Shown piece after piece: positions 1-46,309 of a stretch of 46,309 nt of DNA; within the stretch, counting starts at the first letter, position 1, and each line of letters starts with the position of its first letter. This DNA is from Lachnospiraceae bacterium M18-1 (GTDB taxonomy: Bacteria; Bacillota; Clostridia; Lachnospirales; Lachnospiraceae), in NCBI GenBank assembly GCA_000403295.2, contig KE159613.1, forward strand, positions 7,008 to 53,316. The letters are read 5' to 3'. The notes below the pieces were generated by a model that worked only from the letters and a program-made list of their open reading frames with translations, had not been told where the DNA came from and made no database searches. Both the position numbers and the translations under genes were made by a program.

Positions 1-1
1 G

Positions 2-469
2 CACAAGAATGATCCTGTCGTGGAATTTCTTCTGATCATGTGCTATTCTGGATACCGGATAAAAGCATATGAATCTATTGAGGTGAATCTGGAACAAAAA
101 TATTTCCGGGGTGGAGTCAAAACCAATGCAGGGAAAGATCGTATTGTCCCGATACACTCCGGAATCTATGCGTTAGTGAAGCGCCGTATAAAGAATCAGG
201 ATGCAATCCTTGATATAACTCCAGGTACCTTTCGAAACAGGATGTATGAAACTCTGGAGCAGATCGGGATGCAGAGGCATACTCCCCATGATGCCAGACA
301 CACATTCTCCATGCTCTGCGAAAAGTACCGAGTGAACGAAAATGATCGGAAGCGGATGCTTGGACACGCTTTCCAGGATATTACAAATAAGGTCTATGGA
401 CACAGGACGGTTGAGGAGCTCCGCAAAGAGATTGAAAAGATTAAAATTCCCGTAAAAAACAGTACATAA
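2..469 (+). CDS. Tyrosine recombinase (phage integrase family), C-terminal part
   Basis: The reading frame is open to the window edge, so this is the 3' part of a longer gene (a full integrase is usually 350-400 aa). It would catalyse site-specific strand exchange through a tyrosine-DNA intermediate. Visible catalytic-domain motifs are the first arginine in SGYRI, the H-x-x-R box in HDARHTF, the second histidine in LGHAF and the nucleophilic tyrosine in VYGHR near the C-terminus. The order and spacing fit the family. A GTG at position 20 could be read as a start, but the upstream codons look like the same domain, so I treat the gene as cut by the window. It lies at the edge of an element outside the window and is followed by tandem 11-bp repeats and a terminator-like hairpin. 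Confidence 0.85.
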   Translation, partial: HKNDPVVEFLLIMCYSGYRIKAYESIEVNLEQKYFRGGVKTNAGKDRIVPIHSGIYALVKRRIKNQDAILDITPGTFRNRMYETLEQIGMQRHTPHDARHTFSMLCEKYRVNENDRKRMLGHAFQDITNKVYGHRTVEELRKEIEKIKIPVKNST

Positions 470-477
470 ATTCGTTT

Positions 478-499
478 ACGTTAGCGACACGTTAGTGAC
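478..499 (+). repeat. Tandem 11-bp direct repeats next to integrase
   Basis: Two adjacent copies, ACGTTAGCGAC and ACGTTAGTGAC, differ at one base and begin 9 bp after the integrase stop codon. Pairs of 11-bp direct repeats at element ends are the usual arm-type binding sites of Tn916-like integrases, so this may be the arm site of the element whose integrase ends at 469. The role is inferred from position and spacing only. Confidence 0.5.
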
Positions 500-510
500 A
501 AATACAACGA

Positions 511-535
511 AAAATCCCATAAATACGGGCTTTTT
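511..535 (+). terminator. Probable terminator after integrase gene
   Basis: A short CCC/GGG-based hairpin flanked by A-rich and T-rich arms ends in CTTTTT. It could end integrase transcription. The stem is short, so confidence is modest. Confidence 0.4.
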
Positions 536-758
536 ACACAACAGATTTAAGGAATCTTTAAGGATTGAGTAAAGACATTTAAGATTCCAAAATATAGAAT
601 GAACATGTTGATGATATTGATTCAAAGCAGGACCACGCATTGACTGCGCCATTCTATAGGCTCTCGGAATCTTGAGCCTGCCGACCAAAACTCGGTAGCT
701 GACTGAACATTGAAAAGTAAATATTATCCAAAATAGAATTGCTGAAACAAATTTTGGG

Positions 759-789
759 AAAAAAGGCGCAGTTTACTAGACCATGCGCC
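759..789 (-). terminator. Transposase terminator inside the IS
   Basis: On the minus strand GGCGCA and TGCGCC arms (784-789 and 765-770) form a stem followed by a run of six T. It lies 46 bp downstream of the transposase stop codon. Confidence 0.6.
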
Positions 790-834
790 AGACAGGGTTT
801 ATAATGGTATTGCTTATTCAGTTAAGCGGATTGC

Positions 835-2379
835 TCAAAGTACATCTTTTAGGTGGGGCGTCTTTGGCAAATCCCATGCATCAAGATGCTGACACATCAT
901 GATGGCGAACAGGCGGCAGTACCACATCTTAGAGGAACGGTATCTGCCGTCTTCCAATTTATAGTCTACTTTCTCACGTTTGTTACAGCGTTCAGCAGAA
1001 GTCCTTGCATTGTATTCCAGTTTCCATTCCTTGCTGCTGCGGGGAGGGTCATTAAAAAGCCTTGGGTTGTCTTTCAAAACGAGATGGACGGTTCTGCCAT
1101 ATTTTGCAGTGGAACATGGATTTTCACAAGTACAGGTAACGTTGCCCCCGGCAAAGCTAATCTTAGGGCATTTAAATTTTGTTCTGCCCTTTGCAGATTC
1201 CGTACCGTCCCTGCGCATGACATGGCCGTCCCGGCATATGGGTACGCCGTCATTGTTGATGGTAAAATCATCTTTATAGACAGGAGGCCGTCCTCTGTCA
1301 GCATTCAGGTCAATAAAAGGAATGATGCCATGATCGCGGCAGTATTCGTAGTAAGGCATTGCATCATGGGCGGAATCCAGCAGGAGTTTTGTAACAACGG
1401 CTTCCGGCAGGAACCGTTTCATGGAAAACCAGTTATAAAGGAAACCGATGGAATCATGCCGGGAAGCGGGGCTGAGGAAAGGGAAAACCGGGAGGTCATT
1501 TTCCGAATCGGCGGCAGTAAGCATGTATAAATCATAGCCAAAGTAATAGCAGTCCCGATGGGAATCCCAGCCGATGTTACAGTCGGGTTGGCTGTAAATG
1601 CGGTTGCACATGCAGTCATGGATCCCCTTTTCCAGGCAGCCACAGGTGCGTTTTTTTCGTTCCTGTGCAGCGGTATAAACAGGGGTGCCATCACCGGCAA
1701 GGGAAAGGCTGAGCAGGTCAACCAACCCATCCTGTACGGAATGTTCAAGAAAAAGCACCTTAAAAATTTCGTAGAGGAGCTTGCAGGGATCCATGTCAGT
1801 GGGGGGATCTGTCTCGAACTGCTGAAAAAGGTCTTTGACAGTGACTTTTTCAACAGAAGGAGCTTTGTCGCCCTTCTTATCCGGCTTTTTGGGCTTTCCT
1901 TTCGGTGGATGGGTGGAATCGGAAAGGTTATCCTTGTCAGAGAGCCACAGACGCCCCTGGAAATCGTAAAAAGTGCCGGTACCCGGGGTATCCCCGATGA
2001 AGAAGCCGGAAAGGATGGCATGGAGATGGTTTTCTTTGAGGTCGGCGGCCCACTTAGTATAGGAAGAGACCTTGAACTCAACGGAAAGAAGGATGGAACG
2101 TAGCATGTCGGAAGGCAGTCTGGGAGCAGGACCGAAAACAGAATAGCGATCCTGCATGAGGGAGTCCAGCTCGGAGAGGTCAAGAGCCCAGAATTTCTCC
2201 ATGATATCCCATGTAGAGGCAGGGAGTGAGGAAACAGCATCTGGATAATATTTACGTAACTGAGTCAGGACACGTTCCTGATAGGCGGCATGACCGCCAG
2301 GATTAAAAGGTTTCAATAAATCGCCCCCAATCAAAAAATCTGTACCGGCAGCGCCGGAACGAATTACCTTGTTAATCAA
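835..2379 (-). CDS. DDE transposase, IS1182-like
   Basis: A 514-aa transposase. The N-terminal part (PSDMLRSILL region) resembles the helical domain of IS5/IS1182-type transposases. Catalytic-domain candidates are the aspartate in LAGDGTPVY, the aspartate in LLLDSAHDAM and the glutamate near KLEYNARTSAER, which give a D-D-E order. A cysteine-rich stretch (GCLEKGIHDCMC) and a second one near the C-terminus (CTCENPCS) are also seen. The frame starts with TTG and has no convincing ribosome binding site. The frame stays open upstream without ATG, so the true start is uncertain. It appears intact and is the only gene of the element. Confidence 0.8.
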   Translation of the reverse strand: MINKVIRSGAAGTDFLIGGDLLKPFNPGGHAAYQERVLTQLRKYYPDAVSSLPASTWDIMEKFWALDLSELDSLMQDRYSVFGPAPRLPSDMLRSILLSVEFKVSSYTKWAADLKENHLHAILSGFFIGDTPGTGTFYDFQGRLWLSDKDNLSDSTHPPKGKPKKPDKKGDKAPSVEKVTVKDLFQQFETDPPTDMDPCKLLYEIFKVLFLEHSVQDGLVDLLSLSLAGDGTPVYTAAQERKKRTCGCLEKGIHDCMCNRIYSQPDCNIGWDSHRDCYYFGYDLYMLTAADSENDLPVFPFLSPASRHDSIGFLYNWFSMKRFLPEAVVTKLLLDSAHDAMPYYEYCRDHGIIPFIDLNADRGRPPVYKDDFTINNDGVPICRDGHVMRRDGTESAKGRTKFKCPKISFAGGNVTCTCENPCSTAKYGRTVHLVLKDNPRLFNDPPRSSKEWKLEYNARTSAERCNKREKVDYKLEDGRYRSSKMWYCRLFAIMMCQHLDAWDLPKTPHLKDVL

Positions 2380-2457
2380 GGGGCGCGAAGCGCCGCATTT
2401 TTGAGGCGATTTGTCAATAGTTTTTTTGAAAAAAGTGGGGGAATTTATAAAAAACGA

Positions 2458-2499
2458 CTCTCGGAAGCCGCATAAAATAAAGCTTTGAGATTCCGAGAG
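2458..2499. promoter_or_regulatory. Hairpin at IS right end, upstream of ABC gene
   Basis: CTCTCGGAA at 2458-2466 is the perfect inverted partner of TTCCGAGAG at 2491-2499, which itself is part of the terminal inverted repeat. A transcript entering the ABC gene from the IS would carry this stem 15 bp before AAGGAGG. It may insulate the element or affect transcription into the neighbour. Confidence 0.45.
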
Positions 2500-2526
2500 C
2501 CTATTTCTGTATTAAGGAGGCTCATT

Positions 2527-3285
2527 ATGAGAGAAATTTTATTAAAAGCAGGTAATCTCAGCAAGTCCTTCTCCACCGGAGGAGCCTTGCAGCATGTTCT
2601 GAAAAACATTGACCTGCAGCTCTACAAGGGCGACTTCACCGTGATCATGGGGGCCAGCGGAGCCGGAAAATCCACGCTCCTGTATGCCCTCTCAGGTATG
2701 GATACGCCGACCCTCGGCACCATCACTTTTGCCGGAACGGAAATATCCGGCTACAGTCCGGACCGTCTGGCGGTATTCCGCAGAGAGCACTGCGGCTTCG
2801 TCTTTCAGCAGATCTATCTGATCGATGGGATGTCTGTGATGGATAATGTGCTTTCTGCAGGACTTCTGATGAATAAGGACAAAAAGGCGCTTCTGGAGCG
2901 TGCCGGAAAACTGTTCCAAGCGGTCGGCATTTCCGAAGAAACGCAGAAAAAATTTCCCACACAGATTTCCGGCGGCGAGGCACAGCGCACAGGAATCGTC
3001 CGGGCGCTGATCAATGAACCCGAAATCCTTTTTGCTGATGAACCTACCGGAGCGCTCAATTCCAAGACCGGGCTGGACGTTTTAGATACCCTGACCCGGT
3101 TCAACGAACAGGGGCAGAGTGTGGTCATGGTTACCCATGACATGCGTTCCGCCCGCAGGGGAAACCGAATTTTATACTTAAAAGACGGAGTGATCCTGGG
3201 AGAATGTAATCTGGGCCGGTATGTCAGCGGCGATCAGAACCGGCACCGGAAGCTGGCCGCTTTCCTGGAAGAAATGGGGTGGTAA
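2527..3285 (+). CDS. ABC transporter ATP-binding protein (MacB/LolD-type)
   Basis: The protein (252 aa) is the ATPase of an exporter of the MacB/BceA class and partners the permease encoded 1 bp downstream. Walker A is GASGAGKST at residues 42-50, followed by the Q-loop region FVFQQIYL, the signature ISGGEAQR, Walker B ILFADEP and the switch histidine in VTHD. I chose ATG 2527 because AAGGAGG (2514-2520) is 6 bp upstream; the longer frame from 2485 lies inside the IS terminal repeat. Substrate is unknown: relatives export antimicrobial peptides or lipoproteins. No two-component genes flank this copy, unlike the second ABC system at 22-28 kb. Confidence 0.9.
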   Translation: MREILLKAGNLSKSFSTGGALQHVLKNIDLQLYKGDFTVIMGASGAGKSTLLYALSGMDTPTLGTITFAGTEISGYSPDRLAVFRREHCGFVFQQIYLIDGMSVMDNVLSAGLLMNKDKKALLERAGKLFQAVGISEETQKKFPTQISGGEAQRTGIVRALINEPEILFADEPTGALNSKTGLDVLDTLTRFNEQGQSVVMVTHDMRSARRGNRILYLKDGVILGECNLGRYVSGDQNRHRKLAAFLEEMGW

Positions 3286-3286
3286 T

Positions 3287-5629
3287 ATGAAAAAGTCGAT
3301 ACTCATAGCACGATCCAACCTGCGCCAGGCTAAAGGCCAGGCGGCAGCGATCACAATCCTTATACTTTTGGCCGCATTCATGCTGAATCTGTGGCTGATG
3401 CTTTCCCTGGACTATAAACGCAATTTCGACCGCTGCCATGACCGGCTGAATGCAGAACATGTCACGCTCGCCCTGAGCAGCGATGACGCCCGCCTGCGTG
3501 ATTTTGTAGTAGAAACTCTGGAAAAGGATTCTCGCACCGAAGACTACCGCATAGATGATTGTATTTCTACATTCGGCTCTTTCGCCTATAACAACGGGGA
3601 AGTCAATACTGACCTTGTCATCATGGAAAAAGAAGCGGCCCTCCGCCGCTCCATAGGAAAAGCCGAACTGGTGGAAGACAATGCATCTTCCAACGGAATC
3701 TATCTTCCTGTGTTGTACAGCACAGGAACATATTCTTCCGGCGGGGCGATTGACATTACCATTGGGAACGATTCGGAACATTATTCCATATGCGGTTCCT
3801 TCAACAGCGCTATGGCAGGCTCCCACAATTGCTCCATGAGCGCTCTCCTGCTCACAAAGGAGTTGTATGAAAAACTGGAAGATAAAAAGATTGCCCCGCG
3901 CTCCACATTAGTTTCCATCCGTCTCCATGACAAGTCCGAAAGCGAAAATTTTGAGGCATATCTGGAAAATACCGTATCTTCCCGTTTTCCTGACGTCCAT
4001 GCCATCAGTAATTCCTATGCGCAGGTTTCCGCTTCCCGTTATATTTCGCAGATGATCTGTTCCGGAATTGTCTGCGCGATGGCATTCCTGGTTACCCTCA
4101 TTGCCCTGGTGGTGATCGTATCCAATGTCATCAACTATATCCAGGAGAATATGAAAAGCTTAGGCGCATGGATGGCTGTGGGTTATACCTCAGGGCAGCT
4201 GGTCTTTACGCTGATACTCCAGTTTCTCGGAATCACACTGGTCACATCCCTGGCCGGCATTGGGCTTTCCTACTGTGTATTCCCTTCCGTCAACGAGATG
4301 ATGGCCTCGCAGACTGGAATCCCCTACGAAATCCGGTTTTTGCCTCTTCCAGCCATACTTACGCTGGCCGCCGCGAATGGTACTGTAGCCCTTGCCGTAT
4401 GGACTGCCTCCCGCAGGATCAAAAAAATTGAGCCTATCGCAGCGCTGCGTCAGGGTGTTCAGACACATAGCTTCAAACGAAACCCTGTTCCTCTGGAACA
4501 TACCAAAGCGCCGCTTCACCTGGCTCTTGCACTGAAGGCCACCCTTTCGGGAATGAAGCAGAATGTGACCGTATGCATCACCATGCTTGTCCTATCCCTT
4601 GTAGTCGTTTTTTCCGGGCTCATGATAGAAAATATGATCGTCGATATCGACCCCTTCATCAATCTGATCGTAGGGGAAACGGCTGACTCCTGCATCAGTA
4701 TCAATCCGGAGATTAAAGGACGTTTTCTGCAGACTATGGGCAGCGATCAGCAAATACAGAGCACCTATCTGTTTCATACCACAGAAGTATGCCATGTCGG
4801 CGGGATAGCACTGATGGCAACAATTTCCGATGATTTTGCGGATGTCAATAACCAGAACGTGTGCTTTGACGGCCGTTTTCCAAAATACGACAATGAGATG
4901 GCGGTTGCCGCCAAATATGCAAGAGAACATGGATTAAAGATCGGGGATGAGATCACGCTGACTGCAGAAGGAAACGAGGCCCGGTATCTGATTTCCGGTT
5001 TTACACAGATTTCCAATAATCTGGGGAAAGACTGCCTGCTTACCCGCAGCGGCTATGAGCGCATGGGCAGGCTGCAGAATGAGAACTACTATATCAATAC
5101 TGTAGATAAGGTGGATATTGACGCTTTTAACACAGAGGTCAGCGAAGAATTTGGTCCAGATATCTATGCAACGGTCAATATTCGTTCTGTCATGAACGGC
5201 AGCACTGCCGTGTATGTCTCGCTCATGACAGCTATTGTGATCGCAGTCCTCATACTGAGCGCGTGTATCGTAACTTTTGTGCTGTACCTTCTTGTAAGGA
5301 CCATGCTGAACAGTAAAAAACGGGATTACGGAATCCTGAAGGCCCTTGGATTTACCACCGGACAACTGGTTTTGCAGACTGCACTCAGCTTCATGCCCGC
5401 CGTCATTGTGTCAGCCGTTCTGGGGATTACCGTGAGCGCACTGGTCATCAATCCCCTCACTGCCCTGTTCTTACGCGGGATCGGAATTGTAAAATGTACG
5501 TTTTCCATTCCTGTTGGGTTCAGCATCGCTGCAGGAGCCGGATTGATCGTTTTCGCCTTTGCAGCAGCATGCCTGCTGTCAATGAAGATCAGAAAGATCG
5601 CGCCAAGGACGCTGCTGACCGGAGAATGA
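3287..5629 (+). CDS. ABC transporter permease, FtsX/MacB family
   Basis: A 780-aa permease with the typical FtsX layout: one transmembrane helix near the N-terminus (residues about 18-40), a large extracytoplasmic domain, three helices around residues 270-390, a second helix-plus-extracytoplasmic unit after residue 420, and three C-terminal helices ending in KIRKIAPRTLLTGE. It would form the membrane channel for the ATPase encoded immediately upstream (1-bp gap after the TAA). ATG 3287 is chosen from this coupling; GGGGTGG precedes it. The substrate cannot be read from sequence. Confidence 0.88.
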   Translation: MKKSILIARSNLRQAKGQAAAITILILLAAFMLNLWLMLSLDYKRNFDRCHDRLNAEHVTLALSSDDARLRDFVVETLEKDSRTEDYRIDDCISTFGSFAYNNGEVNTDLVIMEKEAALRRSIGKAELVEDNASSNGIYLPVLYSTGTYSSGGAIDITIGNDSEHYSICGSFNSAMAGSHNCSMSALLLTKELYEKLEDKKIAPRSTLVSIRLHDKSESENFEAYLENTVSSRFPDVHAISNSYAQVSASRYISQMICSGIVCAMAFLVTLIALVVIVSNVINYIQENMKSLGAWMAVGYTSGQLVFTLILQFLGITLVTSLAGIGLSYCVFPSVNEMMASQTGIPYEIRFLPLPAILTLAAANGTVALAVWTASRRIKKIEPIAALRQGVQTHSFKRNPVPLEHTKAPLHLALALKATLSGMKQNVTVCITMLVLSLVVVFSGLMIENMIVDIDPFINLIVGETADSCISINPEIKGRFLQTMGSDQQIQSTYLFHTTEVCHVGGIALMATISDDFADVNNQNVCFDGRFPKYDNEMAVAAKYAREHGLKIGDEITLTAEGNEARYLISGFTQISNNLGKDCLLTRSGYERMGRLQNENYYINTVDKVDIDAFNTEVSEEFGPDIYATVNIRSVMNGSTAVYVSLMTAIVIAVLILSACIVTFVLYLLVRTMLNSKKRDYGILKALGFTTGQLVLQTALSFMPAVIVSAVLGITVSALVINPLTALFLRGIGIVKCTFSIPVGFSIAAGAGLIVFAFAAACLLSMKIRKIAPRTLLTGE

Positions 5630-5660
5630 TTCGTCCAGCATTGGAAAGCTTTAAGACATA

Positions 5661-5703
5661 CAGACCTTCTGCCGGAGCATGATACGCTCCGGCAGAAGGT
5701 CTG
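5661..5703. terminator. Strong bidirectional terminator hairpin
   Basis: A perfect 18-bp stem (CAGACCTTCTGCCGGAGC, 5661-5678, with its complement at 5686-5703) and a 7-nt loop lie between the convergent permease and surface-protein genes. T-rich tracts flank it weakly on both sides. Confidence 0.8.
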
Positions 5704-5718
5704 CTGATAATTTTGAGA

Positions 5719-8700
5719 TCAGATCTCTGCAAGATCCTGTTTACCGCGTTTTGCCTTTCTCTCCTGCTCTTCTTTCTTTTGATGTCTGATGTACAACTCA
5801 GTTCCTGTTGCCCCAAGCAGTGCGATCACCAGGATCCACCACCAGGATATTTTATTATTTTCTGTCTCCACATTAGCCAATGGAATTTTTTCATCACTCA
5901 CTTTGCGGGTATTGTTTGTATTTGTAGTCCGGCTCTTATTGTTTTCACCAACTTCTGCCAATGGGACTGCCGCCTCTTCCACACTGACCAGTTCTTCCCC
6001 TGCCGGCTCTTCCTCATCCGCCGCCGTCTCGCCGACTGCGTATACCGGCTGACCGCCGATTGTATATGTATACCCCGCATAACCTGTTCCTGTTGTTCCG
6101 GACGGTGCTGATACGCCTGTATTTCCAATGATCGGAGATGTGATCGAATCTATGATCGTACCGTAGATCGGATTGAGTGTACCCGGCTGTATTGGAGTCA
6201 CCGTTCCCGTATTGTTCTCGGTAATATAACGGAACACCCCATTCGCTGCGGCCCTTGCACGGTCCTTCTCAGTCTCTGCACGATCCCGGCTTGCCATGCA
6301 TTTATCCAGAGCTTCCAGCGCTGCATCATAGTCCGCTTTCGCCGTGTTATATGCGTTTACCAGACTATTATATTCACTTTGATTTACCTTCTCCTGAGCC
6401 GTTAGTTTCGTCAGGGCAGCGATTGTTTCATCTACTCTTTCCTTGGCTTCATTCACATGTTCCAGATTCGCATTTGCCTCTTTTAGATCGGTTCCCTTCG
6501 ATATAAAATTGCTAAGCTTTGCAGATATACTGTCTTTATTTTGCGTATACTCTTGTTGATAGTTCTCTTCTGCTTTTACAAGAGCATCCGCTTTTTCGTG
6601 TACAGCACTCAGAGCCGCTGCCACCTTTTCCAAAGCATCTACTACAGCTGCCTGATCATTGGCTTTTTTCAGTTCTTCTTCTGCAAGGCTCACAGCGTCC
6701 TTTGCTTCTTCAAAAGCCTCTTCCGCGCTGTGCCATTCTTCTTTCTTATCCTCCGCGGCTTTCTTTGTATCAGAAATTGAATTAAAGTCACTTTCTGAGT
6801 AAAAAGAATCTGTTCCCTTACAAATTATAAGATTGCCATTTTCATTTTTATACCAATAATCTGTGCTTTTACCATTGGAGTCCGTAACCTGAATTATATA
6901 TTTTGGTGCTTTATCAACTTTAACTACCATCGGTATATCCGCATTCACATCCTCTGATTCCAGATGTAATTTGAAGCGGAGCAATGCCTTTGCAAACTCT
7001 TGTACCTCAGTAGCCGCTCCTGATCCAGCTTTTTTCTGTGCGTTCTTTACAATATCCTCTTCTTTTTCAAGAACTTCCTTCTGAAGATCTGACAGCAATG
7101 CATCTGCTTCTTCATAATCTTTTTTCGCATCTTTACAAACCTTTTCTGCATCATTTAAATCATTTTGTTTCTCTCTTAACTCGGCTGCGGCTTCTTCTGC
7201 TTTGCTTTTTACGCTTTGAAGGCTTGTTGCCGCCCTGCTCACTTCTGCCGCTGCCTTTTCTGCCTCCTCTTTCGCCGCTTGAGCATATTCAAAAACTTGT
7301 TGTGCATTGGCAGCATCATTTTCAACTGCATTTAAAGCATCTTCTGCCGCTTTTTCTGCTTCTCCGATTTTTGATTCTTCTTTTTTATTTGCCTCTTCAA
7401 CGGCTTTTTCTGCATTTTTTACGACATCGTCTGCCCTTTTCTTTACTTCTTCTGCTTTAGCCAGAGCATCCTGTGCCTGAGCCAATGCCTCCTGCGCCTG
7501 AGTCAGATCCAGTTTGATTTTTTCAGTCTCATCCGCCGTTTGATTATAATCTGCAATTACAGCATCCAGCTCCGCCTGATCCAGCTTCTCCATTGAGTCA
7601 TCTGCCGCAGTTTTCGCTGATTCCAGCTCGCCTGTTAATGCGCTCAGTCTATCTTCCATTGCCTTGAAATCAGCCACTGCCGGCTCTAATTCTCCGGCTG
7701 CAGCGTCATAGTTCCTTTGTGCCGCTGCCTGCTCTGCGATTGCCTGCTCCAGAGCTTTCTCTGCACTTTCATATGCCTTTTTAGCTTCCCCTTCCAACTG
7801 GTTTTTATCAAAACTCCCAGGAGTTATATTGTCTATATCAAATCCATAATCCGCAAGTATGGTCCTCAGCATCTCCTGCGCAGCCCCGACTTTCGCATTC
7901 ATTTCTTCGAGAGCCAGTGCCGCTTCGTCTCTCAGCCTCTTCAACGCTTCCACATTTTCCCCTGCGATCGCTGTATTGTTCTCTGCTTCCTCTACCGCGG
8001 CCTGTGCCGACCGATAGGCTTCCTCTGCAGCATCAGCCGCAGTCTGTGCCTGCTGCTGTGCCGCTTCTGCCTCCTCTTTGCTTGCATAGCCCGTGTTCTG
8101 CGCATCTACAGCAATCTGAGCTTGATCCCTTGCAGCCGCTTCCTCCTTTGCAGCAGAATCCGCAGCATCTGCAGTAGCAGAATTTGCATCTGCAGTCTGG
8201 TCTACGATCGAACCAATAAAGTTATTCGGGTTGGCTACAGCTTCCTTATAATCCTTTACCGCATCTTTAGCCTCATCATTCTTTTGCTCCAGTTCCTGGA
8301 TATCATCAATGATCTCTCCGAGCGAGTCTTCTGTTTCCTTCAGGTAATCCTCAACCGTTGGCGCCGTAGATTCCGGTGTTTCATCTCCTGTCCCCTGAGA
8401 CACATCACCGTTTCCTTCATCCACAGGCGGGTTCTCCGTCCCTTCTCCTTCTGCAGGCGGCTGCTCTCCTGTGCCCTCATCCTGTGTTCCCTCGCCTTCG
8501 GCAAGCTGGCTATCGTCAGATGGTCCCTCCGTATCTGACGGCGTCTGGGTATTGTCAACCGGTCCTTCCGCATCTGACGGAGCCGCTGTTGTGATATCCT
8601 CTGTCCCCGCAGCCCCTTCTGAAGGCGCCGTTTCTGCCGGAGCCCCTGTTTCTTCAGCAGGCCCCCCTGTCTCTTCCGTATTGGCCGGGCCGATTCCCGG

Positions 8701-8946
8701 AGCCTGAACCATCTCCTGGATCACACCCTGTGTCTCAGCCAGCGTCTGTAAAATCTGTTCATTTTGTGACGGCGCCGCCTGTTCAACAGGTTCTGCCGGA
8801 ATATCAGAAACACTTGTATCAGCTGTACTATTATCATTTACTGCATCATTGATTGCTGCCAAAACAGGAGTACCAGCAGTTACCATTGCCAAAATTCCAA
8901 TCCCGATCGAATTGATGACTCTTGTATTCGTCAATTTTTTCTTCAT
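5719..8946 (-). CDS. Large coiled-coil surface protein, membrane anchored
   Basis: The 1075-aa protein has a signal peptide (KKK, hydrophobic core, cleavage near TPVLAA at about residue 30) and an acidic, proline/threonine/glycine-rich stretch to about residue 195 with degenerate PSDxEGP-type repeats. A long alanine/glutamate/lysine-rich region (about 200-900) is probably a coiled coil, interrupted near 670-720 by a segment containing DSNGKSTDYWYKNENG. The C-terminus has one transmembrane helix (WWWILVIALLGATG, about 1035-1053) and a basic cytoplasmic tail of about 22 residues. No LPXTG motif is present; IPLANVETE precedes the helix. It is probably displayed on the cell surface as a stalk or adhesin-like molecule. 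No enzyme domain was recognised. Confidence 0.75.
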   Translation of the reverse strand: MKKKLTNTRVINSIGIGILAMVTAGTPVLAAINDAVNDNSTADTSVSDIPAEPVEQAAPSQNEQILQTLAETQGVIQEMVQAPGIGPANTEETGGPAEETGAPAETAPSEGAAGTEDITTAAPSDAEGPVDNTQTPSDTEGPSDDSQLAEGEGTQDEGTGEQPPAEGEGTENPPVDEGNGDVSQGTGDETPESTAPTVEDYLKETEDSLGEIIDDIQELEQKNDEAKDAVKDYKEAVANPNNFIGSIVDQTADANSATADAADSAAKEEAAARDQAQIAVDAQNTGYASKEEAEAAQQQAQTAADAAEEAYRSAQAAVEEAENNTAIAGENVEALKRLRDEAALALEEMNAKVGAAQEMLRTILADYGFDIDNITPGSFDKNQLEGEAKKAYESAEKALEQAIAEQAAAQRNYDAAAGELEPAVADFKAMEDRLSALTGELESAKTAADDSMEKLDQAELDAVIADYNQTADETEKIKLDLTQAQEALAQAQDALAKAEEVKKRADDVVKNAEKAVEEANKKEESKIGEAEKAAEDALNAVENDAANAQQVFEYAQAAKEEAEKAAAEVSRAATSLQSVKSKAEEAAAELREKQNDLNDAEKVCKDAKKDYEEADALLSDLQKEVLEKEEDIVKNAQKKAGSGAATEVQEFAKALLRFKLHLESEDVNADIPMVVKVDKAPKYIIQVTDSNGKSTDYWYKNENGNLIICKGTDSFYSESDFNSISDTKKAAEDKKEEWHSAEEAFEEAKDAVSLAEEELKKANDQAAVVDALEKVAAALSAVHEKADALVKAEENYQQEYTQNKDSISAKLSNFISKGTDLKEANANLEHVNEAKERVDETIAALTKLTAQEKVNQSEYNSLVNAYNTAKADYDAALEALDKCMASRDRAETEKDRARAAANGVFRYITENNTGTVTPIQPGTLNPIYGTIIDSITSPIIGNTGVSAPSGTTGTGYAGYTYTIGGQPVYAVGETAADEEEPAGEELVSVEEAAVPLAEVGENNKSRTTNTNNTRKVSDEKIPLANVETENNKISWWWILVIALLGATGTELYIRHQKKEEQERKAKRGKQDLAEI

Positions 8947-9135
8947 TCTCTCATTCCTTTCTTCTTTTTTGTACGTTCTTTCATACTATATCGTCAATAA
9001 TGCAATACCAGATAACACTCTCTCGCTATGATCCCAAATAAATTTCAGATAACTTCCATTTCGTTCATTGCTTCGAGGGATAAAAAAGAATGCAGAAACT
9101 ATTTCATTCCGCATTCCTTCAAGCAGTCTCCTTTT

Positions 9136-9456
9136 CTATTCTTCTTCCTCCAACGCGATCTTATCAAAAAGATACTGCAGCACATCTTCCGAGAACTTCC
9201 GCGCTGAAATTCCTATAATGCAGCTTCCATCTCCTTGCTTTTCCTGCCTTGTTACATCCGCATACATGATCAGCGTATCCGCCACAAGGATGATATCCTT
9301 TCCCAGAATATCCGGGACTTCCTCCGGCACTCGGATTCCCATCCCTAGCGGGCTTACGTTTTCCGTATGCACGAAATATTTTTCCTGCGTGTCGCATACC
9401 ACGATCACTGCATTGGCCGAGTAGCCTACCCTGCCGATTGCTCTGCGTTCCTCCAT
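9136..9456 (-). CDS. PilZ-like c-di-GMP-binding domain protein
   Basis: A 106-aa single-domain protein. The N-terminal ERRAIGR carries the R-x-x-x-R signature and TENVSPLGMGI carries the N/D-x-S-x-x-G signature of PilZ domains, which together bind cyclic di-GMP. It is the last gene of a co-oriented run with DHHW and MBOAT proteins (30 bp after the DHHW gene). By analogy with alginate and cellulose systems it may couple c-di-GMP level to polymer acetylation or export. The family assignment rests on the two short motifs and size; the regulatory role is inferred. Confidence 0.7.
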   Translation of the reverse strand: MEERRAIGRVGYSANAVIVVCDTQEKYFVHTENVSPLGMGIRVPEEVPDILGKDIILVADTLIMYADVTRQEKQGDGSCIIGISARKFSEDVLQYLFDKIALEEEE

Positions 9457-9486
9457 CTCTGACTCCCTTCTCTATAAAAAATTCAA

Positions 9487-10656
9487 TTATTCGCTCGCCA
9501 GCACATCCCCCAGTGAATTATCATTCAAAAAGGTATCCATATTATACAAAAATAACACATCCGTAATACCCTTATTCTCAACCAGCATGTGCACATTCTC
9601 ATAATAATATCTGGCGTCGATCATGATGATCTCGTTATAATAAGGGATCAGAAACGGCACAAAGCTGTTTGCATAGGAATCCTTGAATATCAGCAGCCGC
9701 CTCTGGTTGTCATTGGTGGTAACGATGTCTACCATGGCGTGGTTGCCGCCGAAGAACACCTGATACTTATCCTTTCCGTCCAGAGCCTTCCTGTCGTATA
9801 TGGTCGGCCGCTTTTCTTCGTTGTCAGAATCACTTACAAGATATTGATATTCCACATTTTCCGGCTGATACACCTCCACGGTGTCCGTTGCCTTGTGGTA
9901 GCCGCTCCTGGATGCCAGTGTGCCTGAAAAATCCGTTGCCACAGTATGGATCTTATAATCTGACACTAGTCCTTCGATCTCCAGCTGCTTTGCAGCGGCA
10001 TTAAACCCATATGCCGCCCCCCTGCTTGTCCAATGGTGGTCTGTCTTATAATAGACTCCTTCATCCACATGCTTTCTGAGAGTCTCCGTGATATCGATCA
10101 GGCCGATTCCCCCGGAAAGCTGCTTTTTGATATATTTCATATCCTCTCCCTGATCACGCACAGGAGCGCCCATCGGCAGATAATCTTTCATGATATAGGC
10201 CGCATTGGGTACGATCAGGGCATTCATCCGCAGATTGCCGTTTTTCTGGCGGAACTGGTTCATAGCCTCCAGGTTTTCCTTCGTATTTTTTTCATCCATT
10301 CCTACAGGAATCTGCATCAGGTACTTCTTCTTTCCAAGGTAGACCCCGTTAAACTCCCGTTTTCCTACGAAAAGGTCGCACCGCACTTTCAAGCGGATCC
10401 AGAGATCTCTCAGAATAAACTGATCTGAAGAATAGTCTTCCAATTCAGTCATATACTCTTTATTCTTAATATTTTCAATACCCGGCCTGGGAAATGTAGT
10501 CAGTACACGGTTCTCTTCATCCGAAATCTTTCTGTCAGGCTGTATGATGCTTGCCGCCACCAGCAGCAGGACCATTCCCGCGAAACACCAGGCCATGCTG
10601 CGATGCAGATTTTTATTTTCCTTCCGCCGTCGTTCCTTTCCCCTTTTTAATTCCAT
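9487..10656 (-). CDS. DHHW-type AlgJ/AlgX-like acetylation protein
   Basis: This 389-aa protein has an N-terminal membrane anchor (about residues 21-38) and an SGNH-like extracellular domain. The diagnostic TDHHW lies at residues 205-209, with FKDSYANSF (about 325-332) as the SGNH serine block. AlgJ/AlgX relatives transfer acetyl groups to exopolysaccharide outside the membrane, using acetyl delivered by an MBOAT partner, here encoded just upstream. ATG 10656 is preferred over ATG 10680 because a GAAGGGAAAG ribosome-binding sequence lies before it and none before the first. The polymer is unknown. Confidence 0.8.
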   Translation of the reverse strand: MELKRGKERRRKENKNLHRSMAWCFAGMVLLLVAASIIQPDRKISDEENRVLTTFPRPGIENIKNKEYMTELEDYSSDQFILRDLWIRLKVRCDLFVGKREFNGVYLGKKKYLMQIPVGMDEKNTKENLEAMNQFRQKNGNLRMNALIVPNAAYIMKDYLPMGAPVRDQGEDMKYIKKQLSGGIGLIDITETLRKHVDEGVYYKTDHHWTSRGAAYGFNAAAKQLEIEGLVSDYKIHTVATDFSGTLASRSGYHKATDTVEVYQPENVEYQYLVSDSDNEEKRPTIYDRKALDGKDKYQVFFGGNHAMVDIVTTNDNQRRLLIFKDSYANSFVPFLIPYYNEIIMIDARYYYENVHMLVENKGITDVLFLYNMDTFLNDNSLGDVLASE

Positions 10657-10816
10657 TCTTCTTTCCCTTCTCGCCCGCATTGTAGATTTTCATATAATAC
10701 TTTACACTGCCTGCAATCATTCGCTAGTCCAGTCCTCTCGTTTCTTCCTGCCCAAAAGTTTTCCTACGATACAGTCCCCGTCAGAACTGAAGCGTCTGTC
10801 CGATCCTCCATGCGGA

Positions 10817-12229
10817 TCAAAACCGGAAATACAGGAAGGGATTGTAAGTATCATTGACCAGATACGCCGTTGAAATCAGAAAAATCCCTGCATACATCAC
10901 AACGCTGACAATCTGCATATACCGCTCTTCCCTCCAGATCAGTTCCGAGAACTTCCGGTATACAAGCGGAGTGCTTCCGATTCCCGCAATGATACCGAGC
11001 ATCAGGCTGGATTTCAGGTAGTAGAAGCCAGTCATATCGATCAGTCCTTTTCCTCCGATACCAAACATAGCGCCCAGATAAGACGCCGCGCCTCCCAGCG
11101 AAGGCGAGAAGAACAGTACCCAGCCGAACATCACAAGGATTATGGTGTACACGTGTCTGGCCGTCTGCGGAAAGCGTTCCAGCACATCACCCAGCACATA
11201 TTTTTCCAGACACAGGATGATACCGTAATACAGCCCCCATAAAATAAAGTTCCATGCAGCGCCGTGCCACAGTCCGGTCAGCATCCACACGATCATCAGA
11301 TTCCGGATGGCTTTTGGCGTACCGCCCCGGTTGCCGCCCAGAGGGATATATACGTACTCTTTGAACCAGGAACTTAAGGAGATATGCCATCTCCGCCAAA
11401 ATTCCGTGATACTTTTAGATATATATGGATAGTCAAAGTTCCTTATAAAATCGAACCCGAGCATTTTTCCCAGTCCCACTGCCATGTCCGAATAGCCGCC
11501 GAAATCAAAATAAATCTGCATCGTATAGGCAAAACATCCAATCCATGCCGTCAGCGCGGACATCTGCGGGATTCCAAGTGAAATAATGGATTCGTAAATA
11601 CTTCCGATATTGTTGGCGATCAGCACTTTTTTTCCCAGCCCCCGCAGGAACCATACGGAGCCTTCCCCGAATCGTTCCCAGGAGATGGTCCGCTTCTTAA
11701 GCTGTCTCTCCACATCTGAATACCGCACGATCGGTCCGGCAATGAGCTGAGGAAACATACTTACATAAGCGCCGAATGCAATGGGATCATGCTGCGCCAT
11801 TACCTTGCCGCGGTACACATCGATCACATAAGACATGGTCTGGAAGGTATAAAAAGAAATCCCTATAGGAAGCGCGAGCTCTTTATACGGAATATCAAAC
11901 GGCAGCACTGTATTTAAGTTCTCGATCAAAAAGCCATAGTATTTATAAAATCCCAAAATCAGAAAATTGATCACCGCCGTCACGATGCAGGCTGTTTTTG
12001 CCTTTTCCATATTGCCGGCCCGGATATGGGTCTCCAATTCTAAACCGCTGACAAAATTGATCCCGATACTGAGCAGCATCAATACCACATACACCGGCTC
12101 GCCCCATGCATAAAAAATCAGGCTGGAGATCAGAAGCACAAGGTTCTTTCCTGCAAACGGCATCACATAATATATCACCAGCACAATAGGCAAAAATACA
12201 AAGATAAAAAATATACTGCTGAAAATCAT
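10817..12229 (-). CDS. MBOAT family O-acyltransferase, AlgI-like
   Basis: A polytopic membrane protein of 470 aa, the usual size for AlgI/DltB-type MBOAT proteins. The N-terminus MIFSSIFFIFVFLP is typical. The catalytic histidine region is WHGAAWNF (His322), with the second conserved WRRWHIS block at about 279-284 and the MQIYFDFGGYSDMA motif at 238-250. It would pass acetyl groups across the membrane to the DHHW protein. It is flanked by DUF4358-like (upstream, 10 bp) and DHHW genes, so the set probably acts as one polymer-acetylation system. Confidence 0.9.
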   Translation of the reverse strand: MIFSSIFFIFVFLPIVLVIYYVMPFAGKNLVLLISSLIFYAWGEPVYVVLMLLSIGINFVSGLELETHIRAGNMEKAKTACIVTAVINFLILGFYKYYGFLIENLNTVLPFDIPYKELALPIGISFYTFQTMSYVIDVYRGKVMAQHDPIAFGAYVSMFPQLIAGPIVRYSDVERQLKKRTISWERFGEGSVWFLRGLGKKVLIANNIGSIYESIISLGIPQMSALTAWIGCFAYTMQIYFDFGGYSDMAVGLGKMLGFDFIRNFDYPYISKSITEFWRRWHISLSSWFKEYVYIPLGGNRGGTPKAIRNLMIVWMLTGLWHGAAWNFILWGLYYGIILCLEKYVLGDVLERFPQTARHVYTIILVMFGWVLFFSPSLGGAASYLGAMFGIGGKGLIDMTGFYYLKSSLMLGIIAGIGSTPLVYRKFSELIWREERYMQIVSVVMYAGIFLISTAYLVNDTYNPFLYFRF

Positions 12230-12239
12230 AATCTCTACC

Positions 12240-12887
12240 TCATAAGCTTTTTACAAAGGCTTCCTGTGCATCGGACGCATGTTCCCCAACCACATAGAGC
12301 ACAAAATTGCCTCTTTCTAAAAGTACATGTTTATTCAGCAATGCTGTCTGTTCCGCGCCGTAACCTTGAAAGCTCTTCAGCTGAGTATCCAGGCGTTCCA
12401 AAATGGCATCCTGCACCTGCTTCTTCTGGCTGCTGTCCTTCAGCTTTACAAGAAGCATCTCGTGGGCATCCATATTGTCAATCGGGGCATACAATACCGC
12501 CCCCTCATAATCCTTGGGGTTCAGACCATAGAAACGCTTTACCATCCTCGCCTCTGCCGCTTCCATCCCCTGGAACTCCGCAGCCTTAACTACATTCTCT
12601 GCCACTGTCTCAATCTTAGCTGAGCTGACGGGGTCATTGACCATATCCAGTATGACAAATATCAGCAGGACTGCAGCAAGTGCGTACTTGATATAATGGC
12701 AGGGAATCCCTGACAGCTTTTCATACGGAAGCGCACCCTCAGTCCGGTTCTGCCTGGATGCGTGAATCCCGGACTCCTGTCTGACGGGCATCTTTACTTT
12801 TGGAAATCTGAACTGACTATTTCCGGATCCGTTCCTGGCTTCATCCCGTTTACTATCTTGTCTTTTTGGAAAAACAATTCTTTTCAT
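12240..12887 (-). CDS. DUF4358-like membrane-anchored protein
   Basis: A protein of about 215 aa: a basic, disordered N-terminus (about 60 residues), one transmembrane helix (YIKYALAAVLLIFVILDMV) and an extracellular domain of about 135 residues ending VVGEHASDAQEAFVKSL. The outer domain resembles DUF4358, a family of unknown function that accompanies MBOAT/DHHW genes in Clostridia. ATG 12887 follows the stop of the SGNH gene within a few bases, which suggests translational coupling. GTG 12893 is the alternative start. The family name is from recall and could be wrong. Confidence 0.65.
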   Translation of the reverse strand: MKRIVFPKRQDSKRDEARNGSGNSQFRFPKVKMPVRQESGIHASRQNRTEGALPYEKLSGIPCHYIKYALAAVLLIFVILDMVNDPVSSAKIETVAENVVKAAEFQGMEAAEARMVKRFYGLNPKDYEGAVLYAPIDNMDAHEMLLVKLKDSSQKKQVQDAILERLDTQLKSFQGYGAEQTALLNKHVLLERGNFVLYVVGEHASDAQEAFVKSL

Positions 12888-12889
12888 CT

Positions 12890-13672
12890 TCACTGCTCGT
12901 TCACCTCTGTCAGCATATTCGCCGCCCAGTATTTATAAAAGTCAGGCTGCAGATGGAGGCCGTCGTCCTGATACAGGTTCTGATGCTCTTCCGCAACATA
13001 TGTATTGTCAATATAACGGTATCCCTGCTGCTCTGTCATTGCTTTCAGCGCAGCATTATATTCTCCCAGCCGTGCATAACTCTCATTCCAGATCGCTGTA
13101 GGCCCAGGCGGCAGTATGGAGTTCAGATAAACCTCTGCATTCGGCAGCGCCCCTATGACCGCCTGCATCTGTGCGGCACACTCCGCCGCATAATCTGCCG
13201 GTTCCGGCCACAGCCCGCAGGTAATATCATTGATTCCAAAGCAGAGGAATACCCGTTCCGGATTCAATCTCCTCAACTGGTCAATATGCTCTGACACATC
13301 TGTGATCATGCTGCCGCTTTCCGCAATGACCCAGTCCTCCAGAAGAAATTCATAAAATGAAAACCCCACTGCACGGGAATCCCCCATCACGGCACAGCTC
13401 TCAAAGCTGCCCCATATCATGCTTTCATCTGTATCTGCCATATCCAGGCTGTGCCTGACTCGGATTGCCTTAATTCTTTCATTAATCTCCGCCTGATCCT
13501 GCTGTTCCAGGCTTTCCAGATAACGGATGCCCTGGGCTACCTTTTCCTTATTCTGCTCCTGCTTCTGGTTTTTATAAATAAACACAATAATAACGACAGC
13601 GATAACGATTATCCCTGCCGCCAATAAAATAAACTTTATATCTGGTAAATGGGCTCTTTTCCCTGTTCTCAT
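12890..13672 (-). CDS. SGNH/GDSL hydrolase, membrane anchored
   Basis: A 260-aa protein with an N-terminal transmembrane helix (about 13-33) and an extracellular SGNH fold. Block I is GDSRAVG (97-103), block III is GIND (146-149), and block V is DGLH (237-240), so Ser, Asn, Asp and His are all present. It is probably an acetyl esterase or acyltransferase acting on a surface polymer. ATG 13672 is chosen because GGGGAGAA precedes it; the frame upstream lacks such a site. It is the first gene of the acetylation cluster. Confidence 0.82.
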   Translation of the reverse strand: MRTGKRAHLPDIKFILLAAGIIVIAVVIIVFIYKNQKQEQNKEKVAQGIRYLESLEQQDQAEINERIKAIRVRHSLDMADTDESMIWGSFESCAVMGDSRAVGFSFYEFLLEDWVIAESGSMITDVSEHIDQLRRLNPERVFLCFGINDITCGLWPEPADYAAECAAQMQAVIGALPNAEVYLNSILPPGPTAIWNESYARLGEYNAALKAMTEQQGYRYIDNTYVAEEHQNLYQDDGLHLQPDFYKYWAANMLTEVNEQ

Positions 13673-13882
13673 TTGTATTCTCCCCGAAAATAGCATTTCA
13701 AAACAGCAGACGATACGCTTCTGTTCTGAACAATTACTAACATTCTACTATTTCTCCCCCATATTTTCAATATAAATTTGCAACCGGCAAAATATCCCAC
13801 AAAATTTGTGCTGTATTTCTCTCTTAATCTTCCGTCCTGCTTCGTCGTATACAGCAAAACATTTAAAGTTTTTATCTCTGAC

Positions 13883-14191
13883 TTATTTCAGCATATCCAG
13901 CACTGCCCTTTTGGGTTTCGCCCCAAGATCCCTCTTTACTTCCTCGCCGTTCTTGAATACGATCAGAGTCGGGATGCTCATGACACCATATTTCTGTGCG
14001 ATCTCCAGTTCATTGTCAATATTCAGCTTTCCTACCTTTACATCATTCACTTCCCCTGCAATCTCCTCGATCACCGGAGCCATCATTTTGCAGGGCCCGC
14101 ACCAGTCCGCATAAAAATCTACCAGGACCGGCTTATCGGACTGCAGGACCTCCTGTTCAAAATTCTGTGCCGTGATTGTTAATACTGCCAT
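13883..14191 (-). CDS. trxA: Thioredoxin
   Basis: A 102-aa protein with the redox-active WCGPCKM motif at about residues 30-36 and the cis-proline in SIPTL. Length and sequence are those of a canonical cytoplasmic thioredoxin. A strong AAGGAGGA precedes ATG by 6 bp. It lies 108 bp downstream of the purN-purD gene on the same strand, so it may be cotranscribed or have its own promoter. No thioredoxin reductase gene is next to it. Confidence 0.95.
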   Translation of the reverse strand: MAVLTITAQNFEQEVLQSDKPVLVDFYADWCGPCKMMAPVIEEIAGEVNDVKVGKLNIDNELEIAQKYGVMSIPTLIVFKNGEEVKRDLGAKPKRAVLDMLK

Positions 14192-14299
14192 TGTTCTTCC
14201 TCCTTTTTTCGTACTTCTGCCGTAATTTGTGCGATGGATGCCGGAAGCATACTGCCTCCCGGCATCCTCTGGCCGCAGACCGCTGTATTTTACGGCTTC

Positions 14300-16222
14300 T
14301 TACGCTTCATCTATAGCTTTCCCAATATCATGCCGCATATACTTATTTCCAAATTCCACCCAGTCCGTGGCCGCATATGCATTTTCCCGGGCTTCCCTCA
14401 AATTTCTTCCCTTAGCAGTGACACCCAGCACCCGACCGCCGTTGGTCACGATCTTATCCCCATCAAACTTGGTTCCCGCATGGAAGCAATAATATCCTTC
14501 ATGCTCCTTAAATTTTTCCAGCCCGCTGATGGCAAAGCCCTTTTCGTATTTGAGCGGATATCCGTCCGATGCCAGCACCACACAGACCGCCGCATTGTCC
14601 TCAAATTCCAGTTCTACCTGTCCCAGACAGCCGTCGATACAGGCTTCTACCACTTCGATCAGATCATTTTTCATCCGGGGCAGTACCACCTGTGCTTCTG
14701 GATCCCCGAAGCGCGCATTGTATTCCAGCACCTTGGGCCCATCCTCCGTCAGGATCAGTCCGAAGAAGATCACGCCCTTGAACGGCCTTCCCTCTTCCGC
14801 CATTGCGTCGACAGTGGCCTGATAGATATATTTCTCACAGAACTGCTCCACCTCGTCCGTATAGAAAGGACTCGGAGAAAAGGTTCCCATTCCTCCCGTA
14901 TTCAGACCTGTATCGCCGTCTCCTGCCCGCTTGTGGTCCTGGGCAGAGGTCATGGTCTTGATGGTCTTGCCGTCTACAAAGGAGAGCACCGACACTTCCC
15001 GTCCCACCAGAAATTCTTCCACCACCATCTCATTTCCCGCGGAACCGAACTTCTTATCCAGCATGATCGTCTTAACGCCTTCTTTTGCCTCTTCCAGATT
15101 CTGGCAGATCAGCACCCCCTTACCAAGAGCCAGCCCGTCCGCCTTGAGTACGATTGGGAACTTCGCCGTTTCCAGATAAGCCACAGCCGCATCCGGATCG
15201 ATAAAGTTCTCAAAAGCTGCTGTGGGAATATTGTATTTTTTCATCAGATTTTTTGAAAATGCCTTGGATCCCTCCAGGATCGCCGCGTTCTTCCGGGGGC
15301 CGAATGTCCGGATGCCGACTGCTTCCAGCTCATCCACCAGTCCGCCTACCAGCGGGTCGTCCATTCCCACGATAACAAGATCGATCCGGTTCTCCTTCGC
15401 AAATGCCGTAAGCTTGTCAAACTCCATGGCGCCGATCGGCACACATTCGGCAAACTCTGCAATTCCGGCATTTCCCGGCGCACAGTACATCTTCGTTACT
15501 TTCGGGCTTTTCGCGGCGCTGGCCGCGATCGCATGTTCTCTGCCTCCGCTTCCCACAATCAATACTTTCATCTCTGCCTCCTGTCCGCTTCTCGTTGGTT
15601 CTTCTATGACTGTCTTTTGATCTTCCACCGTGACCCTCCCGTTGGCGATCAGGTCAATAGCCCGCGGCAGGATCTTCCACTCTGCCTGCTCCATGACCCT
15701 GCGCTGCAGTTCCCTGGGAGTATCTCCATGCCGCACCTCCACGGCCTTCTGCAGGATGATCGGCCCGGTATCCGTACCCTCGTCTACAAAGTGCACCGTG
15801 GCGCCGACCACCTTCACACCTCTGGCCAGAGCCGCCTCATGCACCTTCAGGCCGTAATATCCGGTTCCGCAGAAAGAGGGGATCAGAGAAGGATGGATAT
15901 TGATCATTCTGTTTCTGTATTTTGCCGTCATCTCTGGAGGAATCACCACCAGAAAACCGGCCAGCACCACCAGATCCGGCTCAAAGGCATCCACCGCCTC
16001 CAAAAGCTTTTGATTAAACTGCGCCCGGTCTTCAAAATCCTTCGGCGAAATACAAGCCGCCGGTATGCCGTGTTTTGCGGCACGTTCCAGGGCATATGCA
16101 TTTTTATTATTACTGATGACTCCCGCAATCTTTGTATTGGTAATGGTTCCGGCTTCCACTGCGTCAATAATGGCCTGCAGATTGGTCCCGCCTCCGGAGA
16201 CCATGACTACGACGTTTAGCAT
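14300..16222 (-). CDS. purN-purD: PurN-PurD fusion: GAR transformylase and GAR synthetase
   Basis: One 640-aa frame joins two purine enzymes. Residues 1-200 are phosphoribosylglycinamide formyltransferase (PurN): GGGTNLQ at 10-16, catalytic Asn108 and His110 in [10 protein letters not shown], and Asp151 in GTDTGP. After a linker of about 17 residues, residues 218-640 are phosphoribosylamine-glycine ligase (PurD, ATP-grasp, GSGGREHA at the start, [11 protein letters not shown] and [12 protein letters not shown] further on). PurD makes GAR and PurN formylates it, so consecutive steps 2 and 3 of IMP synthesis are linked. The PurD part has its own ATG and an AGGAGG 5 bp before it (see separate entry), so a stand-alone PurD may also be made. 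The start overlaps purM by 7 bp. Confidence 0.9.
15569..15582 (-). promoter_or_regulatory. Internal ribosome binding site and ATG for PurD
   Basis: Inside the fusion frame AGGAGG (complement of 15577-15582) lies 5 bp before the ATG (15569-15571) that begins [14 protein letters not shown], the normal N-terminus of PurD. Initiation here would give a 423-aa protein of ordinary PurD length. Confidence 0.7.
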
Positions 16223-17247
16223 AAGGACACCCCTTTTTCACCTGCTTCAATCTCTCCTACCACATAAGGAGTCTCGCCTGCTGCCCGGATTGCTTCCATG
16301 GTCTTGTCCGCGTCTGCCGCATCCACTGCCAGCACCATTCCCAATCCCATGTTGTATGTGTTGTACATCATCTGTTCTTCGATGCCGCCGTTCCTTGCAA
16401 GCAGCCCAAAGATCGGAGGAATGGGATAGCTGTCCCTGCGGATGACTGCCCGTGTGCTGTCCTTTAACATTCTTGGAATATTCTCATAAAAACCGCCCCC
16501 GGTAATGTGGCTGCATGCCTTTACCGTCACACCGGCCCCGCGGATACTGCGGAGTGCTTTCACATAAATCTTGGTGGGTGCCAGCAGCGCTTCGCCCAGG
16601 ATACATCCCAGACTGTCATAGTACGTTTCCAGAGATTCTTTTGTCATCTCAAATACCTTCCTCACCAGGGAAAAGCCATTGCTGTGTACGCCCGAGGACG
16701 CCATGCCGATGAGTATGTCTCCTGCCTTCAAGTCCTTTCCGGTGATCAGGTCCTTTTCATCTACGATCCCCACCGCGAATCCGGCCAGATCATATTCGTC
16801 TTCCGGATAAAAGCCCGGCATCTCCGCGGTCTCTCCGCCGATCAGCGCGGCATTAGACTGCCTGCAGCCCTCCGCAACCCCGCTTACGATGGCCGCGATC
16901 TTCTCAGGTTCATTTTTACCGCATGCAATGTAATCCAGGAAAAACAGCGGTTCACCGCCTGCGCAGGCAATATCGTTGACACACATCGCCACACAGTCGA
17001 TCCCCACCGTATCGTGCCGGTCCATGAGAAACGCCAGCTTCAGCTTTGTCCCCACACCGTCCGTACCGGATACCAGAGTCGGCTTTTCCATCTGTTTAAA
17101 CCGTTCCATGGAGAATGCTCCGGAAAAACCGCCCAGGTTCGTCAGAACCTCCGGGCGCATCGTCCCCTGCACATGCTTCTTCATCAATTCCACTGCCTTA
17201 TAGCCGGCCTCAATGTCCACGCCGGCAGCCTTGTAATCTATTGCCAT
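16216..17247 (-). CDS. purM: Phosphoribosylformylglycinamidine cyclo-ligase (AIR synthetase)
   Basis: A 343-aa PurM that closes the imidazole ring in purine synthesis. [11 protein letters not shown] near residue 60 and [11 protein letters not shown] near 140 are signature segments of the family. ATG 17247 with AAGGAGAA upstream is preferred over the longer frame from 17286. The 3' end overlaps purN-purD, so translation is probably coupled. Length is normal. Confidence 0.95.
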
Positions 17248-17358
17248 TGCTCTTTCTCCTTCTTCTGTCCTGTGAACAGCACGCACACACCTGTCATCAC
17301 AGGTCGCTGGCAGACAAAACGGCGCGTCCCGTTCTGCCTCCCGGCGTGCCGGAAATTC

Positions 17359-17868
17359 TCATTGTGCCAGATATGCCTCATAACCGATCTCGTCCAGCTT
17401 CGAAGCCTTGGCCTGAACGGTCTCTTTCATTTCTTTCGTATGATCCTTTAACTGATCCAGAATCTCTGGTTCCGATACAGACAGAATCTTCGCAGCCAGG
17501 ATCGCCGCATTCATACCGCCATCGATCGCCACGGTTGCCACCGGAATACCGGGGGGCATCTGTACGATCGAATACAGCGCGTCCATCCCGTCCAGATTCT
17601 TCCCTGACAGCGGCACACCGATGACCGGCATCGGAAACAGCGCCGCGCACATGCCCGGCAGATGGGCCGCCATACCTGCCCCGGCAATGATCACCTTGAT
17701 CCCTTTTCCTTCAGCCGCCTTCGCCCATTCAAAAAACACATCCGGCTCCCGATGAGCGGAGATGATTGTCATCTCATAATCAATCCCAAACTTTTCCAAC
17801 TGCTTTGCAGCCTTGCTCATGACTTTCAAGTCCGAGTCACTGCCCATTACAATTCCTACCTTCGGCAT
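17359..17868 (-). CDS. purE: N5-carboxyaminoimidazole ribonucleotide mutase
   Basis: A 169-aa class I PurE. GSDSDLKVM at residues 8-16, SAHREPD (about 38-44), HLPGMCAA and SIVQMPPGIPVATVA are the expected active-site segments. The usual AGAGGAAH loop reads AGAGMAAH and the conserved threonine of SAHRTP is glutamate, differences that I have the impression are lineage-typical. The start overlaps the end of the aminopeptidase gene by 32 bp. No purK is seen in the window. Confidence 0.93.
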   Translation of the reverse strand: MPKVGIVMGSDSDLKVMSKAAKQLEKFGIDYEMTIISAHREPDVFFEWAKAAEGKGIKVIIAGAGMAAHLPGMCAALFPMPVIGVPLSGKNLDGMDALYSIVQMPPGIPVATVAIDGGMNAAILAAKILSVSEPEILDQLKDHTKEMKETVQAKASKLDEIGYEAYLAQ

Positions 17869-19966
17869 TCTTTTCCCACCTTTCTAATGGTTCGTTGAGC
17901 ACTTCCGTTCCCGGGAGTACAAATCTTCCGTTCTTCAACAGTATAATTCTTTTTCCTTCTTTTGTCACTACGCTGATTTCATCCAGCTCCTCATAGGGAA
18001 TCGTGATGTCCGTATGACACTGGAAATAAGCCTTCTCCGGATCTTCCTTCCGAAGCACGGAAATGGAATTGTCCTTCGCCACGATCTCCTTCCCGTTGGG
18101 GTTATATACCCTTATATCCTCGCTCCAGCTGTAGCAGGTATCGCCTACCGCAAAGTGCGGGCCTGTCTTCTCCGCAATGAGGATCGGCAGCTTCTCTTCG
18201 ATCTGATATTTTCTTCCCGCCACATAAGCGGTGGTATTCGTCCCAATCGCAAACTCCCCCAGCGGCAGCGTCGGATGGTTATGAAGGACGTTGTCACTGA
18301 CATATTTCCGGTTGTCTTCTTCATTCTCAAAGTTGGAGCAGGTGTAGTCCGTAATCCTGCCGTCCTGAAATCTCAGCTTCAAATCTTTATATTGCAGTTC
18401 GTTCAGATACACCCTGCTCACGTGCAGAACCCCTTCTGTCCCTTCCAGGACCGGAGAGGTGAAAATCTCGCCTACCGGAATATTCACATCCGCCACACAG
18501 TTTTCAAAAATGGTCTCTTTCTCCGGATCCTCCAAACGGTAGAGCTGCACCCTGATATCGGTCTCATTTTTTCCTTTTCCAAGTATATGGACATACTGCC
18601 CCTGATCCAGTGCATCGATCATCCTCTGCTGTACGGTCTCATACAGCCTGGCGTCCAGGGTATTGATCCGGATAACTTCGTCAAAGATCTCCGCATACTG
18701 CTCCCCGATCTCCGGAACAGGAAACGCAATAATCGTGAAGCTCCGTTCCTCCCCTTTAATAAACTGATTCGTAATCTGTCCGGACCGGCTGTCATACTGG
18801 AGGGATAACTCCCTCTGTGCTTCCGTATAGCTGTTGGCTTCCTTTTTCACCTCCGGAGAAAATGGCTTCTCTCCAAATGTCTCGATCAGAGCCGGGCCTG
18901 CATACTGCGCCGCCTGTCTCCTGCTCTCCTCATATACGTGCCGGAGCACGTCCAGCTTCCGATCCATATATCTTTTGTCCAGGAACAGCGCCTCGTCCTG
19001 GCGGTGATCGTAGTCGTACTGCTTATTCGCGGAAGCGCCCCAGAAGCCGGTCTTTCTTTGTCCGCGTTTTGTCACTACGCCGGAAGCCGCACGATAGATG
19101 ACCGGGGCCAGACCCATTTTTTCGAAATTTTCGATCGCCAGCTTGACTACCCTTTCAAATCCCAGACGATACCGTATATCTACCACCGATTTTTTAGATA
19201 GGTCCTTTCCCGTATTGATAAAACCGATCCGATAGCCTTCTGTATAGACGTCCGCCATCTTTTTCAGCGTTTCCAGCGGAAGACTCCTCAGATGTCTGGC
19301 GGTGCCCAGCTCATTTTCCGTAATATATTCCCCGAATCGGTACAGATAACGCTCATCGTCCAGATCCTCACAGAGGATCACATCCGCCGCAAAGGACTGC
19401 ATGGGATAAAGCTGCTCCTCAATCCGCTCCGTCAGAAAGATGTCGCAGTAATCGCTGGCATACCAGTAAAAGATATCCTTTATACTCTCTGTTGTCGGAA
19501 TACCGCCTTCAAAATGGTTGTACACCTGGATCAGCAGTTCATTCAGGATCGTCAGGTAATCGGGCCTGCATTCAAACGCGAAGGCAATGCCGCCGCGGAG
19601 TTCTGCATACAGGAAGCTTAAGAGCTTTCCCCACTCTTCCCCAAATACAGCCCCGGCGTATGCCGGATTTGCATAGCTTTTTTCATAATGCTCCGGCAGG
19701 ATGTCCGCATACAGCGCATGATTCCCTTCCTGCAGCCTGCCCAGGCTAAGCCTGCGCCAGGAGCCGTCCATAATCTGCCGGGAGATCTCCGCCAGTTGCA
19801 GGGCAAAGCCCGCCATCTGCCGGAAATATTCCCGGAAAGGCTCTGCCGTAGTTTCCTCTGCCTGCATCTCCTTCAGCCTTGCAACCGACAGGTCATATCT
19901 TTCCTGATATCCTTCTTTTTCAGACTCCGGTGCTCCCTCCGGAACCTGCCCTTGGTTTTCACTCAT
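17837..19966 (-). CDS. M29-family aminopeptidase with long N-terminal extension
   Basis: The C-terminal part (about residues 300-709) is a thermophilic-type M29 metallo-aminopeptidase. Candidate dinuclear metal ligands and catalytic residues are all visible: Glu500 in VGEIFTSP, Glu571 in LGEFAIGTN, His604 in PHFAVGDTCY, and His651 and Asp653 in CHTD. Standard M29 enzymes (AmpS, AmpT) have about 410 residues. Here roughly 300 extra residues at the N-terminus, predicted largely helical, have no function that I recognise. It would release N-terminal amino acids from peptides in the cytoplasm. The gene overlaps purE and abuts the small membrane-protein gene by 4 bp. Confidence 0.82.
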   Translation of the reverse strand: MSENQGQVPEGAPESEKEGYQERYDLSVARLKEMQAEETTAEPFREYFRQMAGFALQLAEISRQIMDGSWRRLSLGRLQEGNHALYADILPEHYEKSYANPAYAGAVFGEEWGKLLSFLYAELRGGIAFAFECRPDYLTILNELLIQVYNHFEGGIPTTESIKDIFYWYASDYCDIFLTERIEEQLYPMQSFAADVILCEDLDDERYLYRFGEYITENELGTARHLRSLPLETLKKMADVYTEGYRIGFINTGKDLSKKSVVDIRYRLGFERVVKLAIENFEKMGLAPVIYRAASGVVTKRGQRKTGFWGASANKQYDYDHRQDEALFLDKRYMDRKLDVLRHVYEESRRQAAQYAGPALIETFGEKPFSPEVKKEANSYTEAQRELSLQYDSRSGQITNQFIKGEERSFTIIAFPVPEIGEQYAEIFDEVIRINTLDARLYETVQQRMIDALDQGQYVHILGKGKNETDIRVQLYRLEDPEKETIFENCVADVNIPVGEIFTSPVLEGTEGVLHVSRVYLNELQYKDLKLRFQDGRITDYTCSNFENEEDNRKYVSDNVLHNHPTLPLGEFAIGTNTTAYVAGRKYQIEEKLPILIAEKTGPHFAVGDTCYSWSEDIRVYNPNGKEIVAKDNSISVLRKEDPEKAYFQCHTDITIPYEELDEISVVTKEGKRIILLKNGRFVLPGTEVLNEPLERWEKNAEGRNCNGQ

Positions 19967-20337
19967 TTCTTAACTCCTCCACAAAAAATAATGATCAGGC
20001 TGAGCAGGATCAGTATATTTGCAGCAATCCCAAGCCTGCAAAAAATATACCGCTTCTCCCTCTCCCGCAGTCCTTTTACACCTGCCCTTACTCCCAGGGC
20101 AGAAAATATCATTGCCAGTATACCGAATCCACCGATAAATCCCGCGGCCGCACCGTGCTTCCAGTACGCGATCCCCACTGCCCCTATGAGAAGCAGAAAA
20201 GAGCCGGAAGCATACCAGCAGGAATGCGCGCCCATGTGGGAATATTTCATAGGGGCCTGTCCATACTTCCTGGTCGCCCGCTGTTTTCTCCCCCTGTCAC
20301 GAATCCGCTTTTTTGTATAGTTTGCGCTTCTGGCCAT
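19963..20337 (-). CDS. Small membrane protein (DUF6142-like)
   Basis: A 124-aa protein with a basic N-terminus (RDRGRKQRATRKYG) and three predicted transmembrane helices. AAGGAGAAAG before ATG 20337 supports the start, although this overlaps the VanZ-like gene by 41 bp. Function is unknown. The DUF6142 label is a tentative recollection. The gene ends 4 bp into the aminopeptidase start, consistent with one operon. Confidence 0.65.
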   Translation of the reverse strand: MARSANYTKKRIRDRGRKQRATRKYGQAPMKYSHMGAHSCWYASGSFLLLIGAVGIAYWKHGAAAGFIGGFGILAMIFSALGVRAGVKGLREREKRYIFCRLGIAANILILLSLIIIFCGGVKK

Positions 20338-20788
20338 AATACTTTCTCCTTATGATATTGCAGATCAGAAATAAAATGTATCCCAGAATACCTCCCAGCG
20401 TATTCAGCAGGAGGTCATCCACGTCAAAGCTTCCGACCCTGGCAAATAGCTGGAATACCTCCACGCCAAGACTCAGGGCAAAGCTGTAGAACATTGTCTG
20501 GAAAAATCCTCTGCACGTGCTTGCCATGGATATGAAAAATCCATATGGCACGAAAATCAGGATATTCCCGAACAGATTTGCAAATACGGCGAATGCCCCC
20601 AGCTCCTCCCTGTATTCGATAAAGCGCATGATTTCCTTAAACAGCACCAGATTATACCGGTATCCCTGGGATGGCTCCGTGCGTCCGTACCACTCCGCAA
20701 AGCACAAAAAATACACCAGAAATGCAATATAAAGTACGAACATTACTTTTCCAAGAATGCGGTACTTTCTAACTTCTCTCTGACTCAA
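20297..20788 (-). CDS. VanZ-like family membrane protein
   Basis: A 163-aa protein with four to five membrane helices. NLVLFKEIMRF, FGNILIFVPYGFF and the DVDDLLLNTLGGILGY segment are typical of VanZ-like proteins. VanZ itself gives low-level teicoplanin resistance, but chromosomal members have no agreed function. Lies between the 49-aa protein and the DUF6142-like gene on the same strand. Confidence 0.85.
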   Translation of the reverse strand: MSQREVRKYRILGKVMFVLYIAFLVYFLCFAEWYGRTEPSQGYRYNLVLFKEIMRFIEYREELGAFAVFANLFGNILIFVPYGFFISMASTCRGFFQTMFYSFALSLGVEVFQLFARVGSFDVDDLLLNTLGGILGYILFLICNIIRRKYYGQKRKLYKKADS

Positions 20789-20837
20789 AATAATACTCCT
20801 TCAGATTGTCTTCCGGCCGGCCCGGCCGGGCGTCCCC

Positions 20838-20987
20838 TTAAAATGTGATCTCTCCCCGATGCTTCAAAAGCCTTGCGCCGTTCACGATTGTAATCACTCC
20901 GGATGTGATACCGATCACGATCATAACGATTCCAAATGCAATATTCATCCCTCCGGACGACGTCATTGTTTTGTATGCTCTCTCCAT
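20838..20987 (-). CDS. 49-aa single-helix membrane protein
   Basis: A short ORF with AGGAGC 8 bp before ATG. The protein begins MERAYKTMTSSGGMN, has one strongly hydrophobic helix (about 16-37) and a short basic tail ending LLKHRGEITF. It sits between pyrE and the VanZ-like gene on the same strand. Its function is unknown. The good ribosome binding site, membrane helix and fit in the operon argue that it is real. Confidence 0.65.
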   Translation of the reverse strand: MERAYKTMTSSGGMNIAFGIVMIVIGITSGVITIVNGARLLKHRGEITF

Positions 20988-21020
20988 AAAATAATGCTCC
21001 TTTGCTGATTGTCTGCGTTT

Positions 21021-21698
21021 TTACTTCACACCATATGTATTATAATATGCATCGATCGCTGATTTTAATGTATCGTCGATCACGATTTGTCCGCCGCATT
21101 CCTGATCGTACAGGCGCTCCACGACCTCTTCCATGGTCACGATCGCCGCGGTGTCAAATCCGTAAAGCTCCCTGATCTCATCCAGCGCACTCTTCTGTCC
21201 GCCTTTTCCAACTTCCATGCGGTTCAGGGATACGATCAGCCCCTTCACCTCCACATCAGCCTGGGCTTTCAGGATGGGGAAGGTTTCCTCGATAGACTTA
21301 CCGGACGTGGTCACATCCTCAATGATCACCACCCGGTCGCCGTCCTTGAGCTTACTTCCCAGCAGGATCCCCGTGTCTCCGTGATCCTTTGCCTCCTTCC
21401 GGTTGGAACAGTACCGTACATCCTTGCCGTACAGCCTGCTGATTGCGATCGTCGTCGCCACGGACAAGGGAATCCCCTTGTATGCAGGCCCGAACAGTAC
21501 ATCAAAATCCAGCCCGTAATTATCATAAATCGCTTTTGCATAGTATTCCCCAAGCTTCTGGAGCTGGGTGCCTGTCACATAAGCGCCCGCATTCATAAAA
21601 AACGGAGATTTTCTGCCGCTCTTTAACGTGAAGTCACCGAATTGGAGCACTTTGCTTTCCACCATAAATTCAATAAATTCTTTCTTATAGCTCTCCAT
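21021..21698 (-). CDS. pyrE: Orotate phosphoribosyltransferase
   Basis: A 225-aa PyrE that converts orotate and PRPP to OMP in pyrimidine synthesis. The PRPP-binding motif is VVIIEDVTTSGKS (about 121-133); GPAYKGIPL and the catalytic-loop KEAKDHGDTG are also present. AGGAGGAG precedes the ATG. No other pyr genes are in the window. A promoter and a long leader of about 185 nt lie upstream. Confidence 0.95.
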   Translation of the reverse strand: MESYKKEFIEFMVESKVLQFGDFTLKSGRKSPFFMNAGAYVTGTQLQKLGEYYAKAIYDNYGLDFDVLFGPAYKGIPLSVATTIAISRLYGKDVRYCSNRKEAKDHGDTGILLGSKLKDGDRVVIIEDVTTSGKSIEETFPILKAQADVEVKGLIVSLNRMEVGKGGQKSALDEIRELYGFDTAAIVTMEEVVERLYDQECGGQIVIDDTLKSAIDAYYNTYGVK

Positions 21699-21890
21699 GA
21701 TCCTGCTTCTCCTCCTCTTTGAATGTGTATCTGTTCAGTACCTTTACTCATGCGCACACAGCCCCGCTCTTCTGAACAGTTACAGAAATGTTTTTTATCC
21801 CTGCCGGGCAGTTACAATGTTTTACCTGCTGTTTTCTCTCAAAATACTTTTCCAAATCTTCTCTGATCGTCCTGTACGAAACGTCACCTC

Positions 21891-21919
21891 ATTCTAACAT
21901 AACATTTCCAAAATAACAA
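21891..21919 (-). promoter_or_regulatory. Sigma-A type promoter for pyrE
   Basis: On the minus strand TTGTTA and TAGAAT are spaced by exactly 17 bp. The predicted transcript would have about 185 nt of leader before pyrE, long enough for attenuation control. Confidence 0.6.
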
Positions 21920-21957
21920 TTATGAAACAGGATTTTGCGGTTAAATTTCTCACCAAT

Positions 21958-22038
21958 AGTTACAGTTCACTGCCTAACCGGCCGTGAACTGTAACTACCA
22001 ATATAACTATACACGGCCTGACCGGCCGCTCATAGTTA
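21958..22038. repeat. Two adjacent palindromes between pyrE and the transglycosylase gene
   Basis: AGTTACAGTTCAC (21958-21970) pairs perfectly with GTGAACTGTAACT (21984-21996). A second stem, TAACTAT (22004-22010) with ATAGTTA (22032-22038), encloses two GGCC blocks and overlaps the stop codon of the transglycosylase gene. They could act as terminators on the minus strand. The GTGAAC-GTAAC motif recurs at 28.8-29.0 kb. Confidence 0.6.
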
Positions 22039-22761
22039 CGGCATCTGCCGAATCTGCTCTGCCTCTTCCCGCGTGATCACGTGATGCCTGACCATGCTCT
22101 GAAGCACCACGTCAATCCTCCGTGCGGCCAGTTCCTGGCTGATATCCGGGGAATACATGGAGGGCGCGTTGGGCACTCCGGCGAGCATAGCGGCCTCATA
22201 GTCCGTCACCTCTGCGGGCAGCTTCCCAAAGTACCCCATAGACGCCGCATAGACGCCCTCATAACCGCTGCCGAAATTGGCTGTATTGACATACAGTTCA
22301 AAGAGTTCCTCCTTGGTATAGTTCTTTTCCATATCATATGCCGCAAATACCTCCGCTGCTTTTCGTTCCATTTTCTTTTCCTGCGTAAAAAGCATATTTT
22401 TTGCAAGCTGCTGTGTGATAGTGCTTCCGCCTTCCACAAAGGACATTTCCCGGATATCCGTCCACGCGGCGCGCACGACTGCGATCGGGTCAATCCCCGG
22501 ATGGGACATGAACCGATGGTCCTCCACGGATATGACGGCGTCTATATAAAAGTCCGACATCTCGGAAAAGGCCGTAAAGTTTTCCATTGCACGGATCTCC
22601 TCCACCCGTTCTTCGATTGAAGTCTGAGATATGGCATCCTGATACATCCGGTATCCCTTCACCCCGAAAAACGCGCAGACTGCCGCTGCCATACATACAA
22701 AAAGCAATAGCAGGCTGAATATAAATTTTCGAACAGGATGCCTCTTTTTCACTCTTCTCAA
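22036..22761 (-). CDS. Monofunctional peptidoglycan transglycosylase, GT51
   Basis: A 241-aa protein with a cytoplasmic basic N-terminus, one transmembrane helix (about 14-35) and a GT51 glycosyltransferase domain. The catalytic glutamate is in VEDHRFMSHPGID; the second motif is GGSTITQQLAKN; KNYTKEELFELYVN follows. It polymerises lipid II into glycan strands outside the membrane. There is no transpeptidase domain. It lies 88 bp downstream of the ABC permease on the same strand, so it may belong to the same cell-envelope stress regulon. Confidence 0.9.
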   Translation of the reverse strand: MRRVKKRHPVRKFIFSLLLLFVCMAAAVCAFFGVKGYRMYQDAISQTSIEERVEEIRAMENFTAFSEMSDFYIDAVISVEDHRFMSHPGIDPIAVVRAAWTDIREMSFVEGGSTITQQLAKNMLFTQEKKMERKAAEVFAAYDMEKNYTKEELFELYVNTANFGSGYEGVYAASMGYFGKLPAEVTDYEAAMLAGVPNAPSMYSPDISQELAARRIDVVLQSMVRHHVITREEAEQIRQMP

Positions 22762-22789
22762 TGTATTGTCAATTCCTTTCCGTATTTTT

Positions 22790-22856
22790 GACCTGCCGGT
22801 TGTTACTATTGTGTGAAGTGGCTGTAAATCGTAACTGCTGATTCCGGCGTCAGGTC
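22790..22856 (-). terminator. Hairpin between ABC permease and transglycosylase genes
   Basis: GACCTG with CAGGTC, CCGG with CCGG and GTTAC with GTAAC pair in order to form an interrupted stem. It overlaps the stop codon of the permease gene and lacks a clear T-tract, so it may be an attenuator or processing site rather than a terminator. Confidence 0.4.
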
Positions 22857-25444
22857 ATTTCATCTCGCAATGCGTCAATGATGTTTTCTTTTCTGATCTT
22901 ACTTACAGCATACATCATTGTGACGAATATTACAAGGAATACACTCAGAACACTGATTCCCACACTGGTCCATGGCAAGATAAATCTTGTATCGTCCGTC
23001 GACATAGTCCTGATGATCAGCACGGAAGCGAGCAGTGACAGAGGGATTCCAACCGCCAGCGCCTTGATGCCATAGAGCGCGCACTCAAAACGCATCATTT
23101 TATTAAAAGCTTTATCCGACATTCCCACGGAACGCAGCATCGCCAGCTCCCGCCTGCGCAGCTTGATGTTGGTTGAAATCGTATTGAACACATTGGCTGC
23201 TGCGATCAGTGAGATCAGAGTAATAAAAATATAGGCAAATACATTGGCTATAAAGAGATAATTCCGAACCTGCTCAAATGCCTCCGTACTGTTCAGCAGC
23301 GTATAGGAACATGAAATTCCTTCTGACACAAGGATCCTGCGCATTTCGTCCTCAACCTGGGATGCATTGTCCACGTAAAAGCACATCCCTTTGACCCGCA
23401 GTTCTGCGGAGCTCCCGGAGGGTACGAGCGTTTCCTTTGCCGACCATGGCGCAAGTATTTCAAAAGTGTAGGGGAGGCGCTCCGGATCCGGGCCATCCGC
23501 ATCTATAGACGGCGGAATGTCAGGCGGCACAAACTCCGCCGTCGTTATGCTGACATTCTGCGCCTGACCAGCTGTCCCATCTGTCATTATCGGAGAAACG
23601 GCAAGCTCCATGGTCGTATTTTGGAACAGGTCCGCAAGGTCCCCGGCTCCTTTTACGTCATCGCTGTCGTCGTTGATCTTGGCAACGGCGATCCGTTTCC
23701 CGTTTTGTCCCATATACTCTGCCGCCGGCAGTCCCAGTCCTTCCACCATGTCCTGATAAAAGACATCGTCAAAAAAATGCACTTCCAGCAGAAGCTCCTG
23801 ATCCTCTTCATCGAACCGGCGGCTCAGCGCTCCCCAATAATCGTCGCTAAGAACGTCCGGCGGAACCGTACAGGTGAAGCGGATCGCCGCCCTGCAGGAA
23901 CTTTCTGAAATGCCGGGTATCTTTTTCAGTTTTTCATAGAGACGGAACAGTTCTTCATCCTCCATCTCCTGCGTTCCGAAGCCGATGTCATAATCAGATA
24001 CCGTTTTTAACCCGTCCGCTGACAGCCGCATGGATTCGATCAGAGCGTTGGCAGATACAAACAGCACGATACTCAAAACCAGTGAAAACACGATACTGCG
24101 GTAACGCTTCCTGTTTCTTTTGAAGTTTTTCAGGGCAAGTGTTCCTTCCAGACCGTATAAACGCTGCCGGCTCTGCGGGATCTCCATCGCCCCGGATTCT
24201 ACTTTGATCTCGTTGGTCTGCCGGATACATTCCATCACCGTCAGCCTCACCGCTTTTTTGGCCGGCAGCCAGGCTGAGATTAAGATCGTAATCAGACTTA
24301 CCGCTGTCGAACCGGCCAGCGCGGGAGCAGATACCTTGATAGTCAGCGGAACGCCTGTGTAAAGGATAGCCCCAAACTGACCGGATACTATGGAGATTAC
24401 TCCACGGATACATCCAAGGCCTGCCAGGATGCCGACTGGTATCCCCGCCGCGCCGATGCAGAGTCCTTCAAAAAGAACGGAATTGCGCAGCTGCTTTTCC
24501 GTAGCCCCCACAGAAGCAAGTACCCCGATTTCCCGGATGCGCTCATTCAGTGATATGCTGAAAGAATTATAGATCAGAAAAACCGAACCGGCCATGATGA
24601 TCGCAAGAACAATTCCTCCGAAAGAATATAAAAATGCCATGAATACTTTGTCCGACTGCCTGTCTGAGATTCCCATGACACGCAGCACGTCATAGTTCAG
24701 CATGCACGGATGCGTGCCTTTTACCTTTTCCACATAGGAATATACTTTCCGCATAGAATCCAGGGTAACAAACAGGGTGAGCGGATTGGGACTGTCCGTG
24801 GTTTCTGTCTTTGTGATCAGCGTACATCCCGGAGACTCCTCAGACTCAAACACCGGAGTCCTGCTGATTCCGACAACCGTATAGGTTTTCTCCTTCCGCG
24901 GCAGAAAGGTTTCGGCTCCGGCCATGTATGGATCGGCCTGGCTCAGTTCCTGCTCTCCTCTCATCCGGCTTCCCACCGTAAGTTCCAGCGTGCTGCCCGT
25001 TGTGCCGGATAAACCGCACTCTTTCAAGGCGCTTCCGGATAGAAGAATCTCCCCCTCATTTTCCGGGAGCCGTCCCGAGAGCAGTGTGATTGGCAGTGCT
25101 TCGAATGTTTCTTCCTGAAATCCGGCGATAAACAGATAGGGTCTGTCAGGATTGGTCCCGCTCTCCGGCTCTGCATAGCCGATATTTTCAAAAGTCACTG
25201 TGTCCGTGACCTCTTTATCGCCCGAACGCTCCTGCACGAAGGATTCGTCTGTGTTGAAAAACGCGGCGCTCCATCTGCCATATTTCTGTATGGCTCCTCT
25301 CGCCATATAATCCAGAAGCGATACGCCGAAGGTGGTCACTCCAGTGATCATCACGGTTGACAGTATCACACCGATGATGGTTACAAAGGTCCGTGTACGG
25401 TTCTTTTTCAGCCCCTCCAGGGCAATTTTATGAAAGATATTCAT
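22850..25444 (-). CDS. ABC transporter permease, FtsX/MacB family
   Basis: An 864-aa permease. The N-terminus LKKNRTRTFVTIIGVILST is typical, followed by a large extracytoplasmic domain, three helices at about 270-390, a second unit (helix near 440-465), a second outer domain and three C-terminal helices ending RKENIIDALRDEMT. It overlaps the ATPase gene by 4 bp (ATGA), so the two are translationally coupled. With the two-component genes upstream it forms a Bce/Mac-like module for sensing or resisting an envelope-active compound; the substrate is not known. Confidence 0.9.
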   Translation of the reverse strand: MNIFHKIALEGLKKNRTRTFVTIIGVILSTVMITGVTTFGVSLLDYMARGAIQKYGRWSAAFFNTDESFVQERSGDKEVTDTVTFENIGYAEPESGTNPDRPYLFIAGFQEETFEALPITLLSGRLPENEGEILLSGSALKECGLSGTTGSTLELTVGSRMRGEQELSQADPYMAGAETFLPRKEKTYTVVGISRTPVFESEESPGCTLITKTETTDSPNPLTLFVTLDSMRKVYSYVEKVKGTHPCMLNYDVLRVMGISDRQSDKVFMAFLYSFGGIVLAIIMAGSVFLIYNSFSISLNERIREIGVLASVGATEKQLRNSVLFEGLCIGAAGIPVGILAGLGCIRGVISIVSGQFGAILYTGVPLTIKVSAPALAGSTAVSLITILISAWLPAKKAVRLTVMECIRQTNEIKVESGAMEIPQSRQRLYGLEGTLALKNFKRNRKRYRSIVFSLVLSIVLFVSANALIESMRLSADGLKTVSDYDIGFGTQEMEDEELFRLYEKLKKIPGISESSCRAAIRFTCTVPPDVLSDDYWGALSRRFDEEDQELLLEVHFFDDVFYQDMVEGLGLPAAEYMGQNGKRIAVAKINDDSDDVKGAGDLADLFQNTTMELAVSPIMTDGTAGQAQNVSITTAEFVPPDIPPSIDADGPDPERLPYTFEILAPWSAKETLVPSGSSAELRVKGMCFYVDNASQVEDEMRRILVSEGISCSYTLLNSTEAFEQVRNYLFIANVFAYIFITLISLIAAANVFNTISTNIKLRRRELAMLRSVGMSDKAFNKMMRFECALYGIKALAVGIPLSLLASVLIIRTMSTDDTRFILPWTSVGISVLSVFLVIFVTMMYAVSKIRKENIIDALRDEMT

Positions 25445-26205
25445 GACCGCTCCACCTGCCTTTCGCTCCCCGCGTTATCGCTGTCCGGGCGCGTTCCTTT
25501 TCTGTCAGGGATTTTGGCAGCAGACGTTGTCTGCCGTTCATCCTGCAGGATCATCCCGTCTGAAATACGGATGATCCGGTCTGCCTGAAGGGCAATATTT
25601 TTGTCGTGGGTGACCAGAATCAGGGTCTGTCCGTATTCCTTGTTGCTCTTTTTTAAGAGCTTTACGATCTCATGTCCGTTCCGGCTGTCCAGGCTTCCGG
25701 TGGGCTCGTCGGCCAGCATCAGCTGGGGCGCGTTCATCAGGGCGCGTCCGATAGCCACACGCTGCTGCTGGCCGCCGGAAAGCTGGTTGGGAAGATGGTT
25801 CTGGCGGTCCTCCAGACCAAGCAGATGCAGCAATTCATCCAGCCGTTCTCTGTTTACCTTCCGTCTGTCCATCAGCACCGGCAGAGTGATATTTTCCACC
25901 ACGTTAAGAGTGGGGATCAGATTGTGGAACTGATAGATCAGCCCTACCTGGCGTCTTCGAAAGATAGCCAGCTTTTCACTGCTCTGGCCGTATACATCCT
26001 GCCCGTTCAGGTAGATCTTTCCCTTCGTAGGCACGTCTACCCCGGCAATGGCATGGAGCAGCGTGCTTTTTCCTGAACCGGAAGATCCGATGATCGCGGT
26101 AAATCCGCCTTTTTCAATCGTAAGCGAAACGCCGTTCAACGCGATGACCTGATTTTCGTCCCTGCCATAGAACTTGTATAAATTTTCGACTTTCAAAAAA
26201 TCCAT
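25441..26205 (-). CDS. ABC transporter ATP-binding protein (MacB/LolD-type)
   Basis: A 254-aa ATPase. Walker [10 protein letters not shown] (40-48), [15 protein letters not shown] signature and [12 protein letters not shown]alker B are all intact. ATG 26205 has AGGAGG 8 bp upstream; the longer frame from 26289 would put the start in the promoter region. The last about 30 residues form a charged tail beyond the core fold. It energises the permease encoded by the overlapping gene. The promoter upstream carries three direct repeats that probably bind the response regulator. Confidence 0.92.
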
Positions 26206-26352
26206 GATATGAACCTCCTTTATCCATAGACGCTCCATTTTGGATTTCTTCCGCCTCCTCCGCCTTGTCCTGACAAAATATTCAGACACATATTACTTAA
26301 AATGAATGCAGCGATGTACTCGAAAGAAATATCCGCTTCTGAGCATACCTCT

Positions 26353-26405
26353 ATCTTAGGATTCCATACTTACATTTTCGTGACTATTTTGTGAGAGATT
26401 CGTCA
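26353..26405 (-). promoter_or_regulatory. ABC operon promoter with three 11-bp operator repeats
   Basis: On the minus strand TGACGAATCTC, TCACAAAATAG and TCACGAAAATG follow one another without gaps (26405 to 26373). A -10-like TAAGAT (26358-26353) lies about 14 bp beyond the last repeat, so the repeats cover the -35 region. Direct repeats with one-helical-turn period over a weak -35 are characteristic of activation by OmpR-family regulators. The regulator is probably the one encoded at 27459-28145. Confidence 0.6.
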
Positions 26406-26482
26406 CATTCCAAAGTTCTCCGCCTTGCTTGGCAGGTTATTACCGCAAACTTTACAATCCTGTGGCTCAAAGCAGAAAGTCG

Positions 26483-27472
26483 TTATTTTGGAAAACGGAT
26501 AATGAAAACCGCGCCGCCCCGGGGATGGTTTTCTGCAGTAACCGTACCGCCCTGCCGGGTGATGATCGTCCTGCAGAGCGCAAGTCCAATCCCATATCCC
26601 GCCGCTCTTGAGTTTTTTCCCCGGTAAAATCGCTCGAACAACGATGCGAGTTCTTTTTCTTCAAACCCTGTCCCGCTGTCATGAACCGTAAGTTCCGTAT
26701 ACAGCGGGTTGTCCTCACAGACAATTTCAATCTGCCCATGATCGCCGGCGTTTTCCATACAATTTTTCAAAATATTCTGAATCGCCTCTGCCAGCCAGTC
26801 TGAATCCCCCTGGATTTGAATCCCCTCCGGTACCTCCGCCTGCAGTGCGATATTGTGCAGCTCCATCGGAATCAGAAGCGGGCGGAGGGCCGTATTTACC
26901 AGTTCCCGCATATCCACCGGTCTGCTCTGGAATACCACGATGCCTGCATCCAAACGTGACAGCTTTAATAAAGAAGTAATCAGCCAGTCCATCCGCACCA
27001 GGAGTTCTTCCATCTCCTGCAGCAATTCCCTGCGATCTGCTTCCTCTGGTTCATTTTCCAGCAGTGACAGGATCAGGTTCACGGAGGTCAGCGGAGTGCG
27101 AAGCTGATGGGCGATATCCGCCAGCGAATCGGCAAGATTTTCCTTTTCTTTTTTCAGCGCGGCATTTTGTTCCCGAATGCGCAGTGTCATTTTTGTGATC
27201 TCACTCTGCAGGATAGAAAGTTCACCCTCCTTGGATTCGCTGATGAACAGGTAGTCTGTATTATGCAGCACCATGTCAATCTGTTCCGAAATCTCTGCAA
27301 TGCTTTGATACCGCGCCCTGGTAAATACGTAGAACAGGATTCCAAAGGCTGAGGCAGACAGGACGGCAAGCACCCCAGCCCGCCCGCCGATCAGAAATCC
27401 AGCCATCCCGGAAACTCCTCCGATCACCAAAAAACAAACGGCAAACTGCCGATACTCTTTATTTCGAAGCAT
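26483..27472 (-). CDS. Sensor histidine kinase
   Basis: A 329-aa kinase with two transmembrane helices close together at the N-terminus (about 9-28 and 33-51) and almost no extracellular loop, as in intramembrane-sensing kinases. The phosphoacceptor is His122 in IAHQLRTPL, the N-box is QNILKNCMENA and the G-boxes are DSGTGF and GYGIGLAL. It overlaps the regulator gene by 14 bp. The nearly loop-free sensor suggests that it senses through a partner, probably the large outer domain of the ABC permease, as in BceS/BceAB. That link is inference. Confidence 0.9.
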   Translation of the reverse strand: MLRNKEYRQFAVCFLVIGGVSGMAGFLIGGRAGVLAVLSASAFGILFYVFTRARYQSIAEISEQIDMVLHNTDYLFISESKEGELSILQSEITKMTLRIREQNAALKKEKENLADSLADIAHQLRTPLTSVNLILSLLENEPEEADRRELLQEMEELLVRMDWLITSLLKLSRLDAGIVVFQSRPVDMRELVNTALRPLLIPMELHNIALQAEVPEGIQIQGDSDWLAEAIQNILKNCMENAGDHGQIEIVCEDNPLYTELTVHDSGTGFEEKELASLFERFYRGKNSRAAGYGIGLALCRTIITRQGGTVTAENHPRGGAVFIIRFPK

Positions 27473-28145
27473 CTTTATCCCCCAGTCGGTAGCCTGTTCC
27501 GTGGACCGTCAGGATGATTTCCGGATTAGAAGGATTATCTTCAATCTTCTCCCGCAAACGTTTGATATATACGGTCAATGTATTATTTGTAACAAATTCG
27601 CCTGCCGCATCCCACAGTTCGCCCAGAAGTCTGTCCCTTGTGAGGATTGTTTTGGGATTGCTGACGAACATCATCAGCAGCCGGTATTCCAGAGCGGAAA
27701 GCTGAATCTCGCCGCCGTTCTTTTTTACAATACCGGCTGCCGGGTCCACATAGAGTCCGCACAGTTCAACGGTGGAGGAAACATGTTCACTGCGCCGCAG
27801 AGCCGTCTTGATCCGCGCCACCAGTTCCCTCGGGCGGAACGGCTTAGTGATATAGTCATCTCCGCCCATATTCAGCCCGGTCACCACACTGGCCTCATCT
27901 CCGGAAGCCGTCAAAAAAATTACCGGTATGTCCTGCACTTCCTTAATCTCCGTGCATACCGTAAATCCGTTTCCATCCGGCAAAGAGATATCTACCAGCC
28001 CCAGGTCAAATTGCTGCTTTCCGAGCAGTTCGAAGGCCTGCTGCTGCGTCGTCGCATGAGTAACTGTAAATCCTTCTGTGCTGAGCAGGCGGGTCAGGTT
28101 CTTGGCGATTGTCATGTCGTCTTCTACTAAAAAAATCTGTTTCAA
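27459..28145 (-). CDS. Response regulator, OmpR/PhoB family
   Basis: A 228-aa regulator. The receiver domain has acidic residues EDD at 8-10, phosphoacceptor Asp52 in LVDISLPDG and the conserved lysine in ITKPFRPRE. The C-terminal winged helix includes LSALEYRLLMMFVSNPKTILTR (shown in part) and VTNNTLTVYIKRLREKIE. It would be phosphorylated by the overlapping kinase and activate the downstream ABC operon through the 11-bp repeats. Confidence 0.93.
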   Translation of the reverse strand: MKQIFLVEDDMTIAKNLTRLLSTEGFTVTHATTQQQAFELLGKQQFDLGLVDISLPDGNGFTVCTEIKEVQDIPVIFLTASGDEASVVTGLNMGGDDYITKPFRPRELVARIKTALRRSEHVSSTVELCGLYVDPAAGIVKKNGGEIQLSALEYRLLMMFVSNPKTILTRDRLLGELWDAAGEFVTNNTLTVYIKRLREKIEDNPSNPEIILTVHGTGYRLGDKDASK

Positions 28146-28297
28146 TTTTTTCCTCCTGACTGATCATTTTTCCCGATACCACAACTAATGCTTGCAATAT
28201 CTGCAGTGACATCATATCATATCTTTATAGTTTTCTCAATAAATCGTATCTGTTCTGAACAGCTGCAATACTTCACGGAATTTGGAGGCATCTACCA

Positions 28298-28771
28298 TTG
28301 GAATATATTAGAAAAGCATCGGCAGCAGACGCGTCAAGAATTGCGGAAATATTAGTTTTTACCAAAAGAATGAATTACCGCTCAATCTTCCAGGATGATA
28401 AGGGTTCTTTTGGAGAACTTCAGGTTCTTCCTCTGGCGCAGTCTTATATCACAGATCCAAAGAAGCTGGAACATATCTGGGTCTATGATGATGAATTTGT
28501 CAAAGGAATGATCCACATAGAGCAGGATTGGATTGAAGAATTGTATGTGGATCATTTTTTTCATCACGCCGGGATCGGCGCAGAACTCATTGAATTTGCG
28601 ATCCGCGGATATAACGTCCGGTATCTGTGGGTGTTGGAAAAAAATCACGGCGCTATTCGATTTTATCAGTCCCACGGATTTTTGCCGACGCATGAGCGCA
28701 GACTGCAGGAGGGTACGCCGGAATGGCTAATAAAGATGGAAAGGCTCGCAGAAAGATGCAAGGCACTGTGA
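28298..28771 (+). CDS. GNAT family N-acetyltransferase
   Basis: A 157-aa acetyltransferase. The N-terminus MEYIRKASAADASRIAEI is typical, the acetyl-CoA loop region is HFFHHAGIGAELIEFA and the C-terminal segment is NHGAIRFYQSHGF. The start is TTG 28298 with GGAGG (28284-28288) 9 bp upstream; no ATG fits. The substrate is unknown. It stands alone on the plus strand, divergent from the two-component genes. Confidence 0.85.
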   Translation: MEYIRKASAADASRIAEILVFTKRMNYRSIFQDDKGSFGELQVLPLAQSYITDPKKLEHIWVYDDEFVKGMIHIEQDWIEELYVDHFFHHAGIGAELIEFAIRGYNVRYLWVLEKNHGAIRFYQSHGFLPTHERRLQEGTPEWLIKMERLAERCKAL

Positions 28772-28985
28772 ACAGTGTACTGTTCACACCCTTTGGTTGC
28801 TCCAGTAACAGTATCCAGCCCATTTTAAGTCGCCTTCGGCGGTCCTAAGCGCCAGCGACGCTTGTTTAGGACGGACCGGAACGGAGTGTAGACGGGCTGG
28901 ATATTATGGCAAATGTTACTTTATTAGCCGGGCGCCATGCAGCAGGGTGCACGACGCCGTGTGAACAGTAACCGAACAGTAACAA
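28767..28985. repeat. Structured intergenic element with nested inverted repeats
   Basis: A palindrome (TGTGAACAGT, GT, ACTGTTCACA at 28767-28788) opens the element. TACTGTTCACAC (28778-28789) also pairs with GTGTGAACAGTA (28959-28970). Within lie AGTAACA...TATCCAGCCC paired with GGGCTGGATA...TGTTACT (about 28804-28920), a CGCC-TTCG-GCG hairpin and GTCCTAA paired with TTAGGAC. No ORF fits. It could be a mobile palindromic repeat, a structured RNA or the terminator of the GNAT gene. Confidence 0.5.
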
Positions 28986-29012
28986 TAAAGTAAAGTTTAT
29001 CTGCAAAAATCA

Positions 29013-29041
29013 TTGACATTCCATTTTAAGCGTACTATAAT
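29013..29041 (+). promoter_or_regulatory. Consensus promoter for rplM-rpsI
   Basis: Perfect TTGACA and TATAAT hexamers are separated by 17 bp. It predicts initiation near 29048 and strong constitutive expression, as expected for ribosomal protein genes. Confidence 0.9.
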
Positions 29042-29047
29042 ATTACA

Positions 29048-29154
29048 GCGTGAAAACGGGAGAAACAGTATGCGCCAAAGCCCCGGAGTATGCTGATTTC
29101 ATATAAAAACAGATATTATAAAGAAATTAACAGAAAATAACAGGAGGAACCCCC
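29048..29154 (+). promoter_or_regulatory. rplM leader RNA, possible L13 autoregulatory site
   Basis: About 107 nt of leader precede rplM. CAGTATGC and GGAGTATGCTG segments could pair to form a small stem. Firmicutes rplM leaders carry an L13-binding structure (L13_leader family), so this may be one. I have not matched the consensus. Confidence 0.4.
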
Positions 29155-29583
29155 ATGAAAACTTATATGGCTAATCCAGACAAGATTGAGAGAAAATGGT
29201 ATGTGGTTGACGCTGAAGGCTGCACATTAGGACGTCTTGCTTCCGAAGTCGCAAAGGTACTGAGAGGCAAGAACAAGCCGGAATTTACCCCACATGTTGA
29301 TACAGGCGATTATGTTGTAGTTGTAAATGCAGAGAAGGTTAAAGTAACAGGCAAGAAGCTGCAGCAGAAGATTTATTATAATCACTCCGAGTACGTAGGC
29401 GGAATGAGAGAGACTACTCTGGCAGAGATGATGCAGAAGAAGCCTGAAAAGGTAGTGGAACTGGCTGTAAAAGGAATGCTTCCGAAGGGACCTTTGGGAA
29501 GGGCAATGATTAAGAAGCTTCATGTATATGCTGGTCCGGAGCATGCTCAGCAGGCTCAAAAACCAGAAGCATTGACATTTTAA
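29155..29583 (+). CDS. rplM: 50S ribosomal protein L13
   Basis: A 142-aa protein with the usual L13 sequence: [17 protein letters not shown] at about 14-30, [25 protein letters not shown] and [11 protein letters not shown]. It is a primary-binding protein of the large subunit. AGGAGG lies 8 bp before the ATG. It is cotranscribed with rpsI, 26 bp downstream. Confidence 0.98.
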
Positions 29584-29609
29584 GGAAAGGTTGAAAGGAG
29601 GACATTACA

Positions 29610-30002
29610 GTGGCTAATGCAAAATATTACGGAACAGGAAGAAGAAAAAAATCTATCGCAAGAGTATACCTGGTACCTGGTACAGGTAAGATCACTATAA
29701 ATAAAAGAGACATTGACGATTATCTGAGTCTGGAGACCTTGAAGGTCGTAGTTCGTCAGCCGCTTGTTGCTACAGATACAACGGATAAATTTGACGTACT
29801 TGTCAATGTACACGGAGGCGGTTACACAGGACAGGCCGGAGCAATCCGCCACGGCATCTCCCGCGCTCTGCTCGAAGCAGATCCGGAATACAGACCAATC
29901 CTCAAAAAAGCCGGTTATCTGACACGTGACCCAAGAATGAAGGAAAGAAAGAAATACGGTCTCAAATCCGCCCGTCGCGCACCACAGTTTTCAAAACGAT
30001 AA
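29610..30002 (+). CDS. rpsI: 30S ribosomal protein S9
   Basis: A 130-aa S9 starting at GTG with AAAGGAGGAC upstream. [12 protein letters not shown] at 8-19 and the C-terminal [11 protein letters not shown], which reaches the decoding site, are conserved. The last 17 bp are nearly repeated at 37431-37447, which marks the gene's 3' end as the insertion site of a mobile element. The protein is not changed by the insertion. Confidence 0.98.
29986..30002 (+). other. Left attachment site (rpsI 3' end)
   Basis: AGTTTTCAAAACGATAA includes the last codons and stop of rpsI. It matches 37431-37447 at 15 of 17 positions, with 11 identical bases in a row. It is proposed as the left att site of the 7.4-kb element. 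Confidence 0.7.
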
Positions 30003-30028
30003 TTCCAAGAAGAATAATGAAATTAGTG

Positions 30029-30067
30029 AAACCCTTGAAAGTCCAGTATTTTCAAGGGTTTTCTTTA
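30029..30067 (+). terminator. Terminator after rpsI (carried by the element)
   Basis: AAACCCTTGAAA (30029-30040) pairs with TTTCAAGGGTTT (30050-30061), followed by TCTTT. It lies inside the inserted element, whereas the probable native terminator is now at 37478. Confidence 0.85.
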
Positions 30068-30115
30068 TGTCTGCGTTTTCTGGAATTGTGGTAAAAAGTG
30101 CTGAATTTTGGAGCG

Positions 30116-30137
30116 TAGCACACACATAGCACACAAG
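30116..30137 (+). repeat. Left pair of 11-bp arm-type repeats
   Basis: TAGCACACACA and TAGCACACAAG lie in tandem. The same motif pair, TAACACACTTG and TAGCACACAAA, lies at 37377-37398 near the other end. This arrangement matches arm-type integrase sites of Tn916-like elements. Confidence 0.65.
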
Positions 30138-30153
30138 CGAGGGAATAAAAATC

Positions 30154-30182
30154 TTGTGTCTTGCGTAAGACTTTTGTATAAT
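30154..30182 (+). promoter_or_regulatory. Promoter for the RHH-like gene
   Basis: TTGTGT and TATAAT are separated by 17 bp and precede the ORF by 30 bp, with a weak AAAGGCGG ribosome binding site between. Confidence 0.55.
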
Positions 30183-30211
30183 GCGGTTATCAAGGAAAAG
30201 GCGGTGTTTTC

Positions 30212-30634
30212 ATGAACAGAACAGCGTATAAGAACCGGCATATCAAAGAGCATTACGACAGAATAAGCTTTGTTATTCCCAAAGGCGAAAAGGACAGAAT
30301 AAAGAAAATATGTTCTGAAATGGGTGCAAGTGTCTATGAATATCTTTATATGCTTGTGTGTAATGACCTTGCGGACGGTACAAGCAGAATGGCAGAGAAA
30401 AAGCAGGGCTTTAGTGCGGAACAGGAGCGGATGCTTGAAAAGTGGCAAGTACCAAGAAAATATTATGAAATGATAGAAGATTTGTCCTATACCAAAGACG
30501 AGGGATATTTTATCTATCTGAAAAAGGGCTATGTAAATGACGTGACAGGCAGCAGGAATATACATTGCATGAAAACATCAGAAGTAAGGCGGATTATCGG
30601 GAAAACGCATAAGAAAGACCGTTACCCAAAGTAG
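30212..30634 (+). CDS. Ribbon-helix-helix-like accessory protein
   Basis: A basic 140-aa protein. The segment DRISFVIPKGEKDRIKKICSEMG (given here in part as DRISFVIPKGEKDRIKK) followed by ASVYEYLYMLVCND resembles a ribbon-helix-helix DNA-binding or relaxosome-accessory fold; the rest is unrecognised. AAAGGCGG precedes the ATG by 7 bp, the same unusual site as before the serine recombinase, which suggests a common origin. Its own promoter lies upstream. It may be a regulator of the element. Confidence 0.55.
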   Translation: MNRTAYKNRHIKEHYDRISFVIPKGEKDRIKKICSEMGASVYEYLYMLVCNDLADGTSRMAEKKQGFSAEQERMLEKWQVPRKYYEMIEDLSYTKDEGYFIYLKKGYVNDVTGSRNIHCMKTSEVRRIIGKTHKKDRYPK

Positions 30635-30653
30635 AAGAATAGCGGTCTTGACA

Positions 30654-31346
30654 CTATATCAAATTCAATTCTGCAAAAGTGCGATTGTAGTCATATCCAA
30701 ATATGGTAAATGGCTCATTTCTACATCTAAAATCTAAGTCAAGGCTTTTGAGCATAAACAGCAACCCATGATAGCCGCCTAATTCTGCCAAGTCAGAATT
30801 GTGTGAAATATTGGCATGATTATAAATAATGCAGTCAAGGTCTTTGAATTTTGGAAAAAGATGTTTGTAGAGTTCGACTATTAGCGTTTCTTTTAGTAAT
30901 GGATTTACTAATGATAAGATATGTTCATGTGCGTGTATCATTTCATGTAATATTATGTTCTGATCATCCACAAACTGGGGATTGATTTTTATTGTTCGCT
31001 CAAAAATATCTGTTTCGCCATTTTGAGTTGTTTCTGTGACTATAAATTTATAATAGTGTGCGTCAATGCTCAAATAATAGGTATCCTCTTTAAGACTTCC
31101 CTGTGGAGTATCTAAATATTTTCCCATTATGGAAGATTTGGCCATGCACATATCATCAAATAAATCCTCGTACATCATTGAGCGCATATGTAAATCGAAA
31201 ACTTCGCCAGTTTGTTGGTTTGTCCAGTCATTGTAGGATTTCTGCAAATTGTCATTACGTTTAAGCGTGTCATTATAAATCTGATTTAGAATGGATGTGT
31301 CAGAGCAATTATTGATTGCAGATATTATGTTTTCTTTTATCTTCAT
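30654..31346 (-). CDS. Putative zinc metalloprotease-like protein (HExxH)
   Basis: A 230-aa protein with a central zinc-binding motif: ILHEMIHAHEH at about residues 132-142, preceded by a beta-rich segment (YKFIVTETTQNGETDIFERT in part). Downstream SDLAELGGYHG could supply the third ligand (Glu or His). There is no signal peptide or membrane segment, so it acts in the cytoplasm. I do not recognise the family; SprT- or IrrE-like proteases share only the HExxH core. The gene lies last in a minus-strand run of the mobile element. AAAGGGAGCC precedes the ATG. Confidence 0.6.
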   Translation of the reverse strand: MKIKENIISAINNCSDTSILNQIYNDTLKRNDNLQKSYNDWTNQQTGEVFDLHMRSMMYEDLFDDMCMAKSSIMGKYLDTPQGSLKEDTYYLSIDAHYYKFIVTETTQNGETDIFERTIKINPQFVDDQNIILHEMIHAHEHILSLVNPLLKETLIVELYKHLFPKFKDLDCIIYNHANISHNSDLAELGGYHGLLFMLKSLDLDFRCRNEPFTIFGYDYNRTFAELNLI

Positions 31347-31436
31347 TGTTTGGCTCCCTTTTTTTCTCGAACAGAGGGCATCTGCACTTTGCAGACACCC
31401 TTTGATACGGTTTTATGTAACGGTTATTCCTTATAT

Positions 31437-31604
31437 TTAGAAGATTGTGCCAGACAGCAAGGAATAATCCTTTAAATGCTCTAAAATGATATTCTGAACA
31501 TATTCAAGAAGGGCAGCAGTATCATAAGAGAAATTATGTTCGTCCAGTGCATTATTATTCAATAAATCTTCGGCTATTGCTTTTGTTATGTCGTTTCTAT
31601 TCAT
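31437..31604 (-). CDS. 55-aa protein of the mobile element
   Basis: A short ORF whose ATG overlaps the stop codon of the preceding (frameshifted) gene, indicating translational coupling. The product (MNRNDITKAIAEDLL at the start, ending SLLSGTIF) is acidic and probably helical. Function is unknown. Confidence 0.5.
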   Translation of the reverse strand: MNRNDITKAIAEDLLNNNALDEHNFSYDTAALLEYVQNIILEHLKDYSLLSGTIF

Positions 31605-32195
31605 CAGCGGCACCACCTTTCTTTACTGACAACATACCCATGATAAAGCTGTATATGTTTTCAATAGTATCAAGGCTTTCAATATCGTATACCATTTTTG
31701 CGATATTGCAGCAGTATTCTCTGGCTTGCTTTTCTTCTGCGGTCTGTTCCGGCTCCGGCTCTGCTTCCTTTGATTTTCTGTCCTCACGTTCTGCCCGGAT
31801 TTCAAGCATAGGTTTTGTTACTCTGTTTGGCATAAGATAAAAACAATCTTTCGGCAATAAATAGGACATCATGCAATAGAAATACTCTGCTCTGTACCCA
31901 AAAGGCAGATAATAGACAAGTTCCAAAAGGCGGCGGTGCATATCATTATACATACGCTTATCAATCTTTGCTTTCTGTTCGGCTTCTGATTGCTTATATC
32001 CTGCCATAAAGCCATAATTGAAAAGGTCATAAATCAAATCAATAATACTTTCTCTATCAGCTTGTCTGAAAAGTTCTTGTAATTGCCTATTTGTGCAGCG
32101 TTAAAATCAAAATCATCATGCCGAGGGTGCTTTGCTTCCCACTTTGTAAATGCTTGCTTTGCTTCAGCAGCGGTCATGTTCTTAATCTTCTTCAT
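31597..32195 (-). pseudogene. Frameshifted mobile-element gene of unknown function
   Basis: The first part starts at ATG 32195 after GGAAG and reads MKKIKNMTAAEAKQAFTKWE..., ending at a premature stop. The second part, in another frame, gives NRQLQELFRQADRES... and continues for about 146 codons to 31597. The frames meet near 32087-32092 at CAAATAGG; adding one A (CAAAATAGG) restores a single protein of about 200 aa. The C-terminal region has an acidic EAEPEPEQTAEEK stretch. Function is unknown. A sequencing error is the alternative explanation. Confidence 0.65.
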
Positions 32196-32264
32196 TGTAA
32201 AATCTTCCTTTCTTTTGGTTGGGAAGTATGCTACAATCCCGTTTTCGACACTTTAGACGTTTAG

Positions 32265-32310
32265 AAACTCCGATAACCCTTATAAACACTAGGATTACCG
32301 GAGTTTTCTT
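32265..32310 (+). terminator. Terminator-like hairpin before the IS1634-type element
   Basis: AAACTCCG (32265-32272) pairs with CGGAGTTT (32299-32306) and is followed by TCTTT. It ends just before the insertion sequence and may be a terminator of a lost plus-strand gene. Confidence 0.5.
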
Positions 32311-32320
32311 TCGATAAAAA

Positions 32321-34245
32321 TGTTGTATGTAAACACTACCCCAATATTTTTTTTATTTTTTTGTTTAGCTCCGTAGGTTTGTAGTGGAGTCTGTCCAGAT
32401 CCAAAGATGTTAATTGATTTAGTGCATCAAGTGCTTTGCTTCCATTATAGAGTGCCAGATACTCGACATCATGTATGTTCGTTACATTCATGTTTTTCAA
32501 TGTAGTGATCAGATTTTCAGGGGTGACATGTGTCCCCTGATCCTCCAGCCTGACTTCAAGCAAACGATATACCAGCAATGCCGTATAACAGATCAGAAAG
32601 TGTGCTCTGATGCGGTTCGGCAGTCGGTGGTTTACAGGTCTCCCGGTGAAATTTGTTTTCATGATTCTGAAACAATCCTCTATCTGGTACCTCTTGTGGG
32701 AAACTGCCAGGATATCCCCGGCTGAATCACAAAGGTTTGTTGCTACGGCATAATATCCGTCATATTTTTCTTCCTCGGCAATCTTGGATTCATCGAGAAT
32801 ATATTCAACGGTTGCTTTTTCGCCAGATTTTGTATGGGTGATCCTCTTCATGAACCGTTTCACATCATTCGGGCCTTTTTTTATTTCTTCCGGATCTTTC
32901 TTCTCTAACAGTTTTCGTGTACGCTCGACCTGGCGGTCACGTACAGTCCTCTGATATTCCATCATTTTTCTTGAAAAAGTTATGATCAGACGCTGTTTGA
33001 GGGCACCGGTTGCTTTCACGCGTTTGATTTTGCCATTTTTCAAAATTTTTTCTTCGTACAGCCCGAGATCGACGACTTTATCTGCAGGGATCACTTTATA
33101 CGCAAAATCATTATATAGTTTCAGATTCTCTTTCTTGTGTCTGTCAAAGCCCTTCATATCTTCTATTTTTACCGGGGTGTCATTGGAAAGTAGCCTGTAT
33201 TCAAAGTCATTGAATACCGCTTGTTTGAGTGTATTACTAAGTTTTTTGATGGACTGGGTTACAATAAAGGCGCGGCCCCCCATACTGTTGAATTTACGGA
33301 TGTTATAGGACCCCAGGCCCGCATCCGCACAATAAATGAATTTGGAATCATCCAACATTTTAAGGACCTCTTCTTCCAAGGGGATTGCTGTAAGCTGTTC
33401 ACTGGTATTCCCGGAATGGAGGCACATGGTGATGGGGATGCCCCTGCTGTCCATGAAAAGTCCCATTTCTACAATCGGGTTCGGGCGGTGTTCTTTACTC
33501 AGGCCATATTTTCTCAATCCATTGATCACCTCACCGGTCACTTCATCTACAATATCTTCGTCGGGCTGCTCACACTCAAAGTAAAAATTCGTACAGTCAT
33601 AATAAAGGACCGAAGTATCGCGTTTGACGATAGAATTGCTGTACTTAAAAAGCCACGTCAGGTAATCGTCATAATTATTTTCTAAAAGGTCCATAAACCG
33701 GAGGATATGCTGGTAATCGAAATCCGGCTGCTCGTAATAGGAATCCCGGCGGTTCCATGTGGCAAGCTTGGAGCCGGGGTCGAGGACTCTTGCGTAGGTA
33801 AGGAAACGTGAGATTGTAAAGCAGTCATATGTAATTCTACGTGTGTCGGCTTTCTGGCGAAAGAATTCTTTAAGGTTAAGGTTTTTCATAATATTCTGAA
33901 GAAAGAAATATCCGATGTTGACCCAGTTGGAGGAAGAGGCTTCTTGATCGGTGTGCTTCACCTTTTCGTTAAAATCGGCAGTCAGGTTAAAAGCAACCTT
34001 TCCAACGCGGTACTCTTCATTCATTTTTCTGATTTCTTCTCTTACATAGGCTTCCGGATCGTCAGTTATCTTCAGAAGTTCGGAATGCTTACCGAAGTTC
34101 CTAACATTTCTAGTGGTAGTTTTTTTCCCATTTCGGATACCTTGCTGTGCGTAATAGGTAGGATCTTTGAGACGTTTATCAAAGTATAACTTCATAGAAC
34201 ATCACCTCAAAAACATTATATCACAAACATACAGCACATACAACA
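32321..34245 (-). mobile_element. Insertion sequence, IS1634 family (copy 1)
   Basis: The element is proposed to run from TGTTGTATGT (32321-32330) to its inverted copy ACATACAACA (34236-34245), flanked by 6-bp direct repeats TAAAAA (32315-32320 and 34246-34251). Size (1.9 kb) and target duplication fit the IS1634 family. The flanks are A-rich, so the ends need confirmation by comparison with other copies. It lies within the rpsI element, between the frameshifted gene and the IS200-type element. Confidence 0.65.
32336..34195 (-). CDS. IS1634 family transposase
   Basis: A 619-aa IS4-superfamily transposase of the IS1634 type. Recognisable pieces are VLYYDCTNFYFECE with the first catalytic Asp, FIYCADAGLGSYNIR with the second Asp, and the YQIEDCFRIMKTNF block with the catalytic Glu. 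The sequence is intact. It is about 40 percent similar by eye to the second IS1634-family transposase at 44350-46077, so the two are different elements rather than recent copies. A TATAAT sequence at the right end could serve as its -10 box. Confidence 0.92.
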   Translation of the reverse strand: MKLYFDKRLKDPTYYAQQGIRNGKKTTTRNVRNFGKHSELLKITDDPEAYVREEIRKMNEEYRVGKVAFNLTADFNEKVKHTDQEASSSNWVNIGYFFLQNIMKNLNLKEFFRQKADTRRITYDCFTISRFLTYARVLDPGSKLATWNRRDSYYEQPDFDYQHILRFMDLLENNYDDYLTWLFKYSNSIVKRDTSVLYYDCTNFYFECEQPDEDIVDEVTGEVINGLRKYGLSKEHRPNPIVEMGLFMDSRGIPITMCLHSGNTSEQLTAIPLEEEVLKMLDDSKFIYCADAGLGSYNIRKFNSMGGRAFIVTQSIKKLSNTLKQAVFNDFEYRLLSNDTPVKIEDMKGFDRHKKENLKLYNDFAYKVIPADKVVDLGLYEEKILKNGKIKRVKATGALKQRLIITFSRKMMEYQRTVRDRQVERTRKLLEKKDPEEIKKGPNDVKRFMKRITHTKSGEKATVEYILDESKIAEEEKYDGYYAVATNLCDSAGDILAVSHKRYQIEDCFRIMKTNFTGRPVNHRLPNRIRAHFLICYTALLVYRLLEVRLEDQGTHVTPENLITTLKNMNVTNIHDVEYLALYNGSKALDALNQLTSLDLDRLHYKPTELNKKIKKILG

Positions 34246-34274
34246 TAAAAATAGGAAAAATTTGACAAAAAACT

Positions 34275-34896
34275 GAACCACTACCGACTAAAGTCGGTAG
34301 GTTCGGTTTGCTGCTGAAGCAGCCTAAAGTTGTCGTCTCTTCACTTATTTCCTTTTCTACTTAACTTATCTCAAAGTTGTCCGTTTTTGTTTTCTCTTGT
34401 AAATCTTGATTTTGGATATACTCTTTGATAATTTCATCTGTCACATTTCCACTACTTGCTACAAAATATCCCCTTGCCCACAAATGTTGTCCCCAAAATT
34501 GCTTGTTCAATTCTTTATATTCCATTTGCAACTTTCTGGATGTTGCTCCCTTGATATACTGTACCAATTTGCTTGCTGACAAATGCGGTGGTACTGACAC
34601 TAACATATGGATGTGATCGGTTCCCACATGTCCTGCCAGGATTTCTACGTCATTTCTTTGGCACACGATTCGGATCAATTCTCTTGTCCGAACGGCTATC
34701 TTTCCTATGATCACTGGCTTTCTATATTTCGTGATCCATACCAAGTGATATTTAATATCATACGTGCAATGTGACGATTTTCTATAATTCTCCATATTCT
34801 TCACCTCATGTTTAGTATCTCTATTTTTACTTTTTCTAAACTTGAGGGTATGGGGTTGACCTAAAGGTTTCGCCTTAAGGCGAGGGTTTTAACCCC
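34275..34896 (-). mobile_element. IS200-type insertion sequence (tnpA only)
   Basis: The tnpA gene is flanked by the subterminal hairpins usual for IS200/IS605: CTACCGACT-AA-AGTCGGTAG (34281-34300, extended by GAAC and GTTC) downstream, and a GGGGTT...AACCCC stem (34852-34896) containing CGCCTTAAGGCG upstream. There are no inverted terminal repeats, as expected. It has cut a gene whose 3' remnant begins just beyond. Exact cleavage sites are not defined. Confidence 0.7.
34361..34795 (-). CDS. tnpA: IS200/IS605 family transposase TnpA (HUH, Y1)
   Basis: A 144-aa single-strand transposase. The HUH motif is HIH at residues 61-63 (TDHIHMLVS) and the nucleophilic tyrosine is Tyr126 in IKEYIQNQ. 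It acts as a dimer on hairpin-bearing single-stranded ends. ATG 34795 with GAGG 8 bp upstream is preferred to GTG 34804. The sequence appears intact. No tnpB gene accompanies it. Confidence 0.93.
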   Translation of the reverse strand: MENYRKSSHCTYDIKYHLVWITKYRKPVIIGKIAVRTRELIRIVCQRNDVEILAGHVGTDHIHMLVSVPPHLSASKLVQYIKGATSRKLQMEYKELNKQFWGQHLWARGYFVASSGNVTDEIIKEYIQNQDLQEKTKTDNFEIS

Positions 34897-34912
34897 ATTA
34901 TACAGACAATAA

Positions 34913-35008
34913 GCCTATAATAAGGCTTTAGATCGATTTTTTATACTTGAAACTGTCGAAGACCCGCGTGAAATTATTAGCGACTATGCAAGCGGAAAAT
35001 GGAGGTAG
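34913..35008 (+). pseudogene. 3' remnant of a gene cut by the IS200-type element
   Basis: An open frame without a start codon encodes ETVEDPREIISDYASGKW and stops at TAG 35006. Its upstream part is replaced by the insertion sequence. The remnant looks protein-like and its GGAGG overlaps the ribosome binding site of the next small ORF. The parent family was not identified. Confidence 0.45.
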
Positions 35009-35016
35009 ATCACATT

Positions 35017-35148
35017 ATGGATAAGGACACACTTATAAACAATCTGCTTGCGAATTATGGCAAATACGGCGTTACCCCGGACGAGTATTTCAAGCCTGTA
35101 GAGCCACAGAGGGCGGCAGTCTATTACTTCCCTAACGGTTTACATTAA
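35017..35148 (+). CDS. 43-aa protein of the mobile element
   Basis: ATG 35017 follows GGAGG by 11 bp. The product (MDKDTLINNLLANYGKYGVTP at its start, then DEYFKP and VYYFPNGLH) has a coherent helical N-terminus. It follows the truncated gene directly. Function is unknown. Confidence 0.45.
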   Translation: MDKDTLINNLLANYGKYGVTPDEYFKPVEPQRAAVYYFPNGLH

Positions 35149-35160
35149 CGGAATTTATTC

Positions 35161-35189
35161 TTGAATTTATGCGGGGATTATGCTATATT
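35161..35189 (+). promoter_or_regulatory. Promoter of the antisense RNA
   Basis: TTGAAT and TATATT with a 17-bp spacer; predicted start near 35196. No protein-coding frame follows. Confidence 0.65.
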
Positions 35190-35195
35190 ATATAT

Positions 35196-35292
35196 ACAAA
35201 AGAGGAAACAACCGCCCACAAAGTGGTTGACCTCCGACTAGGTTATAAGCCTACCTTCACCGGCCAAGTGACAAGGTAGGCTTATTTATTTT
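35196..35292 (+). ncRNA. Candidate antisense antitoxin RNA
   Basis: From the promoter at 35161 a transcript of about 95 nt would end at a good terminator: AAGCCTACCTT (35247-35257) paired with AAGGTAGGCTT (35273-35283), then ATTTATTTT. It runs toward the holin-like toxin gene and its 3' end overlaps the toxin stop codon region (35286-35292). This is the layout of txpA/RatA and bsrG/SR4 type I systems, where the RNA pairs with the 3' part of the toxin mRNA. Confidence 0.6.
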
Positions 35293-35402
35293 CGCTTGTT
35301 CCTCTTATCGAGAAAGGCAAGCAACGCTATAACAAAACTACCAAAGGCAATCAGCAGAGCCAATATACCTATGAAAATCGAAATGATTTCAAAAGCTGTC
35401 AT
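35286..35402 (-). CDS. Holin-like type I toxin peptide
   Basis: A 38-aa peptide of one transmembrane helix (residues 4-30, FIGILALLIAFGSFVIALLAF) followed by a charged LDKRNKRK tail. This matches the pattern of the putative holin-like toxins (TxpA/BsrG class), which damage the membrane when overproduced. GGGGAGG precedes ATG 35402 by 8 bp. A complementary CCTCCC in the leader (about 35452-35457) could hide the ribosome binding site in a hairpin, a usual safeguard in type I toxin mRNAs. Its partner is the convergent RNA at 35196. Confidence 0.75.
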   Translation of the reverse strand: MTAFEIISIFIGILALLIAFGSFVIALLAFLDKRNKRK

Positions 35403-35492
35403 TTGCGCCACCTCCCCTCTTATGTACTCCGACAAACCGGGTGTGAAGTTTAGGGAGGCTACCACCTTGCAACACGATTGTTCCTCTCCGAT

Positions 35493-35521
35493 ATTCTATC
35501 ATATTCTTTCTTTTGTGACAA
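35493..35521 (-). promoter_or_regulatory. Promoter of the toxin gene
   Basis: On the minus strand TTGTCA and TAGAAT have a 17-bp spacer. The leader to the toxin ATG is about 85 nt and contains GCCTCCC, complementary to the GGGAGG of the ribosome binding site. Confidence 0.65.
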
Positions 35522-35614
35522 TTCCCCTATTAAATTTTATCAAGTGTTCTTTGGTGATGTGTAAACCGTCAAAATATCTATAGTTTATTTGATAGAAAAA
35601 AAGGCGGTATTATT

Positions 35615-36283
35615 ATGTGTAATGTATATAGCTATATGAGGATAAGCACATCAGAGGAAAGAGATTTACAGAAGTTTACCCGTCAGGAAAGTGCATTACA
35701 AAGATATGCAAAAGAAAATGATATTGAATATCTGTTAGAGTTTAGGGAAGATAAAAGCGGTAAGAATTTTACAGAGCGTAAGCAATGGCAAAAATTAGAG
35801 AGCATAGTACAGCCAGGAGATATGATTGTCTTTAAGGATATATGCCGATTTACAAGAGAAGCAAAAGTTGGGTATATGAAGTATATGGAACTGTTGAATA
35901 AAGGCGTTGAATTGATTTTTATTGATAATCAGACAGTAAGCACTCCGTATATCAAGCAGTTATTGAATGTGGCAAAGGCACAAAATTTAGTAGAAAGGAC
36001 GAGCCTTGAAAGCACTGTAAAGCTATTGCTGATTGTGGAGTTGGACAGAGCAGAGCAGGAAAGAAAAATAACAGTTCAAAGAATTAAGGACGGAATAGAA
36101 GCCAGTAGCAAACGTAGCGGCAGAGCAACAGGGAAGCTTGATAAAATGTCAGACGAGTTGAAAGCGGATATACAGCTATTCATTAAAGATAGAAGTATAA
36201 AGCAAATAGATTTGATGCAGAAACATAATATAAGCAGAAATACGTTAAAGAAATATATTGAAATAGTTAAGAATGAGAAATAA
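35615..36283 (+). CDS. Serine recombinase (resolvase/invertase family)
   Basis: A 222-aa small serine recombinase. The catalytic serine is in YSYMRISTSEE (about Ser12) and conserved arginines in FKDICRFTREA. A long helix follows and the C-terminal part (IKQIDLMQKHNISRNTLKKYIE) is a helix-turn-helix DNA-binding domain. Such proteins resolve cointegrates or invert segments; they are usually not the integrase of elements in rpsI. AAAGGCGG lies 8 bp before ATG. A terminator follows. Confidence 0.9.
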   Translation: MCNVYSYMRISTSEERDLQKFTRQESALQRYAKENDIEYLLEFREDKSGKNFTERKQWQKLESIVQPGDMIVFKDICRFTREAKVGYMKYMELLNKGVELIFIDNQTVSTPYIKQLLNVAKAQNLVERTSLESTVKLLLIVELDRAEQERKITVQRIKDGIEASSKRSGRATGKLDKMSDELKADIQLFIKDRSIKQIDLMQKHNISRNTLKKYIEIVKNEK

Positions 36284-36296
36284 ATAATACTTCATT

Positions 36297-36332
36297 AAGG
36301 GTATGTGTTCGGTGCGTACCCTTTTATTTTGT
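36297..36332 (+). terminator. Terminator after the serine recombinase gene
   Basis: AAGGGTA (36297-36303) pairs with TACCCTT (36317-36323), followed by TTATTTT. Confidence 0.75.
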
Positions 36333-36500
36333 TCCAGAATAAGCATAGGGTGGGGGTTTTATAGCAAAACGCCGCATAGTGGTAGTAAGCGTGTCAAATT
36401 GCCGGGCATTTTCAAAAAGCCTTAGTCCTGCTGCCATTCTGAAATATTTTTAAAATATGCAAAAAGGCGGTTTTGTGATAAAATGAAAATTATCATTGTA
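36333..36500 (+). other. Non-coding stretch, possible element-specific site
   Basis: No ORF is seen. A GC-richer block at about 36346-36420 (GGGTGGGGGTTTTATAGC, then CGCCGCATAGTGGTAGTAAG and GCCGGGC) stands out from the AT-rich surroundings and could be a transfer origin or regulatory region. No relaxase is near, so the function is open. Confidence 0.3.
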
Positions 36501-36517
36501 TGGAAGAGGTCGTTAAA

Positions 36518-37330
36518 ATGAAAAATCAATCATTAGCTGCTAACGTTATGAAAATTTCAATAGAAGATTCAATACATAAAGTTATGGACATTATAGAAAA
36601 AGAAGATGGAAGAACCTTTGAAGAAAAAAAGAAAGAAGCAATCAATTTTCTTAAGGATAAAGAGAATACGTTGCTGGCAGAACGTTTAATTGATATTGCT
36701 ACATATGATGAAATTGGGAAAAAGATTTATAAGAAGTTCTGGGCAATGGGAGAGTGTATTATTACAGAAAATGAAATTATACTACGAAAAGTACAGGATT
36801 CGGATAAAGACATATTTATTGAATTGCAAAAGGAAAATAATATCGTTAAATCAATGATGAAAGAAGAAGCCTATCGTAATATGTTATGGAATGAACATAT
36901 AGAGTATAAAGCATTGATGTTTTCGGTAATCGTGGATAATGAATATGCCGGATATTGTGGTATAAAGAATACTACGCATGAACAATGGGAGATAGCGATA
37001 GAAATTTTGAATAAGTGGAAACACAAAGGAATTGGATATAGAGCAATTAGTGTTATGTTAGATGAAATAAAGAATCGTCTGAATGTATCGGAATTTCGTG
37101 CAAGAATTGACGTTGAAAATTATCCAAGTCAAAGATTATTTGAGAAACTTGGGGCAGAGCCTAATGGTATTTCAGAATTTTTGTTGCATGAGGAAGCGGA
37201 TATTCGTAGATGTGAGGAAGAAAATATTCATTTGCTGGATGAGAGAATACAGAAATTAGCAAAGCAGTTTAATGTTGAGCCAAGAAAATTGTTAAGCCAT
37301 GTGTTGGAATACAAATTAATGTGGGATTAA
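36518..37330 (+). CDS. GNAT acetyltransferase (RimJ/RimL-like) with N-terminal extension
   Basis: A 270-aa protein. The first 80 residues are helical and charged, of unknown role. From residue about 85 (IILRKVQDSDKDIFIEL) it follows the GNAT RimJ/L pattern, with the acetyl-CoA loop in KHKGIGYRAISVML and the closing ARIDVENYPSQRLFEKLGA. A further helical tail follows. ATG 36518 with AAGAGG upstream is preferred to ATG 36500. It is the last gene inside the rpsI element, and its substrate is unknown. Such genes can modify toxins or antibiotics, but no evidence here selects one. Confidence 0.7.
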   Translation: MKNQSLAANVMKISIEDSIHKVMDIIEKEDGRTFEEKKKEAINFLKDKENTLLAERLIDIATYDEIGKKIYKKFWAMGECIITENEIILRKVQDSDKDIFIELQKENNIVKSMMKEEAYRNMLWNEHIEYKALMFSVIVDNEYAGYCGIKNTTHEQWEIAIEILNKWKHKGIGYRAISVMLDEIKNRLNVSEFRARIDVENYPSQRLFEKLGAEPNGISEFLLHEEADIRRCEEENIHLLDERIQKLAKQFNVEPRKLLSHVLEYKLMWD

Positions 37331-37376
37331 AGAAAGTGTCTGTAAGTGTTCATAAATAGACAAAAATGGTTTTTCA

Positions 37377-37398
37377 TAACACACTTGTAGCACACAAA
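37377..37398 (+). repeat. Right pair of 11-bp arm-type repeats
   Basis: TAACACACTTG and TAGCACACAAA in tandem, the counterpart of 30116-30137, 33 bp inside the right attachment site. Confidence 0.6.
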
Positions 37399-37430
37399 TA
37401 GTCTGAAAAGCTTTATTTTATGCGGTTTGA

Positions 37431-37447
37431 AGTTCACAAAACGATAA
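37431..37447 (+). other. Right attachment site (rpsI 3'-end copy)
   Basis: AGTTCACAAAACGATAA matches the rpsI end in 15 of 17 positions and, read in the S9 frame, encodes FTKR and stop, a natural variant of the S9 C-terminus. Below it starts the presumed native sequence downstream of rpsI. Confidence 0.7.
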
Positions 37448-37450
37448 GCA

Positions 37451-37593
37451 GTTATCTGCGAACAAGAATATATGGAAAGGTCTTGAAATGCTTGCATTTC
37501 AGGGCCTTTTTATATATTCCTGTTCATTGGTACGCAAGAATGACCGAGATGAAGCGCAGCGTAATCGAGGTGATTCTTGTGTTCGCAGATAAC
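37451..37593. repeat. Inverted repeat flanking the displaced rpsI terminator
   Basis: GTTATCTGCGAACAAGAAT (37451-37469) is mirrored by ATTCTTGTGTTCGCAGATAAC (37573-37593) with only a 2-base insertion. CAAGAAT also occurs at 37535, so the right arm can form an alternative shorter hairpin. No ORF is convincing here. Confidence 0.6.
37478..37515 (+). terminator. Presumed native rpsI-operon terminator
   Basis: GGTCTTGAAATGC pairs with GCATTTCAGGGCC through 13 pairs (two G-U) and is followed by TTTTTAT. It lies 32 bp after the right att site, where the S9 gene would end without the insertion. Confidence 0.75.
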
Positions 37594-37719
37594 GTGCACT
37601 TTCTACAAAACCACAGTAAAGAGTCTCCCTGAAATATAAAATTTCCTAAAATATGATGAGAATAACCTTGATATTATTCGCAATATGGATTAAAATATCA
37701 CTTGAAAGGAGACGGAGCA

Positions 37720-38180
37720 ATGGAATATTTTTCTATCCAAGACTTTTCAGAGAAATGGAATGTTAGTAAAAGAAGAATCCAGATATTGTGTAAAGAAGGG
37801 CGTATAAATGGGGCCAAAATGATTGGAAATATGTGGGTTATACCCAAGGATGCATCAAGACCTGCAGATGCAAGAACAAAGAATCCCACTGTAAATCCCG
37901 TTTCCGCAGGAGATTCTATAATAAGAAGGGAATTAAAGAAGCTCTTAAGGTCAATGTATAAAACGGCGGAAACTCTATCTAAAGATGAAAGGAATAAAAA
38001 GGATTTGTATTGTCTTCTATTGCAGCTGGGCTATGCGGATTTTATATAGGTAAGAATGCATTGACTGCTGATATAGAGAAAAAAATCAGTGAGGATCTAA
38101 CCGGTAAGGATATCAATATGGTAAACAATGCATTGCTAAATGATGTATTTGATTTTATAGAAAATCGAGAATATTTCTAG
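37720..38180 (+). pseudogene. HTH (MerR/excisionase-like) protein gene, frameshifted
   Basis: ATG 37720 with AAAGGAGA upstream starts MEYFSIQDFSEKWNVSKRRIQILCKEGRI (shown in parts: FSIQDFSEKWNVSKRR), a MerR/excisionase-type winged HTH, with the wing MIGNMWVIPKDASRP. The frame ends at 38049 with GYADFI. Another frame gives GFYIGKNALTADIEKK and continues to TAG 38180 with VNNALLNDVFDFIENREYF. One missing base near 38036 (GC-GGATTT) joins them as GYAGFYIGKNAL, so the gene is one of about 153 codons with a single-base deletion. It may have regulated the neighbouring nuclease gene. Confidence 0.6.
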
Positions 38181-38964
38181 ACCCTCCGGTTGATTTTCGC
38201 ATCTCAAACCAGAATTGTTCATTCGTAAAAGCAGGTTTCTCAGAGCTAGATTGTACGACATAATCAGCAACCGGGTCTTTTGGTTTCTCAAAATAATCTC
38301 TCCTTTTATCCATAGTAACTATCGCAGGGATTGATACTTTCTCATAACCAAATAAAGCTGTTTTCTTTTGTTTTTTCTTTTTAAGATCCCGTCTGCTTAT
38401 ATTGTCAATTTTCTGTATTACTTCTTTCGAAATATAATTCGCACCTAACAATTCATCTATTTTTTCTTTGGAAGTTATCTTGGCAGAACACTCATATTTA
38501 GGATCTATGTATTTATCAATAATAGAATGAATGGAATCAAGATCACCGCTTAAAGCAGGCAGATCATATGTTTGTATAGAGCAACTTTCAAAGATTGTCC
38601 ATAATCCTCCGCCAGTAAGATTATTGGAGCCAACCGCACACCATGCAGAATCCGAATTTTCTAAAAGATATATTTTACTATGATATGTAGTTGAAAAGTT
38701 CTGTGAATGAATCACATACAATTCGTCACATAATGTAAATAAATTCAAGAGTGCTTCATAAGAGGTTCCATCAAGATCAATGCCTATAAATGCCTTGATT
38801 TTTCCATGATTTGCTCTAAATTATTCAAGTGACTCTTTGAGGCGCAGAACACCACTATTTTTCGCAAAAGCTGAAAAAATAGTAAAAGATGTGTATTTAG
38901 CGTTCAACTCGCCTCTGAGGATTTCTCCAAGTTGTCCCTGGAATGGTTGATTTATTATCGACAT
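38155..38964 (-). pseudogene. PLD-like nuclease gene with an in-frame stop
   Basis: The frame starts at MSIINQPFQGQLGEIL (ATG 38964). It is interrupted by TAA at 38821-38823 after RLKESLE and continues in the same frame to 38155. A single C-to-T change in CAA would explain the stop. The rest has the phospholipase D-type motif HSKIYLLENSDSAW followed by GSNNLTGGG, as in NgoFVII-like restriction endonucleases and related PLD nucleases. The C-terminus is short compared with that family. It overlaps the frameshifted HTH gene tail to tail by 26 bp, so both members of the locus are broken. Confidence 0.65.
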
Positions 38965-39114
38965 ATATCCGCCTTCTTTCACATAATAGATCTCTTTTAC
39001 TTTGTCAAAAGTTGGTAAAATATACAAGGAGAAAAATGGATAGAACAAGATAAGCTTACAATAAGCTACCAGCGATATTTTTTTATATTGTCAATTCACT
39101 GTCTCACTAGCGGC

Positions 39115-39990
39115 CTAAACGGTATGGTGCTTTCGATAATGAAAAAACTCCGTCAAAAACTCATAAAAATCGATCACATTCTGACTGTCCATTTTATTCC
39201 TGTTATAGTTAATGATAATATCCCTCTGGCAGACCGGATCCTCAATCTTTAAAAGCCTTACGTGCTCATTTTCAATGCTCCCCCAAGTAAATTCCGGCCA
39301 GAAACCAATCCCCATATTCGCCGCGATCATATTCTTCACGGCAGACGGATTATCACTTTCGAAAATAATCTTCGGCGTAAAACCCGCGTGCTGGCAGAAC
39401 CGGTCACATATATAGCGAAATTCCCGGGAACCCAGAAGGCTGATGAACCCCTCATCCGCTGCTTCCTCCAGGCAGACAGACTCCCGCCCCTTATATTTTC
39501 CCTTCCTTGGCACGGCCAGGTAGATCTCTTCCGCACAGGTAAAGCTGTCCTTCTCATTCACTGCCTGATAAAATAACTTTGTCTTCACGGCAATATCATA
39601 AAGCTCACTCTCCGAATTTTGCTGCAATTGAAAATTAATATCCTCATGCTCCTTTTTATATTCTATGATCGCTTCCATGACAAGTCCTGACGCCGCCAGA
39701 ACATTCATGTGGATCGTCTCGCTCTCCAAAGCGACCATCATCTTAAGCTGCTCCGGAATATCGTCAAACTGCGCCATCAGCGGTTCCAGCTTTTTCTGCA
39801 GATACTTCCCGTACTCTGTCAGCACGATATTTCTGCCCTTTGCCGTAAATAGCGGAACTCCCAGGTCATTCTCCAACCGCCGGATGGCCTGGGTCAGCGC
39901 CGGCTGTGTAATGTGCAGATTCTTCGCGCTGTTCGTCATGTGCTTCGTATTCGCTACTTCCAGAAAATACCGTATCTGCATTAATTCCAT
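39115..39990 (-). CDS. LysR family transcriptional regulator
   Basis: A 291-aa LysR regulator. The N-terminal winged HTH includes ANTKHMTNSAKNLHITQPALT (shown in parts: SAKNLHITQPALTQAI) and LGVPLFTAKGRN; the C-terminal part is a ligand-binding domain. ATG 39990 with GAGGAG upstream is preferred to the longer frame from 40044. It is divergent from the membrane/SGNH-like gene 315 bp away, which is the usual layout for a LysR target. The effector is unknown; the dihydropyrimidinase gene nearby makes a pyrimidine- or hydantoin-like ligand a possibility only. Confidence 0.92.
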   Translation of the reverse strand: MELMQIRYFLEVANTKHMTNSAKNLHITQPALTQAIRRLENDLGVPLFTAKGRNIVLTEYGKYLQKKLEPLMAQFDDIPEQLKMMVALESETIHMNVLAASGLVMEAIIEYKKEHEDINFQLQQNSESELYDIAVKTKLFYQAVNEKDSFTCAEEIYLAVPRKGKYKGRESVCLEEAADEGFISLLGSREFRYICDRFCQHAGFTPKIIFESDNPSAVKNMIAANMGIGFWPEFTWGSIENEHVRLLKIEDPVCQRDIIINYNRNKMDSQNVIDFYEFLTEFFHYRKHHTV

Positions 39991-40125
39991 ATTGAACTCT
40001 CCTCTCTCATATGATATTGTCCAAGCACATCCCTTCATGGTCATTCGGCCGTTTTATAGTGTACACCCTTCGGATTTTGTTTTCACCATGACACGACATT
40101 TGAGCCATTCCATAATACAAACATT

Positions 40126-40145
40126 ATAATTTTCATAAATATTAT
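40126..40145. promoter_or_regulatory. Possible LysR operator
   Basis: ATAAT-N10-ATTAT dyad in an AT-rich stretch of the divergent intergenic region. It resembles the T-N11-A type box of LysR proteins, but AT-rich dyads are common. Confidence 0.3.
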
Positions 40146-40205
40146 ATATTAGACATAATCAAACGTCAATGCTAAACTATACTCGAACGATGAAACAAGA
40201 TTTAC

Positions 40206-40270
40206 GCAGAAGGGTTCCTGCCGAAAGGAGAAATCGAAAAATTCTACTATACCCGGCAAGCCTTTTCTGC
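40206..40270 (+). promoter_or_regulatory. Structured leader upstream of the membrane/SGNH-like gene
   Basis: GCAGAA (40206-40211) with TTCTGC (40265-40270) and CTGCC with GGCAAG just inside form a long imperfect stem around a purine-rich loop. It ends 35 bp before the ATG. I could not match it to a known riboswitch. Confidence 0.35.
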
Positions 40271-40305
40271 ACAGAGCTTTTAAAAGGAAAGAGAGGAAAA
40301 TAAAA

Positions 40306-41340
40306 ATGGCCGAACTTCTAGAGTCCACCATGCTGATCTGTTTTGGTTTATCCTGGCCCATGAATCTTGCCAAAAATATCAAAGCCAGATCAGCCAGAAA
40401 CATGAGCATCCAGTTTATTTTACTTATTATTACAGGGTATATCGCCGGAATCACAGCGAAAATTTACAGCCACAGATTCAATTATGTATTGGTCGTATAT
40501 CTTTTAAATCTGGTTGTCGTATCCGCCAATGTCATTGTTTACTTTATCAACTTACGCTATGACAGGCAGACACAGACAGCAAACGCGGAACTGAGCAGAA
40601 AGATTTCAGGACATGCAGAGAATAGGGTTAATGCCCCCGCAGAAGCATCTGCAGAGAACGCCCATACATCCGAACCCTTCCAACCTTCCATGCATGAACA
40701 AGGAGATGATGAAATGCAGACTTATCGTGAACTTAACAGTATTACAGAAGCAGGTGGTGTTGTACTTTTTGGATCCAACACATTCGCCTCTCTTCCGATC
40801 GGGGAACTCTCACAGGCCTTCCGTATCACAGAACCTATCTACAACCGGAGTGTCAAAGATATACGCATTGACCAGATTGAACGCTACCTGAAAGTATGTC
40901 TGTATGACCTCAATCCACGCAAGATATTTGTAAATATGGGAGATGTAGATATTCGGGATGAAAATGTAGATGTAGAAAATTTTATTTCTAAATATGAATG
41001 GCTGCTCTATATGATCCACACAAAAACACAGGCTTCCATCTACATCGTGCCTATCGTATCCAAGAGCCCGGCCGCATTCAAGATCAATCAGCGCCTGAAA
41101 GCATTGGCTGCACAGACCGGATGCAAATATATTGATATCTCCGGTGTGTTTGAATCCAAGCGGCCTACTCTCCGGCTGTTCGAATTGATGAAGGTGCATA
41201 TGCGCAATCATCCGATCAACTTTGCAGACGCGATGGAGGTCGGGACCCTCAGCAACCGGGTCATCGAAGATGTTCCCAACGACGGACAGCCGTCCGCAGC
41301 ACCTGGTCTCAAAAAAGAGGTTGTATACGCAAAACATTAA
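40306..41340 (+). CDS. Membrane protein with SemiSWEET-like N-terminus and SGNH-like C-terminus
   Basis: A 344-aa protein. Residues 1-86 form three transmembrane helices with the pattern FGLSWPMNLAKNIKARSARNMS, similar to a PQ-loop/SemiSWEET unit. After a flexible linker (about 95-140) the C-terminal domain begins VVLFGSNTFASLPIGEL, which resembles an SGNH block I with GSN in place of GDS. FVNMGDVDIRDE fits the place of block III. No block V DxxH is evident, so catalysis is doubtful. GAGAGGAAAA precedes ATG. It may bind or sense a ligand. The domain calls come from pattern only. Confidence 0.55.
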   Translation: MAELLESTMLICFGLSWPMNLAKNIKARSARNMSIQFILLIITGYIAGITAKIYSHRFNYVLVVYLLNLVVVSANVIVYFINLRYDRQTQTANAELSRKISGHAENRVNAPAEASAENAHTSEPFQPSMHEQGDDEMQTYRELNSITEAGGVVLFGSNTFASLPIGELSQAFRITEPIYNRSVKDIRIDQIERYLKVCLYDLNPRKIFVNMGDVDIRDENVDVENFISKYEWLLYMIHTKTQASIYIVPIVSKSPAAFKINQRLKALAAQTGCKYIDISGVFESKRPTLRLFELMKVHMRNHPINFADAMEVGTLSNRVIEDVPNDGQPSAAPGLKKEVVYAKH

Positions 41341-41354
41341 ATATATCTTTCAGC

Positions 41355-41390
41355 CACCCTCCGCTTTTTAAACAGAGGGTGACTGCATTT
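41355..41390. terminator. Terminator between convergent genes
   Basis: CACCCTC (41355-41361) pairs with GAGGGTG (41375-41381) across an A/T-rich loop. It lies between the convergent membrane and hydantoinase genes. Confidence 0.65.
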
Positions 41391-41437
41391 TCATTTTTAG
41401 GGGTGACTTTCTCTTTTTAGCTTCCCATGATTGCTTC

Positions 41438-42820
41438 TTATATGTAATCTGCATAAGGTCTTCGATGTATAAAACGGCCGGCTCCCTTTTCTCCGATAAA
41501 CTGATTCTCTTTAACCAGTACATTTCCTCTCTGCATGACCAGACGGATCTGCCCCTGCAATTTCAGCCCTTCATAAGGGGTATAATCAACAGCCCCATGC
41601 ATCCGGCTATGTGTCAGTATTCCTGATGCATCTGGATCCAGGATTACAAGGTCTGCATCTGCCCCGGGCTGAATCGCTCCCTTTTCCGGATACAGTCCAT
41701 AAATCCTGCATGGCTTTGTACAAAGTGTCTCCACCAGGCGATGCATGGTGATACGTCCCCTAGCTACCCCCTCGGAGTACAAGAGCATCAGCCTTTCTTC
41801 CACTCCCGGCGCGCCATTCGGGCATGCAGTAAAATCATCCTTACCCATCTGTTTTTCTTTTCCATAATTAAATGGACAGTGATCCGTGGCAACCACCTGG
41901 ATATCTCCAGCCACAAGTCCTTCCCACAGCGCATCGCAGTCTTCCTGTGTACGAAGAGGTGGTGACATGATGTATTTGAGGCCGTCCTCCCTTGTATAGC
42001 ATTCCTCTGTCAAAAAGAGATACTGCGGACAAGTTTCTACGAATATATTTTTCTGTCCCTGTCTCCTTGCCTCCCGGACTGCCTCCAGGCTCTCCTTGCA
42101 GGAAAGATGCACAATATATACCGGTGCGTCATCCGCCATCCTGGCGAGCTTCAGAACACGGTCTACAGCTTCCGCTTCAACCAGATTCGGACGGCTTTTC
42201 GCATGCCAGATCGGTGCGGTTTTCCCTTCGCTCTTATGCTTCTGCTTCAGATATTCCACTACATCATGATTTTCGCAGTGGAATGCGGTAATCCCGTTAA
42301 GCTCTTTCATTTTCTTCAGAATCTGCAGAACATCCGCATCATTGAGCTTAAAGCCGTAGGTCAGATACGCCTTCACGCTGGGAATCCCGTCAGCAGCCAT
42401 AGTCTCCAGTTCTGCCAGGATTTCCGCATTCACATGCTGCGCGGTTCCGTGGAATCCATAGTCTATGACTGCCTTTCCCTCTGCCAGCTTCCGATATACA
42501 TCGAACTGATAATGCAGCGGGACACCTGCCGGTCCGAAAGCCATATGATCTACAATAGATGTGGTTCCTCCGCAGACCGCCGCCACAGTACCGTCATAAA
42601 AATCATCTACAGCCCTGGAGATTCCTACATCCAGATCCATATGAGTATGTACATCCACTGCCCCCGGAAGTACGTAACAGCCGTCCGCATCGATGATTTC
42701 TGCGTCCGGATCTGAAAAATCCGTTCCAATCCGCACAATCTTCTCATTCTCGATCTGGATATCCGCCTGATAATCCTCCGCTTCTGTAAAAATCCTTCCG
42801 TTTTTCAATATTTTTTTCAT
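41438..42820 (-). CDS. Dihydropyrimidinase / D-hydantoinase
   Basis: A 460-aa amidohydrolase that opens cyclic amides such as dihydropyrimidines or hydantoins. All metal-site residues are in place: His58 and His60 in VDVHTHMD, the carboxylatable Lys150 in SVKAYLTYG, His181 in AFHCEN, His238 in IVHLS and Asp313 in ATDHCPF; Tyr155 follows Lys150 as in characterised enzymes. GAAAGGAAAC precedes ATG. The natural substrate is not fixed by sequence. No carbamoylase gene is adjacent. Confidence 0.9.
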   Translation of the reverse strand: MKKILKNGRIFTEAEDYQADIQIENEKIVRIGTDFSDPDAEIIDADGCYVLPGAVDVHTHMDLDVGISRAVDDFYDGTVAAVCGGTTSIVDHMAFGPAGVPLHYQFDVYRKLAEGKAVIDYGFHGTAQHVNAEILAELETMAADGIPSVKAYLTYGFKLNDADVLQILKKMKELNGITAFHCENHDVVEYLKQKHKSEGKTAPIWHAKSRPNLVEAEAVDRVLKLARMADDAPVYIVHLSCKESLEAVREARRQGQKNIFVETCPQYLFLTEECYTREDGLKYIMSPPLRTQEDCDALWEGLVAGDIQVVATDHCPFNYGKEKQMGKDDFTACPNGAPGVEERLMLLYSEGVARGRITMHRLVETLCTKPCRIYGLYPEKGAIQPGADADLVILDPDASGILTHSRMHGAVDYTPYEGLKLQGQIRLVMQRGNVLVKENQFIGEKGAGRFIHRRPYADYI

Positions 42821-43081
42821 TATACATAGTTTCCTTTCATTTTAACACTTCTGCACATAAACCCTGTAGGATAATGATACCGGATTTTTCTGTTCATGTC
42901 CAGATTATTCCTAATAAACCAGCTCTGACGCTTAAATTTATTTTTTTCTTCCAGGCTATGAAAATTTCATATCTTCCACAGCCTTTTCTTAGTATTATGG
43001 ATTCCAGGAAACAGTATTCCCTTGGTTTCCTCTATTCAATTTCCAGCTTCCTTTTGAATCCCCCCTTCCTTCGAGACCTGT
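42821..43081. other. Non-coding stretch between hydantoinase and transposase genes
   Basis: About 260 bp without a convincing gene. It contains the hydantoinase promoter region and, probably, the outer end of the interrupted transposase's element; no terminal repeats could be identified because only one end is present. Confidence 0.5.
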
Positions 43082-44239
43082 CTATTGTAATCGGATCTGT
43101 ATGTTCTTTTTTATTCCAATGTATTCTTTCAACCTGACAGCCTGAAAGGATTCCAGTATCTTCTGATGCTTTTGTTCCATACTCAGATGCATCCCTTCCC
43201 ACAATCTTCCCCATGTCTCCATTATCTGTGCAATCATGTGCCCGATCTGGATCAGGTAATAATGGTTTTTGATCCCCTGGTAGTTTTTACTGAACAAGTG
43301 CTTCAAATAATATCCCTGATTCTTTTGCGTATTAAACCCTTCATTTTCTATTTTCCAGCGCATCCGCCCCTTCTCCACCAGATCGCATACATTCTTTTTT
43401 CTCACCGGCAGACTTGTCAAAAAACAGAACGACTTTTTTTCCTCACGTTCGATTTTGCACATCCCTCTTTTTATGGTCCGTTTCAGTTCCTCACCATACT
43501 CCATCAAATTGATTTTACATCCGTTATAGTCAATCTCATTTACATAATCATACCAGTATCGGCCATTTTTTATTTTCGTTTCCTTTCGGTTCTTTTCCAA
43601 GTCTTTCAGTTTTCTATATTCCTTTCCTACTGTCGGGATACTTCCCTCCTTAAATCGGATCAGATACTGCCACCGGTATTCCCCGCATTTCCGGAAAAAT
43701 GGCTCACATGCATACAGGCTGTCCGCACATAGGCAGATATTTAATCTTGGAAACTGCTTCTTCAGCTTTTCCATCAGTCTCACACCTGCTTTCCTTTCGC
43801 AGTCCTGCTTGTCCATCTCTTTCCCATCATTTTCCACAAATTCGGTCATAATACTTACTACAATCTTGGGATGCAATACCAACTTTGCCTCCAGGACATA
43901 GTAATAATTCTCGCGGTATTCTTCCGGCTTGCCTTTGTGATGGATCCGGTACATGCATTTCGGATCCAGCGGCTTACGGCTGCTGTGTAACTGGGTCCCG
44001 TCTAAAATGATCTGCCAGTGTTTCTCTCCAATTCGCGCCCCTTGGAACGCCTTGCTCCGCAGCAGGCGGTACACCAGTTTCCAAATGACTTCCTGCAGAG
44101 ATTCCGGCTCCAATTTTTCCAGATACCGGTTGATGGTCTCCCAGTAAGGGAGCTCGCGGACGGTTTCTTCCTCTGCGCATAGTTCCCAGATATTTTCAAT
44201 CATGAGATCCGAATTGAATTCTTCACTTGTTTTTCTCAT
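43082..44239 (-). CDS. DDE transposase, 5'-interrupted by an IS1634-family element
   Basis: A 385-aa frame with IILDGTQLHSS (first Asp), ICLCADSLYACEP (second Asp) and MRWKIENEGFNTQKNQGYYLKH (Glu, in part) of a DDE transposase. I cannot name its family with certainty. The frame has no good ribosome binding site at ATG 44239, and in-frame codons (GFYISS) continue upstream until a TAA that belongs to the adjacent IS. The first 95 bp of the visible 5' region recur at 46215-46309, so the original gene continues beyond the window and this copy lacks its true N-terminus. Confidence 0.75.
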   Translation of the reverse strand: MRKTSEEFNSDLMIENIWELCAEEETVRELPYWETINRYLEKLEPESLQEVIWKLVYRLLRSKAFQGARIGEKHWQIILDGTQLHSSRKPLDPKCMYRIHHKGKPEEYRENYYYVLEAKLVLHPKIVVSIMTEFVENDGKEMDKQDCERKAGVRLMEKLKKQFPRLNICLCADSLYACEPFFRKCGEYRWQYLIRFKEGSIPTVGKEYRKLKDLEKNRKETKIKNGRYWYDYVNEIDYNGCKINLMEYGEELKRTIKRGMCKIEREEKKSFCFLTSLPVRKKNVCDLVEKGRMRWKIENEGFNTQKNQGYYLKHLFSKNYQGIKNHYYLIQIGHMIAQIMETWGRLWEGMHLSMEQKHQKILESFQAVRLKEYIGIKKNIQIRLQ

Positions 44240-44244
44240 ACTGC
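44150..44244 (-). repeat. Long direct repeat, copy 1 (target duplication)
   Basis: These 95 bp are identical to 46215-46309. They are part of the interrupted transposase gene (from SSMRKTSEEFN to about ETVREL) and lie on the left side of the IS1634-family element. Confidence 0.9.
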
Positions 44245-44283
44245 TGATGTAAAATCCTGTCTTTGACAGTTAGTAGATTAAAC

Positions 44284-44322
44284 AATCGCTGTATCCCTTG
44301 TATTTTCTGGGTTACAGCGATT
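44284..44322 (-). terminator. Transposase terminator hairpin
   Basis: AATCGCTGTA (44284-44293) and TACAGCGATT (44313-44322) are perfect inverted partners; on the minus strand the stem is followed by GTTTAATC. It lies 28 bp after the transposase stop codon. Confidence 0.6.
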
Positions 44323-44349
44323 ATTGTCGTTGTTACGAAATATAGTAAT

Positions 44350-46077
44350 TTATTCTTTCCCTTTACTTTTTTTCTGAATGGTTCTCATGCTGCTTTTGGT
44401 TATGAATTGATAATCCGTTCGGAAACCACAGACTTCATGGAGAGCATCCGTGATAAACTCTCGTCTGTATAGTGGGATAAATCCCTGTTCCTGTATTTCG
44501 GCGAAATTCATTGCTTTTAGTGTATCTAATAATTCTCCGCAGGTGTACTTATAATCCAGTTTTTTCTCAAGAAAACGGTAGAGTGTTAATGCGAGAAAAC
44601 AAATCAGGAAATGTGCTCTGATCCGGTTTTCATCCTGTAAATAAACAGGTCTTGCAGAAAAATCTGTTTTCATAATCCGGAAACATTCCTCGATCTGCCA
44701 TCTGCCCTCACTTACTTTCAGGATATCACTGACCTCATCATCCAAAAGGTCTGTGCATACTGCATAGAGTCCGTCGTATCCAGCCTCCTCAGAAATCTTC
44801 TTCTCATCCAGATAATATTGGATATCAGCAGCTTCCCCTTCTTCTGTAACTGCTGTTTTTCCAATAAACCGGGCCGGGTCATTGGGATTTTTCCGGTTCT
44901 TTTTGGACTTCCCTGAATCCAGCATCTTCTGTGCCCGCTCTACCTGTTTGTCACGGATCGATTTCTGATAAAGGGCATATTTCGGAGAATACGTGATGAT
45001 CAGGCGCTGATGCAGTTTCTTTGTTGTATAGGGTTCGTCTTTGTAATAAAGCCCTTTGTCATCCTCAGAAAGCTTTGTGATATCGACAGGTGTATCATCA
45101 GATACTCTTTTAAAGCCCTGCGGATTTAACGCCCATTCTTTTTCTTCTTTCTTCAGCTTTTTGATGGACTGAGTTACGATATAAGCTCGTTCCCCCATGT
45201 GATTATATTCCCTGATGGATTCAGAACCCAGTCCGGCATCACTGCAATAAATGAATTTCTGGCATTCGAAATCCCCAAGGACTTTCTTTTCTAATGGCTT
45301 CAGGGATGTCTGTTCATTTGCATTTCCCGGAAAGAGAGAGAAAGCAAGGGGGATTCCATCCCCGTCCATAAACAGCCCCATTTGGATGATTGGGTTTGGT
45401 CTGTGTTCTTTACTTTTTCCGTATTTTTTGATGCCATCTTCCTGTTCGATTTCGAAGTAATAATTCGAGCAGTCATAATAAAGGATCTTGTCATTCCTCT
45501 TTCCAAGATAGTGGCTGTTTTTATAGACTTCTGCCTGGATGAGGTCACATTCAGCCCCAAGGACATCCAATGCCCGGTACACATCATGGAGTTTGTAAGA
45601 AGGTTTCTCTAAAAACTCAGATGCTGCCTTGTAAGAAGAACGCTTGCTGCAAGGCTCCAGAATCCTTGTATAGATCAAGTCAGACAGAATTGCATTGATA
45701 TCATACTTGAATTTATATTTCTGTTTTAACTTCCGGCAGATCTTATTCATTTGCAGCTGATAATAAACGGATTGGATAAAAAGATAGCCGCCGCGGAAGA
45801 AGGTCTGTTTACCATAATCTAATTGCCTGTCAGCGTGGAATGGAATCAATACTGTTTTTGCTTCTTTTTCCTTTTTATATTTTTCAGTTTCTATTTTCGC
45901 TTCATTTTTTGCCCATGCAACCACTTCCTCTCTTGTAGGGCCATGCTCAGGAAGAAGCTGTTCTAAAGTTCCCAGCTTGCGGACAATTGTAGAAGTAGTG
46001 CTTCCATTTGCTTTTACATACGATTTGCAGATATAAAAGGACTCTGCATTTTTAGATTTTGTTATGTGAAGATTCAT
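44350..46077 (-). CDS. IS1634 family transposase
   Basis: A 575-aa transposase with ILYYDCSNYYFEIE (first Asp), FIYCSDAGLGSESIR (second Asp) and WQIEECFRIMKTDF (Glu). The same blocks occur in the 619-aa transposase at 32336-34195, but overall divergence is large. GGGAGGGATGATAT precedes ATG and a TATAAT lies upstream, close to the element end. It is intact and presumably active or recently active, since the flanking duplication is still identical. Confidence 0.92.
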   Translation of the reverse strand: MNLHITKSKNAESFYICKSYVKANGSTTSTIVRKLGTLEQLLPEHGPTREEVVAWAKNEAKIETEKYKKEKEAKTVLIPFHADRQLDYGKQTFFRGGYLFIQSVYYQLQMNKICRKLKQKYKFKYDINAILSDLIYTRILEPCSKRSSYKAASEFLEKPSYKLHDVYRALDVLGAECDLIQAEVYKNSHYLGKRNDKILYYDCSNYYFEIEQEDGIKKYGKSKEHRPNPIIQMGLFMDGDGIPLAFSLFPGNANEQTSLKPLEKKVLGDFECQKFIYCSDAGLGSESIREYNHMGERAYIVTQSIKKLKKEEKEWALNPQGFKRVSDDTPVDITKLSEDDKGLYYKDEPYTTKKLHQRLIITYSPKYALYQKSIRDKQVERAQKMLDSGKSKKNRKNPNDPARFIGKTAVTEEGEAADIQYYLDEKKISEEAGYDGLYAVCTDLLDDEVSDILKVSEGRWQIEECFRIMKTDFSARPVYLQDENRIRAHFLICFLALTLYRFLEKKLDYKYTCGELLDTLKAMNFAEIQEQGFIPLYRREFITDALHEVCGFRTDYQFITKSSMRTIQKKSKGKE

Positions 46078-46214
46078 ATATCATCCCTCCCACCTCTTAT
46101 TATATCACACAATAACATAAAATACCATATATAAAAACAAATATTTTGACACAAAAAAAGCAGGTTTTGTGCGACCTGCGAGTACTTTTTGGATTATTCA
46201 GTTGTCAAACTCCC

Positions 46215-46309
46215 GAGCTCGCGGACGGTTTCTTCCTCTGCGCATAGTTCCCAGATATTTTCAATCATGAGATCCGAATTGAATTCTTCACTTGTTTTTC
46301 TCATACTGC
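46215..46309 (-). repeat. Long direct repeat, copy 2, and start of interrupted transposase gene
   Basis: Identical to 44150-44244 and running off the window end, so the full duplication is at least 95 bp. It contains the 5' side of the interrupted DDE transposase gene, whose upstream part lies beyond the window. Confidence 0.9.

Follow-up and report, generated by a model that had tools for sequence, protein, structure and literature searches.

The window analysed here, a stretch of 46,309 nucleotides from Lachnospiraceae bacterium M18-1, closes with an insertion sequence (IS) lying between two identical copies of a piece of another transposase gene, an arrangement that raises the question of what sets the length and the borders of so long a direct repeat.

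A long target duplication flanks an IS1634-family element

A sequence-only reading of the window had claimed that positions 44150-44244 recur exactly at 46215-46309, and we confirmed the identity over 95 bp, which is far beyond chance. Its two further observations also held: the DNA between the repeats encodes an IS1634-family transposase (575 aa, 44350-46077, minus strand; 358.6 bits with NCBIfam model NF033559 against a cut-off of 100), and the repeat is a piece of another transposase gene, lying inside an open 385-aa DDE transposase ORF of another IS (43082-44239, minus strand) whose first codons are inside the duplication. The right IS end reads CCTGTCTTTGACAGTT (44256-44271, plus strand), and the left end reads, on the other strand, CGGGAGTTTGACAACT (46215-46200, minus strand); both match the layout of the relatives' ends. 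Because of these end sequences, base 46215 is counted as the terminal base of the IS and the duplication comprises 44151-44255, so that 95 bp are seen as an exact repeat and 105 bp are inferred. The repeat is the duplicated target of an IS1634-family element of 1,960 bp, 44256-46215 (minus strand), delimited by its terminal repeats and by the stop of target homology at 44255. Copy 1 (44151-44255, plus strand) is defined by the exact repeat, the relatives and the intact target, while 94 bp of copy 2 (46216-46309, plus strand) are visible, since this copy stops only at the window end. If the duplication reading holds, copy 2 is predicted to continue past 46309 for 11 bp more, TGATGTAAAAT, followed by the upstream region of the target.

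The target ORF itself stays open, and the repeat copy to the right of the IS is an orphan fragment. L202 and L206, two relatives of the target that carry no insertion (69-70% identity, from the genome of locus L001), are continuous across the site, and the homology of the window to them goes no further than 44255, the last base ahead of the IS. A terminator-like hairpin close inside the left end (46160-46179, minus strand) reads toward the transposase gene; a hairpin of this kind occurs at the left end in 41 of 45 relatives versus 64 of 360 internal control pieces, and at the right end an inward terminator was found in 11 of 45, without enrichment by the criterion used. An inverted repeat with 17-nt arms, 88% complementary, lies inside the right end (44281-44325).

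The passages on the IS1634 family in a 2008 review (PMC2266710) describe elements of 1500-2000 bp with ends beginning with C and an incomplete YREK motif. The window element has 1,960 bp, both its ends begin with C, and its transposase carries R458, E462 and K469 in register with S at the Y position 455, as read from the window sequence and the invariant columns of the transposase alignment. Its duplication (105 bp inferred, 95 seen) departs from the general rule given there, a 5-6 bp AT-rich target duplication. The same passages name as exceptions IS1634 of Mycoplasma mycoides and IS1549 of Mycobacterium smegmatis, with long variable direct repeats of 8-514 bp, and therefore a long duplication is no bar to family membership. 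For beta-clamp-binding IS1634 transposases, a C-terminal QLxLF-like motif is described in the part of PMC4549789 that concerns them; regular expressions found no match to it at the C-terminus of the clade's transposases, and QMGLF or QMGMF is present mid-protein.

A scan of species genomes yielded 270 relatives, and the best 80 loci (67-97% identity, by their titles mostly Lachnospiraceae) were retained; in many of these a long direct repeat abuts both IS ends. A transposase ORF was present in 198 of 203 loci and window pieces, and a repeat candidate in 95 of these; in many loci without a candidate the contig ends at the IS. Seven loci with weak terminal repeats (TIR below 9/14; L056, L068, L085, L111, L133, L161 and L192) were excluded, as were L104, L141 and L201, in which no end was found, and L116, L152 and L153, which had low identity. 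The remaining 82 loci represent 72 distinct sites, 46 in the clade of the window element and 26 outside it. The same architecture recurs at these 72 sites, and for several the surrounding contig is of multi-Mb size or the chromosome is complete, which bears out the claim that the repeat is a long target duplication and not the ends of the IS. One site was also found IS-free: at the Hungatella site L073, where 72 bases are duplicated, a second genome of the genus has a single occurrence of the first 41 of them, and the remainder of the intergenic stretch has diverged.

The window repeat could instead combine the left junction of one insertion with the right junction of another in a second copy of the target IS, joined by an assembly chimera or by recombination. 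Contigs often break off at repeats, and here copy 2 and the window have the same last base; some related contigs, too, stop no more than a few bases from an IS end, and the target, itself an IS, could be multi-copy. However, 72 distinct related sites share the layout, many in long contigs, the left junction in the window fits the -10 rule described below, and the order is the one expected from the uninterrupted relatives of the target; we regard such an artefact as highly improbable.

The right end lies directly downstream of a -10-like hexamer

The sequence-only reading had missed that the placement is non-random, one border of the repeat being a putative -10 box of a promoter. In many of the relatives, the first bases of the repeat past the right IS end are ATTATA or close to it, so on the other strand TATAAT stands directly before the IS. 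A training set of 81 loci (the 80 and the window) yielded 63 usable right and 61 left junctions, the right junctions dropped being 8 without a right end, 8 with less than 60 bp of flank, 1 with N and 1 duplicate. At least five of the six TATAAT bases were present at 48 of the 63 right junctions, as compared with 1 of the 61 left junctions on the transposase strand and none of 61 reversed. Position counts over the right junctions revealed TATAAT at -6 to -1, TTG at -29 to -27 and TG at -9/-8, and the hexamer carried most information, about 1.0-1.2 bits at four positions; the 61 left junctions had none of these signals, just a weak C at -2 (36/61).

Among sites with a measured duplication, at least 5/6 TATAAT was found at 21 of the 28 from the training loci and at 13 of the 18 that were new (p = 1.4e-22 for the latter), against a null of 1.04% (5,077 of 486,710 positions of the same flanks). 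The 18-site test was not blind, several sites having been seen beforehand, and the right end of L112 had been moved one base by hand; without L112 the new sites number 12 of 17. With the rule already settled, a further sample was collected by matching nothing but the IS end pattern, without regard to kinship with the training elements: the right-end 16-mer occurred at 61 places in 39 of 299 genomes, 54 of the 61 were read, and after setting aside 4 already seen and 1 too short, 49 new junctions remained. Here the hexamer matched in at least five positions at 33, in at least four at 40 and exactly at 16. Over all 129 right junctions, mostly from Lachnospiraceae, 93 had at least 5/6, 114 at least 4/6 and 15 less than 4/6. 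These counts show that at most clade sites the right end occupies a fixed place, directly downstream of a predicted sigma-A type -10.

Both IS1634-family elements of the window carry a -10-like hexamer directly before their right ends, TAAAAT (5/6; 44250-44255, plus strand) at the inserted element and TACAAT at the second one. A weak -35-like hexamer, TTGTTT (3/6; 44227-44232, plus strand), can be read from the sequence 17 bp before the former. Since 15 of 129 junctions fall below 4/6 and many have a weak -35, the TTGTTT of the window included, recognition is not absolute. The window insertion sits in front of the other IS's transposase gene, and TAAAAT faces away from that gene; therefore the site may be a promoter-like sequence rather than a used promoter.

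A -35-like hexamer at promoter spacing is enriched before the -10

The signal reaches beyond the -10, since TTGACA-like hexamers are most frequent 17 bp before it, the spacing usual in promoters. In 80 junctions, a -35 with at least 4/6 matches was present in 32 at spacer 17 (8 of them with exact TTGACA), no other spacer from 10 to 25 giving more than 9, and in the 49 new junctions in 16 at spacer 17 versus at most 3 at other spacers from 12 to 22. In addition, the extended -10 TG occurred at 43 of 129 junctions, versus 4 to 24 at six other offsets. TG was not significantly commoner where the -35 was weak (20/52 vs 11/36, p = 0.30), and hence compensation between the promoter elements was not seen.

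These data bear on the possibility that the transposase itself reads a TATAAT-like hexamer, with RNA polymerase uninvolved and promoters incidental. That the hexamer holds most of the information and that many sites lack a recognisable -35 would agree with it. However, of the 60 junctions with at least 5/6 TATAAT, 65% had a -35 of at least 4/6 (spacer 16-18), against 17.7% of 1,137 TATAAT-like sites in intergenic DNA of the same loci (Fisher 7e-15). The junctions thus have a -35 at exactly 17 bp more often than other TATAAT-like sites do, even when only intergenic ones are compared; moreover, the 17-bp peak recurs in the 49 further sites, for which a hexamer alone gives no reason. We therefore consider recognition by the transposase itself unlikely.

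The duplication varies in length and takes the promoter along

At 45 clade sites the duplications measured 30-406 bp (median 93, quartiles 75 and 133), and one further clade duplication, at L112 on a Ligilactobacillus plasmid, had 14 bp; at 45 of the 46 sites the duplication was long enough for a -35 at normal spacing. We compared copies within genomes that were identical over the whole IS or had one difference. Such copies had duplications of 47, 51, 68, 76 and 93 bp in a Parablautia genome, 72, 75 and 134 bp in a complete Hungatella chromosome, and 78, 156, 230 and 236 bp (G239), 128 and 325 bp (G020) and 123 and 281 bp (G303) in three others. Because near-identical copies in one genome differ, the length is set anew in each event. 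No phasing of the lengths by 10, 10.5 or 11 bp was found.

The sites thus show a left end at a variable place upstream and, duplicated between it and the right end, a stretch that includes the predicted -10. Read in the direction of the putative promoter, the order shown is promoter copy 1, right IS end, left IS end, promoter copy 2 and gene. The core promoter is therefore present on both sides of the IS, and one copy of it stays in front of the downstream gene. For gene direction, 45 sites had enough flank and 40 a clear longest open frame: behind promoter copy 2 this frame lay on the promoter's strand in 31 and on the opposite strand in 9 (p = 0.0007), as compared with 22 and 20 in the far-side control. 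In L048, L044, L073, L074 and L021, large mechanically called ORFs begin 26-72 nt behind the hexamer.

A promoter copy before a co-oriented gene in 31 of 40 sites is also what survivorship would leave, if the element inserted anywhere and only promoter-duplicating, gene-sparing insertions were still seen. Selection for harmlessness, however, cannot pin the right end to a single position next to the -10, insertions between genes but away from promoters would be equally harmless, and elsewhere in the family long duplications lack the motif (at least 5/6 at 1 of 26 sites), all of which makes survivorship a very doubtful explanation.

The second IS1634-family element of the window belongs to the same clade

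The second element (32238-34272, minus strand; 619-aa transposase at 32336-34195) had been placed at 32321-34245 by the sequence-only reading and given a 6-bp candidate repeat, which was not confirmed: its right end is at 32238 and its left end is lost. Its relatives can be followed as far as 34272, where a full left end would need about 55 bp more, and consequently no repeat is measurable; an IS200-like transposase gene (34361-34804, PF01797) lies beside the lost end. The proposed contrast within the window, 95 bp against 6 bp, falls with it, and the relatives of this second copy, L095, L098 and L103, have duplications of 57, 110 and 406 bp. Directly before its right end stands TACAAT (5/6; 32232-32237, plus strand) in the context TATGCTACAAT, with no clear -35 at 17 bp. 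At the right end, L095 and L098 have TATTAT and GATTAT, and in L103, which is in the clade, TATAAT lies two bases off the IS end (3/6 in register).

Lineages of the family differ in duplication length

The suggestion that the trait differs between lineages was supported, with long duplications in several clades and 4-6 bp in another. We made a quick tree of 49 transposases with SH-aLRT as its measure of support; some of its branches are long, and exact placements are uncertain. The clade that follows the promoter rule (30 rows, SH-aLRT 100) contains both IS1634-family copies of the window as well as copies on Carnobacterium and Ligilactobacillus plasmids. In the Carnobacterium plasmid locus L111, read by eye, the repeat comes in pieces of 175 and 144 bp and starts at TATATT, with TTGACA 17 bp away. 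A sister group with CCTGAGTTTTACAG ends (L163-L166 and L186), not counted in the clade, has a similar signal shifted by one base at some of its sites: 2 of 5 have exact TTGACA-N17-TATAA or TATTA, one base short of the hexamer end, and the one site with TATAAT in register is the single positive among the 26 sites outside the clade.

Seven rows with short duplications (4-6 bp) group together, four of them weakly measured: three or four copies each underlie the values for L154-L157, L179-L181 and L188-L190, and one copy each, from a crude pipeline, those for L135, L139, L151 and L191. Two other parts of the tree (L113/L119/L123/L145 and L167/L198) have long duplications that lack the motif, and therefore long duplication is wider than promoter docking. 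Five further plasmid loci gave 47 bp in Rhodococcus, 5 bp in Streptomyces and in Alicyclobacillus, and no result in two.

A proposed model for promoter-directed insertion

Taken together, the sequence comparisons show that at most clade sites the right end docks at a promoter and the left end joins at a variable distance upstream. From this pattern we infer that the host RNA polymerase-sigma-A complex on the promoter chooses the target, and we hold the reading as a whole to be probable. By the usual geometry of DDE strand transfer, the right end would be joined to the template strand near -7/-6, within the melted bubble, and the left end would attack the other strand upstream at an uncoupled distance. 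Host DNA synthesis, by strand displacement from the first nick or by filling of the melted stretch, would then copy whatever lies between the joints, which is our proposed reason why near-identical elements have duplications of different lengths. A fold search returned a Tn5-like match over residues 96-559 of the transposase, the first ~95 being barely covered, and nothing pointing to RNA polymerase binding. In its widest form, which we favour only slightly, the RNA polymerase open complex is the landing platform of a clade of DDE transposons that join one end in the transcription bubble and the other upstream, where DNA synthesis or melting has reached, and the long duplication, far from being a by-product, lets the element enter promoters while the gene stays active.

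What the pattern suggests is that a bacterial DDE transposase can take its guidance from transcription initiation. If this is true, it would account for the tolerability of such elements in front of genes: judging from the sites above, an element of gut bacteria that tends to land at the promoter core, and copies it to its other side, can precede a gene without severing it from its promoter. Where a genome lacks transcript data, insertions of this kind may also locate its promoters with single-base precision.

Comparison with known systems

The family and its long repeats are already known. According to the reference list of PMC2266710, the long variable duplications by IS1549 and IS1634 were described in 1998 and 1999, and that 2008 review states, where it treats them, that no mechanistic model had been proposed; one fixed and one free end, the fixed end marking a promoter, points to such a model. 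We found no report of the promoter rule in a library of open-licence papers, and within that scope the border fixed at a promoter, the clade that has it and the copying of the promoter appear to be new. IS1634 and IS1549 belong to the same family and have long variable repeats like the window clade; the passages on them in PMC2266710 tell of no promoter rule. The IS50/Tn5 transposase has about 9% identity to that of the window, and the IS50 group, in the part of the same review devoted to it, makes duplications of 8-9 bp in contrast to the long ones of the window clade. ISGka5 (6 bp, as given in the relevant part of PMC8024623) and the short-duplication elements share the family model and the IS layout with the window element. 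The short-duplication IS1634-family elements, with 4-6 bp, nevertheless form a tree group separate from the window clade. In target-primed retrotransposons such as LINEs, one border is fixed by the first nick and the other is variable. Although the window element has a DDE transposase and no reverse transcriptase, it resembles LINEs in having one fixed and one variable border.

Free border and related insertions

At the left junctions of the clade, the IS1634-family transposase group whose right end at most sites directly follows the -10 hexamer of a sigma-A type promoter, the free border (the left IS end, lying a variable distance upstream) weakly favoured certain bases. A G, read on the promoter strand, stood immediately outside the duplication at 27 of 45 clade sites. 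A C occupied position -2 in 36 of 61 left junctions.

Two plasmid-borne relatives carried further features. In the Carnobacterium plasmid copy L111 (NZ_LN846931.1), the duplication was roughly 310 bp long, and its left copy was interrupted by about 115-125 bp of additional sequence, which began with a palindrome and is perhaps a small mobile repeat. The Ligilactobacillus salivarius plasmid copy L112 (NZ_CP089852.1) had a 14-bp duplication at a TATAAT, and an ermC leader with the erm(C) gene was found just downstream of the IS, in the left flank of L112. In the window, the second IS1634-family copy is truncated at its left end, and an IS200-like Y1 transposase (34361-34804) lies next to that end.

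Among the short-duplication elements, three insertions in two genomes (L116, L152 and L153; G013 and G075) resided in CRISPR arrays, each time at TATGA within the CRISPR repeat, with a 5-bp target duplication of TATGA (TCATA on the other strand).

Long duplications also occurred in lineages where the promoter motif was absent (L145-L148 and L167-L171). Here the last base before the IS was mostly T at both junctions, as if each IS end chose its site independently.
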